Assembly: GCF_009789575.1 (NCBI RefSeq)
Contig: NZ_CP046908.1
Span: 1,364,001 to 1,428,000 of the forward strand
Direction: 5' to 3'
Source of the DNA: Stappia indica
GTDB taxonomy: Bacteria > Pseudomonadota > Alphaproteobacteria > Rhizobiales > Stappiaceae
DNA: 64,000 bases
Under the pieces are notes generated by a model. The model saw only the letters and a list, made by a program, of their open reading frames with translations, did no database searches and was not told the origin of the DNA. Every line of letters begins with the position of its first letter. Position 1 is the first letter of the stretch. Positions 1 to 64,000 of this stretch are shown piece after piece. The translations under genes were made by a program, and so were the position numbers.

Positions 1-57
1 CCCCTGGTCCTTGAGTGCCTGCAGCACCATTTCGGCGCCGGTCATCTCGCGCTTCAT
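1..57 (-). CDS. ilvB: acetolactate synthase large subunit, N-terminal fragment (runs off the left edge)
   Basis: The gene would make the thiamine-diphosphate subunit of acetohydroxyacid synthase, the first common step of Ile/Leu/Val synthesis. Only 19 codons are inside the window. They read MKREMTGAEMVLQALKDQG, and MTGAEMVxxALKDQG is the usual N-terminus of IlvB/IlvI in alphaproteobacteria. I chose the ATG at 57 because AGGA lies 7-10 bases upstream; the second Met at residue 5 (ATG at 45) is the alternative. The attenuator and the branched-chain-rich leader peptide just upstream independently support an ilv assignment. The rest of the gene is outside the window, so its length and the presence of ilvN cannot be checked. 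Confidence 0.8.
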   Translation of the reverse strand, partial: MKREMTGAEMVLQALKDQG

Positions 58-165
58 CGTTCCTGTCCTCGATCTTCGCGGCGTCCTCGCCCCGAACCGT
101 CCGTTTCGTCTTCCGCCACGTCGTCCCGCGCAAGTCAGGTCCGGGCGCCCTCCGGCATGCGGCCA

Positions 166-192
166 ATAAAAAAGGCCTCCGGTGGAGGCCTT
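166..192 (-). terminator. rho-independent attenuator in front of ilvB
   Basis: On the minus strand a perfect 9-bp stem (AAGGCCTCC with GGAGGCCTT, 3-base loop) runs directly into six T residues, the classic intrinsic terminator shape. It lies between the leader peptide stop (224) and the ilvB start (57), so it ends transcription before ilvB unless it is prevented from folding. This is the expected position of a translation-coupled attenuator. I did not work out the antiterminator pairing. Confidence 0.8.
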
Positions 193-223
193 GCGCGCGC
201 TGAGCTGTCTGGGAAACCGAGTG

Positions 224-283
224 TTACCTCGTCCCGGCCGCGCGCGCCCCGCATACAAGAATGAGCCCGATGCTCTTCGTCAC
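224..283 (-). CDS. ilvB leader peptide (19 aa), transcription attenuation
   Basis: A short GTG-started frame reads MTKSIGLILVCGARAAGTR followed by TAA. Five of the six residues 5 to 10 are Ile, Leu or Val, the amino acids made by the downstream pathway, and AGGAC lies upstream at a plausible Shine-Dalgarno distance. The attenuator hairpin begins about 30 bases after the stop codon. In the classic model, slow translation of the ILV codons when charged tRNA is scarce prevents the terminator from forming. Attenuation of ilv operons is established in proteobacteria including Caulobacter; applying it here is inference from the layout. Confidence 0.65.
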   Translation of the reverse strand: MTKSIGLILVCGARAAGTR

Positions 284-788
284 GTCAAATCCGTCCTGTC
301 CGGCGGTGTTGCCAATGTGCCTGCCCGCGCCCCCTCGTGAGGCGCCTTCGGCAAGCGTGTCGGTCGAAAGATGCTCATGACAGGGTCATGTCGCGACTTA
401 GCCGATCCGACGCCGCGCAAACTAGACGCGCCTCCTGCCCCGGTCAAGCGCATTATCCGGAAATTTCGCAAAGCGCCCCGCGGACTTGCCGAATATTGCA
501 AGACCGCCTGCGCGCCGGTCTGGCGCCTCCAAGTCAAGGAGCCGTCCCGCCCCCTCTCCGGCAAAAGATATCCCCAGGCGGAAAGGGCCGTTTTGCGCGG
601 CAAAGCCTTGTGGCGGCCTTGCTTTTTCACCGCCGGCGAAAAGACCCTTGCATCCGCCTCCCCGTCTCTGTATACACCCGTCTCACAGCGGACAGCGACA
701 CACGCTTTCCGCTTCGGGACACTGTTGCAGAGACCTTGGGCAACCACGGTATCCGGCACACAAGTCCCGAACAGCCGAAATGGCTAGT
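284..788. other. intergenic stretch between the ilvB leader and tRNA-Lys
   Basis: About 500 bases without a gene I can support. It should contain the ilvB promoter (reading left) and the tRNA-Lys promoter (reading right), but I found no convincing -35/-10 pair for either. Several overlapping open frames exist on both strands, but they are mutually incompatible and look like G+C-rich noise. No repeat or structured RNA was recognised. Confidence 0.5.
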
Positions 789-864
789 GGGTGTATAGCT
801 CAGTTGGTAGAGCAGCTGACTCTTAATCAGCCGGTCCTGGGTTCGAATCCCCGTGCACCCACCA
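789..864 (+). tRNA. tRNA-Lys (anticodon CTT)
   Basis: A 76-base cloverleaf with CCA encoded. The 7-bp acceptor stem pairs GGGTGTA with TGCACCC, with one T-G wobble. The D arm contains AGCTCAGTTGGTAGAGC, the anticodon arm GCTGA-CTCTTAA-TCAGC gives anticodon CTT, and the T arm has GGTTCGAATCC. It stands alone between ilvB and a hydrolase-like gene. Confidence 0.97.
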
Positions 865-969
865 CTTCCTTCCCTTGTCTGTCATCGACGCTCCGCACGG
901 AACCGCATCGCCGGTTTCGTTTGACCTGCATGTTCTCGCAGGATTGACGGGCTGTCGCTGGCCGCGAAC

Positions 970-1710
970 ATGACAGAGACAATTTTCGCTGTCCGCACGC
1001 ATTCTCAAACCGTTTTCAGCCCATTGATGAAACAGATCTTTTCCTCGCCCGCCTATACCGTCACCGAGCATATCCCCGCCGAGGCGCGCGAGGATGTCGT
1101 CATGGTGACGCTCGCCAACCGGATGCCGGAAGACGGCCCGCGCCGCCCCTTCGCTCATCACATCCTCGCCCCGCTCGGCTACCGCACGCTCAACCTCGTG
1201 CCGGCGAGCAACGACTGGTACCAGTCCGAGGGCATCGAGGAGGCGCTGGACGCCGTGCGCAAGCGGAGCCGGGGCGAACACACGGTCGGCTTTGCCGCCT
1301 CCATGGGCGCCTTCGGCCTGGTGAACTATGCCGATCTGCTCGGCCTCGACGCCGCGCTCGCCTTCAGCCCGCAATTTGCGCTGGAGCGCAGCCTCGTGCC
1401 GTTCGAAACGCGCTGTGAGGACGACGCCATACGGATGGGACCCTTCCCCCGCCACCGCATCACCACCCGGCCGCAACCCGAACGCCTCGTCGTCTACTAC
1501 GACGACGAATACGATCTCGACACGCAGCAGGTCGACCGCATCGCCGAGCATCTCGACTTCACGCGGGTCCCCTGCCCCGGCGCCGTGCACAACGTCCTCG
1601 GCACGTGGTACCGTCAGCGCCAGCTGCAGGAGAAGGTCCGCGAAGCGATAGAGGCCGTCAGCCCCTCCCGCTCCTGCCCCGACGTTTTTCCCCGCGCACG
1701 GGTTGGTTGA
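970..1710 (+). CDS. alpha/beta-hydrolase-like protein of unknown function
   Basis: I do not recognise a named family for this 246-residue protein. It has the outline of an alpha/beta-hydrolase: a beta strand and nucleophile-elbow-like GFAASMGAFG near the middle, an Asp-rich strand end (VVYYDDEYDLDT) and a late GAVHNV histidine. These could form a Ser-Asp-His triad. The elbow lacks the first Gly of the usual GxSxG, so activity is uncertain. No signal peptide is obvious, so it is probably cytoplasmic. The ATG at 970 is the first in frame; a second Met at 1027 is possible and neither has a clear Shine-Dalgarno. It precedes the ABC exporter by about 120 bases and may be transcribed separately. 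Confidence 0.6.
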   Translation: MTETIFAVRTHSQTVFSPLMKQIFSSPAYTVTEHIPAEAREDVVMVTLANRMPEDGPRRPFAHHILAPLGYRTLNLVPASNDWYQSEGIEEALDAVRKRSRGEHTVGFAASMGAFGLVNYADLLGLDAALAFSPQFALERSLVPFETRCEDDAIRMGPFPRHRITTRPQPERLVVYYDDEYDLDTQQVDRIAEHLDFTRVPCPGAVHNVLGTWYRQRQLQEKVREAIEAVSPSRSCPDVFPRARVG

Positions 1711-1833
1711 AGCGCGGCTTCGTTCCTATATGCTCCGTCAACCCCGGGTTCCGGGCGGCATCGTCCGTCCTGCGCCCTCGAACCCGCATTCGCATGCGCG
1801 TTCGTCCTTTTCCCTCAGTCATCCGGCCCCTTC

Positions 1834-2760
1834 ATGGCACCCATCCTTTCCATTTCCGGTCTGTCGAAGACCTATGACACCGGCTTTCAGGCGCTGAAAT
1901 CCGTGTCCCTCGACATCGAGAAAGGCGAGGTCTTCGCCCTTCTCGGCCCCAACGGCGCCGGCAAGACGACGCTCATCAGCATCGTCTGCGGCATCGTCAA
2001 CGCCTCCTCGGGCAGCGTCACGGTCGACGGCAACGACATCGTCCGCGACTACCGCGCCGCCCGCTCCCTGATCGGCCTCGTGCCGCAGGAGCTCACCACC
2101 GACGCTTTCGAGACGGTCTGGGCGACGGTCTCCTTCAGCCGCGGCCTGTTCGGCAAGCCCAAGGCCCCGGCCATCGTCGAGAAGGTCCTGCGCGACCTCT
2201 CCTTGTGGGACAAGAAGGACAACAAGCTCGTCACCCTGTCCGGCGGCATGAAGCGCCGTGTGCTCATCGCCAAGGCGCTCGCCCACGAGCCGCGCGTCCT
2301 GTTCCTCGACGAGCCGACCGCCGGCGTCGACGTGGAGCTGCGCCGCGACATGTGGCGGGTGATCCGCGAGCTGCGCGACACCGGCGTCACCATCATCCTC
2401 ACCACCCACTACATCGAGGAAGCCGAGGAGATGGCCGACCGGGTCGGCGTCATCAACAAGGGCGAGATCATCCTGGTTGAGGACAAGGCCGAGCTGATGC
2501 GCAAGCTCGGGCGCAAGCAGCTGACCCTGCATCTGGCCGATCCGCTTGCGGCCGTGCCCGCCGGGCTTTCCGCGCACAGCCTGGAGCTGTCCGCCGACGG
2601 CAGCGAGCTGGTCTACACCTACGACACCCAGGGCGAGCGCACCGGCATCACCGCCCTGCTGCAGGACCTCAACGCCGCCGGCATCCGTTTCCGCGACCTG
2701 CAGACCCGGCAGAGCTCGCTGGAAGAAATCTTCGTCAGCCTCGTCAGGACGCCGTCATGA
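1834..2760 (+). CDS. ABC-2 type exporter, ATP-binding subunit (YadG-like)
   Basis: This 308-residue ATPase powers an ABC-2 exporter at the inner membrane. Its motifs are in order and intact: Walker [10 protein letters not shown] at about 38-46, Q-loop PQE near 85, signature LSGGMKRR near 135, Walker B VLFLDEPT near 155-162, and the switch His in [11 protein letters not shown] near 192. The C-terminal 80 residues form the small accessory domain of this family. Its last four bases (ATGA) overlap the permease gene, so the two are translationally coupled and work as a pair. The nearest well-known relatives are YadG/CcmA-type subunits; the substrate cannot be read from the sequence. Confidence 0.92.
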
Positions 2761-3518
2761 ACATCCATGCCATCAAGGCGATCTACAGGTTCGAGATGGC
2801 CCGCACGGGCCGCACCCTGTTCCAGAGCATCGTCTCCCCCGTCATCTCCACCTCGCTCTATTTCGTGGTCTTCGGTGCGGCCATCGGCTCGCGCATTTCC
2901 GAGGTCGACGGCATCAGCTACGGCGCCTTCATCGTGCCGGGCCTGATCATGCTGTCGCTGCTGACCCAGAGCGTGTCGAACGCCTCGTTCGGCATCTACT
3001 TCCCGCGCTTCACCGGCACGATCTACGAGGTGCTGTCCGCCCCCGTCTCCTATCTGGAGATCGTCATCGCCTATGTCGGGGCGGCGGCCACCAAGGCGAT
3101 CATCGTCGGGTTGATCATCCTGGCGACGGCCGCGCTCTTCGTGCCGCTCGAGATCCAGCATCCGGGCTGGATGCTGCTGTTCCTGCTGCTGACGGCGGTC
3201 ACCTTCGCCCTGTTCGGCTTCATCATCGGCATCTGGGCGGATAATTTCGAGAAGCTGCAATTCGTGCCGATGCTGATCATCACGCCGCTCGCCTTCCTCG
3301 GCGGCAGCTTCTACTCGATCTCGATGCTGCCGCCGTTCTGGCAGAAGGTGACGCTGCTCAACCCGGTGGTCTACCTGATCAGCGGCTTCCGCTGGAGCTT
3401 CTACGGACAGGCGGATGTCGACGTCGGCGTCAGCCTCGCCATGACGCTGCTGTTCCTGGGGCTCTGCCTGGCGGTGATCTGGTGGATCTTCCGCACCGGC
3501 TACCGGCTGAAGTCCTGA
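2757..3518 (+). CDS. ABC-2 type exporter, permease subunit (YadH-like)
   Basis: A 253-residue integral inner-membrane protein with about six hydrophobic segments, the standard length for a single-domain ABC-2 permease. The family pattern is visible in [15 protein letters not shown] after the first two helices, in [11 protein letters not shown], and in a late [22 protein letters not shown] block, which is characteristic of YadH/NodJ-like permeases. The start codon sits inside the stop of the ATPase gene (ATGA overlap). Two copies of each subunit should form the exporter. The substrate is unknown; polysaccharide, lipid or drug export are all known for this family. Confidence 0.9.
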
Positions 3519-3522
3519 TCCG

Positions 3523-3553
3523 AAAATCCGGCGCGGGCCGCCTCGCGGCCCGC
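3523..3553 (-). terminator. hairpin between the converging permease and thyA genes
   Basis: A perfect 9-bp G+C stem (GCGGGCCGC/GCGGCCCGC, loop CTC, 3533-3553) lies between two converging genes. On the minus strand it is followed after a short gap by TTTT, so it probably ends thyA transcription. On the plus strand there is no T run. Confidence 0.55.
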
Positions 3554-3570
3554 CCGTCAGCGCTTGGCGC

Positions 3571-4401
3571 TCAGACCGCGACCGCCGCCTTGATATGCGG
3601 GTGCGGGTCGTAGCCGACGAGCTCGAAATCCTCGAAGCGGAAGGCGAAGAGGTCGTGCGCCGCCTCGTTGATCCGCATTGTCGGCAGGGCGCGCGGTTCG
3701 CGCGACAGCTGCTCGCGCGCCTGGTCCAGGTGGTTCAGGTAGAGATGCGCGTCGCCGAACGTGTGGATGAACTCGCCCGGCTCGTATCCCGTCACCTTGG
3801 CCACCATCATCGTCAGCAGCGCGTAGGAGGCGATGTTGAACGGCACGCCGAGGAACACGTCGGCCGAGCGCTGGTAGAGCTGGCAGGACAGCCGGCCGTC
3901 GGCGACATAGAACTGGAAGAAGGCGTGGCACGGCGGCAGCGCCATCTCGTCGACCAGCGCCGGGTTCCACGCAGAGACGATCAGCCGGCGGCTGTCCGGC
4001 GTCTTGCGGATCTGCTCCAGCAGCTTGGAAATCTGGTCGATGGAGCTGCCGTCCGGCGCCGGCCACGAGCGCCACTGATAGCCGTAGACCGGCCCGAGGT
4101 CGCCGTTCTCGTCGGCCCACTCGTCCCAGATCCGCACCCCGTTTTCCTTCAGGTAGCGGATGTTGGTGTCGCCGGCCAGGAACCACAGCAATTCGTGGAT
4201 GATCGACTTCAGGTGCAGCTTCTTGGTCGTCACCATCGGGAAGCCGTCGGCAAGGTCGAAGCGCATCTGGTGGCCGAACACGGAAATGGTCCCCGTGCCC
4301 GTCCGGTCGGTCTTCTTCACACCCTCGTCGAGGATGCGCTGCATCAGCTCGTGATATTGCCGCACGCTGCCGTCCGCCTGCCGATTCTCATGGAAGGCCA
4401 T
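3571..4401 (-). CDS. thyA: thymidylate synthase ThyA
   Basis: ThyA converts dUMP to dTMP using 5,10-methylene-tetrahydrofolate, and is the sole de novo dTMP source when ThyX is absent. The 276-residue length fits the family (E. coli 264). The catalytic Cys is in [11 protein letters not shown] at about residue 158, the [12 protein letters not shown] phosphate and dUMP-binding block follows at 178-189, and the N-terminal TGTGT loop and HLYLNHLDQ segment are intact. No Shine-Dalgarno is obvious upstream of the ATG at 4401, so the start is less certain than the identity. The gene precedes no folA homologue here, unlike many genomes where thyA and folA are adjacent. Confidence 0.96.
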
Positions 4402-4484
4402 GGTTGCCCGGCCAAGGCCCCAAGGGCAAGCTCACCGGTGCCCTCGTCCCTGCAATCCACCGGCAGCCGTTGCCTCGGCAGGGC

Positions 4485-4988
4485 TCAGTTTCCGGCGGCG
4501 AGCCCCGGCCAGTTGGCCTGCGCCTTGTCGATGAAGCCGGGGATGTCCTTGCGCCAGCGCGTCTGGATGTCGTCGTTGTAGTTGAGATAGAGCCGCCCCT
4601 CGACGATGTCCCAGTTCTTCGGATCGCCCTTGGCGAGCTTGCCCTGCGCGATCGCCCAGGAGCAGTAGCCGCCATAGGCCGGGGCGTATTTCTCCGGCTC
4701 GGCGAGGAACGCATCGCGGTTCGCCTCGCTGGCAAAGCGCCATGTCGCGCCGCGGTAGTCGGTCGTGATCTCGGGCGATCCCTCGACTGGGCGCCCTTGC
4801 GTGAAATAGGCGACAGGGTCGTAGCCGCCGACCGCGACGCCCTCGACGATGCCGGTGAACACCTGGCCCGTGTCGCTGCTGCCGAGCCCGAACCAGCCGG
4901 CGCTCGCCGTTCCCGCCGCCAGCACCACGGCAGCCCCTGCCAATATCACGCGCCTGCGCGAAACTCCGCCCGAACGCTTCCGTGCCAT
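4485..4988 (-). CDS. exported YHS-domain protein
   Basis: A 167-residue protein with an N-terminal export signal: basic KRSGGVSRRR, a hydrophobic core to about residue 28, and an AXA-type end (ASA) near 28-30. The SRRRV start resembles a Tat-type signal but lacks the full motif. The mature part carries the YHS hallmark, VGGYDPVAYF, then YRGATWRFASEANRDAFLAEP and YGGYCSWAIAQG, a pattern linked to metal or haem handling in some relatives. I moved the start to ATG 4988 because GGAGGA lies 8 bases upstream; the longer frame starting at 5015 has no such site. The molecular role of this exported subgroup is unknown. Confidence 0.8.
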   Translation of the reverse strand: MARKRSGGVSRRRVILAGAAVVLAAGTASAGWFGLGSSDTGQVFTGIVEGVAVGGYDPVAYFTQGRPVEGSPEITTDYRGATWRFASEANRDAFLAEPEKYAPAYGGYCSWAIAQGKLAKGDPKNWDIVEGRLYLNYNDDIQTRWRKDIPGFIDKAQANWPGLAAGN

Positions 4989-5214
4989 CTGCCTGTCCTC
5001 CGCGCTGCCCCGCACCCTCGCCCCGCTGCCTCGCCCCGCTGCCTCGCCTCGGCAGCCCCATTTCTAGCGCAGGCGCCGGCTCCCCCGCCAATGACGTCGT
5101 CTCACAAGCCCGCGATGGCGCGAGGCGGCGCCGTTGCGTTGCGCGCCGTCCCGCCCGCGCCTCGCCCTGCCCCCAGGTTTTCCAGCCGGATTGCCGTCAG
5201 TTGGCGCAGGCCTC

Positions 5215-5243
5215 TTTTCAGCCGGCCATCCTGCCCCTATATT
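5215..5243 (+). promoter_or_regulatory. promoter of ssrA
   Basis: TTTTCA (5215-5220) and TATATT (5238-5243) are separated by exactly 17 bases and lie just before the start of the tmRNA. The -10 element is near consensus; the -35 is weak. The predicted start point is around 5250. The assignment is by inspection only. Confidence 0.5.
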
Positions 5244-5249
5244 CGTTTT

Positions 5250-5577
5250 GCCGGTGCAAGCCGGCTATGGCGATAAACGGACTTCGGAATAAGCCTATCG
5301 GACCCGGGGGCGGTACCCGGCGCCTCCACCCAAGCCCGCCGCACGATCCATCGATCGGCGGGTTTCGGCGGGGGCGAAATAGGATCGACGAGGGTGTAAA
5401 GGTCGTTCTTTTGCTCGGCATGGTTCCGCCGTTATCGGGCCGTCTCAATAGTTGCAAATGACAACTATGCTATGGACAACGCTGTCGCCGCGTAATGCGG
5501 TGCCGGTAGTCCTTTAAGTCCTGGCGGTTAGCCCCGTCAGGCGGGGTCCGGAGGCACCTGGCAACAGAAGCCTCCAC
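5250..5577 (+). ncRNA. ssrA: tmRNA, circularly permuted two-piece form
   Basis: This RNA rescues stalled ribosomes and adds a degradation tag. The two tRNA-like halves are in permuted order. The acceptor half comes first: T-arm CCGGG/CCCGG with loop GGCGGTA, then CGCCTCCACC ending near 5330. The coding half begins at GGGGGCGAAATAGG near 5371, and its GGGGGCG pairs with the upstream CGCCTCC to make the acceptor stem. The tag frame starts at GCA 5454 and reads ANDNYAMDNAVAA, then TAA at 5493-5495. A pseudoknot-rich tail ends at a GGAGG/CCTCC stem near 5577. The segment between the halves is removed in mature alphaproteobacterial tmRNA. End positions are approximate to about 10 bases. Confidence 0.92.
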
Positions 5578-5790
5578 TCGATTTCCGCCAGCTTCGGCCC
5601 GCCCGGATCCGCTTGTCGGACAGGAGGCAGGGGCCTTGAGGCCGGCGCAAGCGGCGTCCAGCGGGCGGCTCACGCGAAAAAAAGCGGGGCAAGCGGCAAA
5701 AGGCCGGTGGCGAGCGCGGATCGGCGCTTTTCATTCTCCCCTTCGCACGCCATGTTGGGCGCGACCCGATTCTCACGTTCAGTAAGTGCG

Positions 5791-6390
5791 ATGGCCGAAG
5801 ACCTGATCCGCTACGATATCGTCATTCAGGACGCCCTGCGCGGTGCCGTCCGCAAGATCCTCTCCGAGGTCGGCCGCGTCGGCCTGCCCGGCGAGCATCA
5901 TTTCTATATCGCCTTCGACACCAATGCGCCGGGCGTGCGCATTTCCTCGCGGCTGCACGAGCGGTATCCGAAGGAAATGACCATCGTCCTGCAGCACCAG
6001 TTCTGGGACCTGACCATCGGCGAACACGCCTTCGAGGTCGGCCTGTCCTTCGGCGGTATCCCCGAAAAGCTGTTCGTCCCATTCTCGTCCATCAAGGGGT
6101 TCTTCGATCCTTCGGTGCAGTTCGCGCTGGAGTTCGAGCCGGGCAAGACCGCCGAGGAACTCCCCGAGGAACTGGTCGAGGCAGCCCGCGAGCAGGAGCG
6201 CGCGGAGGCCGCCCTGTCGGCCGTCGAGGAAAAGACGAGCGACGCAAAATCGGACAAGATTTCGCAAGTTCAGCACAAAAATTTGCAAAATTCTGATCAA
6301 GCCGAAAAGCCGGAGTCCAAGGAGGACAAGTCCGGCGAGCCGGGCGGCGCCGACGTCGTCTCGCTCGACGCTTTCCGCAAGAAAACCTGA
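5791..6390 (+). CDS. sspB: ClpXP adaptor SspB (alphaproteobacterial type)
   Basis: SspB tethers ssrA-tagged proteins to the ClpXP protease. The 199-residue protein starts at MAEDLIRYDIVIQDALRGAV. Its folded domain runs to about residue 130 and includes HHFYIAFDTNAPGVRIS, MTIVLQHQFWDL and FGGIPEKLFVPFSSIKGFFDPS. A charged, disordered tail of Lys/Glu/Ser repeats then ends in VVSLDAFRKK, the expected ClpX-docking segment. A longer frame opens at 5707, but its extra 28 residues are unlike the family, so I use 5791. The gene lies about 210 bases after ssrA, the source of its substrate tags, a fitting neighbourhood. Confidence 0.92.
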   Translation: MAEDLIRYDIVIQDALRGAVRKILSEVGRVGLPGEHHFYIAFDTNAPGVRISSRLHERYPKEMTIVLQHQFWDLTIGEHAFEVGLSFGGIPEKLFVPFSSIKGFFDPSVQFALEFEPGKTAEELPEELVEAAREQERAEAALSAVEEKTSDAKSDKISQVQHKNLQNSDQAEKPESKEDKSGEPGGADVVSLDAFRKKT

Positions 6391-6434
6391 GAAACGGCCA
6401 CACCGCGCAAGCAGCATCGGCCGCAAGGGGACGG

Positions 6435-6653
6435 ATGATGAGCGGGGATATCGTCAATCTGAGGCAGGCGCGCAAGACGCGCGCTCGGCGCGAAAAAGAC
6501 GAGAAGGCAGCGCAGAATCGCAGCCTTTTCGGGCGCAGCAAGGCCGAGAAATCCCGCGACCGCATCGAGGCCGAAAAGGCACTTGTCCACATCGAGGGAC
6601 ACCGGCGGACGCCCTCGGACAGTGCCCCTGGCGGCACCGGCGAGGACGACTAA
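6435..6653 (+). CDS. DUF4169 family small basic protein
   Basis: A 72-residue, highly charged protein with the DUF4169 pattern: VNLRQARKTRARREKDEKAAQNRSLFGRSKAEK, then a C-terminal helix ending GHRR, followed here by a short Asp/Gly tail (13 residues after HRR). It is probably a single long helix with no catalytic residues. AAGGGGA lies 7-10 bases before the tandem ATGATG at 6435, so either Met could start it. It is 44 bases after sspB and 5 bases before the ribbon-helix-helix gene, a gene order conserved in Hyphomicrobiales. The function is unknown. Confidence 0.85.
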   Translation: MMSGDIVNLRQARKTRARREKDEKAAQNRSLFGRSKAEKSRDRIEAEKALVHIEGHRRTPSDSAPGGTGEDD

Positions 6654-6658
6654 TCCCC

Positions 6659-6901
6659 ATGTTGGCCAAACGCTCCCTCACCCTGCACGGCCACCGCACC
6701 AGCCTGGCGCTGGAACCGGAGTTCTGGGAGGTGCTGGAGGAAATGGCCGAGAGCGAAGACGTCAGCCTTCCTGCGCTCGTTGCCCGCATCGACGATGCCC
6801 GCGAGATGGAGGCCGATGGCGGCGACCTGCCCTCCTCGCTCTCTTCGGCCTTGCGCGTTGCCGCCCTCGCCCATTGCCGGGCCAAGGCCGGCGCGGCCTG
6901 A
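6659..6901 (+). CDS. ribbon-helix-helix domain protein
   Basis: An 80-residue protein of the short RHH_4-like group. KRSLTLHGHRTSLALEPEFWEVLEEMA supplies the beta strand and first helix, and VSLPALVARIDDAREMEADGGDLPSSLSSALRVAAL the second. Many relatives sit beside DUF4169 and sspB. The fold is that of dimeric DNA-binding proteins, but a DNA target is not known for this subgroup. The gene starts 5 bases after DUF4169, so the sspB-DUF4169-RHH set is probably one transcript. The start ATG is well placed by the conserved N-terminus; GGACGACT upstream is only a weak ribosome site. Confidence 0.85.
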   Translation: MLAKRSLTLHGHRTSLALEPEFWEVLEEMAESEDVSLPALVARIDDAREMEADGGDLPSSLSSALRVAALAHCRAKAGAA

Positions 6902-6933
6902 TTCAGGCTTTCATCTCAAAGAGTTGATCGTGA

Positions 6934-9900
6934 TCATCGGTCCGGCGTCGGACCGACGAAGACCGGCGGATCGAGCGGCGGCAGCAACTGCATCGGTTGG
7001 CCCGCGCCCGGGTTTCCGCTCGCCGTTCCGGTGCTTGCCGGATCGTCCAGAGCCCGCCGGATTCGCTCGCCGAAACTCGCGGCCGGTGTCCGAGAGGCGG
7101 GCGTCTGCGCCGGGGCCGCCTGCTGCTGGCGGCGCTCCTCGGCCCGCCGCTGCTCCGCCCGTCGACGCTCTGTAGCGCGGCGCTCTTCCTCGGCCTTCCT
7201 CGCCTCTTCCTTCTTGCGGGCCTCTTCCGCCTTGCGAGCCTCTTCGGCCTTGCGGTTTTCCTCGGCCGCGCGCTCGTCCTCGAGCTTGCGCGCCGCATCC
7301 TCGTCCTGCTGCTGCTGTTGCCGCTCCTGCCGGCGCTTTTCCTCGCGCAAGCGCCGCATTTCGCGCATCAAACGGTCGCGCTCGGTGATCTCCGCCTGCA
7401 GGTCCTCCACCCGCTGCACCTCCTGCTCGAAGGCCCGCAGGGTCAGGAAGGCGGTGAAGGGCGCGATGTCGATGGTGCGCTGCGGCTCGGCCAGCGGCCC
7501 GGCGAAGACGAGGCCCACCTGCGCCTCCGCGCCGGTCACCGCTTCCTCGCCCGGATCGACCCGCAGCGAGAAATCGCTCTGCAGGGTCAGTGCCTTGAGG
7601 TCGGCCTGGGCATTGCCGAAGATCGAGGCCTCACGATTGTCGACCCGCGCATTGCTGATCCGCATGACGCCGCCGGCAATCGAGGCGCTGGCCTCCAGCT
7701 CTGCGAAAGGCAGTACGCCGGCATCCAGATGGCTGGAGAAGGCGGTTCGGATCGCCTCGTCGTTGAGGTCGAGCCCGGCATCGACGGCCCGGATCACCAG
7801 CGCGAAGGCCTCCGGGTTGAGGCCGCGGATCTCCCCGTTCTCGACCCGAAGCGTCCCCCCGCCGGTGAGGCCCGAAACGATCCCGGCAAGCGAGCGGCCG
7901 CTGCCCTCGATATCGAGGTTTATGCTCGCCGCACCCGTGGCGAGCGGGCGTCCCGCCCGCCGCCATACCAGCTCTTCCAGCCGCGCCCCGTCGACCCGCA
8001 GCGAGGCGGTCATCCCCGCCTGCCCGGCCGACCGTTTCAGCGTGTAGGCACCCGTCAGCTCGCCCCCGGCAAAGCCCGCCTTGCCGACGTCGAGCGACAG
8101 GGCGTCGTCCTTCATCGAGACCCGCGCCGTCACGTTGCTGGCCGGCGGCAGCGGGGCCAGGACCATGCGCTGCGTGCTGACATCGAGCGACAGATCCACG
8201 CCGGAGACGACCGGCGGACCGAACGCCGCTTCGGACCAGTTCCCCCCGGTGGAGGCTGCCAGCTGGTCCGAGCCCAGCAGCAGGTCGCTGATTTCGGAAA
8301 TATCCAGTTCGGACAAGGAGATGGTGCCTCTGACCTGTGGGTCGAGGCTGGCCAGCGCCCGGCGCAGGTTAACGCGCAAATCCGCATCCAGCCGCAGCCC
8401 GGCAAACGTGCCGGAAAGGCCCGACAGGGTGAAGCGATCCCCCTCGCCCTCCAGTGTCGCCGCCAGGTCGACAGCGCCGGCCGAGGCATCGAGCGACGGC
8501 AGCCGCCCGGTCAGCAGTGCCAGCGGCATCAGATCCGGCGCCTGTGCGGCGAGATCGGCCGCGTAGCGGCTGTCGCCGCTTTCCGGCAGGGTGAGCCGGC
8601 CAACCGCCGTCAGGGCCGAAGGGCCGAGATAGAGCCGGGCGTGCCCCTCCAGCCCCTCCTCGGGGATCCCCGCCGCGCCGATTTCCACCCGCGCCGCGCC
8701 GAGGCTGCCGACCGGCAGCATCGTCACGCCCAGCTGGGCCACCAGATCGGCCGCCTCGTCCGCGCTGAAGCTGGCCTCGAAGTCGACGCTTGCTGCCCGC
8801 CAGCGGTCGAGCCGCCCGTCGAGGCCGAGATTGATATCCACGTCGGTGCCGCCTGCCGTGCCGCGGGCGACAAGGCTTGCCTGGGTGCCTGCGCTGTCGC
8901 TGCCCCCGCTCGCCTCGCCCTGGAAGGTCAGCGTCAGCCTGGCCGGGGCGAAGGCGCCCGGCCGGCCCGCGAACGCGCGCACCATGCGGTTTTCCGGCGC
9001 CAGCGCCATCGCCAGCGCTGCGACGCCGTCGAGCCGCTCGGCATCCACATCGACCTCCAGCGCGCCGGAGGGCGCCGTCGACAGCCGCTCTATCCGCCCC
9101 TTGGCGCCAAGGCGCGCGCCCGAAAGATCCGCGACCTGCGCCTCGTCGATCACCAGCGTGTCGTCCCGGTACGAGGCCCGCAGCCGCGTCGCGGAGGCCG
9201 ACAGCGTGCCGAAGGTCACCTCCTCGGCAAAGAGGCGCAGCGCCAGCTCCGTTCCCGTGCCGGCGATGCCGGCGGCAAGTCCCGCCTCGGTCCCCAGGAA
9301 CAGGCGGGCAAGTTGTCCCACCTGGTCGCCGTCGATGCGCCTTGCGTCGAGATCGGCCTCGAAGACCGGGCTCTCCCCCTCCTTCGCCGACCACGAGATC
9401 GCGCCTTGTCCGCGGTCCTCGCCGATCTCGAACGCGAAATCGGTCAGCGACACATGCCCCCCCGCCGCGTCCATCCGGCTCTCCACGGCGAAGGGCACGG
9501 CCGCGATCCCGCGAGCGCCGTCCTTGCGCCACCAGTCGGCGAACGCGACCGGCTGGGCGACGGACGCTGCGAAACTCCCGCGGAAGGTCGGCTCCGGCTG
9601 CAGGCCCAAATCCCCGCGCACGAGAAATTCTGTCCTCCCCGGCATCCGGCCGGACAACTCGGATATCCTCCATCCGCTCGCCAGCCGGTCGGCCTTGAGC
9701 AACACGTCCTGCGTCAGCCCGCCGCCGGACACGACCGCGGGGATAGCGAGCTCGACGCTGCCATCGATGGGCGGATGCGGCAGTCCGCGCAAGGCCGCCA
9801 GCAGCTCCAGCCCGGTCTCGGCGGCAGCGAGCGGCTCGGCCGGGCCCCGCCCGGCGATACGGTCGAGATCGATCTGCCGTGCAGCTGCCTTGACGTCGAA

Positions 9901-10776
9901 GCGATACGGCTCCGCCAGCGTCAGGTCCGCGCTGCCCTCCAGCGTTACCGGCCGGTCCTCGGGACCATAGCGGAAGTTGGCTCCGCTCAGCGCCAGCCGG
10001 GCGATGTCGAGCGCGAAACCGCCCTCGCTGCGCCAGGCGCGGCGCGCCTCCTCCTCCGGCGTGACGGAGGCGAGCGTGTAGGTGCCCTCGTAGCCCGGCC
10101 GGCTGTCCGACAGGGTGAGCGTGCCGTCCATCACCAGATCGACCGGCACCGAGACCGGCGTCACGCCGGCGCGCAGGCGCAAGCCGCCGGCAGGGTCCCG
10201 CCGTCCGGTCGCCAGCACCACGGTTGCCCGCTGGCCCTGGAAGCTCGCCATGCCGTCCAGCTTGAACGGCCCCAGCATCGAGCGGGCCGTGACCAGGAGG
10301 TCGATGTCCTCGATCTTGTGGCTCTGGCCGTTGCGTGCGTCGATCACGGTCAGCTCGCCGTCGCGGATCGTCGCCTGCTCCAGCATCACGAGATCCGGAT
10401 CGACCTCGGAGATCAACCCGTTCCGGGCCCTTGCGGTAAACCAGTCGAGCCGCCCCTCCTCGTCGATGGACAGGCGCAGGTTCGGCCGGTCCATGGCGAG
10501 GTCGATGATCCGCACCTCGCCCTTCAGCAGCGGCGGCAGCTCGATGCGCATCTCGAAGCGCTGCACCGCCAGCAGCGGATCCTCCGGCTCGCCCACCCGC
10601 ACGTCGGAGAAGGTCAGGGTCGGCGTCGGCAGCAGGCGCATCTCCGCCTCGCCCATCACCGCCACCCGGTGACCGAGCAGCTGCTCGCCATAGCGCTCGA
10701 ACGTCGTGCGATAGGCCGTCCAGTCGACAAGAAACGGCCCGACGAGCGCGGCCAGCAGCACCGCGATCACGGTCAC
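6934..10776 (-). CDS. AsmA family protein, very large, with charged C-terminal coiled coil
   Basis: A 1280-residue protein of the AsmA/TamB-like group thought to span the periplasm and help lipid transport or outer-membrane assembly. The N-terminal hydrophobic anchor (VIAVLLAALVGPFLVDWTAY) is followed by a long series of short beta repeats containing the DUF3971-like and AsmA C-terminal signatures (GGTLRVENGEIRGLNPEAF, VDNREASIFGNAQADL). Residues about 1170-1235 are a Lys/Arg/Glu/Ala coiled coil built from EEARKAEE-type repeats, then a Pro/Gly tail. The annotated start is GTG 10776. A CTG at 10803, eight bases after GGGAGG, would complete the LNSIYITIG segment typical of relatives and may be the true start. 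The stop lies 32 bases past the convergent RHH gene. Confidence 0.85.
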   Translation of the reverse strand: MTVIAVLLAALVGPFLVDWTAYRTTFERYGEQLLGHRVAVMGEAEMRLLPTPTLTFSDVRVGEPEDPLLAVQRFEMRIELPPLLKGEVRIIDLAMDRPNLRLSIDEEGRLDWFTARARNGLISEVDPDLVMLEQATIRDGELTVIDARNGQSHKIEDIDLLVTARSMLGPFKLDGMASFQGQRATVVLATGRRDPAGGLRLRAGVTPVSVPVDLVMDGTLTLSDSRPGYEGTYTLASVTPEEEARRAWRSEGGFALDIARLALSGANFRYGPEDRPVTLEGSADLTLAEPYRFDVKAAARQIDLDRIAGRGPAEPLAAAETGLELLAALRGLPHPPIDGSVELAIPAVVSGGGLTQDVLLKADRLASGWRISELSGRMPGRTEFLVRGDLGLQPEPTFRGSFAASVAQPVAFADWWRKDGARGIAAVPFAVESRMDAAGGHVSLTDFAFEIGEDRGQGAISWSAKEGESPVFEADLDARRIDGDQVGQLARLFLGTEAGLAAGIAGTGTELALRLFAEEVTFGTLSASATRLRASYRDDTLVIDEAQVADLSGARLGAKGRIERLSTAPSGALEVDVDAERLDGVAALAMALAPENRMVRAFAGRPGAFAPARLTLTFQGEASGGSDSAGTQASLVARGTAGGTDVDINLGLDGRLDRWRAASVDFEASFSADEAADLVAQLGVTMLPVGSLGAARVEIGAAGIPEEGLEGHARLYLGPSALTAVGRLTLPESGDSRYAADLAAQAPDLMPLALLTGRLPSLDASAGAVDLAATLEGEGDRFTLSGLSGTFAGLRLDADLRVNLRRALASLDPQVRGTISLSELDISEISDLLLGSDQLAASTGGNWSEAAFGPPVVSGVDLSLDVSTQRMVLAPLPPASNVTARVSMKDDALSLDVGKAGFAGGELTGAYTLKRSAGQAGMTASLRVDGARLEELVWRRAGRPLATGAASINLDIEGSGRSLAGIVSGLTGGGTLRVENGEIRGLNPEAFALVIRAVDAGLDLNDEAIRTAFSSHLDAGVLPFAELEASASIAGGVMRISNARVDNREASIFGNAQADLKALTLQSDFSLRVDPGEEAVTGAEAQVGLVFAGPLAEPQRTIDIAPFTAFLTLRAFEQEVQRVEDLQAEITERDRLMREMRRLREEKRRQERQQQQQDEDAARKLEDERAAEENRKAEEARKAEEARKKEEARKAEEERRATERRRAEQRRAEERRQQQAAPAQTPASRTPAASFGERIRRALDDPASTGTASGNPGAGQPMQLLPPLDPPVFVGPTPDR

Positions 10777-10841
10777 GCCTATCGTGATGTAGATCGAATT
10801 CAGCGCCCTGGCCTCCCGTTTGCGCGCGCAGTCTGCGGCTG

Positions 10842-12257
10842 TCAGTCCAGCCGGACGATCTTGCCCGGATTGAGAATGTTGTCGGGATCGAGAGCCTTCT
10901 TGATCGCCGCCATCATGTCGAGGCCGGCGCCATGCTCGCGGGCAAGATACTTCATCTTGCCCTGCCCGACCCCGTGCTCACCGGTGCAGGTGCCGCCCAT
11001 CTCGATGGCACGCCAGTTGAGCCTTTCGATGAAGGCCTCAGTCTTGGCGATCTCCTGCGGATTGTCGACATCTACCAGCACGAGGACGTGGAAATTGCCG
11101 TCGCCGACATGGCCGACCAGCGGCGCGAGCAGGCCATTGGCCTCCACATCCTTGTAGGTCTCGCCGATGCACTCCGCCAGCCGCGAAATCGGCACGCAGA
11201 CATCGGTGGAGACGCCCTTGCAGCCGGGCCTGAGGCCGAGCGCCGCCCAATAGGCATCGTGCCGCGCCTTCCACAGCCGGGTGCGATCTTCCGCCCTGGT
11301 CGCCCAGACGAACTCGCCGCCGCCGCTGTCGCGGGCGATCTCGCCGAAGATCTCGCTCTGCTCGCGCACGCCCGCTTCCGTGCCGTGGAATTCCAGGAAC
11401 AGCGTCGGCGTTTCCTGCAAGTCGAGCTTGGAATAGGCGTTGCAGGCGCGAATCTGGTTGGCGTCGAGCAGCTCGATACGCGCCACCGGCAGGCCGGACT
11501 GGATGGTGGTGATCACCGCGTTGCAGGCGGAGTCGAGGTCCGGGAACGGACAGACGCCGCCCGAAACGGCCTCCGGAATGCCGTAAAGGCGCAGCGTTAC
11601 CTCGGTGATGATGCCGAGCGTGCCTTCCGAACCGACCATCAGACGGGTGAGATCGTAGCCGGCCGCCGTCTTCTTGGCCCGGCCGCCGGTGCGCACGATG
11701 CGCCCGTCCGCCGTCACCACGGTCAGCGCCAGCACCACGTCCTTCATCGTGCCGTAGCGCACCGCGTTGGTACCGGAGGCGCGCGTTGCCGCCATGCCGC
11801 CAAGGCTCGCATCCGCACCCGGATCGATGGGGAAGAAGAGGCCCGTGTCGCGCAGGTACTCGTTGAGCTGGGTCCGGGTCACGCCAGCCTCGACCACACA
11901 GTCGAGATCCTCGGCATTGACCTGCAATACCCGGTTCATCTGCGACACGTCGAGGGAGATGCCCCCGGCCGGCGCGTTGACATGTCCCTCCAGCGAGGAG
12001 CCGGTGCCGAAGGGAATGATCGGCACCTTGTGCTGCGCGCAGACCTGCACCACGTCCGCGACCTCTTCGGTCGAGCGGGCGAAGACCACCCCGTCAGGTG
12101 CCTGATTCGGCAGCCAGGTGGTCGTGTGGCCGTGCTGCTCGCGCACCGCGGCGGAGGTGGAGAAGCGCTCGCCGAACCGCTGCGCCAGGATCTTGAGGGC
12201 GAGGTCGATCCCTTCCTCGTTGCGCTGTACCGACGCCTGAAGGCTTGCAAGGCTCAT
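10842..12257 (-). CDS. FAD-linked D-lactate dehydrogenase-like oxidoreductase
   Basis: This 471-residue flavoprotein belongs to the GlcD/LDHD group that oxidises D-2-hydroxyacids and passes electrons to cytochrome c or the quinone pool. The PCMH-type FAD domain includes IIPFGTGSSLEGHV at about 81-93, IDPGADASLGGM and MVGSEGTLGIITEVTLRLYG. The C-terminal substrate domain contains GHVGDGNFHVLVLVD and CTGEHGVGQGKMKYL, whose His and Glu positions are the usual metal and flavin-contacting residues. The length matches mitochondrial-type LDHD. The exact substrate (D-lactate, D-2-hydroxyglutarate or glycolate) cannot be settled by sequence. An unusual double inverted repeat lies immediately upstream. 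Confidence 0.88.
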   Translation of the reverse strand: MSLASLQASVQRNEEGIDLALKILAQRFGERFSTSAAVREQHGHTTTWLPNQAPDGVVFARSTEEVADVVQVCAQHKVPIIPFGTGSSLEGHVNAPAGGISLDVSQMNRVLQVNAEDLDCVVEAGVTRTQLNEYLRDTGLFFPIDPGADASLGGMAATRASGTNAVRYGTMKDVVLALTVVTADGRIVRTGGRAKKTAAGYDLTRLMVGSEGTLGIITEVTLRLYGIPEAVSGGVCPFPDLDSACNAVITTIQSGLPVARIELLDANQIRACNAYSKLDLQETPTLFLEFHGTEAGVREQSEIFGEIARDSGGGEFVWATRAEDRTRLWKARHDAYWAALGLRPGCKGVSTDVCVPISRLAECIGETYKDVEANGLLAPLVGHVGDGNFHVLVLVDVDNPQEIAKTEAFIERLNWRAIEMGGTCTGEHGVGQGKMKYLAREHGAGLDMMAAIKKALDPDNILNPGKIVRLD

Positions 12258-12341
12258 GGTTCTCTCCCGCTCGAGCGATGGCCGACGTCTCGGGCGCCTG
12301 CGGGCACCTTGCGCGCATTTGCGTGTCCTGCCGGTCTCGGA

Positions 12342-12513
12342 CTAGTCTCCCTTTTGAATCTGAAGTTCGTCACAGGTCGCAGCTCGCTCTCAACGCACTT
12401 CAGATTCAAGAGGAAGACTAGCAAGTTTATGTTTCTAGTGTGGTTTTCGAATTTGAAATACGCTTCCACGGTCGCTGCCGAGAACAGGGCGTAATTCAAA
12501 TTCACCACACTAG
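12342..12513. repeat. two stacked long inverted repeats sharing one motif
   Basis: The first inverted repeat has arms 12342-12366 and 12397-12421 (23 of 25 positions pair, 30-base loop). The second has arms 12435-12463 and 12489-12513 (about 25 pairing positions with a small bulge, 25-base loop). All four arms start or end at CTAG. The two left arms match each other at 18 of 25 positions around CTAGTnT...GAATnTGAAnT. The stretch is clearly A+T-richer than its surroundings. It fills most of the 359-base gap between the divergent flavoprotein and thioesterase genes. It could be paired operators or a pair of small repeat elements. Confidence 0.85.
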
Positions 12514-12616
12514 GTTTGGCGCAGACTAGCAAAAACAGCAATCCCGGCCAAAGACTTCCGCCCGTTTCAATCGCTGCCGGAACTGGCCGGCCAGCCGAGA
12601 GGACGGAAGGAGCTCC

Positions 12617-13111
12617 ATGTCACAGCCGAGCCGCCAGCCAGCCCCCTTCACCGGATCGATCCAGGAGGTCAGGAGCGAGTGGCTGGACTATAACGGCCAT
12701 CTCAACATGGCCTATTACAATGTCCTCTTCGACACCGCGCTGGACGAGGCCTTCATCCACCTCGGCCTTGGCCCGGACTATGCCCGCGAGCGCGGCGCCT
12801 CCTTCTTCACCGCCGAGACGCATCTTTGCTACCTGCGCGAACTCAACGGGGGAGATCGCGTGCGCGCCACGGTGCAACTCGTTGATTTCGACGCCAAACG
12901 GGCGCATCTCTACCAGGAGCTCCACCACGCGGACGACGGTTTCCTCTCGGCCACATCCGAGCAGGTGTCCCTGCATGTCGACCTTGCCGCCCGCAAGGTG
13001 GTGCCATGGCCGCAGGACGTGCTGGAGCGGCTGGAGGAGATGAGGGAGAGCCATGCGGTGCTCGGCCGGCCCGAGCGGTCCGGGCGACGTATTTCCCTTG
13101 AAAGACGCTGA
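12617..13111 (+). CDS. acyl-CoA thioesterase family protein (hotdog fold)
   Basis: A 164-residue hotdog-fold enzyme of the 4HBT/FabZ superfamily. The signature WLDYNGHLNMAYYNVLFDTALDEAF at about residues 22-46 contains the catalytic Asp-Tyr-Asn-Gly-His-x-Asn block of carnitine- or betaine-acyl-CoA type thioesterases. ETHLCYLRELNGGDRVR and QVSLHVDLAARKVVPW complete the domain. AAGGAG lies 6 bases upstream of ATG 12617. It is divergent from the D-lactate-dehydrogenase-like gene across the double inverted repeat and is followed 48 bases later by the ClC gene, so it may head a two-gene unit. The acyl substrate is unknown. Confidence 0.85.
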   Translation: MSQPSRQPAPFTGSIQEVRSEWLDYNGHLNMAYYNVLFDTALDEAFIHLGLGPDYARERGASFFTAETHLCYLRELNGGDRVRATVQLVDFDAKRAHLYQELHHADDGFLSATSEQVSLHVDLAARKVVPWPQDVLERLEEMRESHAVLGRPERSGRRISLERR

Positions 13112-13159
13112 CGAAAGACGCTTGAGGCTCAAGGAGCCAGGCGGACGGCTGGACGAGCG

Positions 13160-14803
13160 ATGACCGGTCTGCTGACGCAATTGAAACGCCTGCCCGTGCT
13201 GACCGCGGGCTGGATCAAGCCGAACATCCGGCTTTTCCGCTCCACGCGGCTGCCGCTGGTCTGGGCGCTCGCCATCGTCATCGGCGTGCTCACTGCGATC
13301 GCCGCCATCCTGTTCCGCATGGCCATCGGCGCCTTTCAATGGCTGTGGCTCGGCACCTCGGCGGAAACGGTGATCACCGCGGCCGCCACCGTGCCCTGGT
13401 GGGTGATCCTGCTGGCGCCGACGCTCGGCGGGCTGTGCATCGGCATCTTCCTGCAGACGATCCAGCCCAAGCAGCGCACCGGCGGCGTACCCGACGTGAT
13501 CGAGGCCCGCGTCCAGGGCGGGCGCGGCCTGCCCTTCTGGTCGGGCATTTCCTCCGCCTTCCTCACCTCCGCCTCGCTCGGCTGCGGCGCCAGCGCGGGC
13601 CGCGAGGGGCCGGTCGTGCACCTTGGCGCGACCATCGGCACCGCGCTCTGCCAGACGTTCCGCCTGCCCGATGCCGCCCGCCGCATCCTGCTCGCCTGCG
13701 GCGTCGCCAGTGCGGTCTCCGCCTCGTTCAATGCGCCGATCGCCGGCGTTCTTTTCGCCCACGAGGTCATTCTCGGCCACTATGCAATGACCGCCTTCGT
13801 GCCCATCGTCATCGCCTCGGTGCTCGGCACGCTGATGTCGCGCCTGTGGTTCGGCGACATCGCCGCCTTCTCCATCCCCGAATACCAGATCACCTCCCTG
13901 CTGGAGATGCCGGCCTTCGCCCTGCTCGGCCTCACCTGTGCGGCCGTTGCGGTGATCTTCCAGTTCTCGCTGATCGGCACGGACTGGGTGGCCCGCAACA
14001 TCTCCATGCCGCTCTGGCTGCGCCCGGTCATCGGCGGGCTGGCGGTCGGCGCCATCGGCATCGTCTTTCCCGGCGTGCTCGGCGTCGGCTACGAGGCGAC
14101 GGACCTTGCGCTGCGCCAGGAGCTGCCGCTCGTCACCATGCTGGCGCTGCTGGTCGCCAAGACGGCGGCGACCTCGATCACGCTTGCCTCCCGCTTTGGC
14201 GGCGGCATCTTCTCCCCGGCCCTCTATCTGGGCGCGATGGCCGGCGGCGCCTTCGGCCTGATCGCGGCTGCCGCCTTCCCCGAGCTTGCCTCCTCGCACG
14301 GGCTCTATGCGATCCTCGGCATGGGTGCCGTTGCGGCCGCTGTCCTCGGCGCGCCCTTCTCCACCACGATGATCGTGTTCGAGCTGACCGGCGGCTATGC
14401 GCTGTCCATCGCGCTGCTGATCGCCGTTTCCATCGCCACCGGCCTGACCCAGGCGGTGCACGGGCGCTCCTATTTCCACTGGCAGCTGGAAATGCGCGGC
14501 GTGATGCTGAACGAGGGCGCGCACAAGTGGCTGGTTCGGATCGTCCACGTCTCGGATTTCGTCGAGCGGCTGCCGGACGATGCGGAACCGCAAACCCACG
14601 ATCCGGAGACCGGCGGTCCCAGCCTGAAGCTGGACGACACGCTGGAAGCGGCGCTGAAGATCTTCGACGAAAGCGGCACCAACAAGCTGCCGGTGGTGGA
14701 TGCGGCCGATCCCGCCAAGGTCATCGGCCACGCCACCCATGTGCGGGCGCTGCGCTTCTTCAATGCCGAGCTGATCAACAACCAGGTCGAGGAGCACCGC
14801 TGA
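13160..14803 (+). CDS. ClC-type chloride channel or antiporter with C-terminal CBS domain
   Basis: A 547-residue membrane protein of the ClC family. Selectivity and gating segments are present: GCGASAGREGPVVHLGA at about 141-157, with gating Glu149 (E148 in E. coli ClcA), FNAPIAGVLFAHEVILGHY with Glu202 where ClcA has the proton-coupling E203, and GGGIFSPALYLGAMAG. Having both glutamates suggests a chloride/proton antiporter rather than a channel. The end of the protein carries one recognisable CBS-like segment (TLEAALKIFDESGTNKLPVVD, near 487-507), which is short compared with the usual tandem pair. No Shine-Dalgarno is evident at ATG 13160 beyond a GGACGAGCG run. Confidence 0.9.
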   Translation: MTGLLTQLKRLPVLTAGWIKPNIRLFRSTRLPLVWALAIVIGVLTAIAAILFRMAIGAFQWLWLGTSAETVITAAATVPWWVILLAPTLGGLCIGIFLQTIQPKQRTGGVPDVIEARVQGGRGLPFWSGISSAFLTSASLGCGASAGREGPVVHLGATIGTALCQTFRLPDAARRILLACGVASAVSASFNAPIAGVLFAHEVILGHYAMTAFVPIVIASVLGTLMSRLWFGDIAAFSIPEYQITSLLEMPAFALLGLTCAAVAVIFQFSLIGTDWVARNISMPLWLRPVIGGLAVGAIGIVFPGVLGVGYEATDLALRQELPLVTMLALLVAKTAATSITLASRFGGGIFSPALYLGAMAGGAFGLIAAAAFPELASSHGLYAILGMGAVAAAVLGAPFSTTMIVFELTGGYALSIALLIAVSIATGLTQAVHGRSYFHWQLEMRGVMLNEGAHKWLVRIVHVSDFVERLPDDAEPQTHDPETGGPSLKLDDTLEAALKIFDESGTNKLPVVDAADPAKVIGHATHVRALRFFNAELINNQVEEHR

Positions 14804-14833
14804 GCGGCGCTCCCCCACCCCTTATGGCGTCCC

Positions 14834-16648
14834 TTACAGCGGCGCCGTCGCCTGCTCGAGCCAGGCCCGCGTCGTCTCGTCGACCAGCGGCGCCAGCTCG
14901 CGCAGGACGCGGGCGTGATAGGCGTCGAACCACGCCCGCTCTTCCGCGCTGACCATCTCCGCCGCCACCGCCCGTCGGTCGATCGGGGCGAGCGTCAGCG
15001 CCTCGAAGCCGAGCATCGCCCGCTCGCCGCCCTCGATGGCGGCCGGCGGCGTCACCAGCTCCAGATTCTCGATCCGGATGCCGTGGCTGCCGTCGCGATA
15101 GTAGCCCGGCTCGTTGGAGACGATCATCCCCGGTTCCAGCGGCGCATGGCCGGTCTTGGCGATGCGCTGCGGCCCCTCATGCACCGACAGATAGGAGCCG
15201 ACGCCATGGCCCGTGCCATGGTCGAAGTCGAGACCCGCCTTCCACAGGGCGATACGGGCGAGCGCATCGATCTGCGCGCCGCTGGTGCCGACCGGGAACC
15301 GCGCCGTGGCGATAGCGATGTGCCCCTTCAGCACCAGCGTGAAATGGCGCTTCTGGTCCTGCGGCACCTCGCCCACGGCAACGGTGCGGGTGATGTCGGT
15401 GGTGCCGTCCTCGTATTGGGCGCCGGAATCGATCAGGAACAGACTGTTTGCCGGGATCGGCAGATTGCTGCCCCGGTCGACCCGGTAATGGCAGATCGCG
15501 GCATTGGGACCGGCTGCCGAAATGCTGTCGAAGGAGATTTCCTTCAGCTTGCCGGTCTCGGCCCGGAACGCCTCCAGCCGCTCGGCAACGGCGATCTCGT
15601 CGAGCCCGCCGGCAGCCGCCGCTCCGTCCAGCCAGCTCAGGAAGCGGGCAAAGGCCGCCCCGTCGCGCAGATGCGCGGCGCGCGCCCCGGCGATCTCGGC
15701 CGCGTTCTTCACCGCCTTGGCCTTGGTCACCGGATCCGCGCCATGCTTCACCTTGCCGCCGGCGGCGAGCACCGCGCTCGCCAGCGCATCGCCCGCCCAG
15801 TCGGGATCGACCAGCACCGTTGCGCCCGCCGCTCCGAGCGCACCGAGCGCGCCCGTCAACCCGCCCGGCTCGCCAATGTCGGCCAGCGCCTCCAGATGGT
15901 CGCGCGAGGCATTGGTGAGTTTGCGGGCGTCGATGAAGATCTGCGGGCGCCCCTCGTGCGGCAGGATGGCGAAGGACAGCGGCAGGGGTGTGTGCGACAC
16001 GTCGCTGCCGCGAATGTTGAACAGCCAGGCGATGGAGTCGGGCTGGGTCAGCACGAAGGCATCGCCCCCGGCGCGGCGCACCTCCGCGGCCATCCGCGCG
16101 ATCTTTGCTTCCGCCGCCTCGCCGGCAAATTCTTGTCCGTGCACGCGCACCTGGCCGAGCGGCGGCTCGGGCCGGTCCTCCCACACCGCATCGAGCGGAT
16201 TGCCGTCCACCGCCACAAGCTCCGCTCCGGCCCTGGCGCAGGCCTCGGCAAGCCGCTTGGCACCGTTCACCGTGTGCAGCATCGGGTCGTAGCCGAGCTT
16301 CTGGCCCGGCTGCAGCTTGTCCGCCAGCCACTCGGACGGCGGCGTCTCGATCAGGTGCATCGGATGGAAAACGCCGGTGTCCACCTGCTCGCGCACCTGG
16401 ATCGTGTAGCGCCCGTCGACGAAGATCGCGGCCTCGCCAGCCAGCACCACGGCCATGCCGGCCGATCCGGCAAAGCCGGTCAGCCAGGACAGCCGCGCGT
16501 CGCTGGGCGGCACATATTCGCCCTGATGCGCGTCGGCGCGCGGGATGAGGAAACCGTCGAGGCCCCTGCGGGCCAGCTCGCGCCGCAGCGCCGCGCAACG
16601 CGCGGAACCGACGGACGGGTCGATGACATTGTCGAAGGACTGGAACAT
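14834..16648 (-). CDS. aminopeptidase P family metallopeptidase (Xaa-Pro aminopeptidase)
   Basis: A 604-residue cytoplasmic peptidase of the M24B family that removes N-terminal residues preceding proline. The two creatinase-like N-terminal domains (RRELARRGLDGFLIPRAD and FTGFAGSAGMAVVL-type block) precede the pita-bread catalytic domain. Metal ligands are visible: Asp in FLIDSGAQYEDGTTDITRT, His in DFDHGTGHGVGSYLSVHE, Glu in VSNEPGYY and Glu in IRIENLEL. The length is the longer, eukaryote-like APP form common in alphaproteobacteria. It converges on the ClC gene with a 30-base gap. The start at 16648 gives the family-typical N-terminus. Confidence 0.9.
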   Translation of the reverse strand: MFQSFDNVIDPSVGSARCAALRRELARRGLDGFLIPRADAHQGEYVPPSDARLSWLTGFAGSAGMAVVLAGEAAIFVDGRYTIQVREQVDTGVFHPMHLIETPPSEWLADKLQPGQKLGYDPMLHTVNGAKRLAEACARAGAELVAVDGNPLDAVWEDRPEPPLGQVRVHGQEFAGEAAEAKIARMAAEVRRAGGDAFVLTQPDSIAWLFNIRGSDVSHTPLPLSFAILPHEGRPQIFIDARKLTNASRDHLEALADIGEPGGLTGALGALGAAGATVLVDPDWAGDALASAVLAAGGKVKHGADPVTKAKAVKNAAEIAGARAAHLRDGAAFARFLSWLDGAAAAGGLDEIAVAERLEAFRAETGKLKEISFDSISAAGPNAAICHYRVDRGSNLPIPANSLFLIDSGAQYEDGTTDITRTVAVGEVPQDQKRHFTLVLKGHIAIATARFPVGTSGAQIDALARIALWKAGLDFDHGTGHGVGSYLSVHEGPQRIAKTGHAPLEPGMIVSNEPGYYRDGSHGIRIENLELVTPPAAIEGGERAMLGFEALTLAPIDRRAVAAEMVSAEERAWFDAYHARVLRELAPLVDETTRAWLEQATAPL

Positions 16649-16914
16649 GCGACGACGCTAGCGCCAAAGCCGGCGGCGCGAAAGGGCGTTGAGTGCACGC
16701 CCGGGCCGCTTTTGCACATGCGGAAGGCAGGCTTTCGCCGAGGATTTCGGCATCTGCTCTGCTGCATTGCAAAATAATGAATTCGCACATGCAGCAATCG
16801 CAGCACTGCCATGCACTTATGGCGCTTTTCGCATGGCCCGGCACTCCCCATACTCTGTCTCGAGAGTTTGAGGGAGGAAGCTCTATCTAGAGACCTCGAA
16901 CCGGAGATAAGACC

Positions 16915-17139
16915 ATGGCCATTGCCACCACGACCACCACCGCCATCTCGGGCGTATCGCGCAGCTCTTCCAAGAGCGTGTTCCGCAAGGCGCTCGACTC
17001 GATGATCACCGCTCGTGAGCGTCAGGCTCGCCGCTATGTGAACGGCTACCTTCTGTCGCTCGACGACGCCACGCTCGCCGCCTACGGCTACGATCGTGCC
17101 GATCTGGAGCGCAACAGCTCGCTGACCTCCGCGTTCTGA
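16915..17139 (+). CDS. DUF1127-like small basic protein
   Basis: A 74-residue protein. A Ser/Thr-rich N-terminus is followed by ARERQARRYVNGYLLSLDDATLAAYGYDRADLER, which resembles the DUF1127 domain (RR..LxxLsDreLxdiGltRsdi). Such proteins have been tied to RNA binding, phosphate and stress responses in alphaproteobacteria, but no function can be read here. GGAGATAAGACC precedes the ATG, with GGAG 9 bases away. A strong terminator follows directly, so it is a monocistronic transcript. The 266 bases upstream contain A+T-rich patches that probably hold its promoter, but I could not identify the elements. Confidence 0.7.
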   Translation: MAIATTTTTAISGVSRSSSKSVFRKALDSMITARERQARRYVNGYLLSLDDATLAAYGYDRADLERNSSLTSAF

Positions 17140-17164
17140 TACGCTGGTCACAGAGTTTCATTGA

Positions 17165-17205
17165 AAACGGGCCCGGCGGTTCCTCCGCCGGGCCCGTTTC
17201 TCGTT
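17165..17205 (+). terminator. strong bidirectional hairpin after the DUF1127-like gene
   Basis: A perfect 15-bp stem (arms 17165-17179 and 17185-17199, loop TTCCT) followed by TTTCTCG on the plus strand. On the minus strand the stem is followed by TTTTC, so it can also end prmA transcripts from the right. It lies between two converging genes. Confidence 0.85.
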
Positions 17206-17228
17206 GTGCATCGGGATTTGGCAGGGCG

Positions 17229-18119
17229 TCAGCCCTCGTGGCGACCGCGCACCAGCGTCAGCGTCAGCCAGCCGTCGCGGTTCTGCCGGCGCACCAGGTG
17301 GAACCCTTGCAGGCCATAGGCGAACAGGATGCGCGGACCGTCCTCCACGCGCAGGCCCGACAGGACCAGCGTCGCCGAGCGGGTCATGCGCGCCGAAAGA
17401 CCGGCAGCCATGCGCATCAGGGGCCGGGCGAGGATATTCGCCACCACCAGATCGAAAGGACCGGCCTCCGCGAAGATGCGGCTGTCGACGCCGGCCGCCG
17501 TCGCCGTGCGCACCAGGTTGCCGGCGAGATTGTGGACCGCATTGGCGCGCGCGGTGATCGTCGCCACCGGGTCGATGTCTGTCGCCAGCACCGGCTGGCG
17601 GGACAGCCGCGCCATGGCGATGGCCAGGACGCCGGTACCGGTGCCCAGATCCAGCATCCGCTCATAGGACCGGCGGGTCAGCAGCCGGTCGATCTCGATC
17701 AGGCAGCCCGCGGTCGTCCCGTGATGGCCGGTGCCGAAGGCGAGCGCGGCCTCGATCTCGATGGAAATGCCGGCGAGCGGACGCTTCGCGCGGTCGTGCG
17801 AGCCGTGGATGAAGAAACGGCCCGCCTGCACCGGCGACAGGCCTTCCAGGCTCTTCTCCACCCAGTTGATGTCTTCCAGTTCCACCGCCTCGACCGGCGC
17901 GGCAAAGGCATCCGCGCCCAGCCGGTCCTTGACCAGCTCGGCGGCTTCCCCCTCGCTCATGTCGAACAGCAGGATCTCGGCGGTCCAGTCCCGCCCGTCC
18001 GCCGACGCTTCGAAGACCGTCACCGGATTGCCGTCGTCCTCGAAGTCGCGCGACAGCAGCTCGTAGATGCGCTTCGCCTCGATCTCGGGGGCGGTGATGC
18101 GGACGCGGATGGTGGACAT
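17229..18119 (-). CDS. prmA: ribosomal protein L11 methyltransferase PrmA
   Basis: PrmA trimethylates the N-terminus and lysines of ribosomal protein L11 using S-adenosylmethionine. The 296-residue protein has an N-terminal substrate-recognition domain to about residue 115. The Rossmann methyltransferase domain follows, with AFGTGHHGTTAGCL, the SAM-binding LDLGTGTGVLAIAMAR, ATDIDPVA and the PrmA-specific VVANILARPLM. The length and motif order match E. coli PrmA. It lies upstream of nothing obviously linked and converges on the DUF1127-like gene across the strong terminator. The uvrD gene ends 95 bases to its right in the same direction. Confidence 0.95.
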   Translation of the reverse strand: MSTIRVRITAPEIEAKRIYELLSRDFEDDGNPVTVFEASADGRDWTAEILLFDMSEGEAAELVKDRLGADAFAAPVEAVELEDINWVEKSLEGLSPVQAGRFFIHGSHDRAKRPLAGISIEIEAALAFGTGHHGTTAGCLIEIDRLLTRRSYERMLDLGTGTGVLAIAMARLSRQPVLATDIDPVATITARANAVHNLAGNLVRTATAAGVDSRIFAEAGPFDLVVANILARPLMRMAAGLSARMTRSATLVLSGLRVEDGPRILFAYGLQGFHLVRRQNRDGWLTLTLVRGRHEG

Positions 18120-18214
18120 GATCTCTCCGGAGACAGGAAACGGCGCACGCCCTATAGCGCCCGAAAGCAGGGGGCATCAATCGCATTCGCGCTGGATGGG
18201 GAAACGCGCGCCGC

Positions 18215-20695
18215 TCAGTGCCGCTCGACGAAGCTGTCGAGCACCTTCTTGCGCCCCGCCTTGTCGAACTGGACTGTCAGCTTGTTGCCCTCGATGCCGA
18301 CGATCTCGCCATAGCCGAACTTCAGGTGGAACACCCGCTCGCCCATGTCGAACGCCGACGGCGCATCGGACACCGACTTGGCGACCAACTCGCCCTCGAT
18401 CATCCGCGGGCCTCCGGACTGCCCGCCCGACTGCCTGCCGCCGGCCGATCCCATCCGCCCGGCGAACCCGCCGCTGCTGGAGCTACCCTGTGCCTGCGAA
18501 CGCTGCGCCCGCTGCCAGCCCGGCGTCGAGTAGCTCGACTTGAAGGGATCGCGCGTGTCGAAGCGGCTGGCGCCGTATCCCCCGCCGCCATAGCCGCCGT
18601 AATTGCTCGACGGCTCGACCACATCGACGTGATCGGCCGGCAATTCGTCGAGGAAGCGCGAGGGGATGGAGCTCTGCCACATGCCGTGGATGCGCCGGTT
18701 GGAGGCGAACCAGATCTTCGCCCGCCGCCGCGCCCTCGTGATGCCCACATAGGCGAGCCGGCGCTCTTCCTCCAGCCCCGCGCGGCCGCTCTCGTCGAGC
18801 GCGCGCTGATGCGGGAAGAGGCCCTCCTCCAAGCCGGGGAGGAACACCGTGTCGAACTCCAGGCCCTTGGCCGAGTGCAGCGTCATGATCGACACCGCGT
18901 CGTTGTTGCCGTCCGCGTCCCGGTCCATGACCAGCGCGACATGCTCCAGGAACCCGGCGAGCGATTCGTACTCGTCCATCGAGCGGACGAGCTCCTTCAG
19001 GTTGTCGAGCCGGCCCGGCGCTTCCGCCGAGCGGTCGTTGCGCCACATCTCGGTGTAGCCGCTCTCGTCGAGGATGATCTCGGCCAGCTCCGTATGCGAC
19101 ATAGCCGGCACCAGGTCGCGCCAGCGGTCGAAATCGGCCAGCAGCATGCGCAGCGTCGTGCGCGCCTTCGGCTTCAGTTCCTCGGTCTGGCACAGGTCCG
19201 AAGCCGCCTGCATGAGCGGGATGCGGTTCGCCCGCGCATAGGCATGAACCAGCTTCAGGCTGGCCTCGCCGAGGCCGCGCTTGGGCGTGTTGACGATGCG
19301 CTCGAAGGCGAGATCGTCGGCCGGCTGCACGACGCAGCGGAAATAGGCCATCGCATCGCGGATCTCCATGCGCTCGTAGAAGCGCGGGCCGCCGACCACC
19401 CGGTAGTTGACGCCGAGCGTGACGAACCGATCCTCGAACTCGCGCATCTGGAACGACGCGCGCACCAGGATCGCCATGCTCTCGAGGCTGTGCCCCTTGG
19501 ACTGCAGCGACTCGATCTCGTCGCCGATGGCGCGGGCCTCTTCCTCGGAGTCCCAGGCGGCGGCGACGCTGACGCGCAGTTCCTCGCCGTCCGGGTCCAC
19601 CACATCGGTGAACAGCGTCTTGCCCAGGCGCCCCTCGTTATGGGCGATCAGATGCGAGGCGGCGGCCAGGATATGGCTGGTCGAGCGGTAGTTGCGCTCC
19701 AGCCGGATCACCTTGGCGCCGGGAAAGTCGTGGTCGAAGCGCAGGATGTTGTCGACCTCGGCCCCGCGCCAGCCGTAGATCGACTGATCGTCGTCGCCGA
19801 CGCAGCAGATGTTGCGGTTGCCCTGCGCCAGCAGCCGCAGGAACAGGTACTGCGCGATGTTGGTGTCCTGGTACTCGTCCACCAGCATGAAGCGGAAGCG
19901 GTTCTGGTACTCGCCCAGCACGTCCGGATTGTTGCGGAACAGCGTGATCACATGCAGCAGCAGGTCGCCGAAATCGGCGGCATTGAGGATCGACAGCCGC
20001 TCCTGATACTGCTCGTAGAGCGCCCGGCCCTTGCCGTTGCCGAAGGAGCGCGCCTCGCCCTCCGGCACCTGGTCGGGCGTCAGGCCGCGGTTCTTCCAGC
20101 CATCCAACTGGCTGGCGAAGGCGCGCGCCGTCCAGCGCTTGTCGTCCAGCCCCTCCGCCTGGATGATCTGCTTGATCAGGCGGATCTGGTCGTCGGTATC
20201 GAGGATCGAGAATCCGGATTTCAGGCCGACCAGCTCGGCGTGCCGGCGCAGGATCTTGACGCAGATCGAGTGGAACGTGCCGAGCCACGGCATGCCTTCC
20301 GCGCTGTCGCCGATCAGCCGCTCGATCCGCTCCTTCATCTCGCGGGCGGCCTTGTTGGTGAAGGTCACCGCCAGGATCTGGCTCGGAAAGGCCCGCCGCG
20401 TCGCCAGGATATGGCCGATGCGCGTGGTCAGGACGCGGGTCTTGCCCGTTCCCGCCCCCGCCAGCACCAGGACCGGGCCGTCCAGCGTCTCGACCGCCTC
20501 GCGCTGCTCCGGGTTCAGCCCGTCGAGATAGGAGCCGGGTTCGGGCGTCCGCGGCCCGAGCGCTGCACGCGCGCGCGCGGCAATGCCGCTGCCGCCGCCC
20601 GGCCGCTCCAGACCGCCGCCCCGCGCGTCATGCTCCGCCTGCCCCGGTGCGGAGCCTTGGGGGAACTGTCGGGTATCGGCAGGATGATTGGCCAT
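18215..20695 (-). CDS. uvrD: DNA helicase II, UvrD/PcrA family
   Basis: An 826-residue SF1 3'-to-5' helicase for nucleotide-excision and mismatch repair. Motif order: Q-motif LNPEQREAVETL at about 60-71, Walker A GAGTGKT at 80-86, VDEYQDTN (motif II), GDDDQSIYGWRGA (III), LERNYRST (IV), VSIMTLHSAKGLEFDTVFLPG (V) and VGITRARRRA (VI). Residues 1-50 are a low-complexity extension absent from E. coli UvrD. The Gly/Ser/Gln-rich segment at about 690-760 precedes a Tudor-like end (RVFHLKFGYGEIVGIEGNKLTVQFDKAGRKKV) used for RNA polymerase contact in PcrA. The region upstream (20700-20870) probably holds the promoter; I could not name its elements. Confidence 0.95.
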   Translation of the reverse strand: MANHPADTRQFPQGSAPGQAEHDARGGGLERPGGGSGIAARARAALGPRTPEPGSYLDGLNPEQREAVETLDGPVLVLAGAGTGKTRVLTTRIGHILATRRAFPSQILAVTFTNKAAREMKERIERLIGDSAEGMPWLGTFHSICVKILRRHAELVGLKSGFSILDTDDQIRLIKQIIQAEGLDDKRWTARAFASQLDGWKNRGLTPDQVPEGEARSFGNGKGRALYEQYQERLSILNAADFGDLLLHVITLFRNNPDVLGEYQNRFRFMLVDEYQDTNIAQYLFLRLLAQGNRNICCVGDDDQSIYGWRGAEVDNILRFDHDFPGAKVIRLERNYRSTSHILAAASHLIAHNEGRLGKTLFTDVVDPDGEELRVSVAAAWDSEEEARAIGDEIESLQSKGHSLESMAILVRASFQMREFEDRFVTLGVNYRVVGGPRFYERMEIRDAMAYFRCVVQPADDLAFERIVNTPKRGLGEASLKLVHAYARANRIPLMQAASDLCQTEELKPKARTTLRMLLADFDRWRDLVPAMSHTELAEIILDESGYTEMWRNDRSAEAPGRLDNLKELVRSMDEYESLAGFLEHVALVMDRDADGNNDAVSIMTLHSAKGLEFDTVFLPGLEEGLFPHQRALDESGRAGLEEERRLAYVGITRARRRAKIWFASNRRIHGMWQSSIPSRFLDELPADHVDVVEPSSNYGGYGGGGYGASRFDTRDPFKSSYSTPGWQRAQRSQAQGSSSSGGFAGRMGSAGGRQSGGQSGGPRMIEGELVAKSVSDAPSAFDMGERVFHLKFGYGEIVGIEGNKLTVQFDKAGRKKVLDSFVERH

Positions 20696-20807
20696 GCGGG
20701 AGAGTGTCTCGACGGGTCTGGGTCACGGATCTGACATCGCGCGGACCGTTGGCACCCGCGATTCTGTTCTCTCTTTGGACCATATATAGCAGCTTGTCCC
20801 GTCAATT

Positions 20808-20835
20808 GGAGGGGCGCAATTGCTCGCGCCCCTCC
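20808..20835 (-). terminator. hairpin after the chemoreceptor gene
   Basis: A perfect 10-bp stem (GGAGGGGCGC/GCGCCCCTCC, 8-base loop) lies 38 bases past the end of the minus-strand chemoreceptor gene and upstream of uvrD. There is no clear T run on the minus strand, so the terminator role is inferred from position and stem strength. Confidence 0.5.
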
Positions 20836-20872
20836 CTCTTGGCTTTTGACGCCTTTGTTATTCGAAAAACGA

Positions 20873-23200
20873 TCAGGCCGCGACGAGCGCCACCAGTGCC
20901 GGCGCGGGCTGCTCGAAGCGCAGCGTGTAGCGCCCGCCCTCGCCCCCGGCGACGATGGCCGCAAGCACCTGCCCGTCTGCGAGCTGCAGCTTGACGGCCT
21001 GCCGGAGCTCCAGCCGGGCCGAGGCGGAAACGGCGGCCTGATGCACATCCGCCTCGTCCACCCGCGCCCGGTAGCGACGCCCCAGCGCGGTGACGACGAC
21101 CGCCTCGCGCATTTGCGCATGCACCTGCGCGCGCCGTGCCGCAAGATCGACCGCGATGTCGGCGAGGAAGGTCTCCACCTCGCCGGCGAGTTGCTGCGTC
21201 ACCTCGGCAAGGCTGGAGGACACCGCGCTGACATTGCCGGCAAACTGCGCGGTGCGCTCGATCGCCGAGGTCACCGAGGTGACGTTGTCCGCCACCGCAT
21301 CGGTGCCGTCCGAGGCGGCGATGACGGAGTTGGCGATCTCCTGCGTTGCCGCGCGCTGCTCCTCCACCGCGCCGGCGATGGTGGTTGTCAGCTCGCGGAT
21401 ATTGGCCATCACACCGGCGATCTCTCCGATCGAGCCGACCGCGCCGCGCGTCGAGGCCTGGATGCCGGTGACCTGCGCGGCGATGTCTTCCGTCGCCTTG
21501 GCGGTCTGGCCGGCAAGGTTCTTCACTTCCGCCGCGACGACGGCAAAGCCCTTGCCCGCCTCGCCGGCGCGCGCCGCCTCGATCGTGGCATTGAGCGCCA
21601 GCAGGTTGGTCTGTTCGGCGATGTCGCGGATCAGGTTGACCACCGAACCGATCTGCTCGGCCGCCTGCGAAAGCGAAGCGACATCGGCGTTGGTCAGTTG
21701 CGCCCGTTCGGCGGCCGAGGCCATCAGGTCGCTTGCCTTGGAGGTCTGCTCGGCGATCTCGCGGATCGAGGCGGACAGTTCCTCCGCCGCCGCCGCGACC
21801 ACCTGGATATTGCCGGAGGCCGTCTGGGTGGCATGGCTCGCGGCGGACGCGTCGCACGCAGCTCCGCTTGCGCCTTCCTCCAGCGTCTCGGCCGAGGAGC
21901 GCATGTCGCCGGCCTTGGCCCCTGCCGTCGACAGCGTCGACGAGACGCTGCTGCGGAAGCCCGCGATCATCGTCTCGATGGCCGACTGCCGGTCCCGTTC
22001 GCGCAGGCGTTCCTCCTGCAGGCTGTGTTCCAGCTCGATGCGCTCGATGGCATTCTCGCGGAAGATCTCCACCGCCCCCGCCATCGCGCCGATCTCGTCC
22101 CGGCGCGCGACGCTCGTCACCTCGACGCCCGTGTCGTTGGCCGCAAGCCGGCGCATGACGCCGACCAGCTCCGCCAGCGGCGGCACGATGGAGCGGTAGA
22201 CGCCGGCGAAGATCACCGCCATGACGACGACCAGCCCGGCAACGAGCCCGAGCTGCCAGAGGAAGGCGCGCTGGCCGTCCGCCGCCCGCTGCGAGGCTGC
22301 AACGAAGATCTGTCCGGCAACCTCGTCCTCCACCTCTTTCAGCAGGTCGATGCGCGCCGTGCTGACCGCGAACCACTTCGCTCCGCTGACCGCGGACACG
22401 TCCCCGCCGAACGGCGCGGAGACGGCGATCTGCCTCAGCCCGTCGATCTCCTTGGCGGCCGCGCCGGACAGAGCGGTTTCGTAAGCGGAGAGCATCTGCG
22501 GCGACGCGTAGCGGCGAAAGGTCTCGAGCGAGGCCTCCTGCATGGCGCCGAGGCGAATGAAATTGCGGTAGACGGCCTCGCCGAAGCTCCCCGAACCGAA
22601 GCCGACGGCGCCGGTGGCGCGCTCGAGGCCCGCTCGCTCCTTCGCCTGCAGCAGCGCAATATACGCAAGGACCGGGCGCAGCGTGTCGCCAGCGCTGATG
22701 AGCGTCGGCATGCCGCCGACCATGTCGAGCAGGTTGCCGATGACGGGCGTGTAATAGGCGCCGACGTCGGAGCTCTCCAGCCGCAGCGCGTCGATATCCG
22801 CGCGCACCCGCGAAAGGTCCTGAAGCGTCTTCGCCGCCGCGTCGCGGGCGCGAGTGAACCCGTCGGTCTCGATCCGGCCCGTCGCCTCGCCGATGCGGGC
22901 GAGATAGCGCGCGATCGCAGCGTCGGTCGCCTGGCGCTGGCCGGCGATCCCGTCGGCAAACGAGACGCCCTTCGACCCCACGAAGCCGGAAGACATCCCG
23001 CGCTCCTTCTGAAGCTGATGCACGGCCTCGGAAATCACCGGCGCAATGTCCAGCACCTCGGCGACGAAGCGTTCCTCGCGCACCTGCGCAAACCGCCCCG
23101 AAAGCTCGATGAAACTGACGAGCAGCAGACCGAGAAGCGGAAGGGCGCCGAGCAGAATGAGCCGCAAACCGATAGACCGGTTCACAAATCCAGAAAACAT
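20873..23200 (-). CDS. methyl-accepting chemotaxis protein with NIT sensor and C-terminal PilZ-like domain
   Basis: A 775-residue inner-membrane chemoreceptor. TM1 is [19 protein letters not shown]; the periplasmic part fits the NIT (nitrate/nitrite-sensing) family in [20 protein letters not shown] and [17 protein letters not shown]2 is [23 protein letters not shown]-like linker and the MCP signalling helices follow (conserved [40 protein letters not shown]). After the signalling tip about 90 residues remain that look like a PilZ domain ([45 protein letters not shown]), but the Arg-rich cyclic-di-GMP motif is degenerate. The start at 23200 is chosen because GGAGAG lies 6 bases upstream; the longer frame at 23233 has none. 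Confidence 0.88.
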
Positions 23201-23206
23201 GTTCCA

Positions 23207-23259
23207 CTCTCCAAATATCGAACGAAAGCTCATTTGAGAGCGATAGTCGATATTTGGAG
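23207..23259 (-). promoter_or_regulatory. perfect hairpin enclosing the chemoreceptor Shine-Dalgarno
   Basis: Arms 23247-23259 and 23209-23221 pair perfectly over 13 bp (CTCCAAATATCGA with TCGATATTTGGAG) around a 25-base loop. On the mRNA the distal arm contains TTTGGAG, the core of the Shine-Dalgarno GGAGAG that starts at ATG 23200, so folding would hide the ribosome site. This suggests translational control or a DNA operator. The stem is A+T-rich in the middle. Confidence 0.7.
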
Positions 23260-23375
23260 TTGAAACTTTGTTACAGATACAAGACGAGATCGAATGAAGA
23301 GCAGAAAAACCGAATAAAAATCAAGATTACGTACTCGTACCTATGGATCTTATACTTAAGTCAATTTGACGCAGG

Positions 23376-25679
<2,304 letters not shown>

Positions 25680-27353
25680 TTAACCGCGCGGGGCGTCGGC
25701 CAGCAGCCGGTCGGCAGCCGCGCGGGCCTCGTCGGTGATCGTGGCGCCGGCCAGCATCCGTGCGATCTCCTCGCGCCGGTGGTCGACGTCGATCCGCTTC
25801 ACCCGCGTCGCGACACGGTCCGCGCCGGCATCTTCCTTCAGGATGAGGAAATGCCCACCCGCCTTCGCCGCCACCTGCGGCGCATGTGTGACGGTCAGCA
25901 CCTGCACCTTGCCCGCCAGCCGCGCCAGCCGGCTGCCGATGGCCTCCGCCACCGCACCGCCGACGCCCGTGTCGATCTCGTCGAAGACCAGCGTCGGTGC
26001 CGAGCCCTTGTCGGCCAAAGACACTTTCAGCGCCAGCAGGAAGCGCGAGAGCTCGCCGCCCGAGGCGACCTTCATCATCGGCCCCGGCCGCGTGCCCGGA
26101 TTGGTCTGCACCCAGAACTCGGCCGTGTCGACGCCCTCGCGGGAGCGGGCTTGCGGGTCGCTCTCCAGGTTCACGATGAAGCGCGCGCGCTCGAGCTTGA
26201 GATCCGGCAGCTCGCGGCAGACCGCCTCCTCCAGCGCCTTGGCCGCCGCTTGCCGCCGCTTGGTCAGGGCTGCCGCCTTCGCATCATAGGCGCTGCGTGC
26301 CGCCTCGGCTGCCGAGGCCAGGCCGGCAAGCGCCTCCTCGCCGGCATCGAGCGCGGCAAGATCGGCCTCGAACCGCTCGCGCAGGGCCGGCAGGTCGTCG
26401 ACCTGCACCTGGAACTTGCGCGCCGCCCCGCGTAAGGAGAACAGCCGCTCCTCGGTCGCCTCCAGCGCGCGCGGATCGAATTCCGTCTCGCGCACGGCCG
26501 CTTCGAGGCCCGCACGCGCGTCTTCCAGCCGGTCCAGCGCCTCGGCGAGGAAGCCGACCGGACCCGACAGCAACTCGGGGGCCTGCTCGGCCTTGCGCTC
26601 CAGCCGCCGCCACAGCGAGGCGATCTCGGTAATGGGAGAGGCCGTGCCGTTGAGCAGGTCGAAGGATTCGCCGAGGTCCCCGGCGATCTTCTCCACCTGC
26701 ATCATCGACTGGCGGAGGTCGGCAAGCTCGGTTTCCTCGCCGACGACCGGCGCAAGCTTCGACAGTTCCTCGGCGGAGGCGCGCAGGTAGTCGGCCTCGC
26801 GCCGCGCCGCCTCGATCCGCTCCTCCTGTTCGGCAAGCGCGCGCGCTGCCTTGCGCATCGCCGCATGGGCGCTGGCGACCGCCGCGCACTCGGCCTCGCA
26901 GCCGCCGAAGGAATCGAGCAGCCGCCGGTGTTCGGCCGAATCGGTATAGGCCCGCGCCTCGTTCTGTCCGTGGATCTCGACCAGCAGTCCGCCTGCCTGC
27001 CGCAGCAGGGCAACGCTCACCGGCGCGTCGTTGATGAAGGCGCGGCTGCGGCCGTCCTCGGCCTGCACCCGGCGCAGGATGACGTCGCCGTCGGCCTCCA
27101 GGTCGTTCTCGCGCAGCAAGGCGCGCACCGGATGGGCCATCGGCACGTCGAAGGCGGCCGTCACCTGGCCCTGCGCCTGGCCGTGGCGCACGAGCCCGGC
27201 ATCGCCGCGCCCGCCGAGCGCCAGGCTCAGGGCATCGAGCAGGATGGACTTGCCCGCGCCCGTCTCGCCGGTGAGCACCGACATGCCGGCGCCGAAGGCA
27301 AGATCGAGCCGGTCGATCAGGACGATATCTCGAATGGCAAGCGCAGCGAGCAT
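25680..27353 (-). CDS. recN: DNA repair protein RecN
   Basis: RecN is an SMC-like ATPase of double-strand-break repair. The 557-residue protein starts MLAALAIRDIVLIDRLDLAF, the canonical RecN N-terminus, which is why I use the ATG at 27353 and not the Met ten codons upstream. Walker A is GETGAGKS at 29-36. A long coiled coil follows, rich in Arg/Glu/Ala heptads. The C-terminal half has the signature VASGGELSRFLLALKV and Walker B ALTLVFDEIDTGVGGAVAE-like segment PTLVFDEIDTG. It lies between ligA and bamD, an order common in alphaproteobacteria. No SOS box was recognised upstream. Confidence 0.94.
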   Translation of the reverse strand: MLAALAIRDIVLIDRLDLAFGAGMSVLTGETGAGKSILLDALSLALGGRGDAGLVRHGQAQGQVTAAFDVPMAHPVRALLRENDLEADGDVILRRVQAEDGRSRAFINDAPVSVALLRQAGGLLVEIHGQNEARAYTDSAEHRRLLDSFGGCEAECAAVASAHAAMRKAARALAEQEERIEAARREADYLRASAEELSKLAPVVGEETELADLRQSMMQVEKIAGDLGESFDLLNGTASPITEIASLWRRLERKAEQAPELLSGPVGFLAEALDRLEDARAGLEAAVRETEFDPRALEATEERLFSLRGAARKFQVQVDDLPALRERFEADLAALDAGEEALAGLASAAEAARSAYDAKAAALTKRRQAAAKALEEAVCRELPDLKLERARFIVNLESDPQARSREGVDTAEFWVQTNPGTRPGPMMKVASGGELSRFLLALKVSLADKGSAPTLVFDEIDTGVGGAVAEAIGSRLARLAGKVQVLTVTHAPQVAAKAGGHFLILKEDAGADRVATRVKRIDVDHRREEIARMLAGATITDEARAAADRLLADAPRG

Positions 27354-27573
27354 GCGAGCGGGTGACCGGGTCGGACTGGACATGTGCGGCGAAGCGCACG
27401 GGAAACCGCATCAGGTGTAGCTGGAGGCACCCGGTGGCCGCAACGGCAAACTGGCACCGGTCGCCGGCAGGCCGGCAAGAGAGCATCTCTCTCGCGGCCT
27501 CTTGCGGGGCGGCAGGCGCGCTGCCGCCGGCGCGGATGCTGGTGTGGTGAAGACGAGCTTCAGATTGGGATGA

Positions 27574-28443
27574 CTAGAGCGAAACGCTGTTGAAAGCGCG
27601 GCTGATCCAGCTGCCCGAATCCTCGCTCGGGCTGTAACCGCCGGTCTTCAGCAGGCTGAAGGCATCCTTGTACCACTGGCTGTCCGGGAAGTTGTGGCCG
27701 AGCACGGCGGCCGCGGTCTGGGCCTCGTTGACCACGCCGAGCGCATAGTAGCTCTCGGTCAGGCGGAACAGCGCTTCCTCGATATGGCGGGTGGTCTGGT
27801 AGTTGGTGACGACGACCTTGAAGCGGTTGATCGCCGCGATCTGGTGGTTCCGCTTCAGGTAGTAGCGGCCCACTTCCATTTCCTTGCCCGCCAGCTGGTC
27901 CTGCGCGGCGCGGACCTTGGCCGCGGCATCAGTGGCATATTCGGAATCGGGGAAGCGCTGGAGCAGTTCGCCATAGGCGGCGAGCGCCCGCTGGGTCATC
28001 TCCTGGTCGCGCGTCACGTCCGGGATCTGCTTGTGATAGGACTGGCCGATGATGTAGAGCGCATAGGCGCTGTCTTCGCTGCCCGGATACAGCGTCGTGA
28101 AACGCTTGGCGGCGGTGATCGCCTCCGGGAACTTGCCCAGAGAATAGTTCAGATAGGCAAGGTTGATCAGGGACTTGCGCGAATACTCGGAATAAGGATG
28201 GAGCTTGTCGACTTCCTGGAACTTCAGCCGGGCATCCGACAGCCGTCCCTCGTTGCGCAGCGACAGGCCCTCGTTGAACAGCACCTCCGCCGGGGTGTCG
28301 TTGGTGGCGAAGTCCTCGTCGTCCTTGGTCGAGGAACAGGCCGCCAGAGCAACCGCCAGCAGGGCGAGAGATGCGATCCGGGCCTTGCGCAGACCGCCGG
28401 TGACGGTTCTCCTCGCCTTGGAACTGGACACTGCCACCATCAC
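27574..28443 (-). CDS. bamD: outer-membrane assembly lipoprotein BamD (ComL)
   Basis: BamD is the essential TPR lipoprotein of the BAM complex that inserts beta-barrel proteins. The 289-residue precursor has a basic N-region, a hydrophobic signal and a lipobox LAAC with the lipid Cys at about residue 36. TPR-like repeats follow (EVLFNEGLSLRNEGRLSDARLKFQEV, SLINLAYLNYSLGKFPEAITAAKRFTTLYP, EMTQRALAAYGELLQRFPDSEYA and a later pair). The C-terminus ends in ISRAFNSVSL. It is typical of the family in length and gene position downstream of lpxC. The start has two adjacent Met codons; the signal peptide is not affected by that choice. Confidence 0.92.
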   Translation of the reverse strand: MMVAVSSSKARRTVTGGLRKARIASLALLAVALAACSSTKDDEDFATNDTPAEVLFNEGLSLRNEGRLSDARLKFQEVDKLHPYSEYSRKSLINLAYLNYSLGKFPEAITAAKRFTTLYPGSEDSAYALYIIGQSYHKQIPDVTRDQEMTQRALAAYGELLQRFPDSEYATDAAAKVRAAQDQLAGKEMEVGRYYLKRNHQIAAINRFKVVVTNYQTTRHIEEALFRLTESYYALGVVNEAQTAAAVLGHNFPDSQWYKDAFSLLKTGGYSPSEDSGSWISRAFNSVSL

Positions 28444-28670
28444 GTCGACTCACTCCTCGAACTCGGCGCCGGTTCGGCCCCGTCCGGACAATCCGGACCG
28501 ACCGGAAGGGGCGCCGCAAGGGCGTCCTGCGTCCCGATCAGCGCGTGTTCTAACGGAAAACACCCGGCCACGTCACGCCATGTGAGGGACATTTGTCGCT
28601 TTTTTGTGGCCTGTCGTTTTCGCCAAGGCGGTTTTCCGCCATTGCGAGGCCGGCCAGCGACATGTCCTGC

Positions 28671-29618
28671 TCAGGAGGCGCCCTGCGCCACGGCCATCAT
28701 CGGCATGTCCATCAGGGACGGTGCCGGCCGCTCGAACGCGCCTTCGACGATCTCGAAGGCATCCTTGCCGGCGTTCTCGAACAGCTCGACCAGGATCGCG
28801 TGGTTCATCCGGTGGCCGCCCTTGTAGGAGCGGTAGAGCCCCAGGAACGGCAGCCCGGCCAGCGCCAGATCGCCGACGGCATCCAGCATCTTGTGGCGCA
28901 CGAACTCGTCGCGCCAGCGGGTGCCTTCCGGGTTCATCACCTTGCCGTCGGAGATCGCGACGGAATTCTCCAGCGACGAGCCGAGGGCAAAGCCCATCGA
29001 CCACAGCTTCTTGACGTCCTGCACGGAGCCGAAGGTGCGGGCGCGCGACAGCTCGTCGCGGAAGGTCTCCGGCGAAAGGTCCAGCACCATCGACTGGCGG
29101 CCGATCGCCTCAGCCTCGAAGTCGATGGTCACGTCGAAGCGGCAGCCGTCATGCGGGCGCAGCTCGCACCAGGCGCTTCCCTGGTCGACGCGCACGGCCT
29201 TCTTGACGCGGATGTAACGGCGCACCGCCTGCTGGCGGCGCAGGCCGACGGTGTCGATGGCGGCGACGAAGGCGTCCGAGCTGCCGTCCATGATCGGCAT
29301 TTCCGGGCCGTCCATCTCGACGATGGCATTGTCGACGCCAAGGCCCCGCAGCGCGGCCATCAGGTGCTCGACGGTGGCGACGCCGCCGGCCTTCGGATCG
29401 CCGAGGACGGTGCAAAGGGCGGTGGCGGACACGGCGCGCCAATGCGCGGGGAACTCGACCTCGGAGCCGGTCTGCGGGTTGCGGTTGGTGAAGACGATGC
29501 CCGTGCCCGGATCGGCCGGCTGCAGCGTCACGTCCGCCCGGTTGCCGGAATGCACACCGATCCCCTGCAGGGAGACGGCGCCGGCCAAAGTCGTCTGCCG
29601 GTCGGAAGAGAGTTTCAT
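28671..29618 (-). CDS. lpxC: UDP-3-O-acyl-N-acetylglucosamine deacetylase LpxC
   Basis: LpxC is the committed zinc-dependent step of lipid A synthesis. The 315-residue protein shows the conserved ligands: His85 in VATVEHLMAAL, His242 and Asp246 in RHKMLDAVGDLALAG, and the general-acid His269 in YKGGHRMNHAI. These line up with His79, His238, Asp242 and His265 of E. coli LpxC. The start MKLSSDRQTTL at 29618 gives the normal N-terminus and AGGA lies 10 bases upstream; the frame opens further left at 29738 but those 40 residues are not family-like. It sits between ftsZ and bamD, as in many alphaproteobacteria. Confidence 0.95.
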   Translation of the reverse strand: MKLSSDRQTTLAGAVSLQGIGVHSGNRADVTLQPADPGTGIVFTNRNPQTGSEVEFPAHWRAVSATALCTVLGDPKAGGVATVEHLMAALRGLGVDNAIVEMDGPEMPIMDGSSDAFVAAIDTVGLRRQQAVRRYIRVKKAVRVDQGSAWCELRPHDGCRFDVTIDFEAEAIGRQSMVLDLSPETFRDELSRARTFGSVQDVKKLWSMGFALGSSLENSVAISDGKVMNPEGTRWRDEFVRHKMLDAVGDLALAGLPFLGLYRSYKGGHRMNHAILVELFENAGKDAFEIVEGAFERPAPSLMDMPMMAVAQGAS

Positions 29619-29773
29619 CACCAGATCATCCTGTCTGCGAGACCCTGAAAAGCGGATGCGATGGCGAGACCGAAAGGCCTTGAGGCTGACGGGCATCTGC
29701 GCGCGAGTCGCGTACCCGTTGAATCGCAGGGTGAACATACAGGCTTGAAGGGAGGGATCAGAAATAAAGCTTT

Positions 29774-29798
29774 GTTACGATATGTAACGCTTCATTAA
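29774..29798 (-). promoter_or_regulatory. A+T-rich lpxC upstream site with palindrome and CtrA-like box
   Basis: The palindrome GTTAC-GATAT-GTAAC (29774-29788) overlaps a TTAA-N7-TTAC element on the minus strand (29784-29798), one base from the alphaproteobacterial CtrA consensus TTAA-N7-TTAA. Both lie about 170 bases upstream of the lpxC start. CtrA control of this promoter is a guess from the motif alone, as such short matches occur by chance. Confidence 0.3.
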
Positions 29799-29821
29799 AA
29801 ATGAGAGCTTTGAAAAACTTG

Positions 29822-29877
29822 GCAAAATCCGCCCGCTCCCCCGAGGGCGGGCGATCCGGTGAGGAGCCGGATCGCCC
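29822..29877 (-). terminator. terminator region after ftsZ
   Basis: Two overlapping hairpins follow the ftsZ stop on the minus strand. The first is an 11-bp stem GGGCGATCCGG/CCGGATCGCCC. The second pairs GCCCGC with GCGGGC and is followed by GGATTTTG. They share bases, so only one can form at a time. The arrangement would end the division-gene transcript before the lpxC promoter region. Confidence 0.7.
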
Positions 29878-29907
29878 GTTGAGGGAGTGTCGCGGAAAAC
29901 CCCGCCG

Positions 29908-31689
29908 TCAGTTGGCCTGACGACGCAGGAAGGCCGGAATCTCCAGCTGGTCTTCCTCGGACAGGGTCCGGGCCTGCGGGGCCTGGCGACCGGTCAGGTC
30001 GAGCTGGCCGGCAGCACCCTGCGCCGCCGGACGGGCCGGGGCCGGACGCATCGCCGGCTGGGCCTGCTGCTGCACCGGACGCTGCTGCGGGGCGGCAGCG
30101 CGCGGCTGGGCGGCGGGCGCCGGACGCGGAGCGGGCTGCTGCGGACGCGGGGCCGGGGCCATTTCCGCGGCCGGCACCGCCGGCATGTCGTCCTCTTCCT
30201 CGCGGCGGCTCAGGCCGTTGGCCAGGCGGCGAAGCAGGCTCATCGGGCGGCGGTCCTCGCCGTGATGATGCTCCTCTTCCGCCGCACGGGCGTGGACATG
30301 GGCGCGCATCTCGCGCTGTGCCACCGGCGGGAAGTCCTCGATCGAGGGCATGCGCGCGGGCTGCGAGACGGTTTCGGCGACCGGCGGGATGTAGGGCTCC
30401 ACGACAGGCGCATCGGCGACCGGCTCGGCGAGATCCGCCTCGTCCAGGTCGGCCAGCGGGCTGTTGTCACCGATCATGCCCGGAGCCGGAGAAAAAGGGG
30501 CGATCTCGACCTCCGGATCGGTGGACGCCTGCACCGGCTCGGGGATCTCCAGCTCCTGCTCGATCTTCTCGAACGTGGCCGGGCGTGCCGGCGCGGCCGG
30601 ACGCGAAACCGGAGCGGCTGCGGCGGGACGGGGACGGGCCACCGGCGCCGGATCGGAGATCGTCTTGAGACGCTCGGTCAGCTCGGCCATGCGCGCTTCG
30701 GCCGGAGAGGCCTCCTCGCGCAGTTCCTTGTCGATGCCGGTCGCCACGACCGACACGCGGATGATGCCGTCGAGGCTCTCGTCGAAGGTTGCGCCGAGTA
30801 TAATGTTGGCGTCGGCATCGACCTCCTCGCGGATGCGGGTGGCTGCCTCGTCCAGCTCGAACAGGGTCAGGTCGTTGCCGCCGGTGATCGAGATCAGCAG
30901 GCCGCGAGCGCCCTTCATCGAGGTCTCGTCGAGCAGCGGATTGGCGATCGCCGCCTCGGCCGCCTGCATGGCGCGCTTGTCGCCGGACGCCTCGCCGGTG
31001 CCCATCATCGCCTTGCCCATGCCGCGCATGATCGAGCGCACATCGGCGAAGTCGAGGTTGATCAGGCCTTCCTTGACCATCAGGTCGGTGATGCAGGCAA
31101 CGCCCGAATAGAGCACCTGGTCGGCCATCGCGAAGGCGTCGGCGAAGGTGGTCTGCGCATTGGCGATACGGAACAGGTTCTGGTTGGGGATGACGATCAG
31201 TGTATCGACCGCCTTCTGCAACTCGGTGATCCCAGCTTCGGCGATGCGCATGCGGCGCACGCCCTCGAACTGGAACGGTTTGGTGACCACACCGACGGTC
31301 AGTATACCCATCTCGCGCGCCGCACGCGCGATCACCGGGGCAGCGCCCGTGCCGGTGCCGCCGCCCATACCGGCGGTGATGAACACCATGTGCGAGCCGG
31401 ACAGGTGGTCGTTGATCTCGTCGATCACTTCCTCGGCCGCCGCCGCGCCCACGTCGGGCTGCGAACCGGCGCCCAGGCCCTCGGTCACGGCAACGCCCAT
31501 CTGGACGACGCGCTCGGCGTGATTGCTGGCCAGCGCCTGGGCATCCGTATTGGCGACGACGAAGTCGCAGCCCTGGAGACCGGCCTGGATCATGTTGTTC
31601 ACGGCATTGCCACCGGCGCCACCGACGCCGAACACCGTGATTCTGGGCTTCAATTCCTGAAGATCAGGCATTTTCAAGTTGATGGTCAT
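29908..31689 (-). CDS. ftsZ: cell division protein FtsZ
   Basis: FtsZ is the tubulin-like GTPase that polymerises into the division ring. The 593-residue protein starts [10 protein letters not shown] (ATG 31689, GAGGAAG upstream). The GTP-binding signature [15 protein letters not shown] is at about 107-121, followed by the T7 loop [11 protein letters not shown] and catalytic Asp region. From about residue 320 a Pro/Ala-rich linker of some 250 residues extends the protein, typical of alphaproteobacteria. It ends in the conserved anchoring peptide [12 protein letters not shown] that binds FtsA and other partners. Gene order ddl-ftsQ-ftsA-ftsZ is standard. Confidence 0.96.
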
Positions 31690-31801
31690 GGCTTCCTCGC
31701 GACCCTCGAGAGACCGTTGCCGGCTCTCACTCAAACCCTCAGTTCCCTCGTCATGCGCCGGGGGTTGTGCGACCCGGCGCTTCCCGAGGCAGTTTCCCGC
31801 C

Positions 31802-33124
31802 TCAGAAACTATCCCGGATCCAGTTGCCGACCCTGGCCAGCGTGCTCGATCCGAATGTCCATCTTGCGTGCGCGCCGCGCGGCTCGAACTGCTCGACCTG
31901 CGCAACCTGCGGGTAGATCAGCAGTCCGACAGCGGCGGCGAAGGCCGGTCCCTTGGCCGCTTCCGGCAGGCCGGCAACGCCTAGCGGGCGGCCGAGCCGG
32001 ACCTGGCGGCCGAGAACCCGGCGACCCACTTCGCTCAACCCGGTGAGCTGGCTCGCTCCGCCGGTGAGCACGATGCGCTTGCCCACCCGCCCGGCGAAGC
32101 CGGAGGCGGTGAGCCTGTCGCGCACCAGTTCCATGATCTCCTCGACCCGCGGCACGATCACGCGCGTCAGCATCGAGCGCGGGATCTGGTGCGGCAGGTC
32201 GCTGTCCGCGTCGACCGGCGGAATGGAGATCAGGTCCCGCTCGTCCGCCTGGCTCGGCAGCGCCGAACCTTGCAGCGTCTTGATCCGCTCCGCATCGGCA
32301 AGGCGCGTCGACAGCGCCCTGGCGATGTCCATCGTGACATGGTGGCCGCCGACTGCGATGGCGTCGGTATGCACCATCTGCCCCTCGACGAAGACCGACA
32401 GCGTCGTGGTGCCGCCGCCCATGTCGACACAGGCGACGCCCAGCTCCGCCTCGTCCTCCACCAAGGTGGACAGGCCGCTGGCATAGGGCGTTGCGACCAT
32501 CGTCTCGACGGTCAGGTGACCGCGATTGATGCAGAGTTCGAGATTGCGCACCGGCGCCACCTCGGCCGTCACCACCTGCATGTCGACGCCGAGCCGGCGG
32601 CCGATCATGCCGCGCGGATCGCGCATGCCGCGATTGCCGTCCAGCGTGTAGGCGATCGGCAGCGCATGCATGACCGCGCGCCCGTCGGCGACCGTGTGGG
32701 CGCTGCCGGCGGACAGCACGCGCTGGATGTCGGCCTCGGAGACGGAATCGGATGCAAGCCCGACGCTCGCGGTGATGATCTCGGAGTTCAGCCGGCCGCA
32801 GGTCACGTTGGTGATCAGCGATTCCACCGTCAGCCCGGCCATGCGCTCGGCCGCGTCCACCGCCAGGCGGATCGCCTGCTCGGCCGCGTCCATGTCGACG
32901 ACGACGCCGGATTTGAGGCCGCGCGAGCGCTGGTAGCCGTAGCCCAGCACCTCGATGGAGTGGGTGCGGCCGGGCAGCACGCAATCGTCGTTGCGCGGGC
33001 TCAGCTTGGCGATCAGGCAGCAGACCTTGGTCGAGCCGATGTCGAGCACCGAGACGACAACGGCCCGGCGGCCGGGCAGCGGCCGCATCCGCGGCAGGTA
33101 GATCGGGGAGGACCGGCGGCTCAT
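31802..33124 (-). CDS. ftsA: cell division protein FtsA
   Basis: FtsA is the actin-like membrane anchor of the Z-ring. The 440-residue protein has [19 protein letters not shown] (phosphate-1), the 1C domain with [19 protein letters not shown], phosphate-2 [16 protein letters not shown] and the late [12 protein letters not shown] adenosine motif. The C-terminus ends in NWIRDSF, consistent with the membrane-targeting amphipathic helix. The start [10 protein letters not shown] (ATG 33124) overlaps the ftsQ stop by four bases, which suggests coupled translation. The ORF is open further to the left but only this start gives the family N-terminus. Confidence 0.95.
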
Positions 33125-34032
33125 GCGTTGCCTCCCGAGCGCTTGGCGCCCCGCGACTTGGTTTCGGCGTTGCGGCGCTCGATCGCCTCGTCGCTCATGC
33201 GCACCACCACCCGGTCCGGCAGGCGGATGTCGACGACCGTGATGTCGCGGGTCAGCAGCCCGTTGTCGGCATCCATGCGGATCAGGTCGGCCAACGCCCG
33301 GCCGACATCCTTTTCCGGCAGCCGCACGGTGAGGCCGTTTTCCAGCAGCAGGTCCCAACGCCGGTCGGAGACGAGGCGCGCGGCGCGCACCCGCGCCCGC
33401 AGCTCCGGCACCTTCTCCAGCGCCGCCAGGATCTCCGCGCCGCGATACTGCGCGCCGTGTCCCACCAGCATCAGGAGGTTGGCATAGCGTCCGTCGACAT
33501 CGTCGCTGATCACCTGGCCCTTGTCGTCGATCACCGACAGGCTGTTGCCGCGCTGCCAGAGCGCGAAGGCCTCGCGCTCGTCGATGCGCACCTGCAACGT
33601 ACCCGGATAGAGCTTCTGCACCGACACGGTCTCGATCCACGGGATGCGGGCCAGCCGCTCGCGCGCCGCCGAGGCGTCGAACAGGGCGAGCGAGGTGCCC
33701 TGCTCGATCTCCAGCGCTTCCAGGATCTCGAACTCCGTCGTCTCGCGCTGGCCGGAGAGCTTAACGGCCGCGATCTCGAACCCGGCGGCCGAGGTAAGTG
33801 ATTCGCTCACTGTGCGGGCGTAACCGCCGACGGCCAGGGCATAGAAAATGGTCGCGGACAGGAAGACCAGCGCGCCGGCCGTGCCCGTCCACTCGGGAAG
33901 ATCCTGCAGGATGCCGGCCGCGCGCCACAGCGGGCGGCGGTGCAAACGGGGCACGCCGCGACCGCGCGGCGCCAGCGCCGCTTCGATCGGCAGGACCATG
34001 TCCTCACCCCGTTTTGCCTTCATCGTCCGCAA
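33121..34032 (-). CDS. ftsQ: cell division protein FtsQ
   Basis: FtsQ is the bitopic inner-membrane divisome scaffold that brings FtsL/FtsB to mid-cell. The 303-residue protein has a cytoplasmic N-tail, one transmembrane segment near residues 50-70 ([21 protein letters not shown]), a POTRA-type domain ([23 protein letters not shown]) and the beta domain ([15 protein letters not shown]). A TTG start at 34032 is seven bases after GGAGGA, whereas the ATG at 34023 overlaps the ddl stop but has no site at good spacing. I list the TTG start; the ATG alternative removes three residues. The gene overlaps ftsA by four bases. Confidence 0.88.
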
Positions 34033-34949
34033 CTTGCGTCCTCCACCAACCAGCTGGTCAGTTCTTCGTAAGAGTGGCCCGCATGTGCCGCGATCTCGGG
34101 CACGAGCGAGGTTTCCGTCATTCCGGGCTGAGTGTTCACTTCAAGACAGATCAGTTCGCCGCCGCCGCCGGGCTGTTCGTCGAAGCGGAAGTCGGCCCGC
34201 GTCACGCCCTTGCAACCGAGTGCCTGATGCGCCCGTAGGCTAAGTTTCTGTACTTCTTGGTAAACAAATGGTGAAATTTCCGCCGGCAGGATGTGTTGTG
34301 ATCCGCCGGGCGCATATTTCGCGTCAAAATCGTAGAAACCGTGTCCCAGCGGCATCACTTCGGTGACCCCCAGCGCCACATTCCCCATCACCGCACAGGT
34401 CAGCTCGCGCCCCGGCACGTAGCGCTCGATCATCACGATATCGCCGTAGGGCCAGTCGTCGCGATAGAGCTCCTGCGGCGGGTGCGGGGCGTTGTCCTTG
34501 ACGATCAGCACGCCGTAGGACGACCCCTCGCGCACCGGTTTGGCGACATAGGGCGGGCTCATCACATGTTCGCGAGCCGCCTCCAGCCTGTGGACGACCT
34601 TGTGCTCGGCGACCGGGATGCCGACCGCCTTCATCACCGCCTTGGCCTTCTGCTTGTCCATGGCCAGCGCCGAGGCCGCGACCCCCGAATGGGTGTAGGG
34701 GATGCCGAGGATCTCCAGCACGCCCTGGATGCAGCCGTCCTCGCCGAACGGCCCGTGCAGCGCGTTGAAGGCAACGTCCGGGCGCAGATCCGCCAGCACC
34801 GCGGCGATGTCGCGCTGCACGTCGATCCGCGTCACCCGGTAGCCGGCGCGCTCCAGCGCGGCCGCGCAGCCCTCGCCCGACTTCAGGCTCACCGAGCGCT
34901 CGGACGACCAGCCGCCCATCAGAACCGCGACATGCTTGCGTTCAGCCAT
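34020..34949 (-). CDS. ddlB: D-alanine--D-alanine ligase
   Basis: Ddl makes the D-Ala-D-Ala dipeptide added by MurF. The 309-residue ATP-grasp enzyme has [17 protein letters not shown] at the N-terminus, [19 protein letters not shown], and [16 protein letters not shown], then the ATP-grasp block [18 protein letters not shown] and the metal-binding [18 protein letters not shown]. Length is that of DdlB (E. coli 306). Its start (34949) overlaps the end of murB by eight bases and its end overlaps ftsQ. With murB, murC and murF in the same cluster, the substrate route is complete. The overall fold is strongly conserved. Confidence 0.95.
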
Positions 34950-35925
34950 CGCTTGCCGCCTCCGTGATCCGCTTGCCCAGGAACGGCTCGACGCTCTCGC
35001 CGCCGGCCCACACGCCGAGCCGCTTGATCTCCCATTCCAGCGCGATGCCGCTGGTCTCCAGCACCCGTGCGCGCACGGTTTCGCCGAGCAACTCCAGATC
35101 GTGGCCGGTCGCCTCGCCGGTGTTGATCATGAAGTTGCAATGCATGTCGGACATCCGCGCGCCGCCGATCTGCAGCCCGCGGCAGCCGGCCGCATCGACG
35201 AGCTTCCACGCCGAGTGCCCCGGCGGGTTCTTGAAGGTCGAGCCGCCGGTCTTCTCGCGGATCGGCTGCGCCGCTTCCCGGTGGGCGTTGACCTCGGCCA
35301 TTTCCTGGCGGATCGCCTCGCGCTCGCGCGGCTCGCCGCGGAACAGCGCCTGCGTGAAGATCGTGTCGCCCGGCTGCTCGCTGTGCCGATAGCGGTAGGC
35401 CATGTCGTCACGGCTCAGCCGCACGACCTCGCCCGCCCGCGTCACGCCGGTCAGTTCCACCATCACGTCGGCCGTCTCGCTGCCATGCGCCCCGGCATTC
35501 ATCCTGAGCGCGCCGCCGATGCCGCCGGGAATGCCGGCGTAAAAGGCAAAGCCGCCCTGCCCGGCTTCCGCCGCCGCCTCGGCAAGCCGCTTGTCGGGCA
35601 CCGCAGCGCCGGCGCGGATCGCCCCGTCCTCCTCGACCTCGACCGCGCCGAAGCCCTTGGCCGCCAGCCGCACGACGACGCCCTCGATGCCGCCGTCGCG
35701 CACCAGGAGATTGGAGCCGAGGCCCACCGGCAGCACCGGGATCTCCTGCGGCAGAGCCTTCAGGAACAGCGCCAGATCGTCGGTGTCGGCCGGCTGGAAC
35801 ATCAGCTGTGCCGGTCCGCCGACGCGGAACCAGGTCACGGCCGACAGCGGCTGGTTCGGCGTCAGCCGTCCGCGCAGCCCGATCCGGTCGAGACCGTGAC
35901 GGGCAACGAGGTCGGGCCAGCTCAT
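34942..35925 (-). CDS. murB: UDP-N-acetylenolpyruvoylglucosamine reductase MurB
   Basis: MurB reduces UDP-GlcNAc-enolpyruvate to UDP-MurNAc with NADPH and FAD. The 327-residue protein starts [14 protein letters not shown]-binding residues are in [24 protein letters not shown] and [20 protein letters not shown], with the substrate loop [20 protein letters not shown] and the C-terminal [12 protein letters not shown]. It is the shorter type IIa-like form. The start overlaps the murC stop by four bases and it overlaps ddl by eight. Both flank genes belong to the same pathway, which strengthens the call. The frame is open well upstream but that part belongs to a shadow of murC. Confidence 0.95.
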
Positions 35926-37343
35926 GCCCCGCCCCCTGACTTGCGGGCGGCGATCAGCTTCTCGGGAAGGGCCTGCGCCCATTGCGAGATGTTGCCGGCG
36001 CCAAGGCACACCACGTAGTCGCCGGGCTCGGCGATGCGCGCCACGGTCGCCGCCAGCTCTTCCTCGCCGCCGATCGCATGCACGCTGCGGTGGCCGCTGG
36101 CGCGGATGCCGTCGGCAAGGGCCGTATGGGTGATGCCCTCGCGCGGGGCCTCGCCGGCCGCATAGACCGGCGCGCAGACCACGTGGTCGGCATCGTTGAA
36201 GCAGGTGGAGAAATCGTCGAACAGGCTCTCCAGCCGGCTGTAACGGTGCGGCTGCACCACCGCGACCACCTTGCCCGGCGCCACCGCCCGGGCCGCGGCC
36301 AGCACCGCGCGGATCTCCACCGGATGATGGCCGTAATCGTCGAACACCTCGATCCCGTCGGCGCTGCCGGTATGGGTGAAGCGCCGCTTCACGCCGCGGA
36401 ACGCCGCCAGCCCCTTGCGGATCTGGTCGCCGTCGAGGCCGAGCTTCCAGGCGACCGCGATGGCCGCCGTCGCGTTGGAGACGTTGTGCAGGCCCGGCAT
36501 CGGCAGCGTGATGTTCTCGATCACCTGGGTGGTGCCGGCGATGCGGTCGCGGATCTCCACCTTGAAGACCGAATTCGCGCCCTCCGTCGTCAGGTCGAAG
36601 AAGCGCACGTCCGCCTGCCGGTTCTGGCCGTAGGTGATGACCTGGCGATCCTCGATGCGCCCGACCATCGCCTGCACTTCCGGATGATCGAGGCACATCA
36701 CGGCGAAGCCGTAGAACGGCACGTTCTCGACGAACTGCAGGAAGGCGTCGCGCACCCCGTCGAAATCGCCGTAATGGTCGAGATGCTCCGGATCGATATT
36801 GGTGACGACGGCGATGTCGGCCGGCAGCTTGACGAAGGTGCCGTCGGACTCGTCCGCCTCCACCACCATCCAGTCGCCCTGGCCCATGCGCGCATTGGTG
36901 CCGTAGGCGTTGATGATGCCGCCGTTGATCACCGTCGGGTCCAGCCCGCCGGCATCCAGCACCGCCGCGATGATCGAGGTCGTCGTCGTCTTGCCATGGG
37001 TGCCGCCGACGGCGATCGCCTGCTTGAAGCGCATCAGTTCGGCCAGCATCTCGGCGCGCCGCACCACCGGCAGGAAGCGCTCGCGCGCAGCCGCCAGCTC
37101 CGGATTGTCGCGCTTGATCGCCGAAGAAACGACGACGACGCGCGCTTCGCCGAGGTTGCCGGCATCGTGGCCGACCTTCACCTCGATGCCCTTGTCGCGC
37201 AGCCGCTTGACGTTGGCGCTGTCGGAAACGTCGGAGCCCTGCACCGTGTAGCCGAGCGTGTGCAGCACCTCGGCGATGCCGCTCATGCCGATGCCGCCGA
37301 TGCCGATGAAATGAACCGGACCGAGGTCCTGGGGCATCTTCAT
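35922..37343 (-). CDS. murC: UDP-N-acetylmuramate--L-alanine ligase MurC
   Basis: MurC adds L-Ala to UDP-MurNAc, the first peptide step. The 473-residue protein begins [28 protein letters not shown], with the Rossmann-like UDP-binding G-rich loop. The ATP-binding P-loop is [15 protein letters not shown] at about 115-129. The central ligase block is [17 protein letters not shown], and the C-terminal domain has [12 protein letters not shown] and [17 protein letters not shown] lies nine bases upstream of ATG 37343. It overlaps murG by four bases, as usual in this cluster. Length and motif order match the family. Confidence 0.96.
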
Positions 37344-38485
37344 GATGCGCTTCCTCTTTGATCGAGATGGGCCGCAAGGGCACTGAGCGGCGCTCTGCTT
37401 GCGACGTGTTCGACGAGATCGGCGAGACGGCCGACCGCGTCCGGATGTCCTGCGGCGCGTGCCGCCGTTGCCGCCGCTGCCAGACGCTCGGGCGCGGCCA
37501 TCAGTTCGCCCAGCAGCGACGCCAGCCGCTCTGCATCGAGATCCGCCTGCCGCACCGGCCAGGCCCCGCCGGCCTTCGCCAGCACTTCGGCGTTGCGGCC
37601 CTGGTCGTTGTCCAGCGCATGCGGCAGCGGCACCAGCACCGAAGGGCGGCCGATCACCGCCAGCTCGCTGACGCTCGAGGCGCCGGAGCGGCACAGCACC
37701 AGATGGGCGCGCGCGATCCGCTCCGGCATGTCGGCGAAGAAGCTGGCGAGCTCTGCCCTGACGCCCAGCCGGTCGCAGGCCTCGCGCATGCGCGCCATGT
37801 CCTCCGGCCGGCACTGCTGGACCAGCTCCAGCCGCGCCCGCTCCTCGCCCGTCATGCGCTCCAGCGCGCCGGGCATCGCATCGCTGAAGAAGCGCGCGCC
37901 CTGCGAGCCGCCGAACACCAGCAGGCGGAAGGCGTCGCCCGGACCGGCTGCCTCATAGTCGCGCCCGCTCGCGGCGATCACCGCGTCGCGCACCGGATTG
38001 CCCGTACGCACGGACTTTGCCGCGAACTGGCTGTCGTCGCCGTCGACCAGCGGAAAGCTCGTCGCAACGGCCGTTACCCGGCCGGCCAGCATCCGGTTGG
38101 CCCGGCCCATCACCGCATTGGCCTCGTGCAGCACGCTCGGCACCCGGCCGAGAAAGGCCGCGAACATCGGCGGAAAGGTCGGGTAGCCGCCGAAGCCGAC
38201 CACCGCATCCGGGCGCAGGCGGGCGATGAGCCGGCGCGACTGCAGGAGGCCCTTGCCGAGCTTGACTGCCGTGCGGGCGAGCGCCACCGGCGACTTGCCG
38301 GACAGCGTCGCCGAGGAGATCACATGCACGGCGCGCGCCGGAAAATCCTTGCCGAAGTCGCTGACGCGCGCATCGGTCGCCAGTTCCACCACATGGCCGC
38401 GGCGGCCGAGTTCGGCCGCCAGCGCCTGCGCGGGAAACAGGTGTCCACCGGTGCCGCCGGCCGTGAGCAGGATGGTGCGTGCCAT
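37340..38485 (-). CDS. murG: UDP-GlcNAc-lipid I transferase MurG
   Basis: MurG makes lipid II by adding GlcNAc to lipid I on the inner face of the membrane. The 381-residue GT-B enzyme begins [26 protein letters not shown], with the conserved GTGGH loop. Other landmarks are [36 protein letters not shown] and the C-terminal donor loop [35 protein letters not shown] 38485 is chosen; an in-frame GTG at 38500 overlaps the ftsW stop and would add five residues. The donor-site motif is intact. It is followed by murC. Confidence 0.95.
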
Positions 38486-38496
38486 GGACCCGCCGC

Positions 38497-39654
38497 TCAC
38501 GACAGATGCGCGGGCGACAGGCGCGAAACCACCACGCTGTCGGAGCGCGAGGCCTGCGGCCGCCGGCGGGTCAGCGCCAGCACGAAGCCCATGGAGATCG
38601 CCATCGCCAGCAGCGACGAGCCGCCATAGGAGATGAACGGCAGCGTCATGCCCTTGGCCGGCATCAGGTTGAGATTCACCGCCATGTTGATCGCCGCCTG
38701 GATGCCGAACAGCACCATCAGGCCGGCCGTCGCCAGGCGCCCGAACGGGTCGCTGTCCTGCGCCGCATGGCGCAGGCCGCGCAGCACCACGAAGGCGAAG
38801 ACCAGCAGCAGGAGCAGGCAGACGATGATGCCGAATTCCTCCGCCGCCACGGCGAAGATGAAGTCCGTATGGCTTTCCGGCAGGATCCGCTTGATCGTGC
38901 CCTCGCCCGGTCCCCGGCCGAACCAGGAGCCCGACACGAAGGCCTCGATGGCGCGGTCGATATTGTAGGTGTCGCCCGCGCCCGGATCGAGGAAGCGGTC
39001 GACGCGGCTCTGCACGTGCGGCAGCATCATGTAGGCGGAGACGAGACCGCCGAAGCCCAGCACGCCGAGCGGCACGATGGCGAGCCACGACAACCCGTTG
39101 AGGAAGATCAGCGCCGCGAAGACCAGCGCGATCAGCATGGTCTGGCCGAAGTCCGGCTGGGCCACCAGCAGCGCCGCCGACATCACGAAGAGCAGCGTCG
39201 ACAGCAGCGTGCCCGGCACTTCCGGCCGCCGCCCGCCCTCCGCCATCAGGAAGGCGGCGAGCACGATCAGCGCCGGCTTGAGGAATTCGGACGGCTGGAT
39301 CGAGAAGCCGGCCATGTTGATCCAGCGCCGCGCGCCCTTGGCCTCCATGCCGACGAACAGCGTCGCCACCATCAGCAACATCGAGATGATGAACAGCGCC
39401 AGCGCCGCCCGTCGCACGTAGCGCGGGCTCAGCGCCGAGATTGCCAGCATCAGGCCGAGCGCGGGCACCAGGAAGAAGGCCTGCCGCTTGATGAAGTGGT
39501 AGCTGTCGATGTTGAGCCGCTCGGCGACCGCCGGGCTCGCCGCGAAGGACAGCACGATGCCGCCGATCATCAGCACGATGAAGCCGGCCACCAGAAAGCG
39601 GTCGACGGTCCACAGCCACTCTGCGAAGGGGCTACGATCGGCACGGCTGACCAT
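38497..39654 (-). CDS. ftsW: cell division SEDS glycosyltransferase FtsW
   Basis: FtsW polymerises glycan strands from lipid II at the septum with its partner FtsI. The 385-residue protein has about ten hydrophobic segments. Family motifs include GIGARRWI-like KGARRWINMAGFSIQPSEFLKPALI, the catalytic-region FVAQPDFGQTMLI and the C-terminal LPFISYGGSSLLAMAISMG. These place it in the FtsW/RodA family, and its position beside murG and murD marks it as FtsW. The start ATG (39654) shares one base with the murD stop codon. No shine-Dalgarno is needed for coupled reading, and none is obvious. Confidence 0.94.
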   Translation of the reverse strand: MVSRADRSPFAEWLWTVDRFLVAGFIVLMIGGIVLSFAASPAVAERLNIDSYHFIKRQAFFLVPALGLMLAISALSPRYVRRAALALFIISMLLMVATLFVGMEAKGARRWINMAGFSIQPSEFLKPALIVLAAFLMAEGGRRPEVPGTLLSTLLFVMSAALLVAQPDFGQTMLIALVFAALIFLNGLSWLAIVPLGVLGFGGLVSAYMMLPHVQSRVDRFLDPGAGDTYNIDRAIEAFVSGSWFGRGPGEGTIKRILPESHTDFIFAVAAEEFGIIVCLLLLLVFAFVVLRGLRHAAQDSDPFGRLATAGLMVLFGIQAAINMAVNLNLMPAKGMTLPFISYGGSSLLAMAISMGFVLALTRRRPQASRSDSVVVSRLSPAHLS

Positions 39655-41054
39655 TACGCGACCTCCTGTCCGCCCTGCTGCGGGACTATCCCGCGCACGG
39701 CCTCGGCAAATGCCCGTCCCCGGGCCTCGAAATTGGGAAACTGGTCGAAGGAGGCGCAGGCCGGCGACAGCAGCACCACCGGCTCCTGCGCCCCGTCGCG
39801 CGCCGCATCGTGCGCCGCCGCGGCAACGGCCGCCTCCAGCGTGCCGGACATCTGCGTCTCGACATGACCGGCCAGCGTTGCGGCAAAGTCGTCCGCCGCC
39901 TCGCCGATCAGATAGGCCTTGGCAATCCGGCCGAACCATGGTCGCAGGCTCTCGATGCCGCCCGCCTTGGCGCGGCCGCCGGCGATCCAGTAGATCCGCG
40001 AATAGCTGGCGAGCGCCCGCTCGGCCGCATCCGCATTGGTCGCCTTGCTGTCGTTGACGAACAGCACCCGCCCGGCGCGGGCCACCATCTCCATGCGATG
40101 GGCAAGGCCGGGAAAGCTCGCGAGGCCCGCGCGGATCTCGTCGGTCGACAGCCCCAGGGCCCGGCATGCGGCGATGGCCGCGCAGGCGTTCTGCGCATTG
40201 TGCGCGCCGCGCAGCGACAGGATCGGCGCAAGATCGACGAACACGCTCTGCGCGCCGCCCTCGTCCAGCCAAAGCACGCTGGCTTCCGCATGGATGCCGT
40301 CCGCGACCGGATGGCGGGCGCTGATGCGCCGCACGGGCGTGCCCGAGCGCTCCGCCCGGTCGGCGACCGCCGCACTCAGGGCGTCGTCGACGCCGACCAC
40401 GGCAAGACGGCTGCCCGCGATCAGCCGTTCCTTGACGCTGGCGTAGTGCTCCAGCGTGCCGTGCCGGTCGAGATGGTCCGGCGTGATGTTGAGCAGGATG
40501 CCGACCGACGGATCGATCGAGGGTGCAAGGTCGATCTGGTAGGACGAGCACTCGATCACGTGGATGCGCGAGAGTGCCGGTTCGGCCAGCTCCAGGATCG
40601 GCACGCCGATATTGCCGCCCATCTGGGCATCGCGCCCGGCGGATGTCAGGACATGGGAGATCAGCGCGGTCGTCGTCGACTTGCCGTTGGTGCCGGTGAT
40701 GGCGACCAGCGGCGCATCGGGCGCGATCCGCCGGCGCTCGCGCAGGAACAGCTCCACATCGCCGATCACTTCGACGCCGTGTTCGCGGGCCAGCTCCGCG
40801 CTCCAGTGCGGCTGCGGATGGGTCAGGGGCACGCCCGGCGCCAGCACCAGGGCGGCGAACTGCGACCAGTCCTCCTGGCGCAGGTCCGCAACGATAAGGC
40901 CCGCCTTGCGCGCGGCCTCGCGCCCCGCCTTGCCGTCGTCGAAGCACACGGGCACGGCGCCGCCGGCGGCAAGCGCCCGCGCCGTCGCCAGCCCCGATCC
41001 GCCAAGACCGAAGACCGCAACGCGTTTGCCCTTGAATCCGCTGACCGCGATCAT
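39654..41054 (-). CDS. murD: UDP-N-acetylmuramoylalanine--D-glutamate ligase MurD
   Basis: MurD adds D-Glu to UDP-MurNAc-L-Ala. The 466-residue protein has an N-terminal Rossmann UDP-binding domain ([20 protein letters not shown]), an ATP P-loop [20 protein letters not shown] at about 112-131, the ligase landmarks [20 protein letters not shown] and [30 protein letters not shown], and the C-terminal domain. The catalytic Lys carbamylation region is present in [14 protein letters not shown]. Length matches the family (E. coli 438 plus a short extension). It follows mraY by four bases and overlaps ftsW by one. Confidence 0.95.
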
Positions 41055-41058
41055 GCCC

Positions 41059-42144
41059 TCACCTCAGCTTCAGCGTGGCGAGACCGACCAGGGCGAGAAC
41101 CACGGCGATGATCCAGAAGCGGATCACCACCTGGCTTTCGGTCCAGCCCAGATGCTCGAAGTGATGGTGGATCGGCGCCATCTTGAAGACGCGCTTGCCG
41201 GTGAGCTTGAACGAGGCGACCTGCACGATCACCGAGACGGCCTCCAGCACGAACAACCCGCCGATGATCGCCAGCACGATCTCGTGCTTGGTCGCCACCG
41301 CGATGGAGCCGATCATGCCGCCGAGCGCCAGCGAGCCGGTATCGCCCATGAAGATCGCCGCCGGCGGGGCGTTGAACCACAGGAAGCCGAGGCCCGCGCC
41401 GATCACCGCGCCGCACAGCACGGCCAGTTCGCCCGTACCCGGCACATGGTGGATCTGCAGGTAGTCGGCGAAGACCGCGTTGCCCGACAGATAGGCGATC
41501 AGGCCGAAGGAGGCCGAGGCGATCATCACCGGCACGATGGCGAGGCCGTCGAGGCCGTCGGTCAGGTTGACCGCATTGCCCGCCCCCACCACCACGAAGG
41601 CGGCGAAGGGAATGAAGAAGATGCCGAGGTTGAATGCCAGGTCCTTGAAGAACGGAAAGCCGATGGAGGTGCCGTGCGCGCCGACTTCCAGCAGCGTCAC
41701 GCACCAGGCGGCAAACCCGGCGATCAGGAATTCCAGGCCCAGCCGGCTGCGGCCGCTGAACCCCTTGTGCGAGGCCTTGGTGACCTTGAGATAGTCGTCG
41801 TAGAAGCCGATGGCGCCGAAGCCCACCGTCACGCCGAGCACGATCCAGGTGTAGGGATTGGCAAGGTTCGCCCAGAGCAGCGTCGCGACGATCATGCCCG
41901 ACAGGATCATCAGGCCGCCCATCGTCGGCGTGCCCTTCTTGGTCAGCAGGTGGCTCTGCGGGCCGTCCGCGCGGATCGGCTGGCCGCGGCCCTGCCGCAG
42001 GCGCAGCGAGGAGATGATCATCGGGCCGAACAGGAAGATGAACAGCAGCGCGGTCATGATGGCGCCGCCGGTCCGGAACGTGATGTAGCGGAACACGTTC
42101 AGTGCCGAGAACTGGTCGGCAAACTCGACGAGGAAATAAAGCAT
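41059..42144 (-). CDS. mraY: phospho-N-acetylmuramoyl-pentapeptide transferase MraY
   Basis: MraY transfers phospho-MurNAc-pentapeptide onto undecaprenyl phosphate to give lipid I. The 361-residue polytopic membrane protein starts [24 protein letters not shown], and has the family blocks [35 protein letters not shown], and [14 protein letters not shown]. The catalytic Asp-containing segment [15 protein letters not shown] and the C-terminal [24 protein letters not shown] are intact. AGGAACG lies 6 bases before the ATG at 42144. The frame is open well upstream, but the extra residues are a shadow of the murE-F tail. It follows the fused murEF by eight bases. Confidence 0.96.
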
Positions 42145-42152
42145 CGGCGTTC

Positions 42153-45100
42153 CTATTCGGCCCCGTCGTCGTCGACGGGGAAATCGCGTTTGAGGGCCTC
42201 GACCAGCGGCCCCATGCGGGTGCCGAGCGAGCCCTTGATCATGATGACATCGCCCGGGCGAATATCCTCGACGAGCAGCGGCTTCAGGCCCGCCGCCTCT
42301 TCGGAATAGGCGCCGCGCTGGTGCTTCGGCAGCAGCTCCCACAGCGCATGCATGCGCGGACCCACGCAGTAGACGAGATCCGCACCGGATTCGGCAACAG
42401 GCCGGTTGAGCGCCTCATGCAGCTGCAACTCGGCCTCGCCCAGCTCCAGCATGTCGCCGATCACCGCGATGCGGCGGCCGTTCCGCTCGATGGGGGTTTC
42501 CTTCAGGAGGTTCAGCGCCGCGCGCATCGAGGCGGGATTGGCGTTGTAGCTCTCGTCGATCAGCGTCGCGCGGCCGTTCGGCAGCTTCAGCGCCGCCTGC
42601 TCGCCGCGTCCCTTCGGCGCGCGGAAAGCGGCCAGCGCCATGCCGGCCCGGGCGAGATCGCCGCCGAGTTCCGCCACCGCCCCCAGCACGGCAAGGCTGT
42701 TGGTGACCAGGTGCACGCCCGGCGCGCCGACCTTGTAGGTGATCTGCTGGTCGAAGACGTGACCGGAGATCGAGCTGCAGCCCGTCTGCGCCGCAACGCG
42801 CTCGGCCTGCACGTCCGCCGGGCCCTGCCGCCCGAACGTGGCGATGCGGCGCACGCCGGCGGCCTTTGCCAGATAGGTCAGAAGGTCGAACTGGTTGTTG
42901 TCGCGGTTGAGCAGCGCCAGTCCGCCCGGCTCCAGCCCGAGGAAGATCTCGCCCTTGGCCTGGGCGATACGCTCGACCGAGCCGAAGAACTCCAGATGCA
43001 CCGCCTCCACCGTGGTGATCGCCGCCACATGCGGGCGGACCATCTGCACCAGCGGCGTGATCTCGCCGGGATGGTTCATGCCGATCTCGAAGACACCGTA
43101 TTCGGTGTCCGCCGGCATGCGCGCCAGGGTCAGCGGCACACCCCAGTGGTTGTTGAAGGAGGCGACCGGCGCATGGGTGCGCCCGGACGGCGACAGCGCC
43201 AGCTTCAGCATGTCCTTGGTGCTGGTCTTGCCGACCGAGCCGGTCACCGCGACGATGCGGGCACGGCTGCGGGCGCGCGAGGCCCGGCCGAGATCGCGCA
43301 GCGCCTCCAGCGGGTCCTCCACCACCAGATAGCGCCCCTGCGGCGGCAGCGCGCCGACCCGCTCGCGGGCGACGATGGCGAGCGCGGCCCCGGCCTCGCA
43401 GGCCTTGGCCGCGAAGTCGTGCCCGTCGAACCGCTCTCCGGCGATGGCGACGAAGGCCTCTCCCGCGGCAATGCTGCGGCTGTCGATGGAAACGCCGGTG
43501 ACATGGGGTATGTCGGAACCGCGCAGCTCGCCGCCCGTCGCCTCGACCATCTCGTCCAGATACCACAGGGGCCGGTCGGGCTCGGCCGCGATCGGCTCGC
43601 CGACGACCGGCGCCGGCTTCACGACCTGGGCAGCGGGCGCCGTGAACGACGGGACCGCCGGCGCGACGAAGGCCGGATGCACGCTGGCCGCAACAGGCCT
43701 GGGCGCGACCTCGGGCTCCGGCGCGATGTCCGCCTCGAGCTCGGGCTCGTCCGCAGCAGCGAAGATCTCGTCCTCGGTCGCGGGCTCGTCTAGCGGTTCG
43801 GCGCCCGGCTCGTCCTGGGCGATCTCGTCGACCGGAGCCTCGTCCGCCGAAAGATCCTCTTCGGCCTCGTCGGCACCCTCGAGGAGTTCGTCGGCGTCAA
43901 GCTCGAGAACGAACTCCGTCTCGGAAGCCGGCTCATCGGTCTCGCTCTCCGCGTCGAAGGGCTCAGCGCCGTTCTCCTGCTCGCCCTCGCCCTCTTCCGC
44001 ATCGGCCGGCAAGAGCTCGTCCGCCAGAAGATCTTCCTCGGTCAGCCGGATTTCCGGAAAGCCTCTGCTCTCCGACCCGTCCTCGGCCAGCAGATCGTCC
44101 TCGTCCGCAGGCGCATCTTCAGCCTGCGGCATCTCGGCCATCAGCTCGTCTTCGGCGGGCTCCTCTTCGCTCGGGCCCTCTTCGAGCACCTCGTCCTCAT
44201 CGACCAGATCCTCTTCGGCGAGGTCTTCGGCCAGCAGCTCGTCTTCCGCAGCCTCCTCGGAAAGCGCGAAGTCCTGCGCCTCGTCGGCGTCCCGGTCGTC
44301 CTCTTCCTCGAACAGTTCGTCGAGCAGATCGTCCTCGGACAGTTCCAGGTGGAGCCCGTCCTCCTCGCCCGTCTGCTCAGCTGTCTCTCCGGCGATCTCC
44401 TCGCTCAGGTCAAAGCTCTCGGCGAGCGCCTGCTCCAGCGCATCGTCGAGATCGCGCGCGCCGTCGAGCCCCAGGTTGATGCCGCCGTCCTCGGCCGCGT
44501 CGAACAGCGCGCTTTCGGCCAGGGCCGCAATCGCCTCGCGGGCGACCTCGTGGTCGGAGAAGGGCAGCACCTCGTCGCCGACGATCTGCCCCGGCTCGTG
44601 CCCCTTGCCGGCGATGCACAGCACGTCGCCCGGCTGCAGCATGCCGATGGCCGCCTCGATGGCATCGCGCCGGTCGCCGATCTCCAGCGCCTCCGGCGCC
44701 CCGTCCATCACCTCGGCGCGGATCGCGGCAGGGTCTTCGCTGCGCGGATTGTCGTCGGTGACGATGACGATGTCGGCCTGCCGGGCCGCCGCCTGGCCCA
44801 TCAAGGGCCGCTTGCCCGGATCGCGGTCGCCGCCCGCGCCGAACACCACAATCAGCCGCCCCTTGGTGAAGGGGCGCAGCGCCGCCAGCGCCGTGTCCAG
44901 CGCGTCGGGCTTGTGGGCATAGTCGACGAAGACCAGCGCCCCGTCGTCGGTCTCGCCGATCAGTTCCAGCCGGCCCGGCGCGCCCTGCAGATCTTCCAGC
45001 GCCGACAGCGCCACGCTGGTCGGCACGCCGCAGCAGATCGCAAGGCCCGCCGCGACCAGCGCGTTCGACACCTGGAACCGCCCGGCCAGCGGCAGGCGCA

Positions 45101-45977
45101 CCTCGAAGAAGCCCTCGATCGTCTCGATCGACAGGACCTGCGCGAACCCGTCGTGGCGGATGTCGAGCAGCTTCAGGTCGTCGCCACCCTCGCCGACGGT
45201 GAAGACGCTGCGGCCGAGCTCATGCGCCAGTGCCAGGACGCGCCCGGCATAGGGCGCCGACGGCTCCAGCACCACCGGCTGGTCGCCCTCCAGCAGCGTA
45301 TCGAACAGCCGCATCTTGGCCGCGAGATAGTCCTCGACATCGGCATGGTAGTCGAGGTGATCGCGCCCCAGATTGGTGAAGGCCGCAGCCGTCAGGCGCA
45401 GCCCGTCGAGCCGGCGCTGGTCGAGCCCGTGGCTGGAGGCCTCGAGCGCTGCATGGGTGATGCCGTCGTCGGCGAGCCGCGCCAGCGTCTGGTGCAGCGA
45501 CACCGGGTCCGGCGTCGTCAGGCTGCCATACTGGGCGCCGCGGCTGGTCACCGTGCCGATGGTGCCGAGGCTCGCCGCCTCGAAGCCCGCATGGGCGAAG
45601 ATCTGGCGGACGAAGACGGCGACGGAGGTCTTGCCGCTGGTGCCGGTCACCGCAACCAGCGTCTCGGGCTGGCGCTCGTAGAAGCGGGCGGCCATCAGCG
45701 CCAGCGTGCGGCGCGGATCGTCGCTGACGATGACGGGGCAGCAGCCCTCATCGGGGCCGAGCGCCGCAAGCGGCGTGTCGCTGCCCACCAGCAGGGCGCC
45801 GGCGCCGGCATCGCGTGCGGCCGTGATGAAACGGGTGCCGTCCGCCTTCGCGCCTTTCAGCGCGGCGAACACAAATCCCCTGGAAACCGTTCGGCTGTCT
45901 GCGGACAATCCGGCGATTTCGGTTTCGAACTCGGGCGCGGCGAGCACCTGTTCGCCGGTGAGGTCCTTCAGCAGCAT
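42153..45977 (-). CDS. murEF: fused MurE-MurF ligase with long acidic linker
   Basis: One uninterrupted 1274-codon frame carries two ligases. Residues 1-490 are MurE (adds meso-diaminopimelate): P-loop [13 protein letters not shown] at 110-122, [16 protein letters not shown] and the Dap-binding DDNPRSE near 408. Residues 803-1274 are MurF (adds D-Ala-D-Ala): [19 protein letters not shown]-loop [13 protein letters not shown] at 912-924, [15 protein letters not shown] and [16 protein letters not shown]. Between them, about 310 residues (DNA 43572-44507) form an Asp/Glu-rich, repetitive linker that ends in a Pro/Ala hinge. I see no stop codon, and no Met or good ribosome site near the MurF start, so it is a true fusion in this sequence. 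The murE start at 45977 has no clear ribosome site. Confidence 0.93.
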
Positions 45978-46059
45978 GTCCTGCGCCAATATCCGTTGTG
46001 CGTCGTCGTCAGGACCGTAAGGGGAGCTTTGGTGCGACCCCGCCCCCTTGGCGATCCGG

Positions 46060-47772
46060 TCAGTAGGAAATCGATACCGTCTCCGTCTTGTCTCCGAACT
46101 TCGGCAAAACTCCGAGCATCGGGGCAACCCGTCGGATGATCGCCGAGGTGACCGGCGCGGTGTTCAGGCCCGCGGTCGCGCCGATGCCCTCGCGCTCGGA
46201 CTTCGGCTCGTCGAGCACGACCAGGACCACGTAGCGCGGCTTGTCCATCGGGAAGGCAGAAAGGAAAGAATTGCGGCGCTTGTTGGATACGTAGCGGCCG
46301 TTCTCGATCTTTTCCGCCGTTCCGGTCTTGCCGCCGACCATGTAGCCCGGCACTTCCGCGCGCCGGCCGGAGCCCGACAGCACGTTGAGGCGGAACAGGT
46401 AGCGCATCATCTCGCTGGTCTGCGGGCTGACCACCTGCTTGGCCAGCTTGTCCGCCTCCTCGCGGGTGCGCGGCACGAAGGTCGGCGGGATCAGGCGGCC
46501 GCCATTCATCAGGGCCGCCGTCGCCACCGCCGTCTGCAGCGGCGTCACCGAGATGCCGTGGCCGAAGGAGATCGTGATCGCCGCCAGCTCGTTCCAGCGC
46601 GGCGGCAGCAGGGGCGTTGCCACTTCCGGCAGGTCCGTCTGCAGCCGCGAGGTCAGGCCGAGCCGCTCCATGAAGGCCTTCTGCTCGTCGACGCCGACCG
46701 ACAGCATCATCTTGGCCGTGCCGATATTCGACGAATAGATGAAGGTCTCGGCGACCGACAGCATGCGTCCCTTGCCGTGGAAGTCGCTGATCGTCCGCCC
46801 GCCGACGCGCATCGGCCGCGTGGCGTCGAAACTGTCGTTCATCGTCACCTTGCCGCTGTCCAGCGCCATGGCGACGGTGAAGCCCTTGAACACCGAGCCC
46901 ATCTCGTAGACGCCGCCGGACGCGCGGTTCATGCGGTCCTTTTCCAGCGCCTGGGCCCGGTCGTTGGGATCGAAGTCGGGGAGCGAGGACATGGCGACGA
47001 CCTCGCCGGTCTCCGCGTCGAGAACGACGCCGATGCCGGCGATGGCCCGGTAGCGCTCCAGCGCCTTCACCAACTCGTCGCGCACCACATGCTGCACCCG
47101 CAGGTCGACCGACAGCTGCACCGGCTCCATCGAGCGGTCGCTGGCAAAGCCCAGCTCGCGCAGGTCGCCGAGCCAGGCCCGGTCGACCGCCAGCTCCATG
47201 CCGGAAATGCCCTGGTTGTCGACATTGACCGAGCCGACGATATGGCCGGCCGTCGGCCCGCCCGGATAGAAGCGGCTGTTCTCTTCCAGGAACCCGATGC
47301 CCGGAATGCCGAGATCGTGGATCTGCTGGCGCTGGCGCGGGGTCAGCTCGCGCTTCAGCCAGATGAAGCCGGCATTGCTCGCCAGCCGCCGGCGCACCGC
47401 ATCGGTGCCCAGCTCCGGCAGCACGCTGGCAATGCCCTCCAGCGCCTCATCGACGTCGAGGATCTTGCGCGGCTCGGCGAACAGCGAGGCGGTCTTGATG
47501 TCGGTCGCCAGGATCTGGCCGTTGCGGTCCAAAAGGTCGGGGCGCGAGGCGGCGACGCTGTCCTGGGCCGAGATATAGGAGGCGGACTTGGACTCCTCGC
47601 TCATGCCCAGCATGATCAGCCGGCCGCCGATGGCCATGTAGACCACCGCGAACACCGCCATCGCCATGTGCACCCGCGCCCGCACGGCGCGCGTCGAGGG
47701 ACCGCGCGGCACATGCCGCTCGCCGACCGTGCGGCGCTGCAGGAAGGAAACGGGCTGATCCGTAACCGCCAT
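46060..47772 (-). CDS. ftsI: division-specific peptidoglycan transpeptidase FtsI (PBP3)
   Basis: FtsI cross-links septal peptidoglycan and partners with FtsW. The 570-residue class B PBP has one N-terminal transmembrane segment near 36-56 (MAMAVFAVVYMAIGGRLIML). Its pedestal carries RPDLLDRNGQILATD. The transpeptidase motifs are in place: active Ser293 in GSVFKGF, SSN at 347-349 in IYSSNIGTAKM, and KTG at 482-484 in GGKTGTAEK. The protein ends DKTETVSISY. It follows ftsL by nine bases and precedes murEF. The spacing suggests one transcript from mraZ. Beta-lactams would acylate Ser293, as in all members of this class. Confidence 0.95.
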   Translation of the reverse strand: MAVTDQPVSFLQRRTVGERHVPRGPSTRAVRARVHMAMAVFAVVYMAIGGRLIMLGMSEESKSASYISAQDSVAASRPDLLDRNGQILATDIKTASLFAEPRKILDVDEALEGIASVLPELGTDAVRRRLASNAGFIWLKRELTPRQRQQIHDLGIPGIGFLEENSRFYPGGPTAGHIVGSVNVDNQGISGMELAVDRAWLGDLRELGFASDRSMEPVQLSVDLRVQHVVRDELVKALERYRAIAGIGVVLDAETGEVVAMSSLPDFDPNDRAQALEKDRMNRASGGVYEMGSVFKGFTVAMALDSGKVTMNDSFDATRPMRVGGRTISDFHGKGRMLSVAETFIYSSNIGTAKMMLSVGVDEQKAFMERLGLTSRLQTDLPEVATPLLPPRWNELAAITISFGHGISVTPLQTAVATAALMNGGRLIPPTFVPRTREEADKLAKQVVSPQTSEMMRYLFRLNVLSGSGRRAEVPGYMVGGKTGTAEKIENGRYVSNKRRNSFLSAFPMDKPRYVVLVVLDEPKSEREGIGATAGLNTAPVTSAIIRRVAPMLGVLPKFGDKTETVSISY

Positions 47773-47781
47773 TGTCGCCCC

Positions 47782-48138
47782 CTATCGGACCGTCGGCGAC
47801 GCGCCGGCGAAGCCGCCGAGCGTCAGGTTGCTGTCGATCGGCTCGAGCTGCACCGGTTTGATCGGCACATCCTCGATCCGGGTGATCTGCTCGACCGAGA
47901 GCGGCTGCAGCTGGAGGTGGTCGTTGTAGCGGTCGACCAGCCGCTGCAGGCGGCTCGGGTCGTTGAGCAGGCTCCATTCGGCGCGCAGCATCTGCAGCTG
48001 CGCCCGTTCGTCCTCGATCTGCCTCTGCAGCGCCGCGACATGCTCGGCCGAGCGTTCCGCGTCGTGCTTCATGTCGTAGACGGCGGCGGCAGCGGCCAGG
48101 ACGCCGATGGCGAGGATGATGTTGGTGTAGCGGCTCAT
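47782..48138 (-). CDS. ftsL: cell division protein FtsL
   Basis: FtsL is a small bitopic divisome protein that forms a coiled coil with FtsB and binds FtsQ and FtsI. The 118-residue protein has a short basic N-tail, one transmembrane segment (IILAIGVLAAAAAVYDM, about 7-23) and a long periplasmic helix rich in Glu/Gln/Leu (AERSAEHVAALQRQIEDERAQLQMLRAEW), then LQLQPLSVEQI. FtsL proteins diverge strongly, so the call rests on architecture and on the conserved position between rsmH and ftsI. The start ATG 48138 lies just before the rsmH stop; no other start gives the short N-tail. The longer frame to 48297 is a rsmH shadow. Confidence 0.82.
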   Translation of the reverse strand: MSRYTNIILAIGVLAAAAAVYDMKHDAERSAEHVAALQRQIEDERAQLQMLRAEWSLLNDPSRLQRLVDRYNDHLQLQPLSVEQITRIEDVPIKPVQLEPIDSNLTLGGFAGASPTVR

Positions 48139-48142
48139 GGGC

Positions 48143-49162
48143 TTACTCCTCCCCGGCCGGCGCGGCGACCGACGGGGCGCCGAGTTCGCGGGGGTCGACT
48201 TCGCGTGCCGGGGCATCGAGACGGCGGGCGGCGCGCAGCTTCGCGGAGCGCGCGCGCGGATTGGCGGCAACCTCGTCCTCGCCCGGATCCACCGCACCGC
48301 GATGGAGAGGTTCGAAGGTCGCCGGCGGCACCTCGAGATCCGGCATGTGACGGGAACCGCCGGCGCGGGTACGGCTGCGCTCGGCGACGAATTTCTTGAC
48401 GATCCGGTCTTCCAGGCTGTGGAAGGTGACGACGACGAGCCGCCCGCCCGGCTTCAGCGCGCGCTCGGCCGCAGCCAGCGCATCGACCACCTCGTCGAGC
48501 TCGCGGTTCACATAGATGCGCAGCGCCTGGAAGGTGCGCGTCGCCGGATGGATCTGCTTGCCCTTGAACGAGCGCCCGACCACCTTCTCGATCACGGCGG
48601 CAAGATCCGCGGTGCGCTCGAACGCCCGCTCCTTGCGCCGCTCGGCGATGGCCCGCGACACGGCGGAAGCGCGACGCTCCTCGCCGAGAATGCCGATCAG
48701 CCGGGTCAGCTCGCGCTGGGGCATGGTGTTGACGACGTCCGCCGCCGACAGCCCGCGCACTTCCATGCGCATGTCGAGCGGCCCGTCGAACCGGAAGGAA
48801 AAGCCCCGCTCGGCTTCGTCGAGCTGCATGGAGGAGACGCCGAGATCCAGCACCACCGCATCGACCTGCGGATGGCCGCAGGCCGCCGCATGGGCATCGA
48901 GCGCGGAAAACCGGCCCTCGACGAGCATCAGGCGGCCGCCGCTTTTGGCGACCATTTCCTGCCCGCCGGCGATCGCATTGGGATCCCGGTCGATGGCGAT
49001 CACCTGCGCGCCCGCATCGAGCAGCGCCCTGGTGTAGCCGCCGGCACCGAACGTGCCATCGACGACAGTGGCGCCCGACACGTCGCCGAGCGCCTCCATC
49101 ACCTCTTTCAGGAGAACCGGAACATGGCGGGGCGCCGCCTCGTCCTTTGCCTGCGCCGTCAT
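48143..49162 (-). CDS. rsmH: 16S rRNA (cytosine1402-N4)-methyltransferase RsmH (MraW)
   Basis: RsmH methylates C1402 of 16S rRNA with SAM. The 339-residue protein starts [25 protein letters not shown]; HxPVLL is the invariant N-terminal signature. SAM-binding motifs follow: [29 protein letters not shown] and [38 protein letters not shown] and [14 protein letters not shown] mark the family-specific helical insertion and end. Its start overlaps the mraZ stop by four bases. The C-terminal tail is Pro/Ala/Arg-rich and not conserved. The extension of the frame up to 49801 is the mraZ shadow. Confidence 0.95.
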
Positions 49163-49620
49163 TGGCCGCCTCCCGCACCCGCACGGGGAGAGGACAGCAC
49201 CGACATGGCGCGCTTCATCGCGTCCGCGCGGTGGGCACGGAAGCGCTCGGGTTCCCAGATCTGGAACTTGTAGCCCTGGCCGACGAAGGTGACCTGGTCC
49301 GTCACTCCCGCGTGTTCGCGGATCATGTCGGAAAGCATCACGCGGCCGTCTCCATCGATCTTCAGGGTTTCGCTGGCGCCGTAGAGCGCCGTGGACAGGG
49401 CGTCGTGGTCCGCAGTCAGGGTGTCGAGCCCCTCCAGCCGCTTGGCGATCTCCGCCACGAGCTGATGACCGCCCGCATCCACCGCCATCTGGTGCAGGGA
49501 AGGGAAGCAGTAGAGACCTTCGAAACCGTCGCGCGTCAGGGCCTGGCGAAAGGAAGCGGGTACGGAAACCCGCCCCTTGGCGTCGAGTCGATTTGTGTAG
49601 TGCGACACGAAGCCGGACAT
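49159..49620 (-). CDS. mraZ: transcription regulator MraZ
   Basis: MraZ is a DNA-binding AbrB-like protein that represses the mra promoter in E. coli. The 153-residue protein has two MraZ-type half-barrels: [25 protein letters not shown] near residues 3-27 and [19 protein letters not shown] near 80-100, both with the DxxGRxxxP/L motif. The start MSGFVSHYT at 49620 matches the family; a GCGAGAG site precedes it. The frame opens 14 residues upstream but is not conserved there. Its own promoter carries the expected four MraZ boxes, which suggests autoregulation. It heads the whole dcw block. Confidence 0.95.
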
Positions 49621-49780
49621 CGATTCTCTCGCCCCATCGCCGGATGCGTCGCATCCGGCCACCGCCTAACTCCCGATCCCTGGAAACGCCGATGCGTAAT
49701 GCAACGCCGACGGCCCGACCGCATGTCGGCCCGCACTGTCGAATTGTGAGCCGCTTGAGCCCCGTTGCAGCCTGTCGAAA

Positions 49781-49815
49781 CGGGATGATCTGGGATAGCA
49801 TGGGACCTTCTGGGC
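49781..49815. promoter_or_regulatory. MraZ boxes, four tandem repeats at 10-bp spacing
   Basis: On the plus strand CGGGA (49781), TGGGA (49791), TGGGA (49801) and TGGGC (49811) are spaced exactly 10 bases apart, the known pattern of MraZ target repeats (TGGGN). They sit about 165-195 bases upstream of the mraZ start and overlap its promoter. MraZ repression of this promoter is inferred from that pattern. Confidence 0.82.
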
Positions 49816-49820
49816 GTCAA
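49792..49820 (-). promoter_or_regulatory. mra (dcw cluster) promoter
   Basis: On the minus strand TTGACG (49815-49820) and TATCCC (49792-49797) are 17 bases apart. The -35 matches the consensus at five of six positions and the -10 is weaker. The predicted transcript starts near 49785, leaving a leader of about 165 bases before mraZ. The MraZ boxes lie inside it. Confidence 0.6.
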
Positions 49821-50361
49821 CGGAATCCAATGGTTTCTGCCCCCTCCCGGCCGGTGCGGCGAAACACCGGGGATCAGTTATCCACCGTTAAGCTTAATTT
49901 TGAGTTGCCGGCCGCTTGCATCCTGCAACGCCGTGGATTCGGGGTCTTTCGCGCCGCCGCCGCGGCCTAAGCGCAATGGTTCCAGCAACTTGCCCACAGG
50001 CGCAGCTTGTCCGCCGCGCCGGTCCCGGCCCGCGTTTCGCTTGGCCGGAATGACGAGCTGAAAGGCAGGAGCGTGCGGAACGGCGGACAGCCACGCCGAC
50101 GAGAAGCTCACTCTTCGGCTGTCGTCCCGGTTTCGGCGCAGCCGAAGACCGGGAACCAGTAACCACGGAAGGTCGCGACCGAAGCGGTTGCGCTGCCGCC
50201 GGAAGGCCGGAGGCGGCCGCTCTCGCGCACCCATCCGCTCCGGCGGATACTGGACGCCTGGCTGCGCAGGCGTGACAGCCGTAGAGATGGCGATGCGCGC
50301 CCGTCTCATGCCTGCCGAGGGTGCCAAGGGGTCCCGGCTCTGCGCTCGCGCGCGGCCGGGA

Positions 50362-50455
50362 TGACCTCCGAGGAGGAGGCACGACCTCGCATCCCCTCTG
50401 CCGTCACCCCGGCCGCAGGCGAAGCCGGAGAGCCGGGGCCTATTGGTTGCCAGAG
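50362..50455 (+). repeat. 94-bp direct repeat, copy 1
   Basis: This 94-base stretch is repeated without mismatch at 50634-50727, 272 bases later. It contains a REP-like palindrome (CCCCGGCCGCAGG with its partner AGCCGGGG) and a GAGGAGGAGGCACGACC segment. Duplication of the whole unit, rather than only the palindrome, suggests a recent copying event. Confidence 0.95.
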
Positions 50456-50633
50456 CGGTTGCGGGGGCCCGCCGCCCTCTCCTTGCGTCATCCCGCACGC
50501 AGCGCAGCGGAGATGCGGGATCGGAGAGCCGGGGGCCTGTCGGATACGCCCCGGAACGCACGCCACCACCGCTGTGCCTCCCCGGTCCCGGCCCGCGTTT
50601 CGCTTGGCCAGGATTGTTTGTTTGCTTTGGTGG

Positions 50634-50727
50634 TGACCTCCGAGGAGGAGGCACGACCTCGCATCCCCTCTGCCGTCACCCCGGCCGCAGGCGAAGCCGG
50701 AGAGCCGGGGCCTATTGGTTGCCAGAG
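50634..50727 (+). repeat. 94-bp direct repeat, copy 2
   Basis: Perfect copy of 50362-50455. It follows a second copy of GGTCCCGGCCCGCGTTTCGC (50584), which also occurs at 50021, so the local array is a mosaic of repeated REP units. Confidence 0.95.
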
Positions 50728-50875
50728 TGGTGGTGACAACACCCGAACCTCTCCCCGCGTCCTCCCGGGCAAGGCGCAGCCGCGACCCGGGATCGGAGAG
50801 CCACGGCGCCTGCGGACCGTGCCGGAGCACCCGCCGGCATCGCCATGTTCGTCGTCAGGACAGAAAGGGGAAAAG

Positions 50876-51273
50876 TGTCAGCCGGCCTGTAAGCCGGGTT
50901 CTGTATGGCGCGACATTGCTGCCGCACGTGACGGCCATTCATCTGGGACGCCCGTTGCCGGGCGCCTCGCGCAACCAACCCGGGCGGCTGGCCTGGAAAA
51001 GGGCCGGATTCCTCGCGGAATCCGCGCCGCCCCTATTCGGTTTTGCTCCCGGTGGGGTTTACCGTGCCGCTTCCGTTGCCGGTCGCGCGGTGGGCTCTTA
51101 CCCCACCCTTTCACCCTTACCGCGGCCGCAGCCGCGGCGGTTTGCTTTCTGTGGCACTTTCCCTGGGGTCGCCCCCGCCGGGCGTTACCCGGCACCGTTT
51201 TTCCGTGGAGCCCGGACTTTCCTCCCCTGCGGCGTTTCCGCACTTGCAGGAGCGGCCGTCCAGCCGGCTGACG
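50876..51273 (-). ncRNA. rnpB: RNase P RNA, type A
   Basis: The catalytic RNA that matures tRNA 5' ends. On the minus strand the 5' end CAGCCGGC pairs with the 3' end GCCGGCTG (P1). The universally conserved GAGGAAAGTCCGGGCTC block lies near the 5' end, AGGGTGAAAGGGTGGGGTAAGAG is in the centre, and ACAGAACCCGGCTTACAGGCC closes the molecule. Length is about 400 bases, as expected for the alphaproteobacterial type. End points are approximate to a few bases. It lies 30 bases past the MocR gene stop on the same strand. Confidence 0.96.
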
Positions 51274-51303
51274 CGCGACTGGTATGCGTCGCAGGCCCCG
51301 CGG

Positions 51304-52794
51304 TCAAGCGCGACGCTTCACCGGGCCGGCCAGCGCGCCCGCCCCCACCCCCGCTACTGCCCCCGCCACTGCCCCCGCTACCGCCTCGGCACAGGCCTCC
51401 GCCTCGCCCTCCTGCGCCCCGGCAAACCCGACGACGAGACCGGAGGGGCTGCAGGCAATGCCGTAGGGCGACAGAGCGGCGACGCTGAAGCCGGCCGCGT
51501 TGACCTGTGCCGCCACCGCAAGATCGTCGACCGCGCCGGTAAACGTGAGCGCCAGCTGCACCCCGCCGACCGGGTCCGGCACCTCGGCCGCCGCGCCGAG
51601 CCGCTGGCGCAGGGCGCGAGCAAGCCCCCGCCCCCGCGCCTCGCAGGTTTCCTGCACCCGCCGCAGATGCGCCCGGTAGCGGCCCGAGGCGATGAAATCG
51701 GCGAGCGCTGCCTGCGTCGTCACATTGGCCAGCATGCCCGACACCCGCTGCGCCACCGCAAGGGGAGCGGCCAGATGCTCCGGCACCACCATGTAGGCGA
51801 CCCTGAGGCCCGGCAGCATGCTCTTGGAGAAGGTGCCGAGATAGATCACCTCGCCCTCCGCGCCGAGCCCCTGCATCGCCGCGAGCGGCCGACCGGAAAA
51901 CAGGAACTCGCTGTCGTAGTCGTCCTCCAGCACCACGCCGCCGCAGGCCCGCGCCGCATCCAGCACCATCGCGCGGCGCGCCAGCGACATGCGCGTGCCA
52001 TAGGGATACTGGTGCGAGGGGGTGACATAGATCAGCCGCGGCGGCCGCCGGTCGGCGACGCGGCGCGGGTCCGCTCCCTCCCCGTCCACCGGCATCGGCA
52101 CGATGTCGAGGCCTGCGGCGGTGAAGGCCGCGCGGGCCCCCAGGTAGCCGGGATCCTCCAGCCACGCCGCTTCGCCTGGATCGGCAAGGCTGTTGGCCAG
52201 CAGGTTGAGGCTCGCCTGGGTCGACGGGGTGACGATAATGCGCTCCGCCGTCGCCCTGACGCCGCGCTCGGCCGCCAGATAGGCGGCAAGCTCGCGGCGC
52301 AGCTCGGGCAGGCCGCGCGTCTCGCCGTAGCTCAGCACGTCGCCGCGCAGGCGGCGGGCCGCGCGGCGCAGCGTCCGCGCCCATTCGTCGGCCGGAAACC
52401 GGTCGAGGCTCGGCGTGCCCGGCTCCAGCTTGCCCCCGCGCCGGCGCCCGGTTCCGGACCAGGGATCGTTGCTCATCGCCCGTCCGCGCGCCGACAGCGC
52501 CACCGCCCTTGCCGCGATTGCCGGCGCCTCGCCCTCGCCCCACAGGGCAATGCTGGCGATCCTGGGCGCCGAGCCGCCGCGCACCGTGACGATGCCCTCC
52601 GCCGCCAGCAGCTCATAGGCCGCATTCACCGAATTGCGCGAGATGCCGAGCGCGGCCGCCAGCGACCGGCTGGAGGGCAGCCGCGCGCCCGCGTCGAGCC
52701 GCCCCGCACCGATGGCCTCGCGCACGGCGCGATAGACCTGTTCGGGCAGCGGCACGGCCGAGGAACGGTCGATGGAGATGAGGCCGGCAAGCAT
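51304..52794 (-). CDS. MocR-type regulator: GntR wHTH fused to class I aminotransferase
   Basis: A 496-residue MocR-family regulator that senses pyridoxal phosphate or an amino compound. Residues about 5-80 are a GntR winged helix (VYRAVREAIGAGRLDAGARLPSSRSLAAALGISRNSVNAAYELLAAEGIV). The rest is an aminotransferase-like domain: PSTQASLNLLA, the FPIDxD-like EDDYDSEFLFSG, the PLP lysine in LGTFSKSMLPGLRVAYMV. The C-terminus ends in an Ala/Gly/Val-rich repeat. It is divergent from the split-barrel gene across 170 bases, where MocR proteins usually act. It is likely to regulate that gene. Confidence 0.9.
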   Translation of the reverse strand: MLAGLISIDRSSAVPLPEQVYRAVREAIGAGRLDAGARLPSSRSLAAALGISRNSVNAAYELLAAEGIVTVRGGSAPRIASIALWGEGEAPAIAARAVALSARGRAMSNDPWSGTGRRRGGKLEPGTPSLDRFPADEWARTLRRAARRLRGDVLSYGETRGLPELRRELAAYLAAERGVRATAERIIVTPSTQASLNLLANSLADPGEAAWLEDPGYLGARAAFTAAGLDIVPMPVDGEGADPRRVADRRPPRLIYVTPSHQYPYGTRMSLARRAMVLDAARACGGVVLEDDYDSEFLFSGRPLAAMQGLGAEGEVIYLGTFSKSMLPGLRVAYMVVPEHLAAPLAVAQRVSGMLANVTTQAALADFIASGRYRAHLRRVQETCEARGRGLARALRQRLGAAAEVPDPVGGVQLALTFTGAVDDLAVAAQVNAAGFSVAALSPYGIACSPSGLVVGFAGAQEGEAEACAEAVAGAVAGAVAGVGAGALAGPVKRRA

Positions 52795-52829
52795 GACTGG
52801 ATCCCCACAAATCCCGAAAGCGGATCTTC

Positions 52830-52841
52830 ACTGGAACCAGT
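52830..52841. promoter_or_regulatory. 12-bp palindrome ACTGGAACCAGT between divergent genes
   Basis: A perfect short palindrome lies 36 bases from the MocR start and 124 bases from the neighbouring flavoprotein start. Its position between a MocR-type regulator and its divergent target is typical of an operator. No binding data are available. Confidence 0.4.
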
Positions 52842-52866
52842 TTGATGGCACATTCCTCGCAGCAAC

Positions 52867-52943
52867 GCAAAGGCACCGCGCAGCAAAGGCGCCGCGAAGC
52901 AAAGGCACCGCGCAGCAAAGGTGCCGTAAGCCAAAGGCGCCCC
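52867..52943 (+). repeat. 4.8 tandem copies of a 16-bp unit
   Basis: The unit GCAAAGGCACCGCGCA is repeated in register at 52867, 52883, 52899 and 52915, with a partial fifth copy at 52931. Copies 1 and 3 are identical, and the others differ at two to five positions. The array fills most of the gap between the MocR gene and its divergent partner. Confidence 0.9.
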
Positions 52944-52964
52944 AACGCAAGAGACTTGCCACCG

Positions 52965-53732
52965 ATGAGCGACACAAAGATCGACCAGACCGCCGCCCCG
53001 TCCTCGGACCCGGCTACCCGGCGCGCCCGCCGCGCCTCCCTGCCCCGTCATGCGAAGGTCCGGGTCGCCAAGCGCGAGGTCGCGGACCCGGCTGCAGCCT
53101 TCGAGGTGCTGGATCTTGCCCGTATCGCCCATGTCGGCTTTGTCGACGAGGGCCGGCCGATGGTCATCCCGATGCTGCACGCCCGCATCGAGCGCACGCT
53201 CTACATCCACGGCGCCAAGGCGACGCGCATCGTCAAGGGGATGCAGGACCGCGCGCCGGTCTGCCTCACCGTGACGCTGCTCGACGGCATCGTCGTCGCC
53301 CGCTCCGCCTTCCACCACTCGATGAACTACCGCTCGGTGGTGGTGCACGGCGCGGTCCGCCATGTCGTAGGCGACCGGGAGCGCGAAGCCGCGCTCGTCG
53401 CCCTCACCGACCGGTTGCTGCCGGGCCGCTGGGACGAGGTGCGGCCGATGACCGACAAGGAGCTCGCCGCCACCGGGGTGCTCGCCATCGAGGTCGAGCA
53501 CATCACCATGAAGCGGCGCGAGGGGCCGCCGGTCGACGACGAGGCGGATTATGCCCTGCCCGTATGGGCCGGCGTCGTCGAGCTGGCCGAGACCGTCACT
53601 GCCGTCACGCCCGACGAAAGGCTCGCTCCCGACGTGCCGCTTCCGCGCTCGTTGCGCGGCCCTGGGGCGGCGGAAGCTCCCGCCGCGCCCGCCTCCTCAC
53701 CGGGCCTCAGCCGCGGGCGAGGAGCAGCTTGA
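52965..53732 (+). CDS. pyridoxamine 5'-phosphate oxidase-like split-barrel flavoprotein
   Basis: A 255-residue protein of the PNPOx-like FMN-binding split-barrel group. Motifs: RARRASLPRHAKV at the N-terminus, IAHVGFVDEGRPMVIPMLHARIERTLYIHGAKATRIVKG, and ARSAFHHSMNYRSVVVHGAVRHV. The last are typical of the pyridox-like Pfam family. The true enzyme may act on a small amine or be a flavin reductase; the substrate is not determined. It begins at ATG 52965 (the frame opens at 52842 but the extra part overlaps the tandem repeats). It lies divergent from the MocR regulator and its end overlaps the next gene by 26 bases. Confidence 0.8.
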   Translation: MSDTKIDQTAAPSSDPATRRARRASLPRHAKVRVAKREVADPAAAFEVLDLARIAHVGFVDEGRPMVIPMLHARIERTLYIHGAKATRIVKGMQDRAPVCLTVTLLDGIVVARSAFHHSMNYRSVVVHGAVRHVVGDREREAALVALTDRLLPGRWDEVRPMTDKELAATGVLAIEVEHITMKRREGPPVDDEADYALPVWAGVVELAETVTAVTPDERLAPDVPLPRSLRGPGAAEAPAAPASSPGLSRGRGAA

Positions 53733-54207
53733 CCTTGCTGCAGTAGCGACGGCTCACCGGGTTCATGCGCTTGGCGAAGTGGCCGGCATTGTAGCGCAGG
53801 ATCGTGCCGCACAAGTCGCCGCCGGCGCGCTTGTGGGCGCCCGCCAGGTACTTCATGCCATAGGTGATGTTGGTCTTGGGATCGTAGAGCGCCTTGGCGC
53901 TGCCGCGGAAGCCGACGCCCCGCGCCGTCTGCGGCTTGATCTGCATCAGGCCGATCTCGCCGGCCCGGCCGCGAGCCCGCGGATTGTAGTTGCTTTCCAC
54001 CCGCACGACGGCCTGGGCGAGTTCCACCGGCACGCCGTGCTTGCGTGCCTCGGCAGCAATCATCGCACTGTATTTCTCGGCGCGTGCCCCGGCCTCGAGG
54101 ATCTTCGGATCGACCGTCGTGGTGGAGACCGTCGCCGTTTGGCATGCCCCTGCGGCAAGTGCCAGGAGGAGCGCACCGATGAGACGCGGCGCCTTGAAGT
54201 TGATCAT
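53707..54207 (-). CDS. lytic transglycosylase (SLT) lipoprotein
   Basis: A 166-residue peptidoglycan lytic transglycosylase precursor. The signal peptide ends in a lipobox LAAGAC with lipid Cys at about residue 22. The SLT domain has the catalytic Glu in VVRVESNYNPRARGRAGEIGLMQI, then ALYDPKTNITYGMKYLA and the late RYNAGHF motif, all typical. It is a compact form with only the SLT domain. ATG 54207 is used because GAAGGT lies 10 bases upstream; a TTG at 54222 is less likely. The last 26 bases overlap the end of the converging flavoprotein gene. Confidence 0.88.
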   Translation of the reverse strand: MINFKAPRLIGALLLALAAGACQTATVSTTTVDPKILEAGARAEKYSAMIAAEARKHGVPVELAQAVVRVESNYNPRARGRAGEIGLMQIKPQTARGVGFRGSAKALYDPKTNITYGMKYLAGAHKRAGGDLCGTILRYNAGHFAKRMNPVSRRYCSKVKLLLARG

Positions 54208-54444
54208 GTGCCCGACCTTCAAATTGTTTGTCGTTGTTGAGAGGCCGGCTGTATGGCGGGACGGTACGACCGAAATCCGGCACGCACGATCACGAAATAT
54301 TACAAAAACATCGATAAAATACGGCTAAAATGTGCAGAAATCCTCGTCATTGACGAAAGCAAGGCCATCATCCCGGCAAACATGGCCGGGAGATGGCAGC
54401 GATTTGCAGATGTTGCGATGCAGCAATCGGGGCGGAACCCAACG

Positions 54445-55200
54445 TCAGCCGAGCTGTGGAACCTTTTGCAAGAGCCGGTGCAGCGTGGCGATGGTCGACA
54501 TGTCGGCGATGCCGTCGACCCGTTCGCGCCTGTGGTGGCGCTGGAAGGCGGCGACCGCCGCCCGCGTCCGCTCGTCGAAGACCCCGGTGATCGGCATCTC
54601 GAAACCGTAGAGCGCCAGCATCGATTGCAGCGCCTCGACCGGCTGGCCGCCGTCGCCCTGCTGGAAGAAGCGCCCGCCCGACACCGGCTCCGGATCGACC
54701 CACAGGCCGACCCCCGCCAGCGCCAGCCTGTCCCAGGGAAACAGCTCGCCCGGATCTTCCTTGCGCTCCGGCGCCACGTCCGAATGGCCGAGCACGTCCT
54801 GCGGCGCGATGCCGTGCCGGGTGCAGATGTCGCGGGCCAGCTCGATCACGGACTGCACCTGCGCCTCCGGAAAGGGACGGTAGCCGTTCTCGTGGCCCGG
54901 ATTGACGATCTCGATGCCGATGGAGCGCGAATTGACGTCCCGCTCGCCCTTCCAGTAGGAGCGCCCCGCATGCCAGGCACGCCGGCTCTCCGGCACCAGC
55001 TGCAGGATCATCCCGTCCTCGTCGATCACGTAATGCGCCGACACCTCGGCGCGCGGGTCGCACAGCCGCAGCAAGGCCTCCTCGCCGCTGGTCATGCCGG
55101 TATAGTGCAGCAGCAGCAGGCTGACCGGACCAGCCCGTTCGTTGTGGTTCGGCGAAGGCCGCAGCCGCGCCGGCAGTCCGGTATCCGTCTTCACGCCCAT
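54445..55200 (-). CDS. N-acetylmuramoyl-L-alanine amidase with peptidoglycan-binding domain
   Basis: A 251-residue Zn amidase of the Amidase_2 (AmpD/AmiD) family. Zn ligands are suggested by LLLHYTG and GHSDVAPERKEDPGELFPW, with the conserved His-x-Asp-Val-Ala-Pro-x-x-Lys-x-Asp-Pro. A peptidoglycan-binding domain ends the protein (VEALQSMLALYGFEMPITGVFDERTRAAVAAFQRHHR). No signal peptide is visible at the start MGVKTDTG, so the protein may act in the cytoplasm on recycled anhydromuropeptides. The start at 55200 is chosen because GGAAAG lies upstream and it fits the family; the frame opens 24 residues earlier. It follows the J-domain gene by 40 bases. Confidence 0.87.
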   Translation of the reverse strand: MGVKTDTGLPARLRPSPNHNERAGPVSLLLLHYTGMTSGEEALLRLCDPRAEVSAHYVIDEDGMILQLVPESRRAWHAGRSYWKGERDVNSRSIGIEIVNPGHENGYRPFPEAQVQSVIELARDICTRHGIAPQDVLGHSDVAPERKEDPGELFPWDRLALAGVGLWVDPEPVSGGRFFQQGDGGQPVEALQSMLALYGFEMPITGVFDERTRAAVAAFQRHHRRERVDGIADMSTIATLHRLLQKVPQLG

Positions 55201-55240
55201 CGGGGTCTTTCCATCATCTTTCGCCCGGCGCCTGCGCCGG

Positions 55241-55939
55241 TCACATCCCCCGCTCCGCCGCGATCTTGGCATAGGCGACGTTCAGCGCCGCCAGCCGGTC
55301 GTTGGCGATGCGCACGAATTCCTCCGGCACGCCGCGGGCGATCAGCCGGTCCGGATGGGTTTCCGACACCAGCTTGCGGTAGTGCCGCTTGATCTCCTCG
55401 TCCGGCACGCTGCCGGCGATGCCCAGCACCCGGTAGGGGTCCTCCTCGCTGCGCACATGCCGGGCGAGGATCTGGTTGAAGGCCCGCTCGTCCAGCCCGA
55501 AGATCTCGGCGATGCGCTCCAGGTAGGCCAGCTCGTATTCGTGCACGATGCCGTCCGCCTTGGCGATGTGGAACAGCGCGTCGAGAATGTCCACGCGGAT
55601 TTCCGGATCGTCGGGAAACAGCGCCGCCAGCCGCTCCGCATAGGTCTCGAAGCCGGCGACGTCCTGCTTGGCCAGGTTGAACAGCCGCGCGACGTTGCGC
55701 TCCTCGCCGGCCGGGATGTCGAAGACGTCGAGAAAGGCGATCTCCTCGTCGCCGGTCACCACGCCGTCCGCCTTGGCCATCTTGGCCGAGAGCGCGATCA
55801 TGGCGACGGTGAAGACGACCGCACGGTCGCCCCGCCCGTCGCCGGAGGAGACGATGAATTGCACGATGCGGTCGACGATCTGGGCACCGCCCGCGCCGAT
55901 TGCCGCCGCCACCGCACTGATCGCAGACCAGATGTTCAT
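55241..55939 (-). CDS. DjlA-like protein: TerB domain plus C-terminal J domain
   Basis: A 232-residue protein. An N-terminal hydrophobic-ended helix is followed by a TerB-like helical domain (AMIALSAKMAKADGVVTGDEEIAFLDVF and a second DALFHIAKADGIVHEYELAYLERI repeat), each with the D-G-x-V/I-x-x-x-E acidic motif. The C-terminal J domain contains YRVLGIAGSVPDEEIKRHYRKLVSETHPDRL with the HPD tripeptide that stimulates DnaK. This is the DjlA arrangement, although DjlA has a membrane anchor that is uncertain here. It is next to the amidase gene in the same direction. The role is probably as a co-chaperone. Confidence 0.85.
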   Translation of the reverse strand: MNIWSAISAVAAAIGAGGAQIVDRIVQFIVSSGDGRGDRAVVFTVAMIALSAKMAKADGVVTGDEEIAFLDVFDIPAGEERNVARLFNLAKQDVAGFETYAERLAALFPDDPEIRVDILDALFHIAKADGIVHEYELAYLERIAEIFGLDERAFNQILARHVRSEEDPYRVLGIAGSVPDEEIKRHYRKLVSETHPDRLIARGVPEEFVRIANDRLAALNVAYAKIAAERGM

Positions 55940-55954
55940 GTCGCGAATGCCGCC

Positions 55955-56656
55955 TCAGACAGACCGCGTGATGCCGCCATCGACGCGCAGGTTCTGCCCG
56001 GTGATGTAGCCAGCCCCGTCCGACAGCAGGAAGGCGACGGTGTCCGCCACTTCTTCCACCGTGCCGTAGCGGCCCATCGGGATGCGCGCGCGGCGGTCCT
56101 CCTTCTCCGGCAGGCTGTCGATGAAGCCCGGAAGCACGTTGTTCATGCGGATGCCATCGCCCGCATAGCGGTCGCAATAGAGCTTGGTGAAGGCGGCAAG
56201 CCCGGCGCGGAACACGCCCGAGGTCGGGAACGCCGCCTCCGGTTCGAAGGCCGCATAGGTGGAGATGTTGACGATGGCGCCGCTTCCCTGCGCCTGGAAC
56301 TGCGGCGTCACCAGCCGGCACATCCGCACCACGTTGAGCAGGTAGTAGTCCATGCCCAGGTGCCAGTCCTCGTCGCTGATCGCCAGCACCTCGCCCTTCG
56401 GTCCGTGGCCGGCGCTGTTGACCACCGCGTCGATCCGCCCGAAATGCGCCATCGCCGCCTCCACGAACGAGGCAAGATCCTTCGGCTCCAGGTTCGACCC
56501 GGTATGGCCGAGCCCGCCCAGCTCCTGCGCCAGCGCCGCGCCCTTGCCGCTGGACGACAGGATGGCGACGCGCGCGCCCTCGTCCGCCAGCTTGCGCGCA
56601 ACCGCCGCGCCCATGCCGCTGCCCGCGGCGGTCAGAAGTACGACCCGATCCTTCAT
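55955..56656 (-). CDS. short-chain dehydrogenase/reductase with atypical active site
   Basis: A 233-residue SDR-fold protein. The cofactor loop VVLLTAAGSGMGAAVARKLADEGA and the NSAGHGPKG segment are normal, and the Ser of NISTYAAF is present. However the Tyr-x-x-x-Lys catalytic pair is replaced: where YxxxK is expected the sequence reads SGVFR in FPTSGVFRAGLAAFTK. The protein may therefore bind NAD(P)H without the standard chemistry, or use other residues. The fold ends normally with DGGITRSV. Relatives with the same substitution probably form a conserved subgroup. The start MKDRVVLLT at 56656 has GGGGACAG upstream. Confidence 0.82.
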   Translation of the reverse strand: MKDRVVLLTAAGSGMGAAVARKLADEGARVAILSSSGKGAALAQELGGLGHTGSNLEPKDLASFVEAAMAHFGRIDAVVNSAGHGPKGEVLAISDEDWHLGMDYYLLNVVRMCRLVTPQFQAQGSGAIVNISTYAAFEPEAAFPTSGVFRAGLAAFTKLYCDRYAGDGIRMNNVLPGFIDSLPEKEDRRARIPMGRYGTVEEVADTVAFLLSDGAGYITGQNLRVDGGITRSV

Positions 56657-56824
56657 GCTGTCCCCGACCTGTTCCCCATGACGCCTGCGGTACGGCATTC
56701 GCGAACGAACACCGACTCTTTCCAGCGTTTTAGCACAGACGACCGGCCTCGCCACACGGGGCTGTCGCCTGCCCTCGCGAGACCCGCCCCGGCGCGCCGA
56801 ACGGCGCCGGGGCAGGAAACGGCG

Positions 56825-58231
56825 TCAGATCTTCGGCATCGGCCCGGTCATCGATGCGGCATCGACGATCCGGTCGAACGTCGCCGCGTCGATATGGCCC
56901 AGCGCCAGCGCCGCTTCGCGCAGGGTCGTTCCCTCGTGATGGGCGTGATGGGCGATTGCCGCTGCCTTGTCGTAGCCGATCTCCGGCGTCAGGGCGGTGA
57001 CCAGCATCAAGGAGCGGTTCACCGTCTCGGCCAGCCGCGCCTCGTCCGCCTCCATGCCCGCAACGGCGAAGCGCGCGAAATGCTCCATGCCATCGGCCAG
57101 CATGCGGCAGCTCTCCACCACGTTGGCGCCCAGCATCGGCTTGTAGACGTTCATCTCCAGCAACCCGCCCGCACCGGCAAAGCTGCTGGCGACGTCGAGG
57201 CCGATCACCTGCACGCTCAGCATCGCCAGCGCCTCGCACTGGGTGGGGTTGACCTTGCCCGGCATGATCGAGGAACCCGGCTCGTTCTCCGGCAGCCGCA
57301 GCTCGGCAAAGCCGGCGCGCGGCCCGCAGGACAGCAGGCGGATGTCGTTGGCGATCTTGTGCAGCGACACCGCCAGCACCTTCAGCATGGACGAGGCCGC
57401 CACCATCGCGTCATGCGCGCCCATCACCGTGAACTTGTTCGCCGCCGCCTCGAAGGGCAGGCCGCAGCGGCGCGACAGCTCCGCCGTCACCTTGCCGTCG
57501 AAGCCCTCCGGCGCGTTCAGCCCGGTGCCGACGGCGGTGCCGCCGATGGCCAGCTTCATCAGCCCCTTCAGCGCGAAGGCCAGCCGCTCGTCGTTGTCGT
57601 CCAGCATGCCGACATAACCGGCGAACTCCTGGCCGAGCGTCATCGGCACCGCATCCTGCATGTGCGTGCGGCCGATCTTCACCAGGTCCTGCCAGGCATG
57701 GGCCTTTTCGGCCAGCGCGTCGCGCAGCACCTTTAACGCCGGCCGCACCCGGTTGGCGATCATCAGCGCCGCCGCCACGTTGAGCGCCGTCGGCACCACG
57801 TCGTTCGACGACTGCGAGCGGTTGACATGGTCGTTGGGATGCACCGGGTCCTTGGAGCCGATCCGACCGCCGGCCAGCTCGATGGCCCGGTTGGCGATCA
57901 CCTCGTTGACGTTCATGTTGGCCTGGGTGCCCGAGCCGGTCATCCACACATGCAAGGGGAACTCGCCGTCGTGCCGCCGGCCGGTCACCTCCTCGGCGGC
58001 CTCGACGATCAGGTCGGCGCGCCTCTGGTCCAGCACGCCGATCTGCGCATTGGCCAGCGCGGCCGCGCGCTTGATCTCGGCCAGCGCATGGATGATCTCC
58101 AGCGGGAACGGGTCGCGCCCGATGGCGAAATGGTGGCGCGCGCGCTCGGTCTGGGCGCCCCAGTAGCGGTCCGCCGGCACCTCCACCGCCCCCATCGAGT
58201 CGGTCTCGGTACGCCTGTTGTCTGCGGTCAT
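56825..58231 (-). CDS. fumC: class II fumarate hydratase FumC
   Basis: FumC interconverts fumarate and malate in the TCA cycle without an iron-sulphur cluster. The 468-residue protein has [25 protein letters not shown] at the N-terminus, the conserved [22 protein letters not shown] and [17 protein letters not shown]. The fumarase/aspartase signature [13 protein letters not shown] contains the catalytic-loop Ser. Length matches E. coli FumC (467). The start ATG 58231 has GGAG at good spacing; the frame opens 19 residues earlier. It is divergent from the GGDEF-EAL gene. Confidence 0.96.
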
Positions 58232-58385
58232 GGTCTGCTCCGTCTTACGCTGCGTCACATTCCGCCGGCAGGCAGGATGCGGACGCATGATTCAATGTCT
58301 GGAAACCTTGCGATGTCATGCTCCGTCCCCAAGACAGTTTCATGGATGAAGGCGGCGGCGTTGCGTCGCCGGGGGACAGGTCAGG

Positions 58386-60680
58386 TTGCGCAACCTAAAG
58401 ACGTTGCTGGGCATCTTTGTGGGCATCACGATCGTTGCAGGTTTCGCCGGCACGATCCAGGTGGCGAATGTATTCTTTTCCAACGCGATTTACACCCGCG
58501 ATGCCCAGGAAACGGCGCGGCGGATCGACCGCGACCTGAACCACCATCTCCTGAAGAACGACAAGGTCTCCGACGAGGAGATCGCCGCCTTCGCCGACGA
58601 CAGCCTGCGTCGCTCCATCGACGGCGTCGACGGAACCCGCAACGCCGCAGCGCCCGCACCGGCCCGCCCAATCGCCAGTCCAGCCGCCAATCCGGCGAAG
58701 ATCGACCGCGAGGCGTCCATCGCCGAATTCGTGGAAGAGCTCGACGGCAGCGACCTTGCCAGCACCGTCGCCGTCCTCCGCTTCGCTCCCGGCACGGTGT
58801 CGCTGTCGCAGGCCTCCGTGCTGCCGCGCGTCGACCGGCAGGTGCTCGACCGCCTCGCCCCGCGCATCGACGCCCTGCTGCGCGACCTTGCCGAAGGAAC
58901 GCCGCGCCCCGTCGACGTTCCCTCCACCTTGTTCGGCACGCGATCGGACTCCACCCTGCTCGCCGTGCCGATCCGCAACGGCGACACGGTCGAAGGCGCC
59001 ATCATCGTGGTCTACGACCAGGCGACGACCGGCCTGTTCCTCACCGAGGTGGTGCATATCGGCATCGGCATCCTGATGGCGATGATCTTCGCGGCCGTCG
59101 GACTTGCCGCGCTGTTCGTGTGGATGCGCTTCCGCGACCGGCTGAAGGCCAGCAAGACGATCCAGTTCCTCGCCCATCACGACGCGCTGACCGGCCTGCC
59201 CAACCGCACGGTCTTCTCCACCAAGCTGAACGAGGCCCTGCGGCTGGCCAGCGCCCGGGCCGCCAACATCTCGGTCATGCTGATCGACGTCGACAAGTTC
59301 AAGGCCATCAACGACACCTACGGCCACGCTGCGGGCGATCTCTTCCTGCAGGTGATCGCCGACCGGCTGAGCACCGTCTTCGGCAACCATCTGGTCGCCC
59401 GCCTGTCCGGCGACGAGTTCGCCGTGCTGATCGCCCGCGACCTCGACCGCAAGGCGGTGACCCGCCTCGCCTCCTCGATGATCGCCGCCACCCGCGTCCC
59501 CACCCGTATCGACGGCAAGGAGATCCCGATCTCGCTGTCCATTGGCGTCGCCCAGGCCTCGGAGGCCGCCTGGCGCGCCTCGCGCCTGCTGCATTGCGCC
59601 GACCTTGCGCTCTACCGGGCCAAGCATTCGGGCCGCTCCACCTATATCTGGTACACGCCGGACATGGACGCGGAGGCGCAGAAGCGCAAACTTCTGGAGA
59701 GCGACCTGCGCAAGGCGCTGGCCCAGGACGAGTTCCGCCTGCTCTACCAGCCGCAGTTCTCCCTGCGCGATCTCAAGCTGACCGGCTACGAGGCCCTGCT
59801 GCGCTGGGAGCATCCCGAGCGCGGCACCATCTCGCCGACCGTCTTCATTCCCATTGCCGAGGATGCCGGCCTCATCGAGGACATCGGCGCCTGGGTGCTG
59901 CTGCATGCCTGCCGCGAGGCCGCGCGCTGGCGCGACACCTCGCTCACCGTCGCCGTCAACCTGTCACCGGCCCAGTTCCGCCCCGGCCGCACGGAGGAGC
60001 GCGTTGCCCATGCGCTCAAGGCCAGCGGCCTGGCACCGGAGCGGCTGGAGGTGGAGATCACCGAGAGCCTGCTGATCTCCGAGACCGATGCCGTCGTGAA
60101 GACGCTGACGCAGATCCGCCAGATGGGCGTGTCCGTGGCGATGGACGATTTCGGCACCGGCTATTCGAGCCTCAGCTACCTGTCGCGCTTCCCCTTCGAC
60201 ACGATCAAGATCGACCGCTCCTTCGTCGCCACCGTCGGCAAGAACCCGACGACCGATGCGATCATTGCCTCCATCGTCGGCCTGGGGCGCTCGCTCGAGG
60301 TCACGATCACGGCGGAAGGGGTGGAGGACGAGACCCAGGTCGCGCTGCTGCGCATTGCCGGCTGCGACAAGGTGCAGGGCTTCCTCTTCGGCAAGCCGAT
60401 GGACCTGTCCGACCAGTCCGCCAGCGATACCGTCGTTCTCGCCCAGCAGGCGCGGCGCGAGCAGTTGCTGCTGGCCGCCGGCGAGCCGGACCTGCCGCAA
60501 CTCCCGTTCGAGACGGCCGGAGCGGCCGACGGCCCGCGCCTCGGCGATGCGGATATCGACGCCTTCGCCATGGACGCGGATGCGGTCGACACCGCTGCGC
60601 CGACCGAAGCGGAAGCAGCGCCGGAAGAAGGCCAGAGCCGGGCCGCCGGGGATCGGCACCGCGCCGTCGGCGCGGTCTGA
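58386..60680 (+). CDS. membrane-bound GGDEF-EAL cyclic-di-GMP protein
   Basis: A 764-residue sensor with two transmembrane segments flanking a periplasmic region (about 30-220): VGITIVAGFAGTIQVANVFF near 12-31 and IGIGILMAMIFAAVGLAALFV. The GGDEF domain follows, with LIDVDKFKAINDTYGHAAGDLFL, and active-site SGDEF in place of GGDEF, which may still allow activity. The EAL domain is complete: YEALLRWEHP, EITESLL, MDDFGTGYSSLSYL and TAEGVEDETQ. The last 80 residues are an Ala/Asp/Glu-rich tail. The start codon is TTG at 58386, after CAGGTCAGG. Whether it makes or breaks cyclic-di-GMP cannot be decided from sequence. Confidence 0.92.
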   Translation: MRNLKTLLGIFVGITIVAGFAGTIQVANVFFSNAIYTRDAQETARRIDRDLNHHLLKNDKVSDEEIAAFADDSLRRSIDGVDGTRNAAAPAPARPIASPAANPAKIDREASIAEFVEELDGSDLASTVAVLRFAPGTVSLSQASVLPRVDRQVLDRLAPRIDALLRDLAEGTPRPVDVPSTLFGTRSDSTLLAVPIRNGDTVEGAIIVVYDQATTGLFLTEVVHIGIGILMAMIFAAVGLAALFVWMRFRDRLKASKTIQFLAHHDALTGLPNRTVFSTKLNEALRLASARAANISVMLIDVDKFKAINDTYGHAAGDLFLQVIADRLSTVFGNHLVARLSGDEFAVLIARDLDRKAVTRLASSMIAATRVPTRIDGKEIPISLSIGVAQASEAAWRASRLLHCADLALYRAKHSGRSTYIWYTPDMDAEAQKRKLLESDLRKALAQDEFRLLYQPQFSLRDLKLTGYEALLRWEHPERGTISPTVFIPIAEDAGLIEDIGAWVLLHACREAARWRDTSLTVAVNLSPAQFRPGRTEERVAHALKASGLAPERLEVEITESLLISETDAVVKTLTQIRQMGVSVAMDDFGTGYSSLSYLSRFPFDTIKIDRSFVATVGKNPTTDAIIASIVGLGRSLEVTITAEGVEDETQVALLRIAGCDKVQGFLFGKPMDLSDQSASDTVVLAQQARREQLLLAAGEPDLPQLPFETAGAADGPRLGDADIDAFAMDADAVDTAAPTEAEAAPEEGQSRAAGDRHRAVGAV

Positions 60681-60689
60681 GGCCGGCTG

Positions 60690-60959
60690 CTAGGTCGTGA
60701 ACTCATAATTGTGCCGGAAACGGCGTCCGTTCGGGCAATGATATGCCAGGAGGAGCGCGATGGCCGGGGCAGGCCCCCCGGCCGAGCGATCCGACGCCGC
60801 AGATCGAAGCTCGAACGACGCCCTTCGGGTATGCCGGAACCCGCTGGCAACAGCGTCGCAAACCCTTGAAAACCTGATGGTTTCCTGCGGCCTTGCTCCT
60901 TGTATCCGATCGGGTTCGGGCATACCGTTTCTCGCCAGAATTATGAGTTCACGACCTAG
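60690..60959. mobile_element. 270-bp MITE-like element with 21-bp inverted ends
   Basis: The ends 60690-60710 and 60939-60959 are perfect inverted repeats over 21 bp, including outer CTAG and inner GTCGTGAACTCATAATT. The outer CTAG may be a 4-bp target duplication, which fits IS5-type transposition. A second inverted pair (60828-60844 and 60912-60928) lies inside. No transposase is encoded, so it would depend on an enzyme elsewhere. It starts ten bases after the GGDEF-EAL stop codon and ends eight bases before the MarR gene end. Confidence 0.85.
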
Positions 60960-60966
60960 ATCGGCG

Positions 60967-61509
60967 CTACATCGCCGCTGCGGCGCGCGCGGCCTGGTCG
61001 TAATGGCCGGAGACGGAGCGCAGCGTCGCGGCCAGCCGCGACAGCTCCATCTCGTCCATGCCGAGCCCCTTCACCGGGCCGACCAGCAGCGCCTCGCGCA
61101 GCCGCCGGTACTCCATGCAGATCGCCTCGCCGGCGCGGGTGATCGCCACCGTCTTCTCCTTGCCGCGCTTGCCGGTTTCCACCAGCCCGGCGGCGGCGAG
61201 CTTCTTCAGCGCATAGGTGACGGTGTGCGTGTCCTCGATGTTGAGCACCAGGCAGATGTCGGCGAGCGACTTCGGCCGGCCGCGGTGGTTGACCGAGTGC
61301 AGCACCAAGGTGTCGAGCGGGCTCATGCCCGGCGCGCCGGCCGCCGCCATGCAGCGCACCATCCAGCGGTGATAGGCGTTGACCATCATGGTCACCGCGA
61401 ACTCGACCTCCGAAAGCGCCGGCATCGCGCCGGAGGCGAGATGGGCGGCCGAAACGACCGGCCCGATGCCGCCGCGCGCAATGTCTTCGGACTGGCTGCT
61501 GTCTGTCAT
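60967..61509 (-). CDS. MarR-type winged-helix regulator
   Basis: A 180-residue winged-helix protein. The central part, MSPLDTLVLHSVNHRGRPKSLADICLVLNIEDTHTVTYALKKLAAAGLVETGKRGKEKTVAITRAGEAI, contains a recognition helix and a basic wing, as in MarR relatives that respond to small acids or phenols. The N-terminal 35 residues are variable. It probably binds as a dimer. It lies immediately after the MITE and next to the racemase gene on the same strand, with 77 bases between them. It may regulate the D-amino-acid locus, but this is only by position. The ligand is unknown. Confidence 0.82.
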   Translation of the reverse strand: MTDSSQSEDIARGGIGPVVSAAHLASGAMPALSEVEFAVTMMVNAYHRWMVRCMAAAGAPGMSPLDTLVLHSVNHRGRPKSLADICLVLNIEDTHTVTYALKKLAAAGLVETGKRGKEKTVAITRAGEAICMEYRRLREALLVGPVKGLGMDEMELSRLAATLRSVSGHYDQAARAAAAM

Positions 61510-61586
61510 GGATGTCCTGCCTGAATTGTTCTGGCCAAAGGCTACGGCGGAGAGCGGCGACTGGGCAACCGTCCTTCACGCCAAGA

Positions 61587-62306
61587 TCAGGCCAGCGGAT
61601 GGCGTCGCGGCACCAGGCCGGAGTGGAACCAGGTCACGAAACTCTCGATCGAATAGACCGGCACCCCGGTCGCAGCGCGAATGTCGGCAGCGTAGGGCAC
61701 CATGTTGGTGCATTCCAGCACGATGGCCCCGACATCCGGGTCGCGCGCCAGAAGCGCCTGCGCCGCCTCCACGTTGTCGGCCCGTGCCGCCGCGACGTCG
61801 AGCGCCTCCTCGTTGTCGAGGATCGCGCGGGTGAACTCGCGCCCGCCTTCCGTGCCCATCACCGGCGTGTCGGCGGGGCAGCCGGCGGCCGCCAGATGCG
61901 CACCCGTCAGCGATCCGGCCGAGATCGTCAGGATGCCGGCGCGCTTGCCCGGCGGCAGCAGCCGGTCGACCAGCGGCACCTGCATCAGGGACGACGCGGC
62001 CACCGGCACGCCGAGCGCGGCCTGCAGGTCGCGCTGGAACAGGGAGAGAAAACCGCAATTGGTGGTGATGCCGTCGACCCCGTCGGCGACGAGCTCGCGC
62101 CCGGCCGCGATGAAGGCGTCGAGCAGCCCGCTTGCCCCCTGCCGCACCGCCCGGTCGGGCGTCGCATCGCGCACGATGCGGTAATGCACCGGGAACGGCC
62201 AGGTCAGCGCATTGCCCATGTCGCCGGGGATGCGGGGAAAGCGCGCCTCCAGCATCAGGATTCCCACCGCCGCGCCGTAAAGCGCCTTGCCGCCACGCAC
62301 CGTCAT
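61587..62306 (-). CDS. aspartate/glutamate racemase family protein
   Basis: A 239-residue member of the Asp/Glu/hydantoin racemase family. The two catalytic Cys regions are present as ITTNCGFLSLFQRD and LECTNMVPYAADI, the usual thiol pair of these cofactor-free racemases. The rest shows VGILMLEARFPRIPGDMGNALTWPFPVHY. Start ATG 62306 is preceded by GGGAGGAACG at good spacing. It is divergent from the DadA-like gene across an operator-like region. With that neighbour it suggests conversion of a D- or L-amino or hydroxy acid before oxidation. The substrate is unknown. Confidence 0.83.
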   Translation of the reverse strand: MTVRGGKALYGAAVGILMLEARFPRIPGDMGNALTWPFPVHYRIVRDATPDRAVRQGASGLLDAFIAAGRELVADGVDGITTNCGFLSLFQRDLQAALGVPVAASSLMQVPLVDRLLPPGKRAGILTISAGSLTGAHLAAAGCPADTPVMGTEGGREFTRAILDNEEALDVAAARADNVEAAQALLARDPDVGAIVLECTNMVPYAADIRAATGVPVYSIESFVTWFHSGLVPRRHPLA

Positions 62307-62444
62307 CTCGTTCCTCCCGAAACGGCGTTGCTGCCCCGCCTGCCGAAAACCCTGCGTCAACCTTGGCAAGAACGCCCCCTGTCCAGGAACTGTGCACCGG
62401 AAGGACTGCAATTCAAGGACCTTGCGCAGACTATTGAGGACATT

Positions 62445-62492
62445 TTGTCGATAAATTGTTGACAACAGAACCTGACCCCATGACACTTGTCA
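62445..62492. promoter_or_regulatory. two palindromes between divergent racemase and DadA-like genes
   Basis: The first palindrome (62445-62465) has arms TTGTC and GACAA with a partly symmetric centre. The second (62481-62492) is TGACA-CT-TGTCA, with perfect 5-bp arms. They share the TGACA/TGTCA half-site and lie 140-190 bases from the racemase start and 23-50 bases upstream of the DadA-like gene. They look like operators for a dimeric regulator of GntR type or of the neighbouring MarR gene. Confidence 0.55.
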
Positions 62493-62514
62493 CAATTGGC
62501 CGGGGAGAGGCAGA

Positions 62515-63777
62515 GTGCAGCAGCACGACAGCGGGCGTTTGCGGATTGTGGTGATCGGCGCGGGGATCGTCGGCGTCAGCGCCGCGCTCCGCCTCCTTGC
62601 CGACGGTCATGAGGTCACCCTGCTCGACCGCGCCGGCCCCGGCGAGGGCACGTCCCACGGCAATGGCGGCGTGCTCGCTTCCTGCGCCGTCGTGCCGGTC
62701 ACCGTACCCGGCCTGCCGGCCAAGGCGCCGCGCATGCTGATGGACCCGGACAGCCCGCTGTTCCTGCGCTGGTCCTACCTGCCGCGCCTGCTGCCCTGGC
62801 TGTCGAAATACCTCTCCCATTGCAACACGGGCGAGACCGAGCGCATCGCCCGCGCGCTGCTGCCCATCGTCGGCAACAGCCTCGAGGAGCACCGATCGCT
62901 CGCCGGCGACACGGCGGCCGGACGATGGATCGCCCCGTCCGACTATCTCTACGTCTACCGCGACCGCGCCGCCTTCGAGGGCGACGCCTTCGGCTGGCGG
63001 CTGCGGCGCGAGGCCGGCTTTTCCTGGCAGGAGATGGAAGGCGCCGCGCTCGGTGCCTACGACCCGCTGCTGGGCGAGGCCAACCGCTTCGCCGTCCGCC
63101 TTCTCGATCACGGCGTCATCCGCGATCCGGGCCGCTACGTGAAGGATCTCGCCGCCGAATTCGAGGCGCGCGGCGGCACGCTCCTGCGCGGCGCGCTGCA
63201 GGGCTTCGTGACCGAGAACGGCCGCCTCGCCTCCCTTGCCACCGACGGCGGGCCGCTCGCCTGCGACCGGGCGGTGCTGGCGACCGGCGTGTGGTCGGGG
63301 CCGCTGGCCGACCAGCTCGGCATTTCCGTGCCGCTGGAGAGCGAGCGCGGCTACCATCTGGAGCTGGAGGCGCCGAGCGCGATGCCGCGCGCGCCCTTCA
63401 TGTTCGCCTCCGCGAAATTCGTCGCAACGCCGCTCGACGGGCGCATCCGCCTTGCCGGCGTCGTCGAGTTCGGCGGCCTTGCCGCGGGACCGGCAAAGGC
63501 GCCGTTCGAGCTTCTGGAGCGCCAGCTGCGCCGGGCCATGCCCGCGCTGCGCTGGGACGCCACGCGCCAATGGATGGGTCACCGGCCGGCGCCGGCCGAT
63601 TCCATCCCCGTGATCGGGCCGTCGCCGGCATGCGGCGACGTCCTGATGGCTTTCGGCCACCATCATATCGGCCTGACCGGCGGTCCCAGGACCGGTCGCC
63701 TCGTCGCCGACATGATCGCCGGCCGCAAGCCGAATATCGACCCCGCCCCCTATTCGCCTGCCCGTTTCGCTGTCTAG
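62515..63777 (+). CDS. FAD-dependent D-amino-acid dehydrogenase-like oxidoreductase
   Basis: A 420-residue flavoprotein of the DadA/DAO group. The dinucleotide-binding motif IVVIGAGIVGVSAALRLLADGHEVTLLD is at the N-terminus, followed by SHGNGGVLASC, and the C-terminal FAD signature FGHHHIGLTGGPRTGRLVADMIAGR (which relates to the usual GHGxxGxTxxxxTG). The first codon is GTG 62515, preceded by GGGGAGAGG. It oxidises D-amino acids or related compounds to oxo acids and passes electrons to the quinone pool. Its neighbours, a racemase and a TRAP binding protein, make a small catabolic locus. The exact substrate is open. Confidence 0.85.
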   Translation: MQQHDSGRLRIVVIGAGIVGVSAALRLLADGHEVTLLDRAGPGEGTSHGNGGVLASCAVVPVTVPGLPAKAPRMLMDPDSPLFLRWSYLPRLLPWLSKYLSHCNTGETERIARALLPIVGNSLEEHRSLAGDTAAGRWIAPSDYLYVYRDRAAFEGDAFGWRLRREAGFSWQEMEGAALGAYDPLLGEANRFAVRLLDHGVIRDPGRYVKDLAAEFEARGGTLLRGALQGFVTENGRLASLATDGGPLACDRAVLATGVWSGPLADQLGISVPLESERGYHLELEAPSAMPRAPFMFASAKFVATPLDGRIRLAGVVEFGGLAAGPAKAPFELLERQLRRAMPALRWDATRQWMGHRPAPADSIPVIGPSPACGDVLMAFGHHHIGLTGGPRTGRLVADMIAGRKPNIDPAPYSPARFAV

Positions 63778-63875
63778 AGTGAGGCATTGGGCACTGGGCT
63801 GCGGGAACACCGACCAGAGACCTGGAGTGCCGCGAGATCCGGAACAATCGGATCCCGGCCGATGGAGGACCGAAC

Positions 63876-64000
63876 ATGACTGACCTGCTGAAGAGCACCA
63901 CCGGCATCGTAACCGCGGCGCTTCTTGCCGCCGCAGCCGCCTCCCCGGCGCTTGCCGCCGAGAAGTGGGACATGCCGCTCGCCTATCCGGCGACCAACTT
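63876..64000 (+). CDS. TRAP transporter substrate-binding protein DctP, N-terminal fragment (runs off right edge)
   Basis: The first 41 residues read MTDLLKSTTGIVTAALLAAA... to the right window edge. They form a signal peptide with an Ala-rich core and an AXA-type cleavage site (LAA), then EKWDMPLAYPATN, which is typical of the start of a TRAP periplasmic protein for dicarboxylates or related acids. GGAGG lies nine bases before ATG 63876. It follows the DadA-like gene by about 100 bases and may share its transcript. The TRAP membrane subunits would lie beyond the window. Confidence 0.7.
   Translation, partial: MTDLLKSTTGIVTAALLAAAAASPALAAEKWDMPLAYPATN

Follow-up and report, generated by a model that had tools for sequence, protein, structure and literature searches.

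Fusion of the ligases MurE and MurF into one polypeptide has precedent. The closest described system is the MurE-MurF fusion of Bordetella pertussis, which, according to the excerpts of PMC6420597 used here, has 945 residues and carries both ligases in the order MurE then MurF, separated by a linker of about 20 residues. These excerpts describe the protein as active, elongated and flexible and as binding MurG with a micromolar Kd, and they already name Pseudovibrio as having a fused MurE-MurF. Such fusions have been cited as evidence for a single Mur complex in which the substrate is passed from site to site (excerpts of PMC6420597 and PMC4929429). In the open-licence literature, where matches were mostly at the level of titles, we found no apparent description of a long or acidic MurE-MurF linker.

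We analyzed a window of 64,000 nucleotides from Stappia indica (family Stappiaceae), in which all features discussed below lie on the minus strand. A sequence-only reading of this DNA had noted a MurE-MurF fusion and mentioned that such fusions are known in Bordetella. The precedent holds, but it is not confined to that genus: besides Pseudovibrio, itself one of the Stappiaceae, 15 MurE-MurF fusions were found outside the family in sampled Pseudomonadota (10 in an order sample, four in a class sample and one in a phylum sample). These 15 share the domain order and the single frame of the Stappia gene, but their linkers have only 2-23 residues and no long acidic region (the linker of the phylum-sample fusion, about 10 residues, is an estimate from BLAST ends). 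A long stop-free frame was rejected as sole evidence of fusion, in that only 10 of the 18 frames longer than 850 aa from outside the family in the order sample, and four of eight in the class sample, hold both ligases; the remaining long frames have MurE in another frame.

The murEF gene of Stappia indica

The murEF gene occupies 42153-45977, beginning with an ATG at 45977 and ending with a TAG at 42153-42155. Its 1274 codons contain no internal stop, and the product has a computed mass of 134.7 kDa. The aligned position of the ATG is identical in all 30 fused genes tested. Relatives with the same fusion, and homologues that span the whole length, rule out a chance open frame. The setting is that of a canonical dcw operon: a gene for an FtsI-type penicillin-binding protein of 570 aa (46060-47772) lies upstream with a gap of 82 bases, and mraY (41059-42144) starts 8 bases past the murEF stop. 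The FtsI-type gene was assigned by family matches and position, as no NCBIfam cut-off was reached. A whole-genome search detected no second MurE or MurF in the rest of the 5.1 Mb genome; the sole extra match, considered as a separate copy and rejected, was weak (28%) and mapped by its coordinates to the murC region within the window.

Both ligase parts are full length and belong to their families by model score. The MurE part (residues 1-488; 44514-45977) exceeds the cut-offs of TIGR01085 (515.3 bits against 257.3) and NF001124, and its residues 8-481 align with E. coli MurE (1e8c). It retains the P-loop GTSGKT (residues 112-117; 45627-45644), found by motif search, and two motifs conserved in the 1e8c alignment, namely DDNPR (residues 408-412; 44742-44756), which we take to be the Dap-binding motif, and GKGHE at residue 457. 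The MurF part (residues 802-1274; 42156-43574) exceeds the cut-offs of TIGR01143 (497.1 bits against 288.6) and NF010693 (731.8 against 544) and aligns with E. coli MurF (1gg4); motif searches located its P-loop GSVGKT (residues 913-918; 43224-43241) and NANPASM, which includes the NANPAS motif (residues 1145-1151; 42525-42545). The sequence-only reading was thus right that two ligases with intact motifs lie in one frame in their normal order. The model for bifunctional MurE/MurF, NF008896 (PRK11929), describes both ligases in one open frame, as found here; the domains of murEF follow the order of the model and a similar mode of action is expected, yet the gene is no member by that model, scoring 855.3 bits in two stretches against a cut-off of 1023.

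The linker and its relatives

Between the two ligases lies a linker of 313 residues (489-801; 43575-44513), compared with the roughly 20 published for Bordetella, so that its description in the earlier reading as very long was accurate. It contains 116 D/E and 6 K/R (37% and 2%), for a net charge of -110. Its hydropathy H is 0.433 against a boundary of 0.539 at its net charge of 0.35 per residue, which in the charge-hydropathy plot places it among disordered sequences; the linker is probably intrinsically disordered, and we infer that it would be so in the cell. No relatives of the linker were found elsewhere in its own genome at E <= 10.

An intact fused frame is present in 31 of 87 family genomes, that of the window included, and all 31 were read by sequence. 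The fusion is present in 13 of 14 genomes of the Stappia group (g1), all three of g3 and 15 of 16 of the Pseudovibrio group (g6, which includes Pseudovibrio exalbescens); in the two remaining genomes of these groups, G077 and G017, which are outside the fused count, contig ends interrupt the linker. Linkers range from 17 to 692 residues and from 24 to 47% D/E, and the 15 Pseudovibrio-group genomes read cover both ranges by themselves. We propose to group together, as the long-acidic-linker MurEF of the Stappia and Pseudovibrio groups, fused frames whose linker exceeds 100 residues, with a D/E content of about 28% or more and a K/R content no higher than about 6%. Twenty-nine of the 31 fused genes read, including the gene in the window, fall within this grouping. 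The exceptions are Pseudovibrio exalbescens (G018), with a linker of only 17 residues, and G027, with 117 residues and 24% D/E, and they argue that the fusion requires neither a long linker nor a strongly acidic one. The unusual trait is the acidity of the linker and the variability of its length rather than the fusion itself, and murEF seems new in degree rather than kind.

Linkers from different genera cannot be aligned, those of the Pseudovibrio group with those of the Stappia group included. Comparisons of g1, g3 and g6 by hhalign gave probabilities below 0.1% in all three pairings, over 22, 9 and 6 aligned columns. For g1-g6 and g3-g6 none of 30 column shuffles reached the real score, but the reversed control of g1-g6 equalled it, and for g1-g3 two of the 30 shuffles reached the real score. 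Runs of at least four EA, EP or DA units occur in 11 of 30 linkers; in seven of the 11 they are 16-186 residues long and correspond at the DNA level to in-frame hexanucleotide arrays. The repeated units differ (GAAGCC, GAGCCC, GACGCA and GAAGCA), with up to 93.7 perfect copies.

The unfused relatives have a different arrangement. In Roseibium, Pannonibacter and Breoghania, murE and murF are neighbouring genes orthologous to the parts of murEF, with domains about 60-70% identical, but MurE stops at the end of its domain with a tail of 1-10 residues that keeps no trace of a long acidic stretch, and MurF has its own ATG and Shine-Dalgarno (SD) sequence. In all 16 of the unfused relatives read, out of 54 unfused genomes, murE and murF are separated by a stop codon followed by an SD and an ATG. 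In group g4, frames of about 700 aa that contain MurE were considered as C-terminal extensions and rejected when sequence reading gave tails no longer than 10 residues. The gene tree places the unfused Roseibium and Pannonibacter between the fused Stappia and Pseudovibrio groups, which requires two fusion/fission changes; the alternative of one fused clade had a p-AU of 0.040, a marginal value from a quick tree of 48 rows.

Possible roles of the linker

These data are best explained by a bifunctional MurE-MurF ligase in which a polyanionic tether, long and probably disordered, connects the two halves, and we consider this likely. We infer that both halves are active. We expect the N-terminal half to attach meso-Dap to UDP-MurNAc-L-Ala-D-Glu and the C-terminal half to attach D-Ala-D-Ala next, which yields the UDP-MurNAc-pentapeptide for MraY. 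The 313-residue tether would hold the halves together while leaving each free to move through its own catalytic cycle, and its negative charge would keep the chain soluble and extended. The fusion may also provide equal amounts of the two activities, as the sequence-only reading proposed.

The linker might instead act as a scaffold that binds basic membrane partners such as MurG or MraY, so that the fusion serves as an assembly platform. The binding of the Bordetella MurE-MurF fusion to MurG (micromolar Kd, excerpts of PMC6420597) is consistent with this idea. So are the computed pI values of 9.6 for MurG and 9.3 for MraY; within the window MurG, MraY, FtsW and FtsI compute as basic while MurD and MurC compute as acidic (the MurG, MraY, MurC and FtsW frames having been trimmed by hand). 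However, many bacteria have a basic MurG and MraY, and so nothing matches these two proteins to the long-linker clade. A short motif, [DE][DE][LIMF][LIMF], is found 66 times in 29 linkers, whereas 500 shuffles averaged 17.2 copies and never exceeded 32. Seven of the 29 linkers lack it, however, and four close Stappia-group genomes contribute 32 of the 66 copies, so that the excess is suggestive but clade-driven. The failure of the linkers to align across genera, and the near absence of one in Pseudovibrio exalbescens, also speak against a scaffold, which we regard as rather doubtful; docking on MurG or MraY is speculative. Equally tentative is the proposal that a selected polyanionic scaffold was gained twice, once in the Pseudovibrio group and once in the Stappia group plus its sister genus, with its length tuned by hexanucleotide slippage. 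Fast in-frame slippage of this kind would make tether length differ between species, and perhaps between strains, without ever breaking the frame.

A less probable explanation is that the linker is neutral filler, in which a stop codon was lost and harmless sequence generated by short-repeat slippage was then tolerated. The wide range of lengths, the hexanucleotide arrays with their differing units, the lack of shared sequence between genera and the lower acidity of G027 would all fit. So would a linker omega of 0.10-0.42 in 12 pairs compared with 0.03-0.11 for the ligase parts, but although linker omega is above domain omega in all 12 pairs, it is also well below 1 in every one. Neutral simulations that modeled substitutions only, based on the smaller dS of the ligase parts and on the GC3 of each genome, also speak against neutral filler: in 11 of the 12 pairs none of 500 simulations reached the observed D/E content, and in the closest Pseudovibrio-group pair one of 500 did, the pairs sharing genomes and so not being independent. 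(An earlier run, based on the dS of the linker itself, whose alignments were uncertain, and on a single GC value, is not relied on.) The acidity thus lacks the decay expected from neutral substitution, although slippage that adds EA, EP or DA units could also sustain it without selection. Moreover, clades whose linkers do not align have linker acidity in common, while the 15 fusions from outside the family have short linkers. Taken across species, the sequences indicate that acidity has been maintained while length and order turned over, and neutral filler appears unlikely.

MurF might also, or only, be made as a separate protein, either by internal initiation or by proteolysis of an exposed linker, and a long disordered linker would presumably be protease-sensitive. 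We consider this quite improbable. In 16 of 16 split murF genes codon -2 is an ATG and is accompanied by an SD of at least four bases, and an ATG at this ancestral position was found in none of the 31 fused genes. In the window, the sole in-frame ATG from -60 to +29 codons of the MurF start is Met810 (43548-43550), which sits inside the MurF domain and has no SD of at least four bases. The SD test is an insensitive one, detecting an SD at the MurE start itself in only two of 30 fused genes, so that lack of an SD at MurF is a weak point and lack of an ATG the stronger one. Candidate internal starts occur in a few relatives: G075 and G086 have a TTG at -3 after GAGGTG, G020 an ATG at -5 after GGAG, and G085 an ATG at +8 after GGAG. 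The frame across the linker is open in all 31 fused genes read, and the stop codon or frameshift in 43572-44507 that the earlier reading had named as fatal to a fusion is absent from the window and from all 30 fused relatives. Finally, an assembly or sequencing artefact that deleted a stop codon has next to no probability, since no support for one was found (G077 and G017 do end contigs inside the linker) and it is already contradicted by acidic-linker fused frames in independent genomes of three genera and by G080, to which murEF is 94% identical across its full length.

Implications

A probable bifunctional ligase with a long polyanionic tether bears on why MurE and MurF become fused. Acidic, probably disordered separators of 117 to 692 residues in 30 of the 31 genes count against rigid channelling as a general explanation for such fusions. 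MurE and MurF belong to an essential pathway. Among the Stappiaceae, tether length in this essential enzyme varies naturally over a graded series, which could serve as a test bed for local concentration, channelling and partner recruitment. They also place a long coding hexanucleotide array within the gene for an essential enzyme.

A fused ligase within the division and cell-wall cluster

The sequence-only reading placed MurE and MurF on one polypeptide, and the single open frame was borne out: murEF (positions 42153-45977, minus strand) runs from ATG to TAG through 1274 codons with zero internal stops, and the computed mass of its product, 134.7 kDa, agrees with the earlier estimate of about 135 kDa. 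Alignment to the separate families, which that reading had proposed as a check, put both halves above curated NCBIfam cut-offs, with MurE at residues 13-488 (NF001124, 740 bits vs. a cut-off of 476; also TIGR01085, 515 vs. 257) and MurF at residues 802-1270 (NF010693, 732 vs. 544; also TIGR01143, 497 vs. 289). The Pfam Mur ligase middle and C-terminal domains are each found twice, five motifs are intact (GTSGKT, DDNPR, GKGHE, GSVGKT and NANPASM), and the solved structures 1e8c (MurE) and 1gg4 (MurF) align over almost the entire corresponding domain. A whole-genome search found no second MurE or MurF. The motifs, together with the Bordetella precedent (PMC6420597), suggest by analogy that both halves would be active; the enzymes are ordinary, and the fusion is of a known type.

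The gene belongs to an ordinary cluster of division and cell-wall genes, every one of them on the minus strand, in the order rsmH, ftsL, an FtsI-type PBP gene, murEF, mraY, murD, ftsW, murG and murC. These genes pass curated profile cut-offs except ftsW (336.7 vs. 337.5) and ftsI, which is named from weaker family matches and position. The ftsI-murEF gap is 82 bases, and mraY starts 8 bases past the murEF stop.

Could MurF also be initiated separately? In all 16 split genes read, the MurF ATG stands at codon -2 after a Shine-Dalgarno (SD) sequence of 4-6 bases, and this ATG is kept in none of the 31 fused genes. In murEF the only in-frame ATG near this position is that of Met810, which has no SD; by the same test an SD was seen at just 2 of 30 MurE starts, so its absence is by itself weak evidence. 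Candidate internal starts occur in a few relatives (genomes G020, G075, G085 and G086).

Fused and split genes in the Stappiaceae

MurF is present in all 87 family genomes, from seven genera, and its frame is 982-1660 aa long in 31 of them: 13 of 14 in the Stappia group (g1), all 3 g3 genomes and 15 of the 16 that form the Pseudovibrio group (g6). Two further genomes, G077 and G017, have MurF frames of 595 and 614 aa that start at a contig edge, and in both a MurE frame passes into an acidic tail where a different contig ends. The remaining 54 genomes (g2, g4, g5 and g7) have MurF frames of at most 637 aa. All 31 fused frames and 16 of these 54 were read by sequence; MurE tails in the split genes are just 1-10 residues. 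Among 80 named loci, 5 are fused and 75 unfused. Two MurF frames are unusually short, 436 aa at G002:C1:3620483-3621694 (match stopping at 406 of 473) and 348 aa at G046:C3:241206-242183 (match stopping at 327 of 473), possibly by truncation, frameshift or assembly error, the gene being expected to be essential.

The acidic linker

The linker of murEF (residues 489-801) has 313 residues, with 116 D/E, 6 K/R and a net charge of -110. By charge and hydropathy it lies well beyond the boundary on the disordered side, whereas both ligase parts lie on the folded side. Across the 31 fused genes linker length ranges from 17 (G018, Pseudovibrio exalbescens) to 692 residues (G016), and 30 linkers have 28-47% D/E and 0-6% K/R; the least acidic, in G027, has 117 residues, 24% D/E and 5% K/R. 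With limits chosen after the linkers were seen (28% D/E or more and 6% K/R or less over 120 residues), such a stretch occurs in just 2 of the 1771 stop-free frames that reach 120 aa in 464 kb of the same genome (the window plus 400 kb as 20 stretches), one being murEF. The other, on the plus strand from 15209 of locus L184, is a small protein whose start reads CGGCGTKYYDLN...CPKCG and whose tail is acidic; we take it to resemble the FYDLN-acid family. A search of the same genome with the linker matched only itself.

Runs of at least four EA, EP or DA units occur in 11 of 30 linkers. Behind the seven longest runs, of 16-186 residues, the DNA consists of hexanucleotides repeated in frame, and a six-base unit cannot shift the reading frame. 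The units are GAAGCC in G016 (186 residues, 93.7 perfect copies), G015 and G024, GAGCCC in G086 and G075, GACGCA in G083, and GAAGCA in G081. The array of G016, a Pseudovibrio-group genome, is pure over 562 bases within the murEF coding sequence (L046, 3139-3700; one assembly), and a second array with a different six-base unit has 14.3 copies at 2929-3014. Repeats in the linker of the window are no more than weak and short. In nine of 15 g6 linkers (L044, L045, L007, L050, L051, L052, L009, L053 and L054), the final ~36 residues before MurF are conserved and far less acidic than the remainder (AIDKP.WTIVPHINLLD..IKSEYE.QMIELP, with small variations), possibly a docking or folded element.

The linker is probably selected. 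Its omega is 0.10-0.42 vs. 0.04-0.10 for MurE and 0.03-0.11 for MurF in 12 species pairs, which are near relatives with shared genomes and thus not independent, and whose linker alignments are uncertain. Neutral simulation (random substitution, the smaller ligase dS, GC3 per genome, 500 runs) drives D/E far below the observed level, which was attained in 0 of 500 runs for 11 pairs and 1 of 500 for the closest Pseudovibrio-group pair; K/R is uninformative for the three closest pairs, being equally low in 127-151 runs. The simulation covers substitutions only, so slippage might renew acidity too.

Fusions elsewhere and the origin of murEF

The proposed search of other alphaproteobacteria did find MurE-MurF fusions. 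The order sample (150 genomes, 136 with MurF) has 22 MurF frames above 850 aa, 4 of them in the Stappiaceae; the other 18 were all fetched, and 10 carry both ligases, separated by 6-23 linker residues, while 8 do not. In the class sample (142 genomes, 118 with MurF), 8 such frames besides that of S. indica were fetched, of which 4 are genuine fusions with linkers of 2-12 residues. For the phylum sample (150 genomes, at least 145 with a match), 6 more long frames were fetched from among the matches listed. One is a genuine fusion (G488), whose linker the BLAST ends put at about 10 residues; in another, MurE lies in a different frame, and 4 are MurF-like without MurE. These four (L201, L202, L203 and L204) are frames of 1070-1603 aa with a middle and a C-terminal domain resembling those of MurF, and two of them have a PGA_cap capsule-synthesis domain. 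With the window MurF as query, no MurF at E <= 1e-70 was found in order genomes G121, G196 and G226 (group f36/g42), which probably have a divergent MurF in genomes of ~7-8 Mb; G121 and G196 score slightly under the TIGR01143 cut-off (G226 is absent from that sample).

Since fusions are scattered across the three samples, MurE-MurF fusion is recurrent. The long acidic linker is confined to the Stappiaceae in these samples (for the phylum, among the matches listed), and the 17-residue linker of G018 lies within the range of fusions outside the family.

In a tree built from the two ligase parts joined together (48 of 72 rows, after removal of 5 near-duplicates and of 19 among the 26 outside rows), g1 groups with g3 (98) and g6 stands separate; the split genera g4, g5 and g7 are neighbours of the g1-g3 group (support 94). 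FastTree on all 72 rows gave the same branching order; G027 is in neither tree. This branching needs two changes, either a fusion on two occasions or a fusion followed by a fission. A single fused clade received a marginal p-AU of 0.040, from a quick tree and a test made once an earlier tree was known. Between genera the linkers cannot be aligned. None of the 16 split genes read has a long acidic remnant, which leans towards two fusions.

Meaning of the linker

In the literature, the Bordetella MurE-MurF has 945 residues and a ~20-residue linker and Pseudovibrio is named as fused too (PMC6420597), proteobacterial and Bacteroidetes fusions have linkers of ~20 residues (PMC4929429), and a passage of PMC10745416 has nothing further on linkers. 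The literature searched apparently holds no description of a long acidic MurE-MurF linker, and the architecture is apparently undescribed. Within 29 linkers the pattern [DE][DE][LIMF][LIMF] is enriched (66 vs. a shuffle mean of 17.2), with 32 of the 66 supplied by four close genomes and none in 7 linkers. The calculated pI values of MurG and MraY are 9.6 and 9.3 (trimmed frames), and we infer that the linker might dock onto either. Most probably, the murEF product is a bifunctional ligase whose halves are joined by a disordered polyanionic tether.
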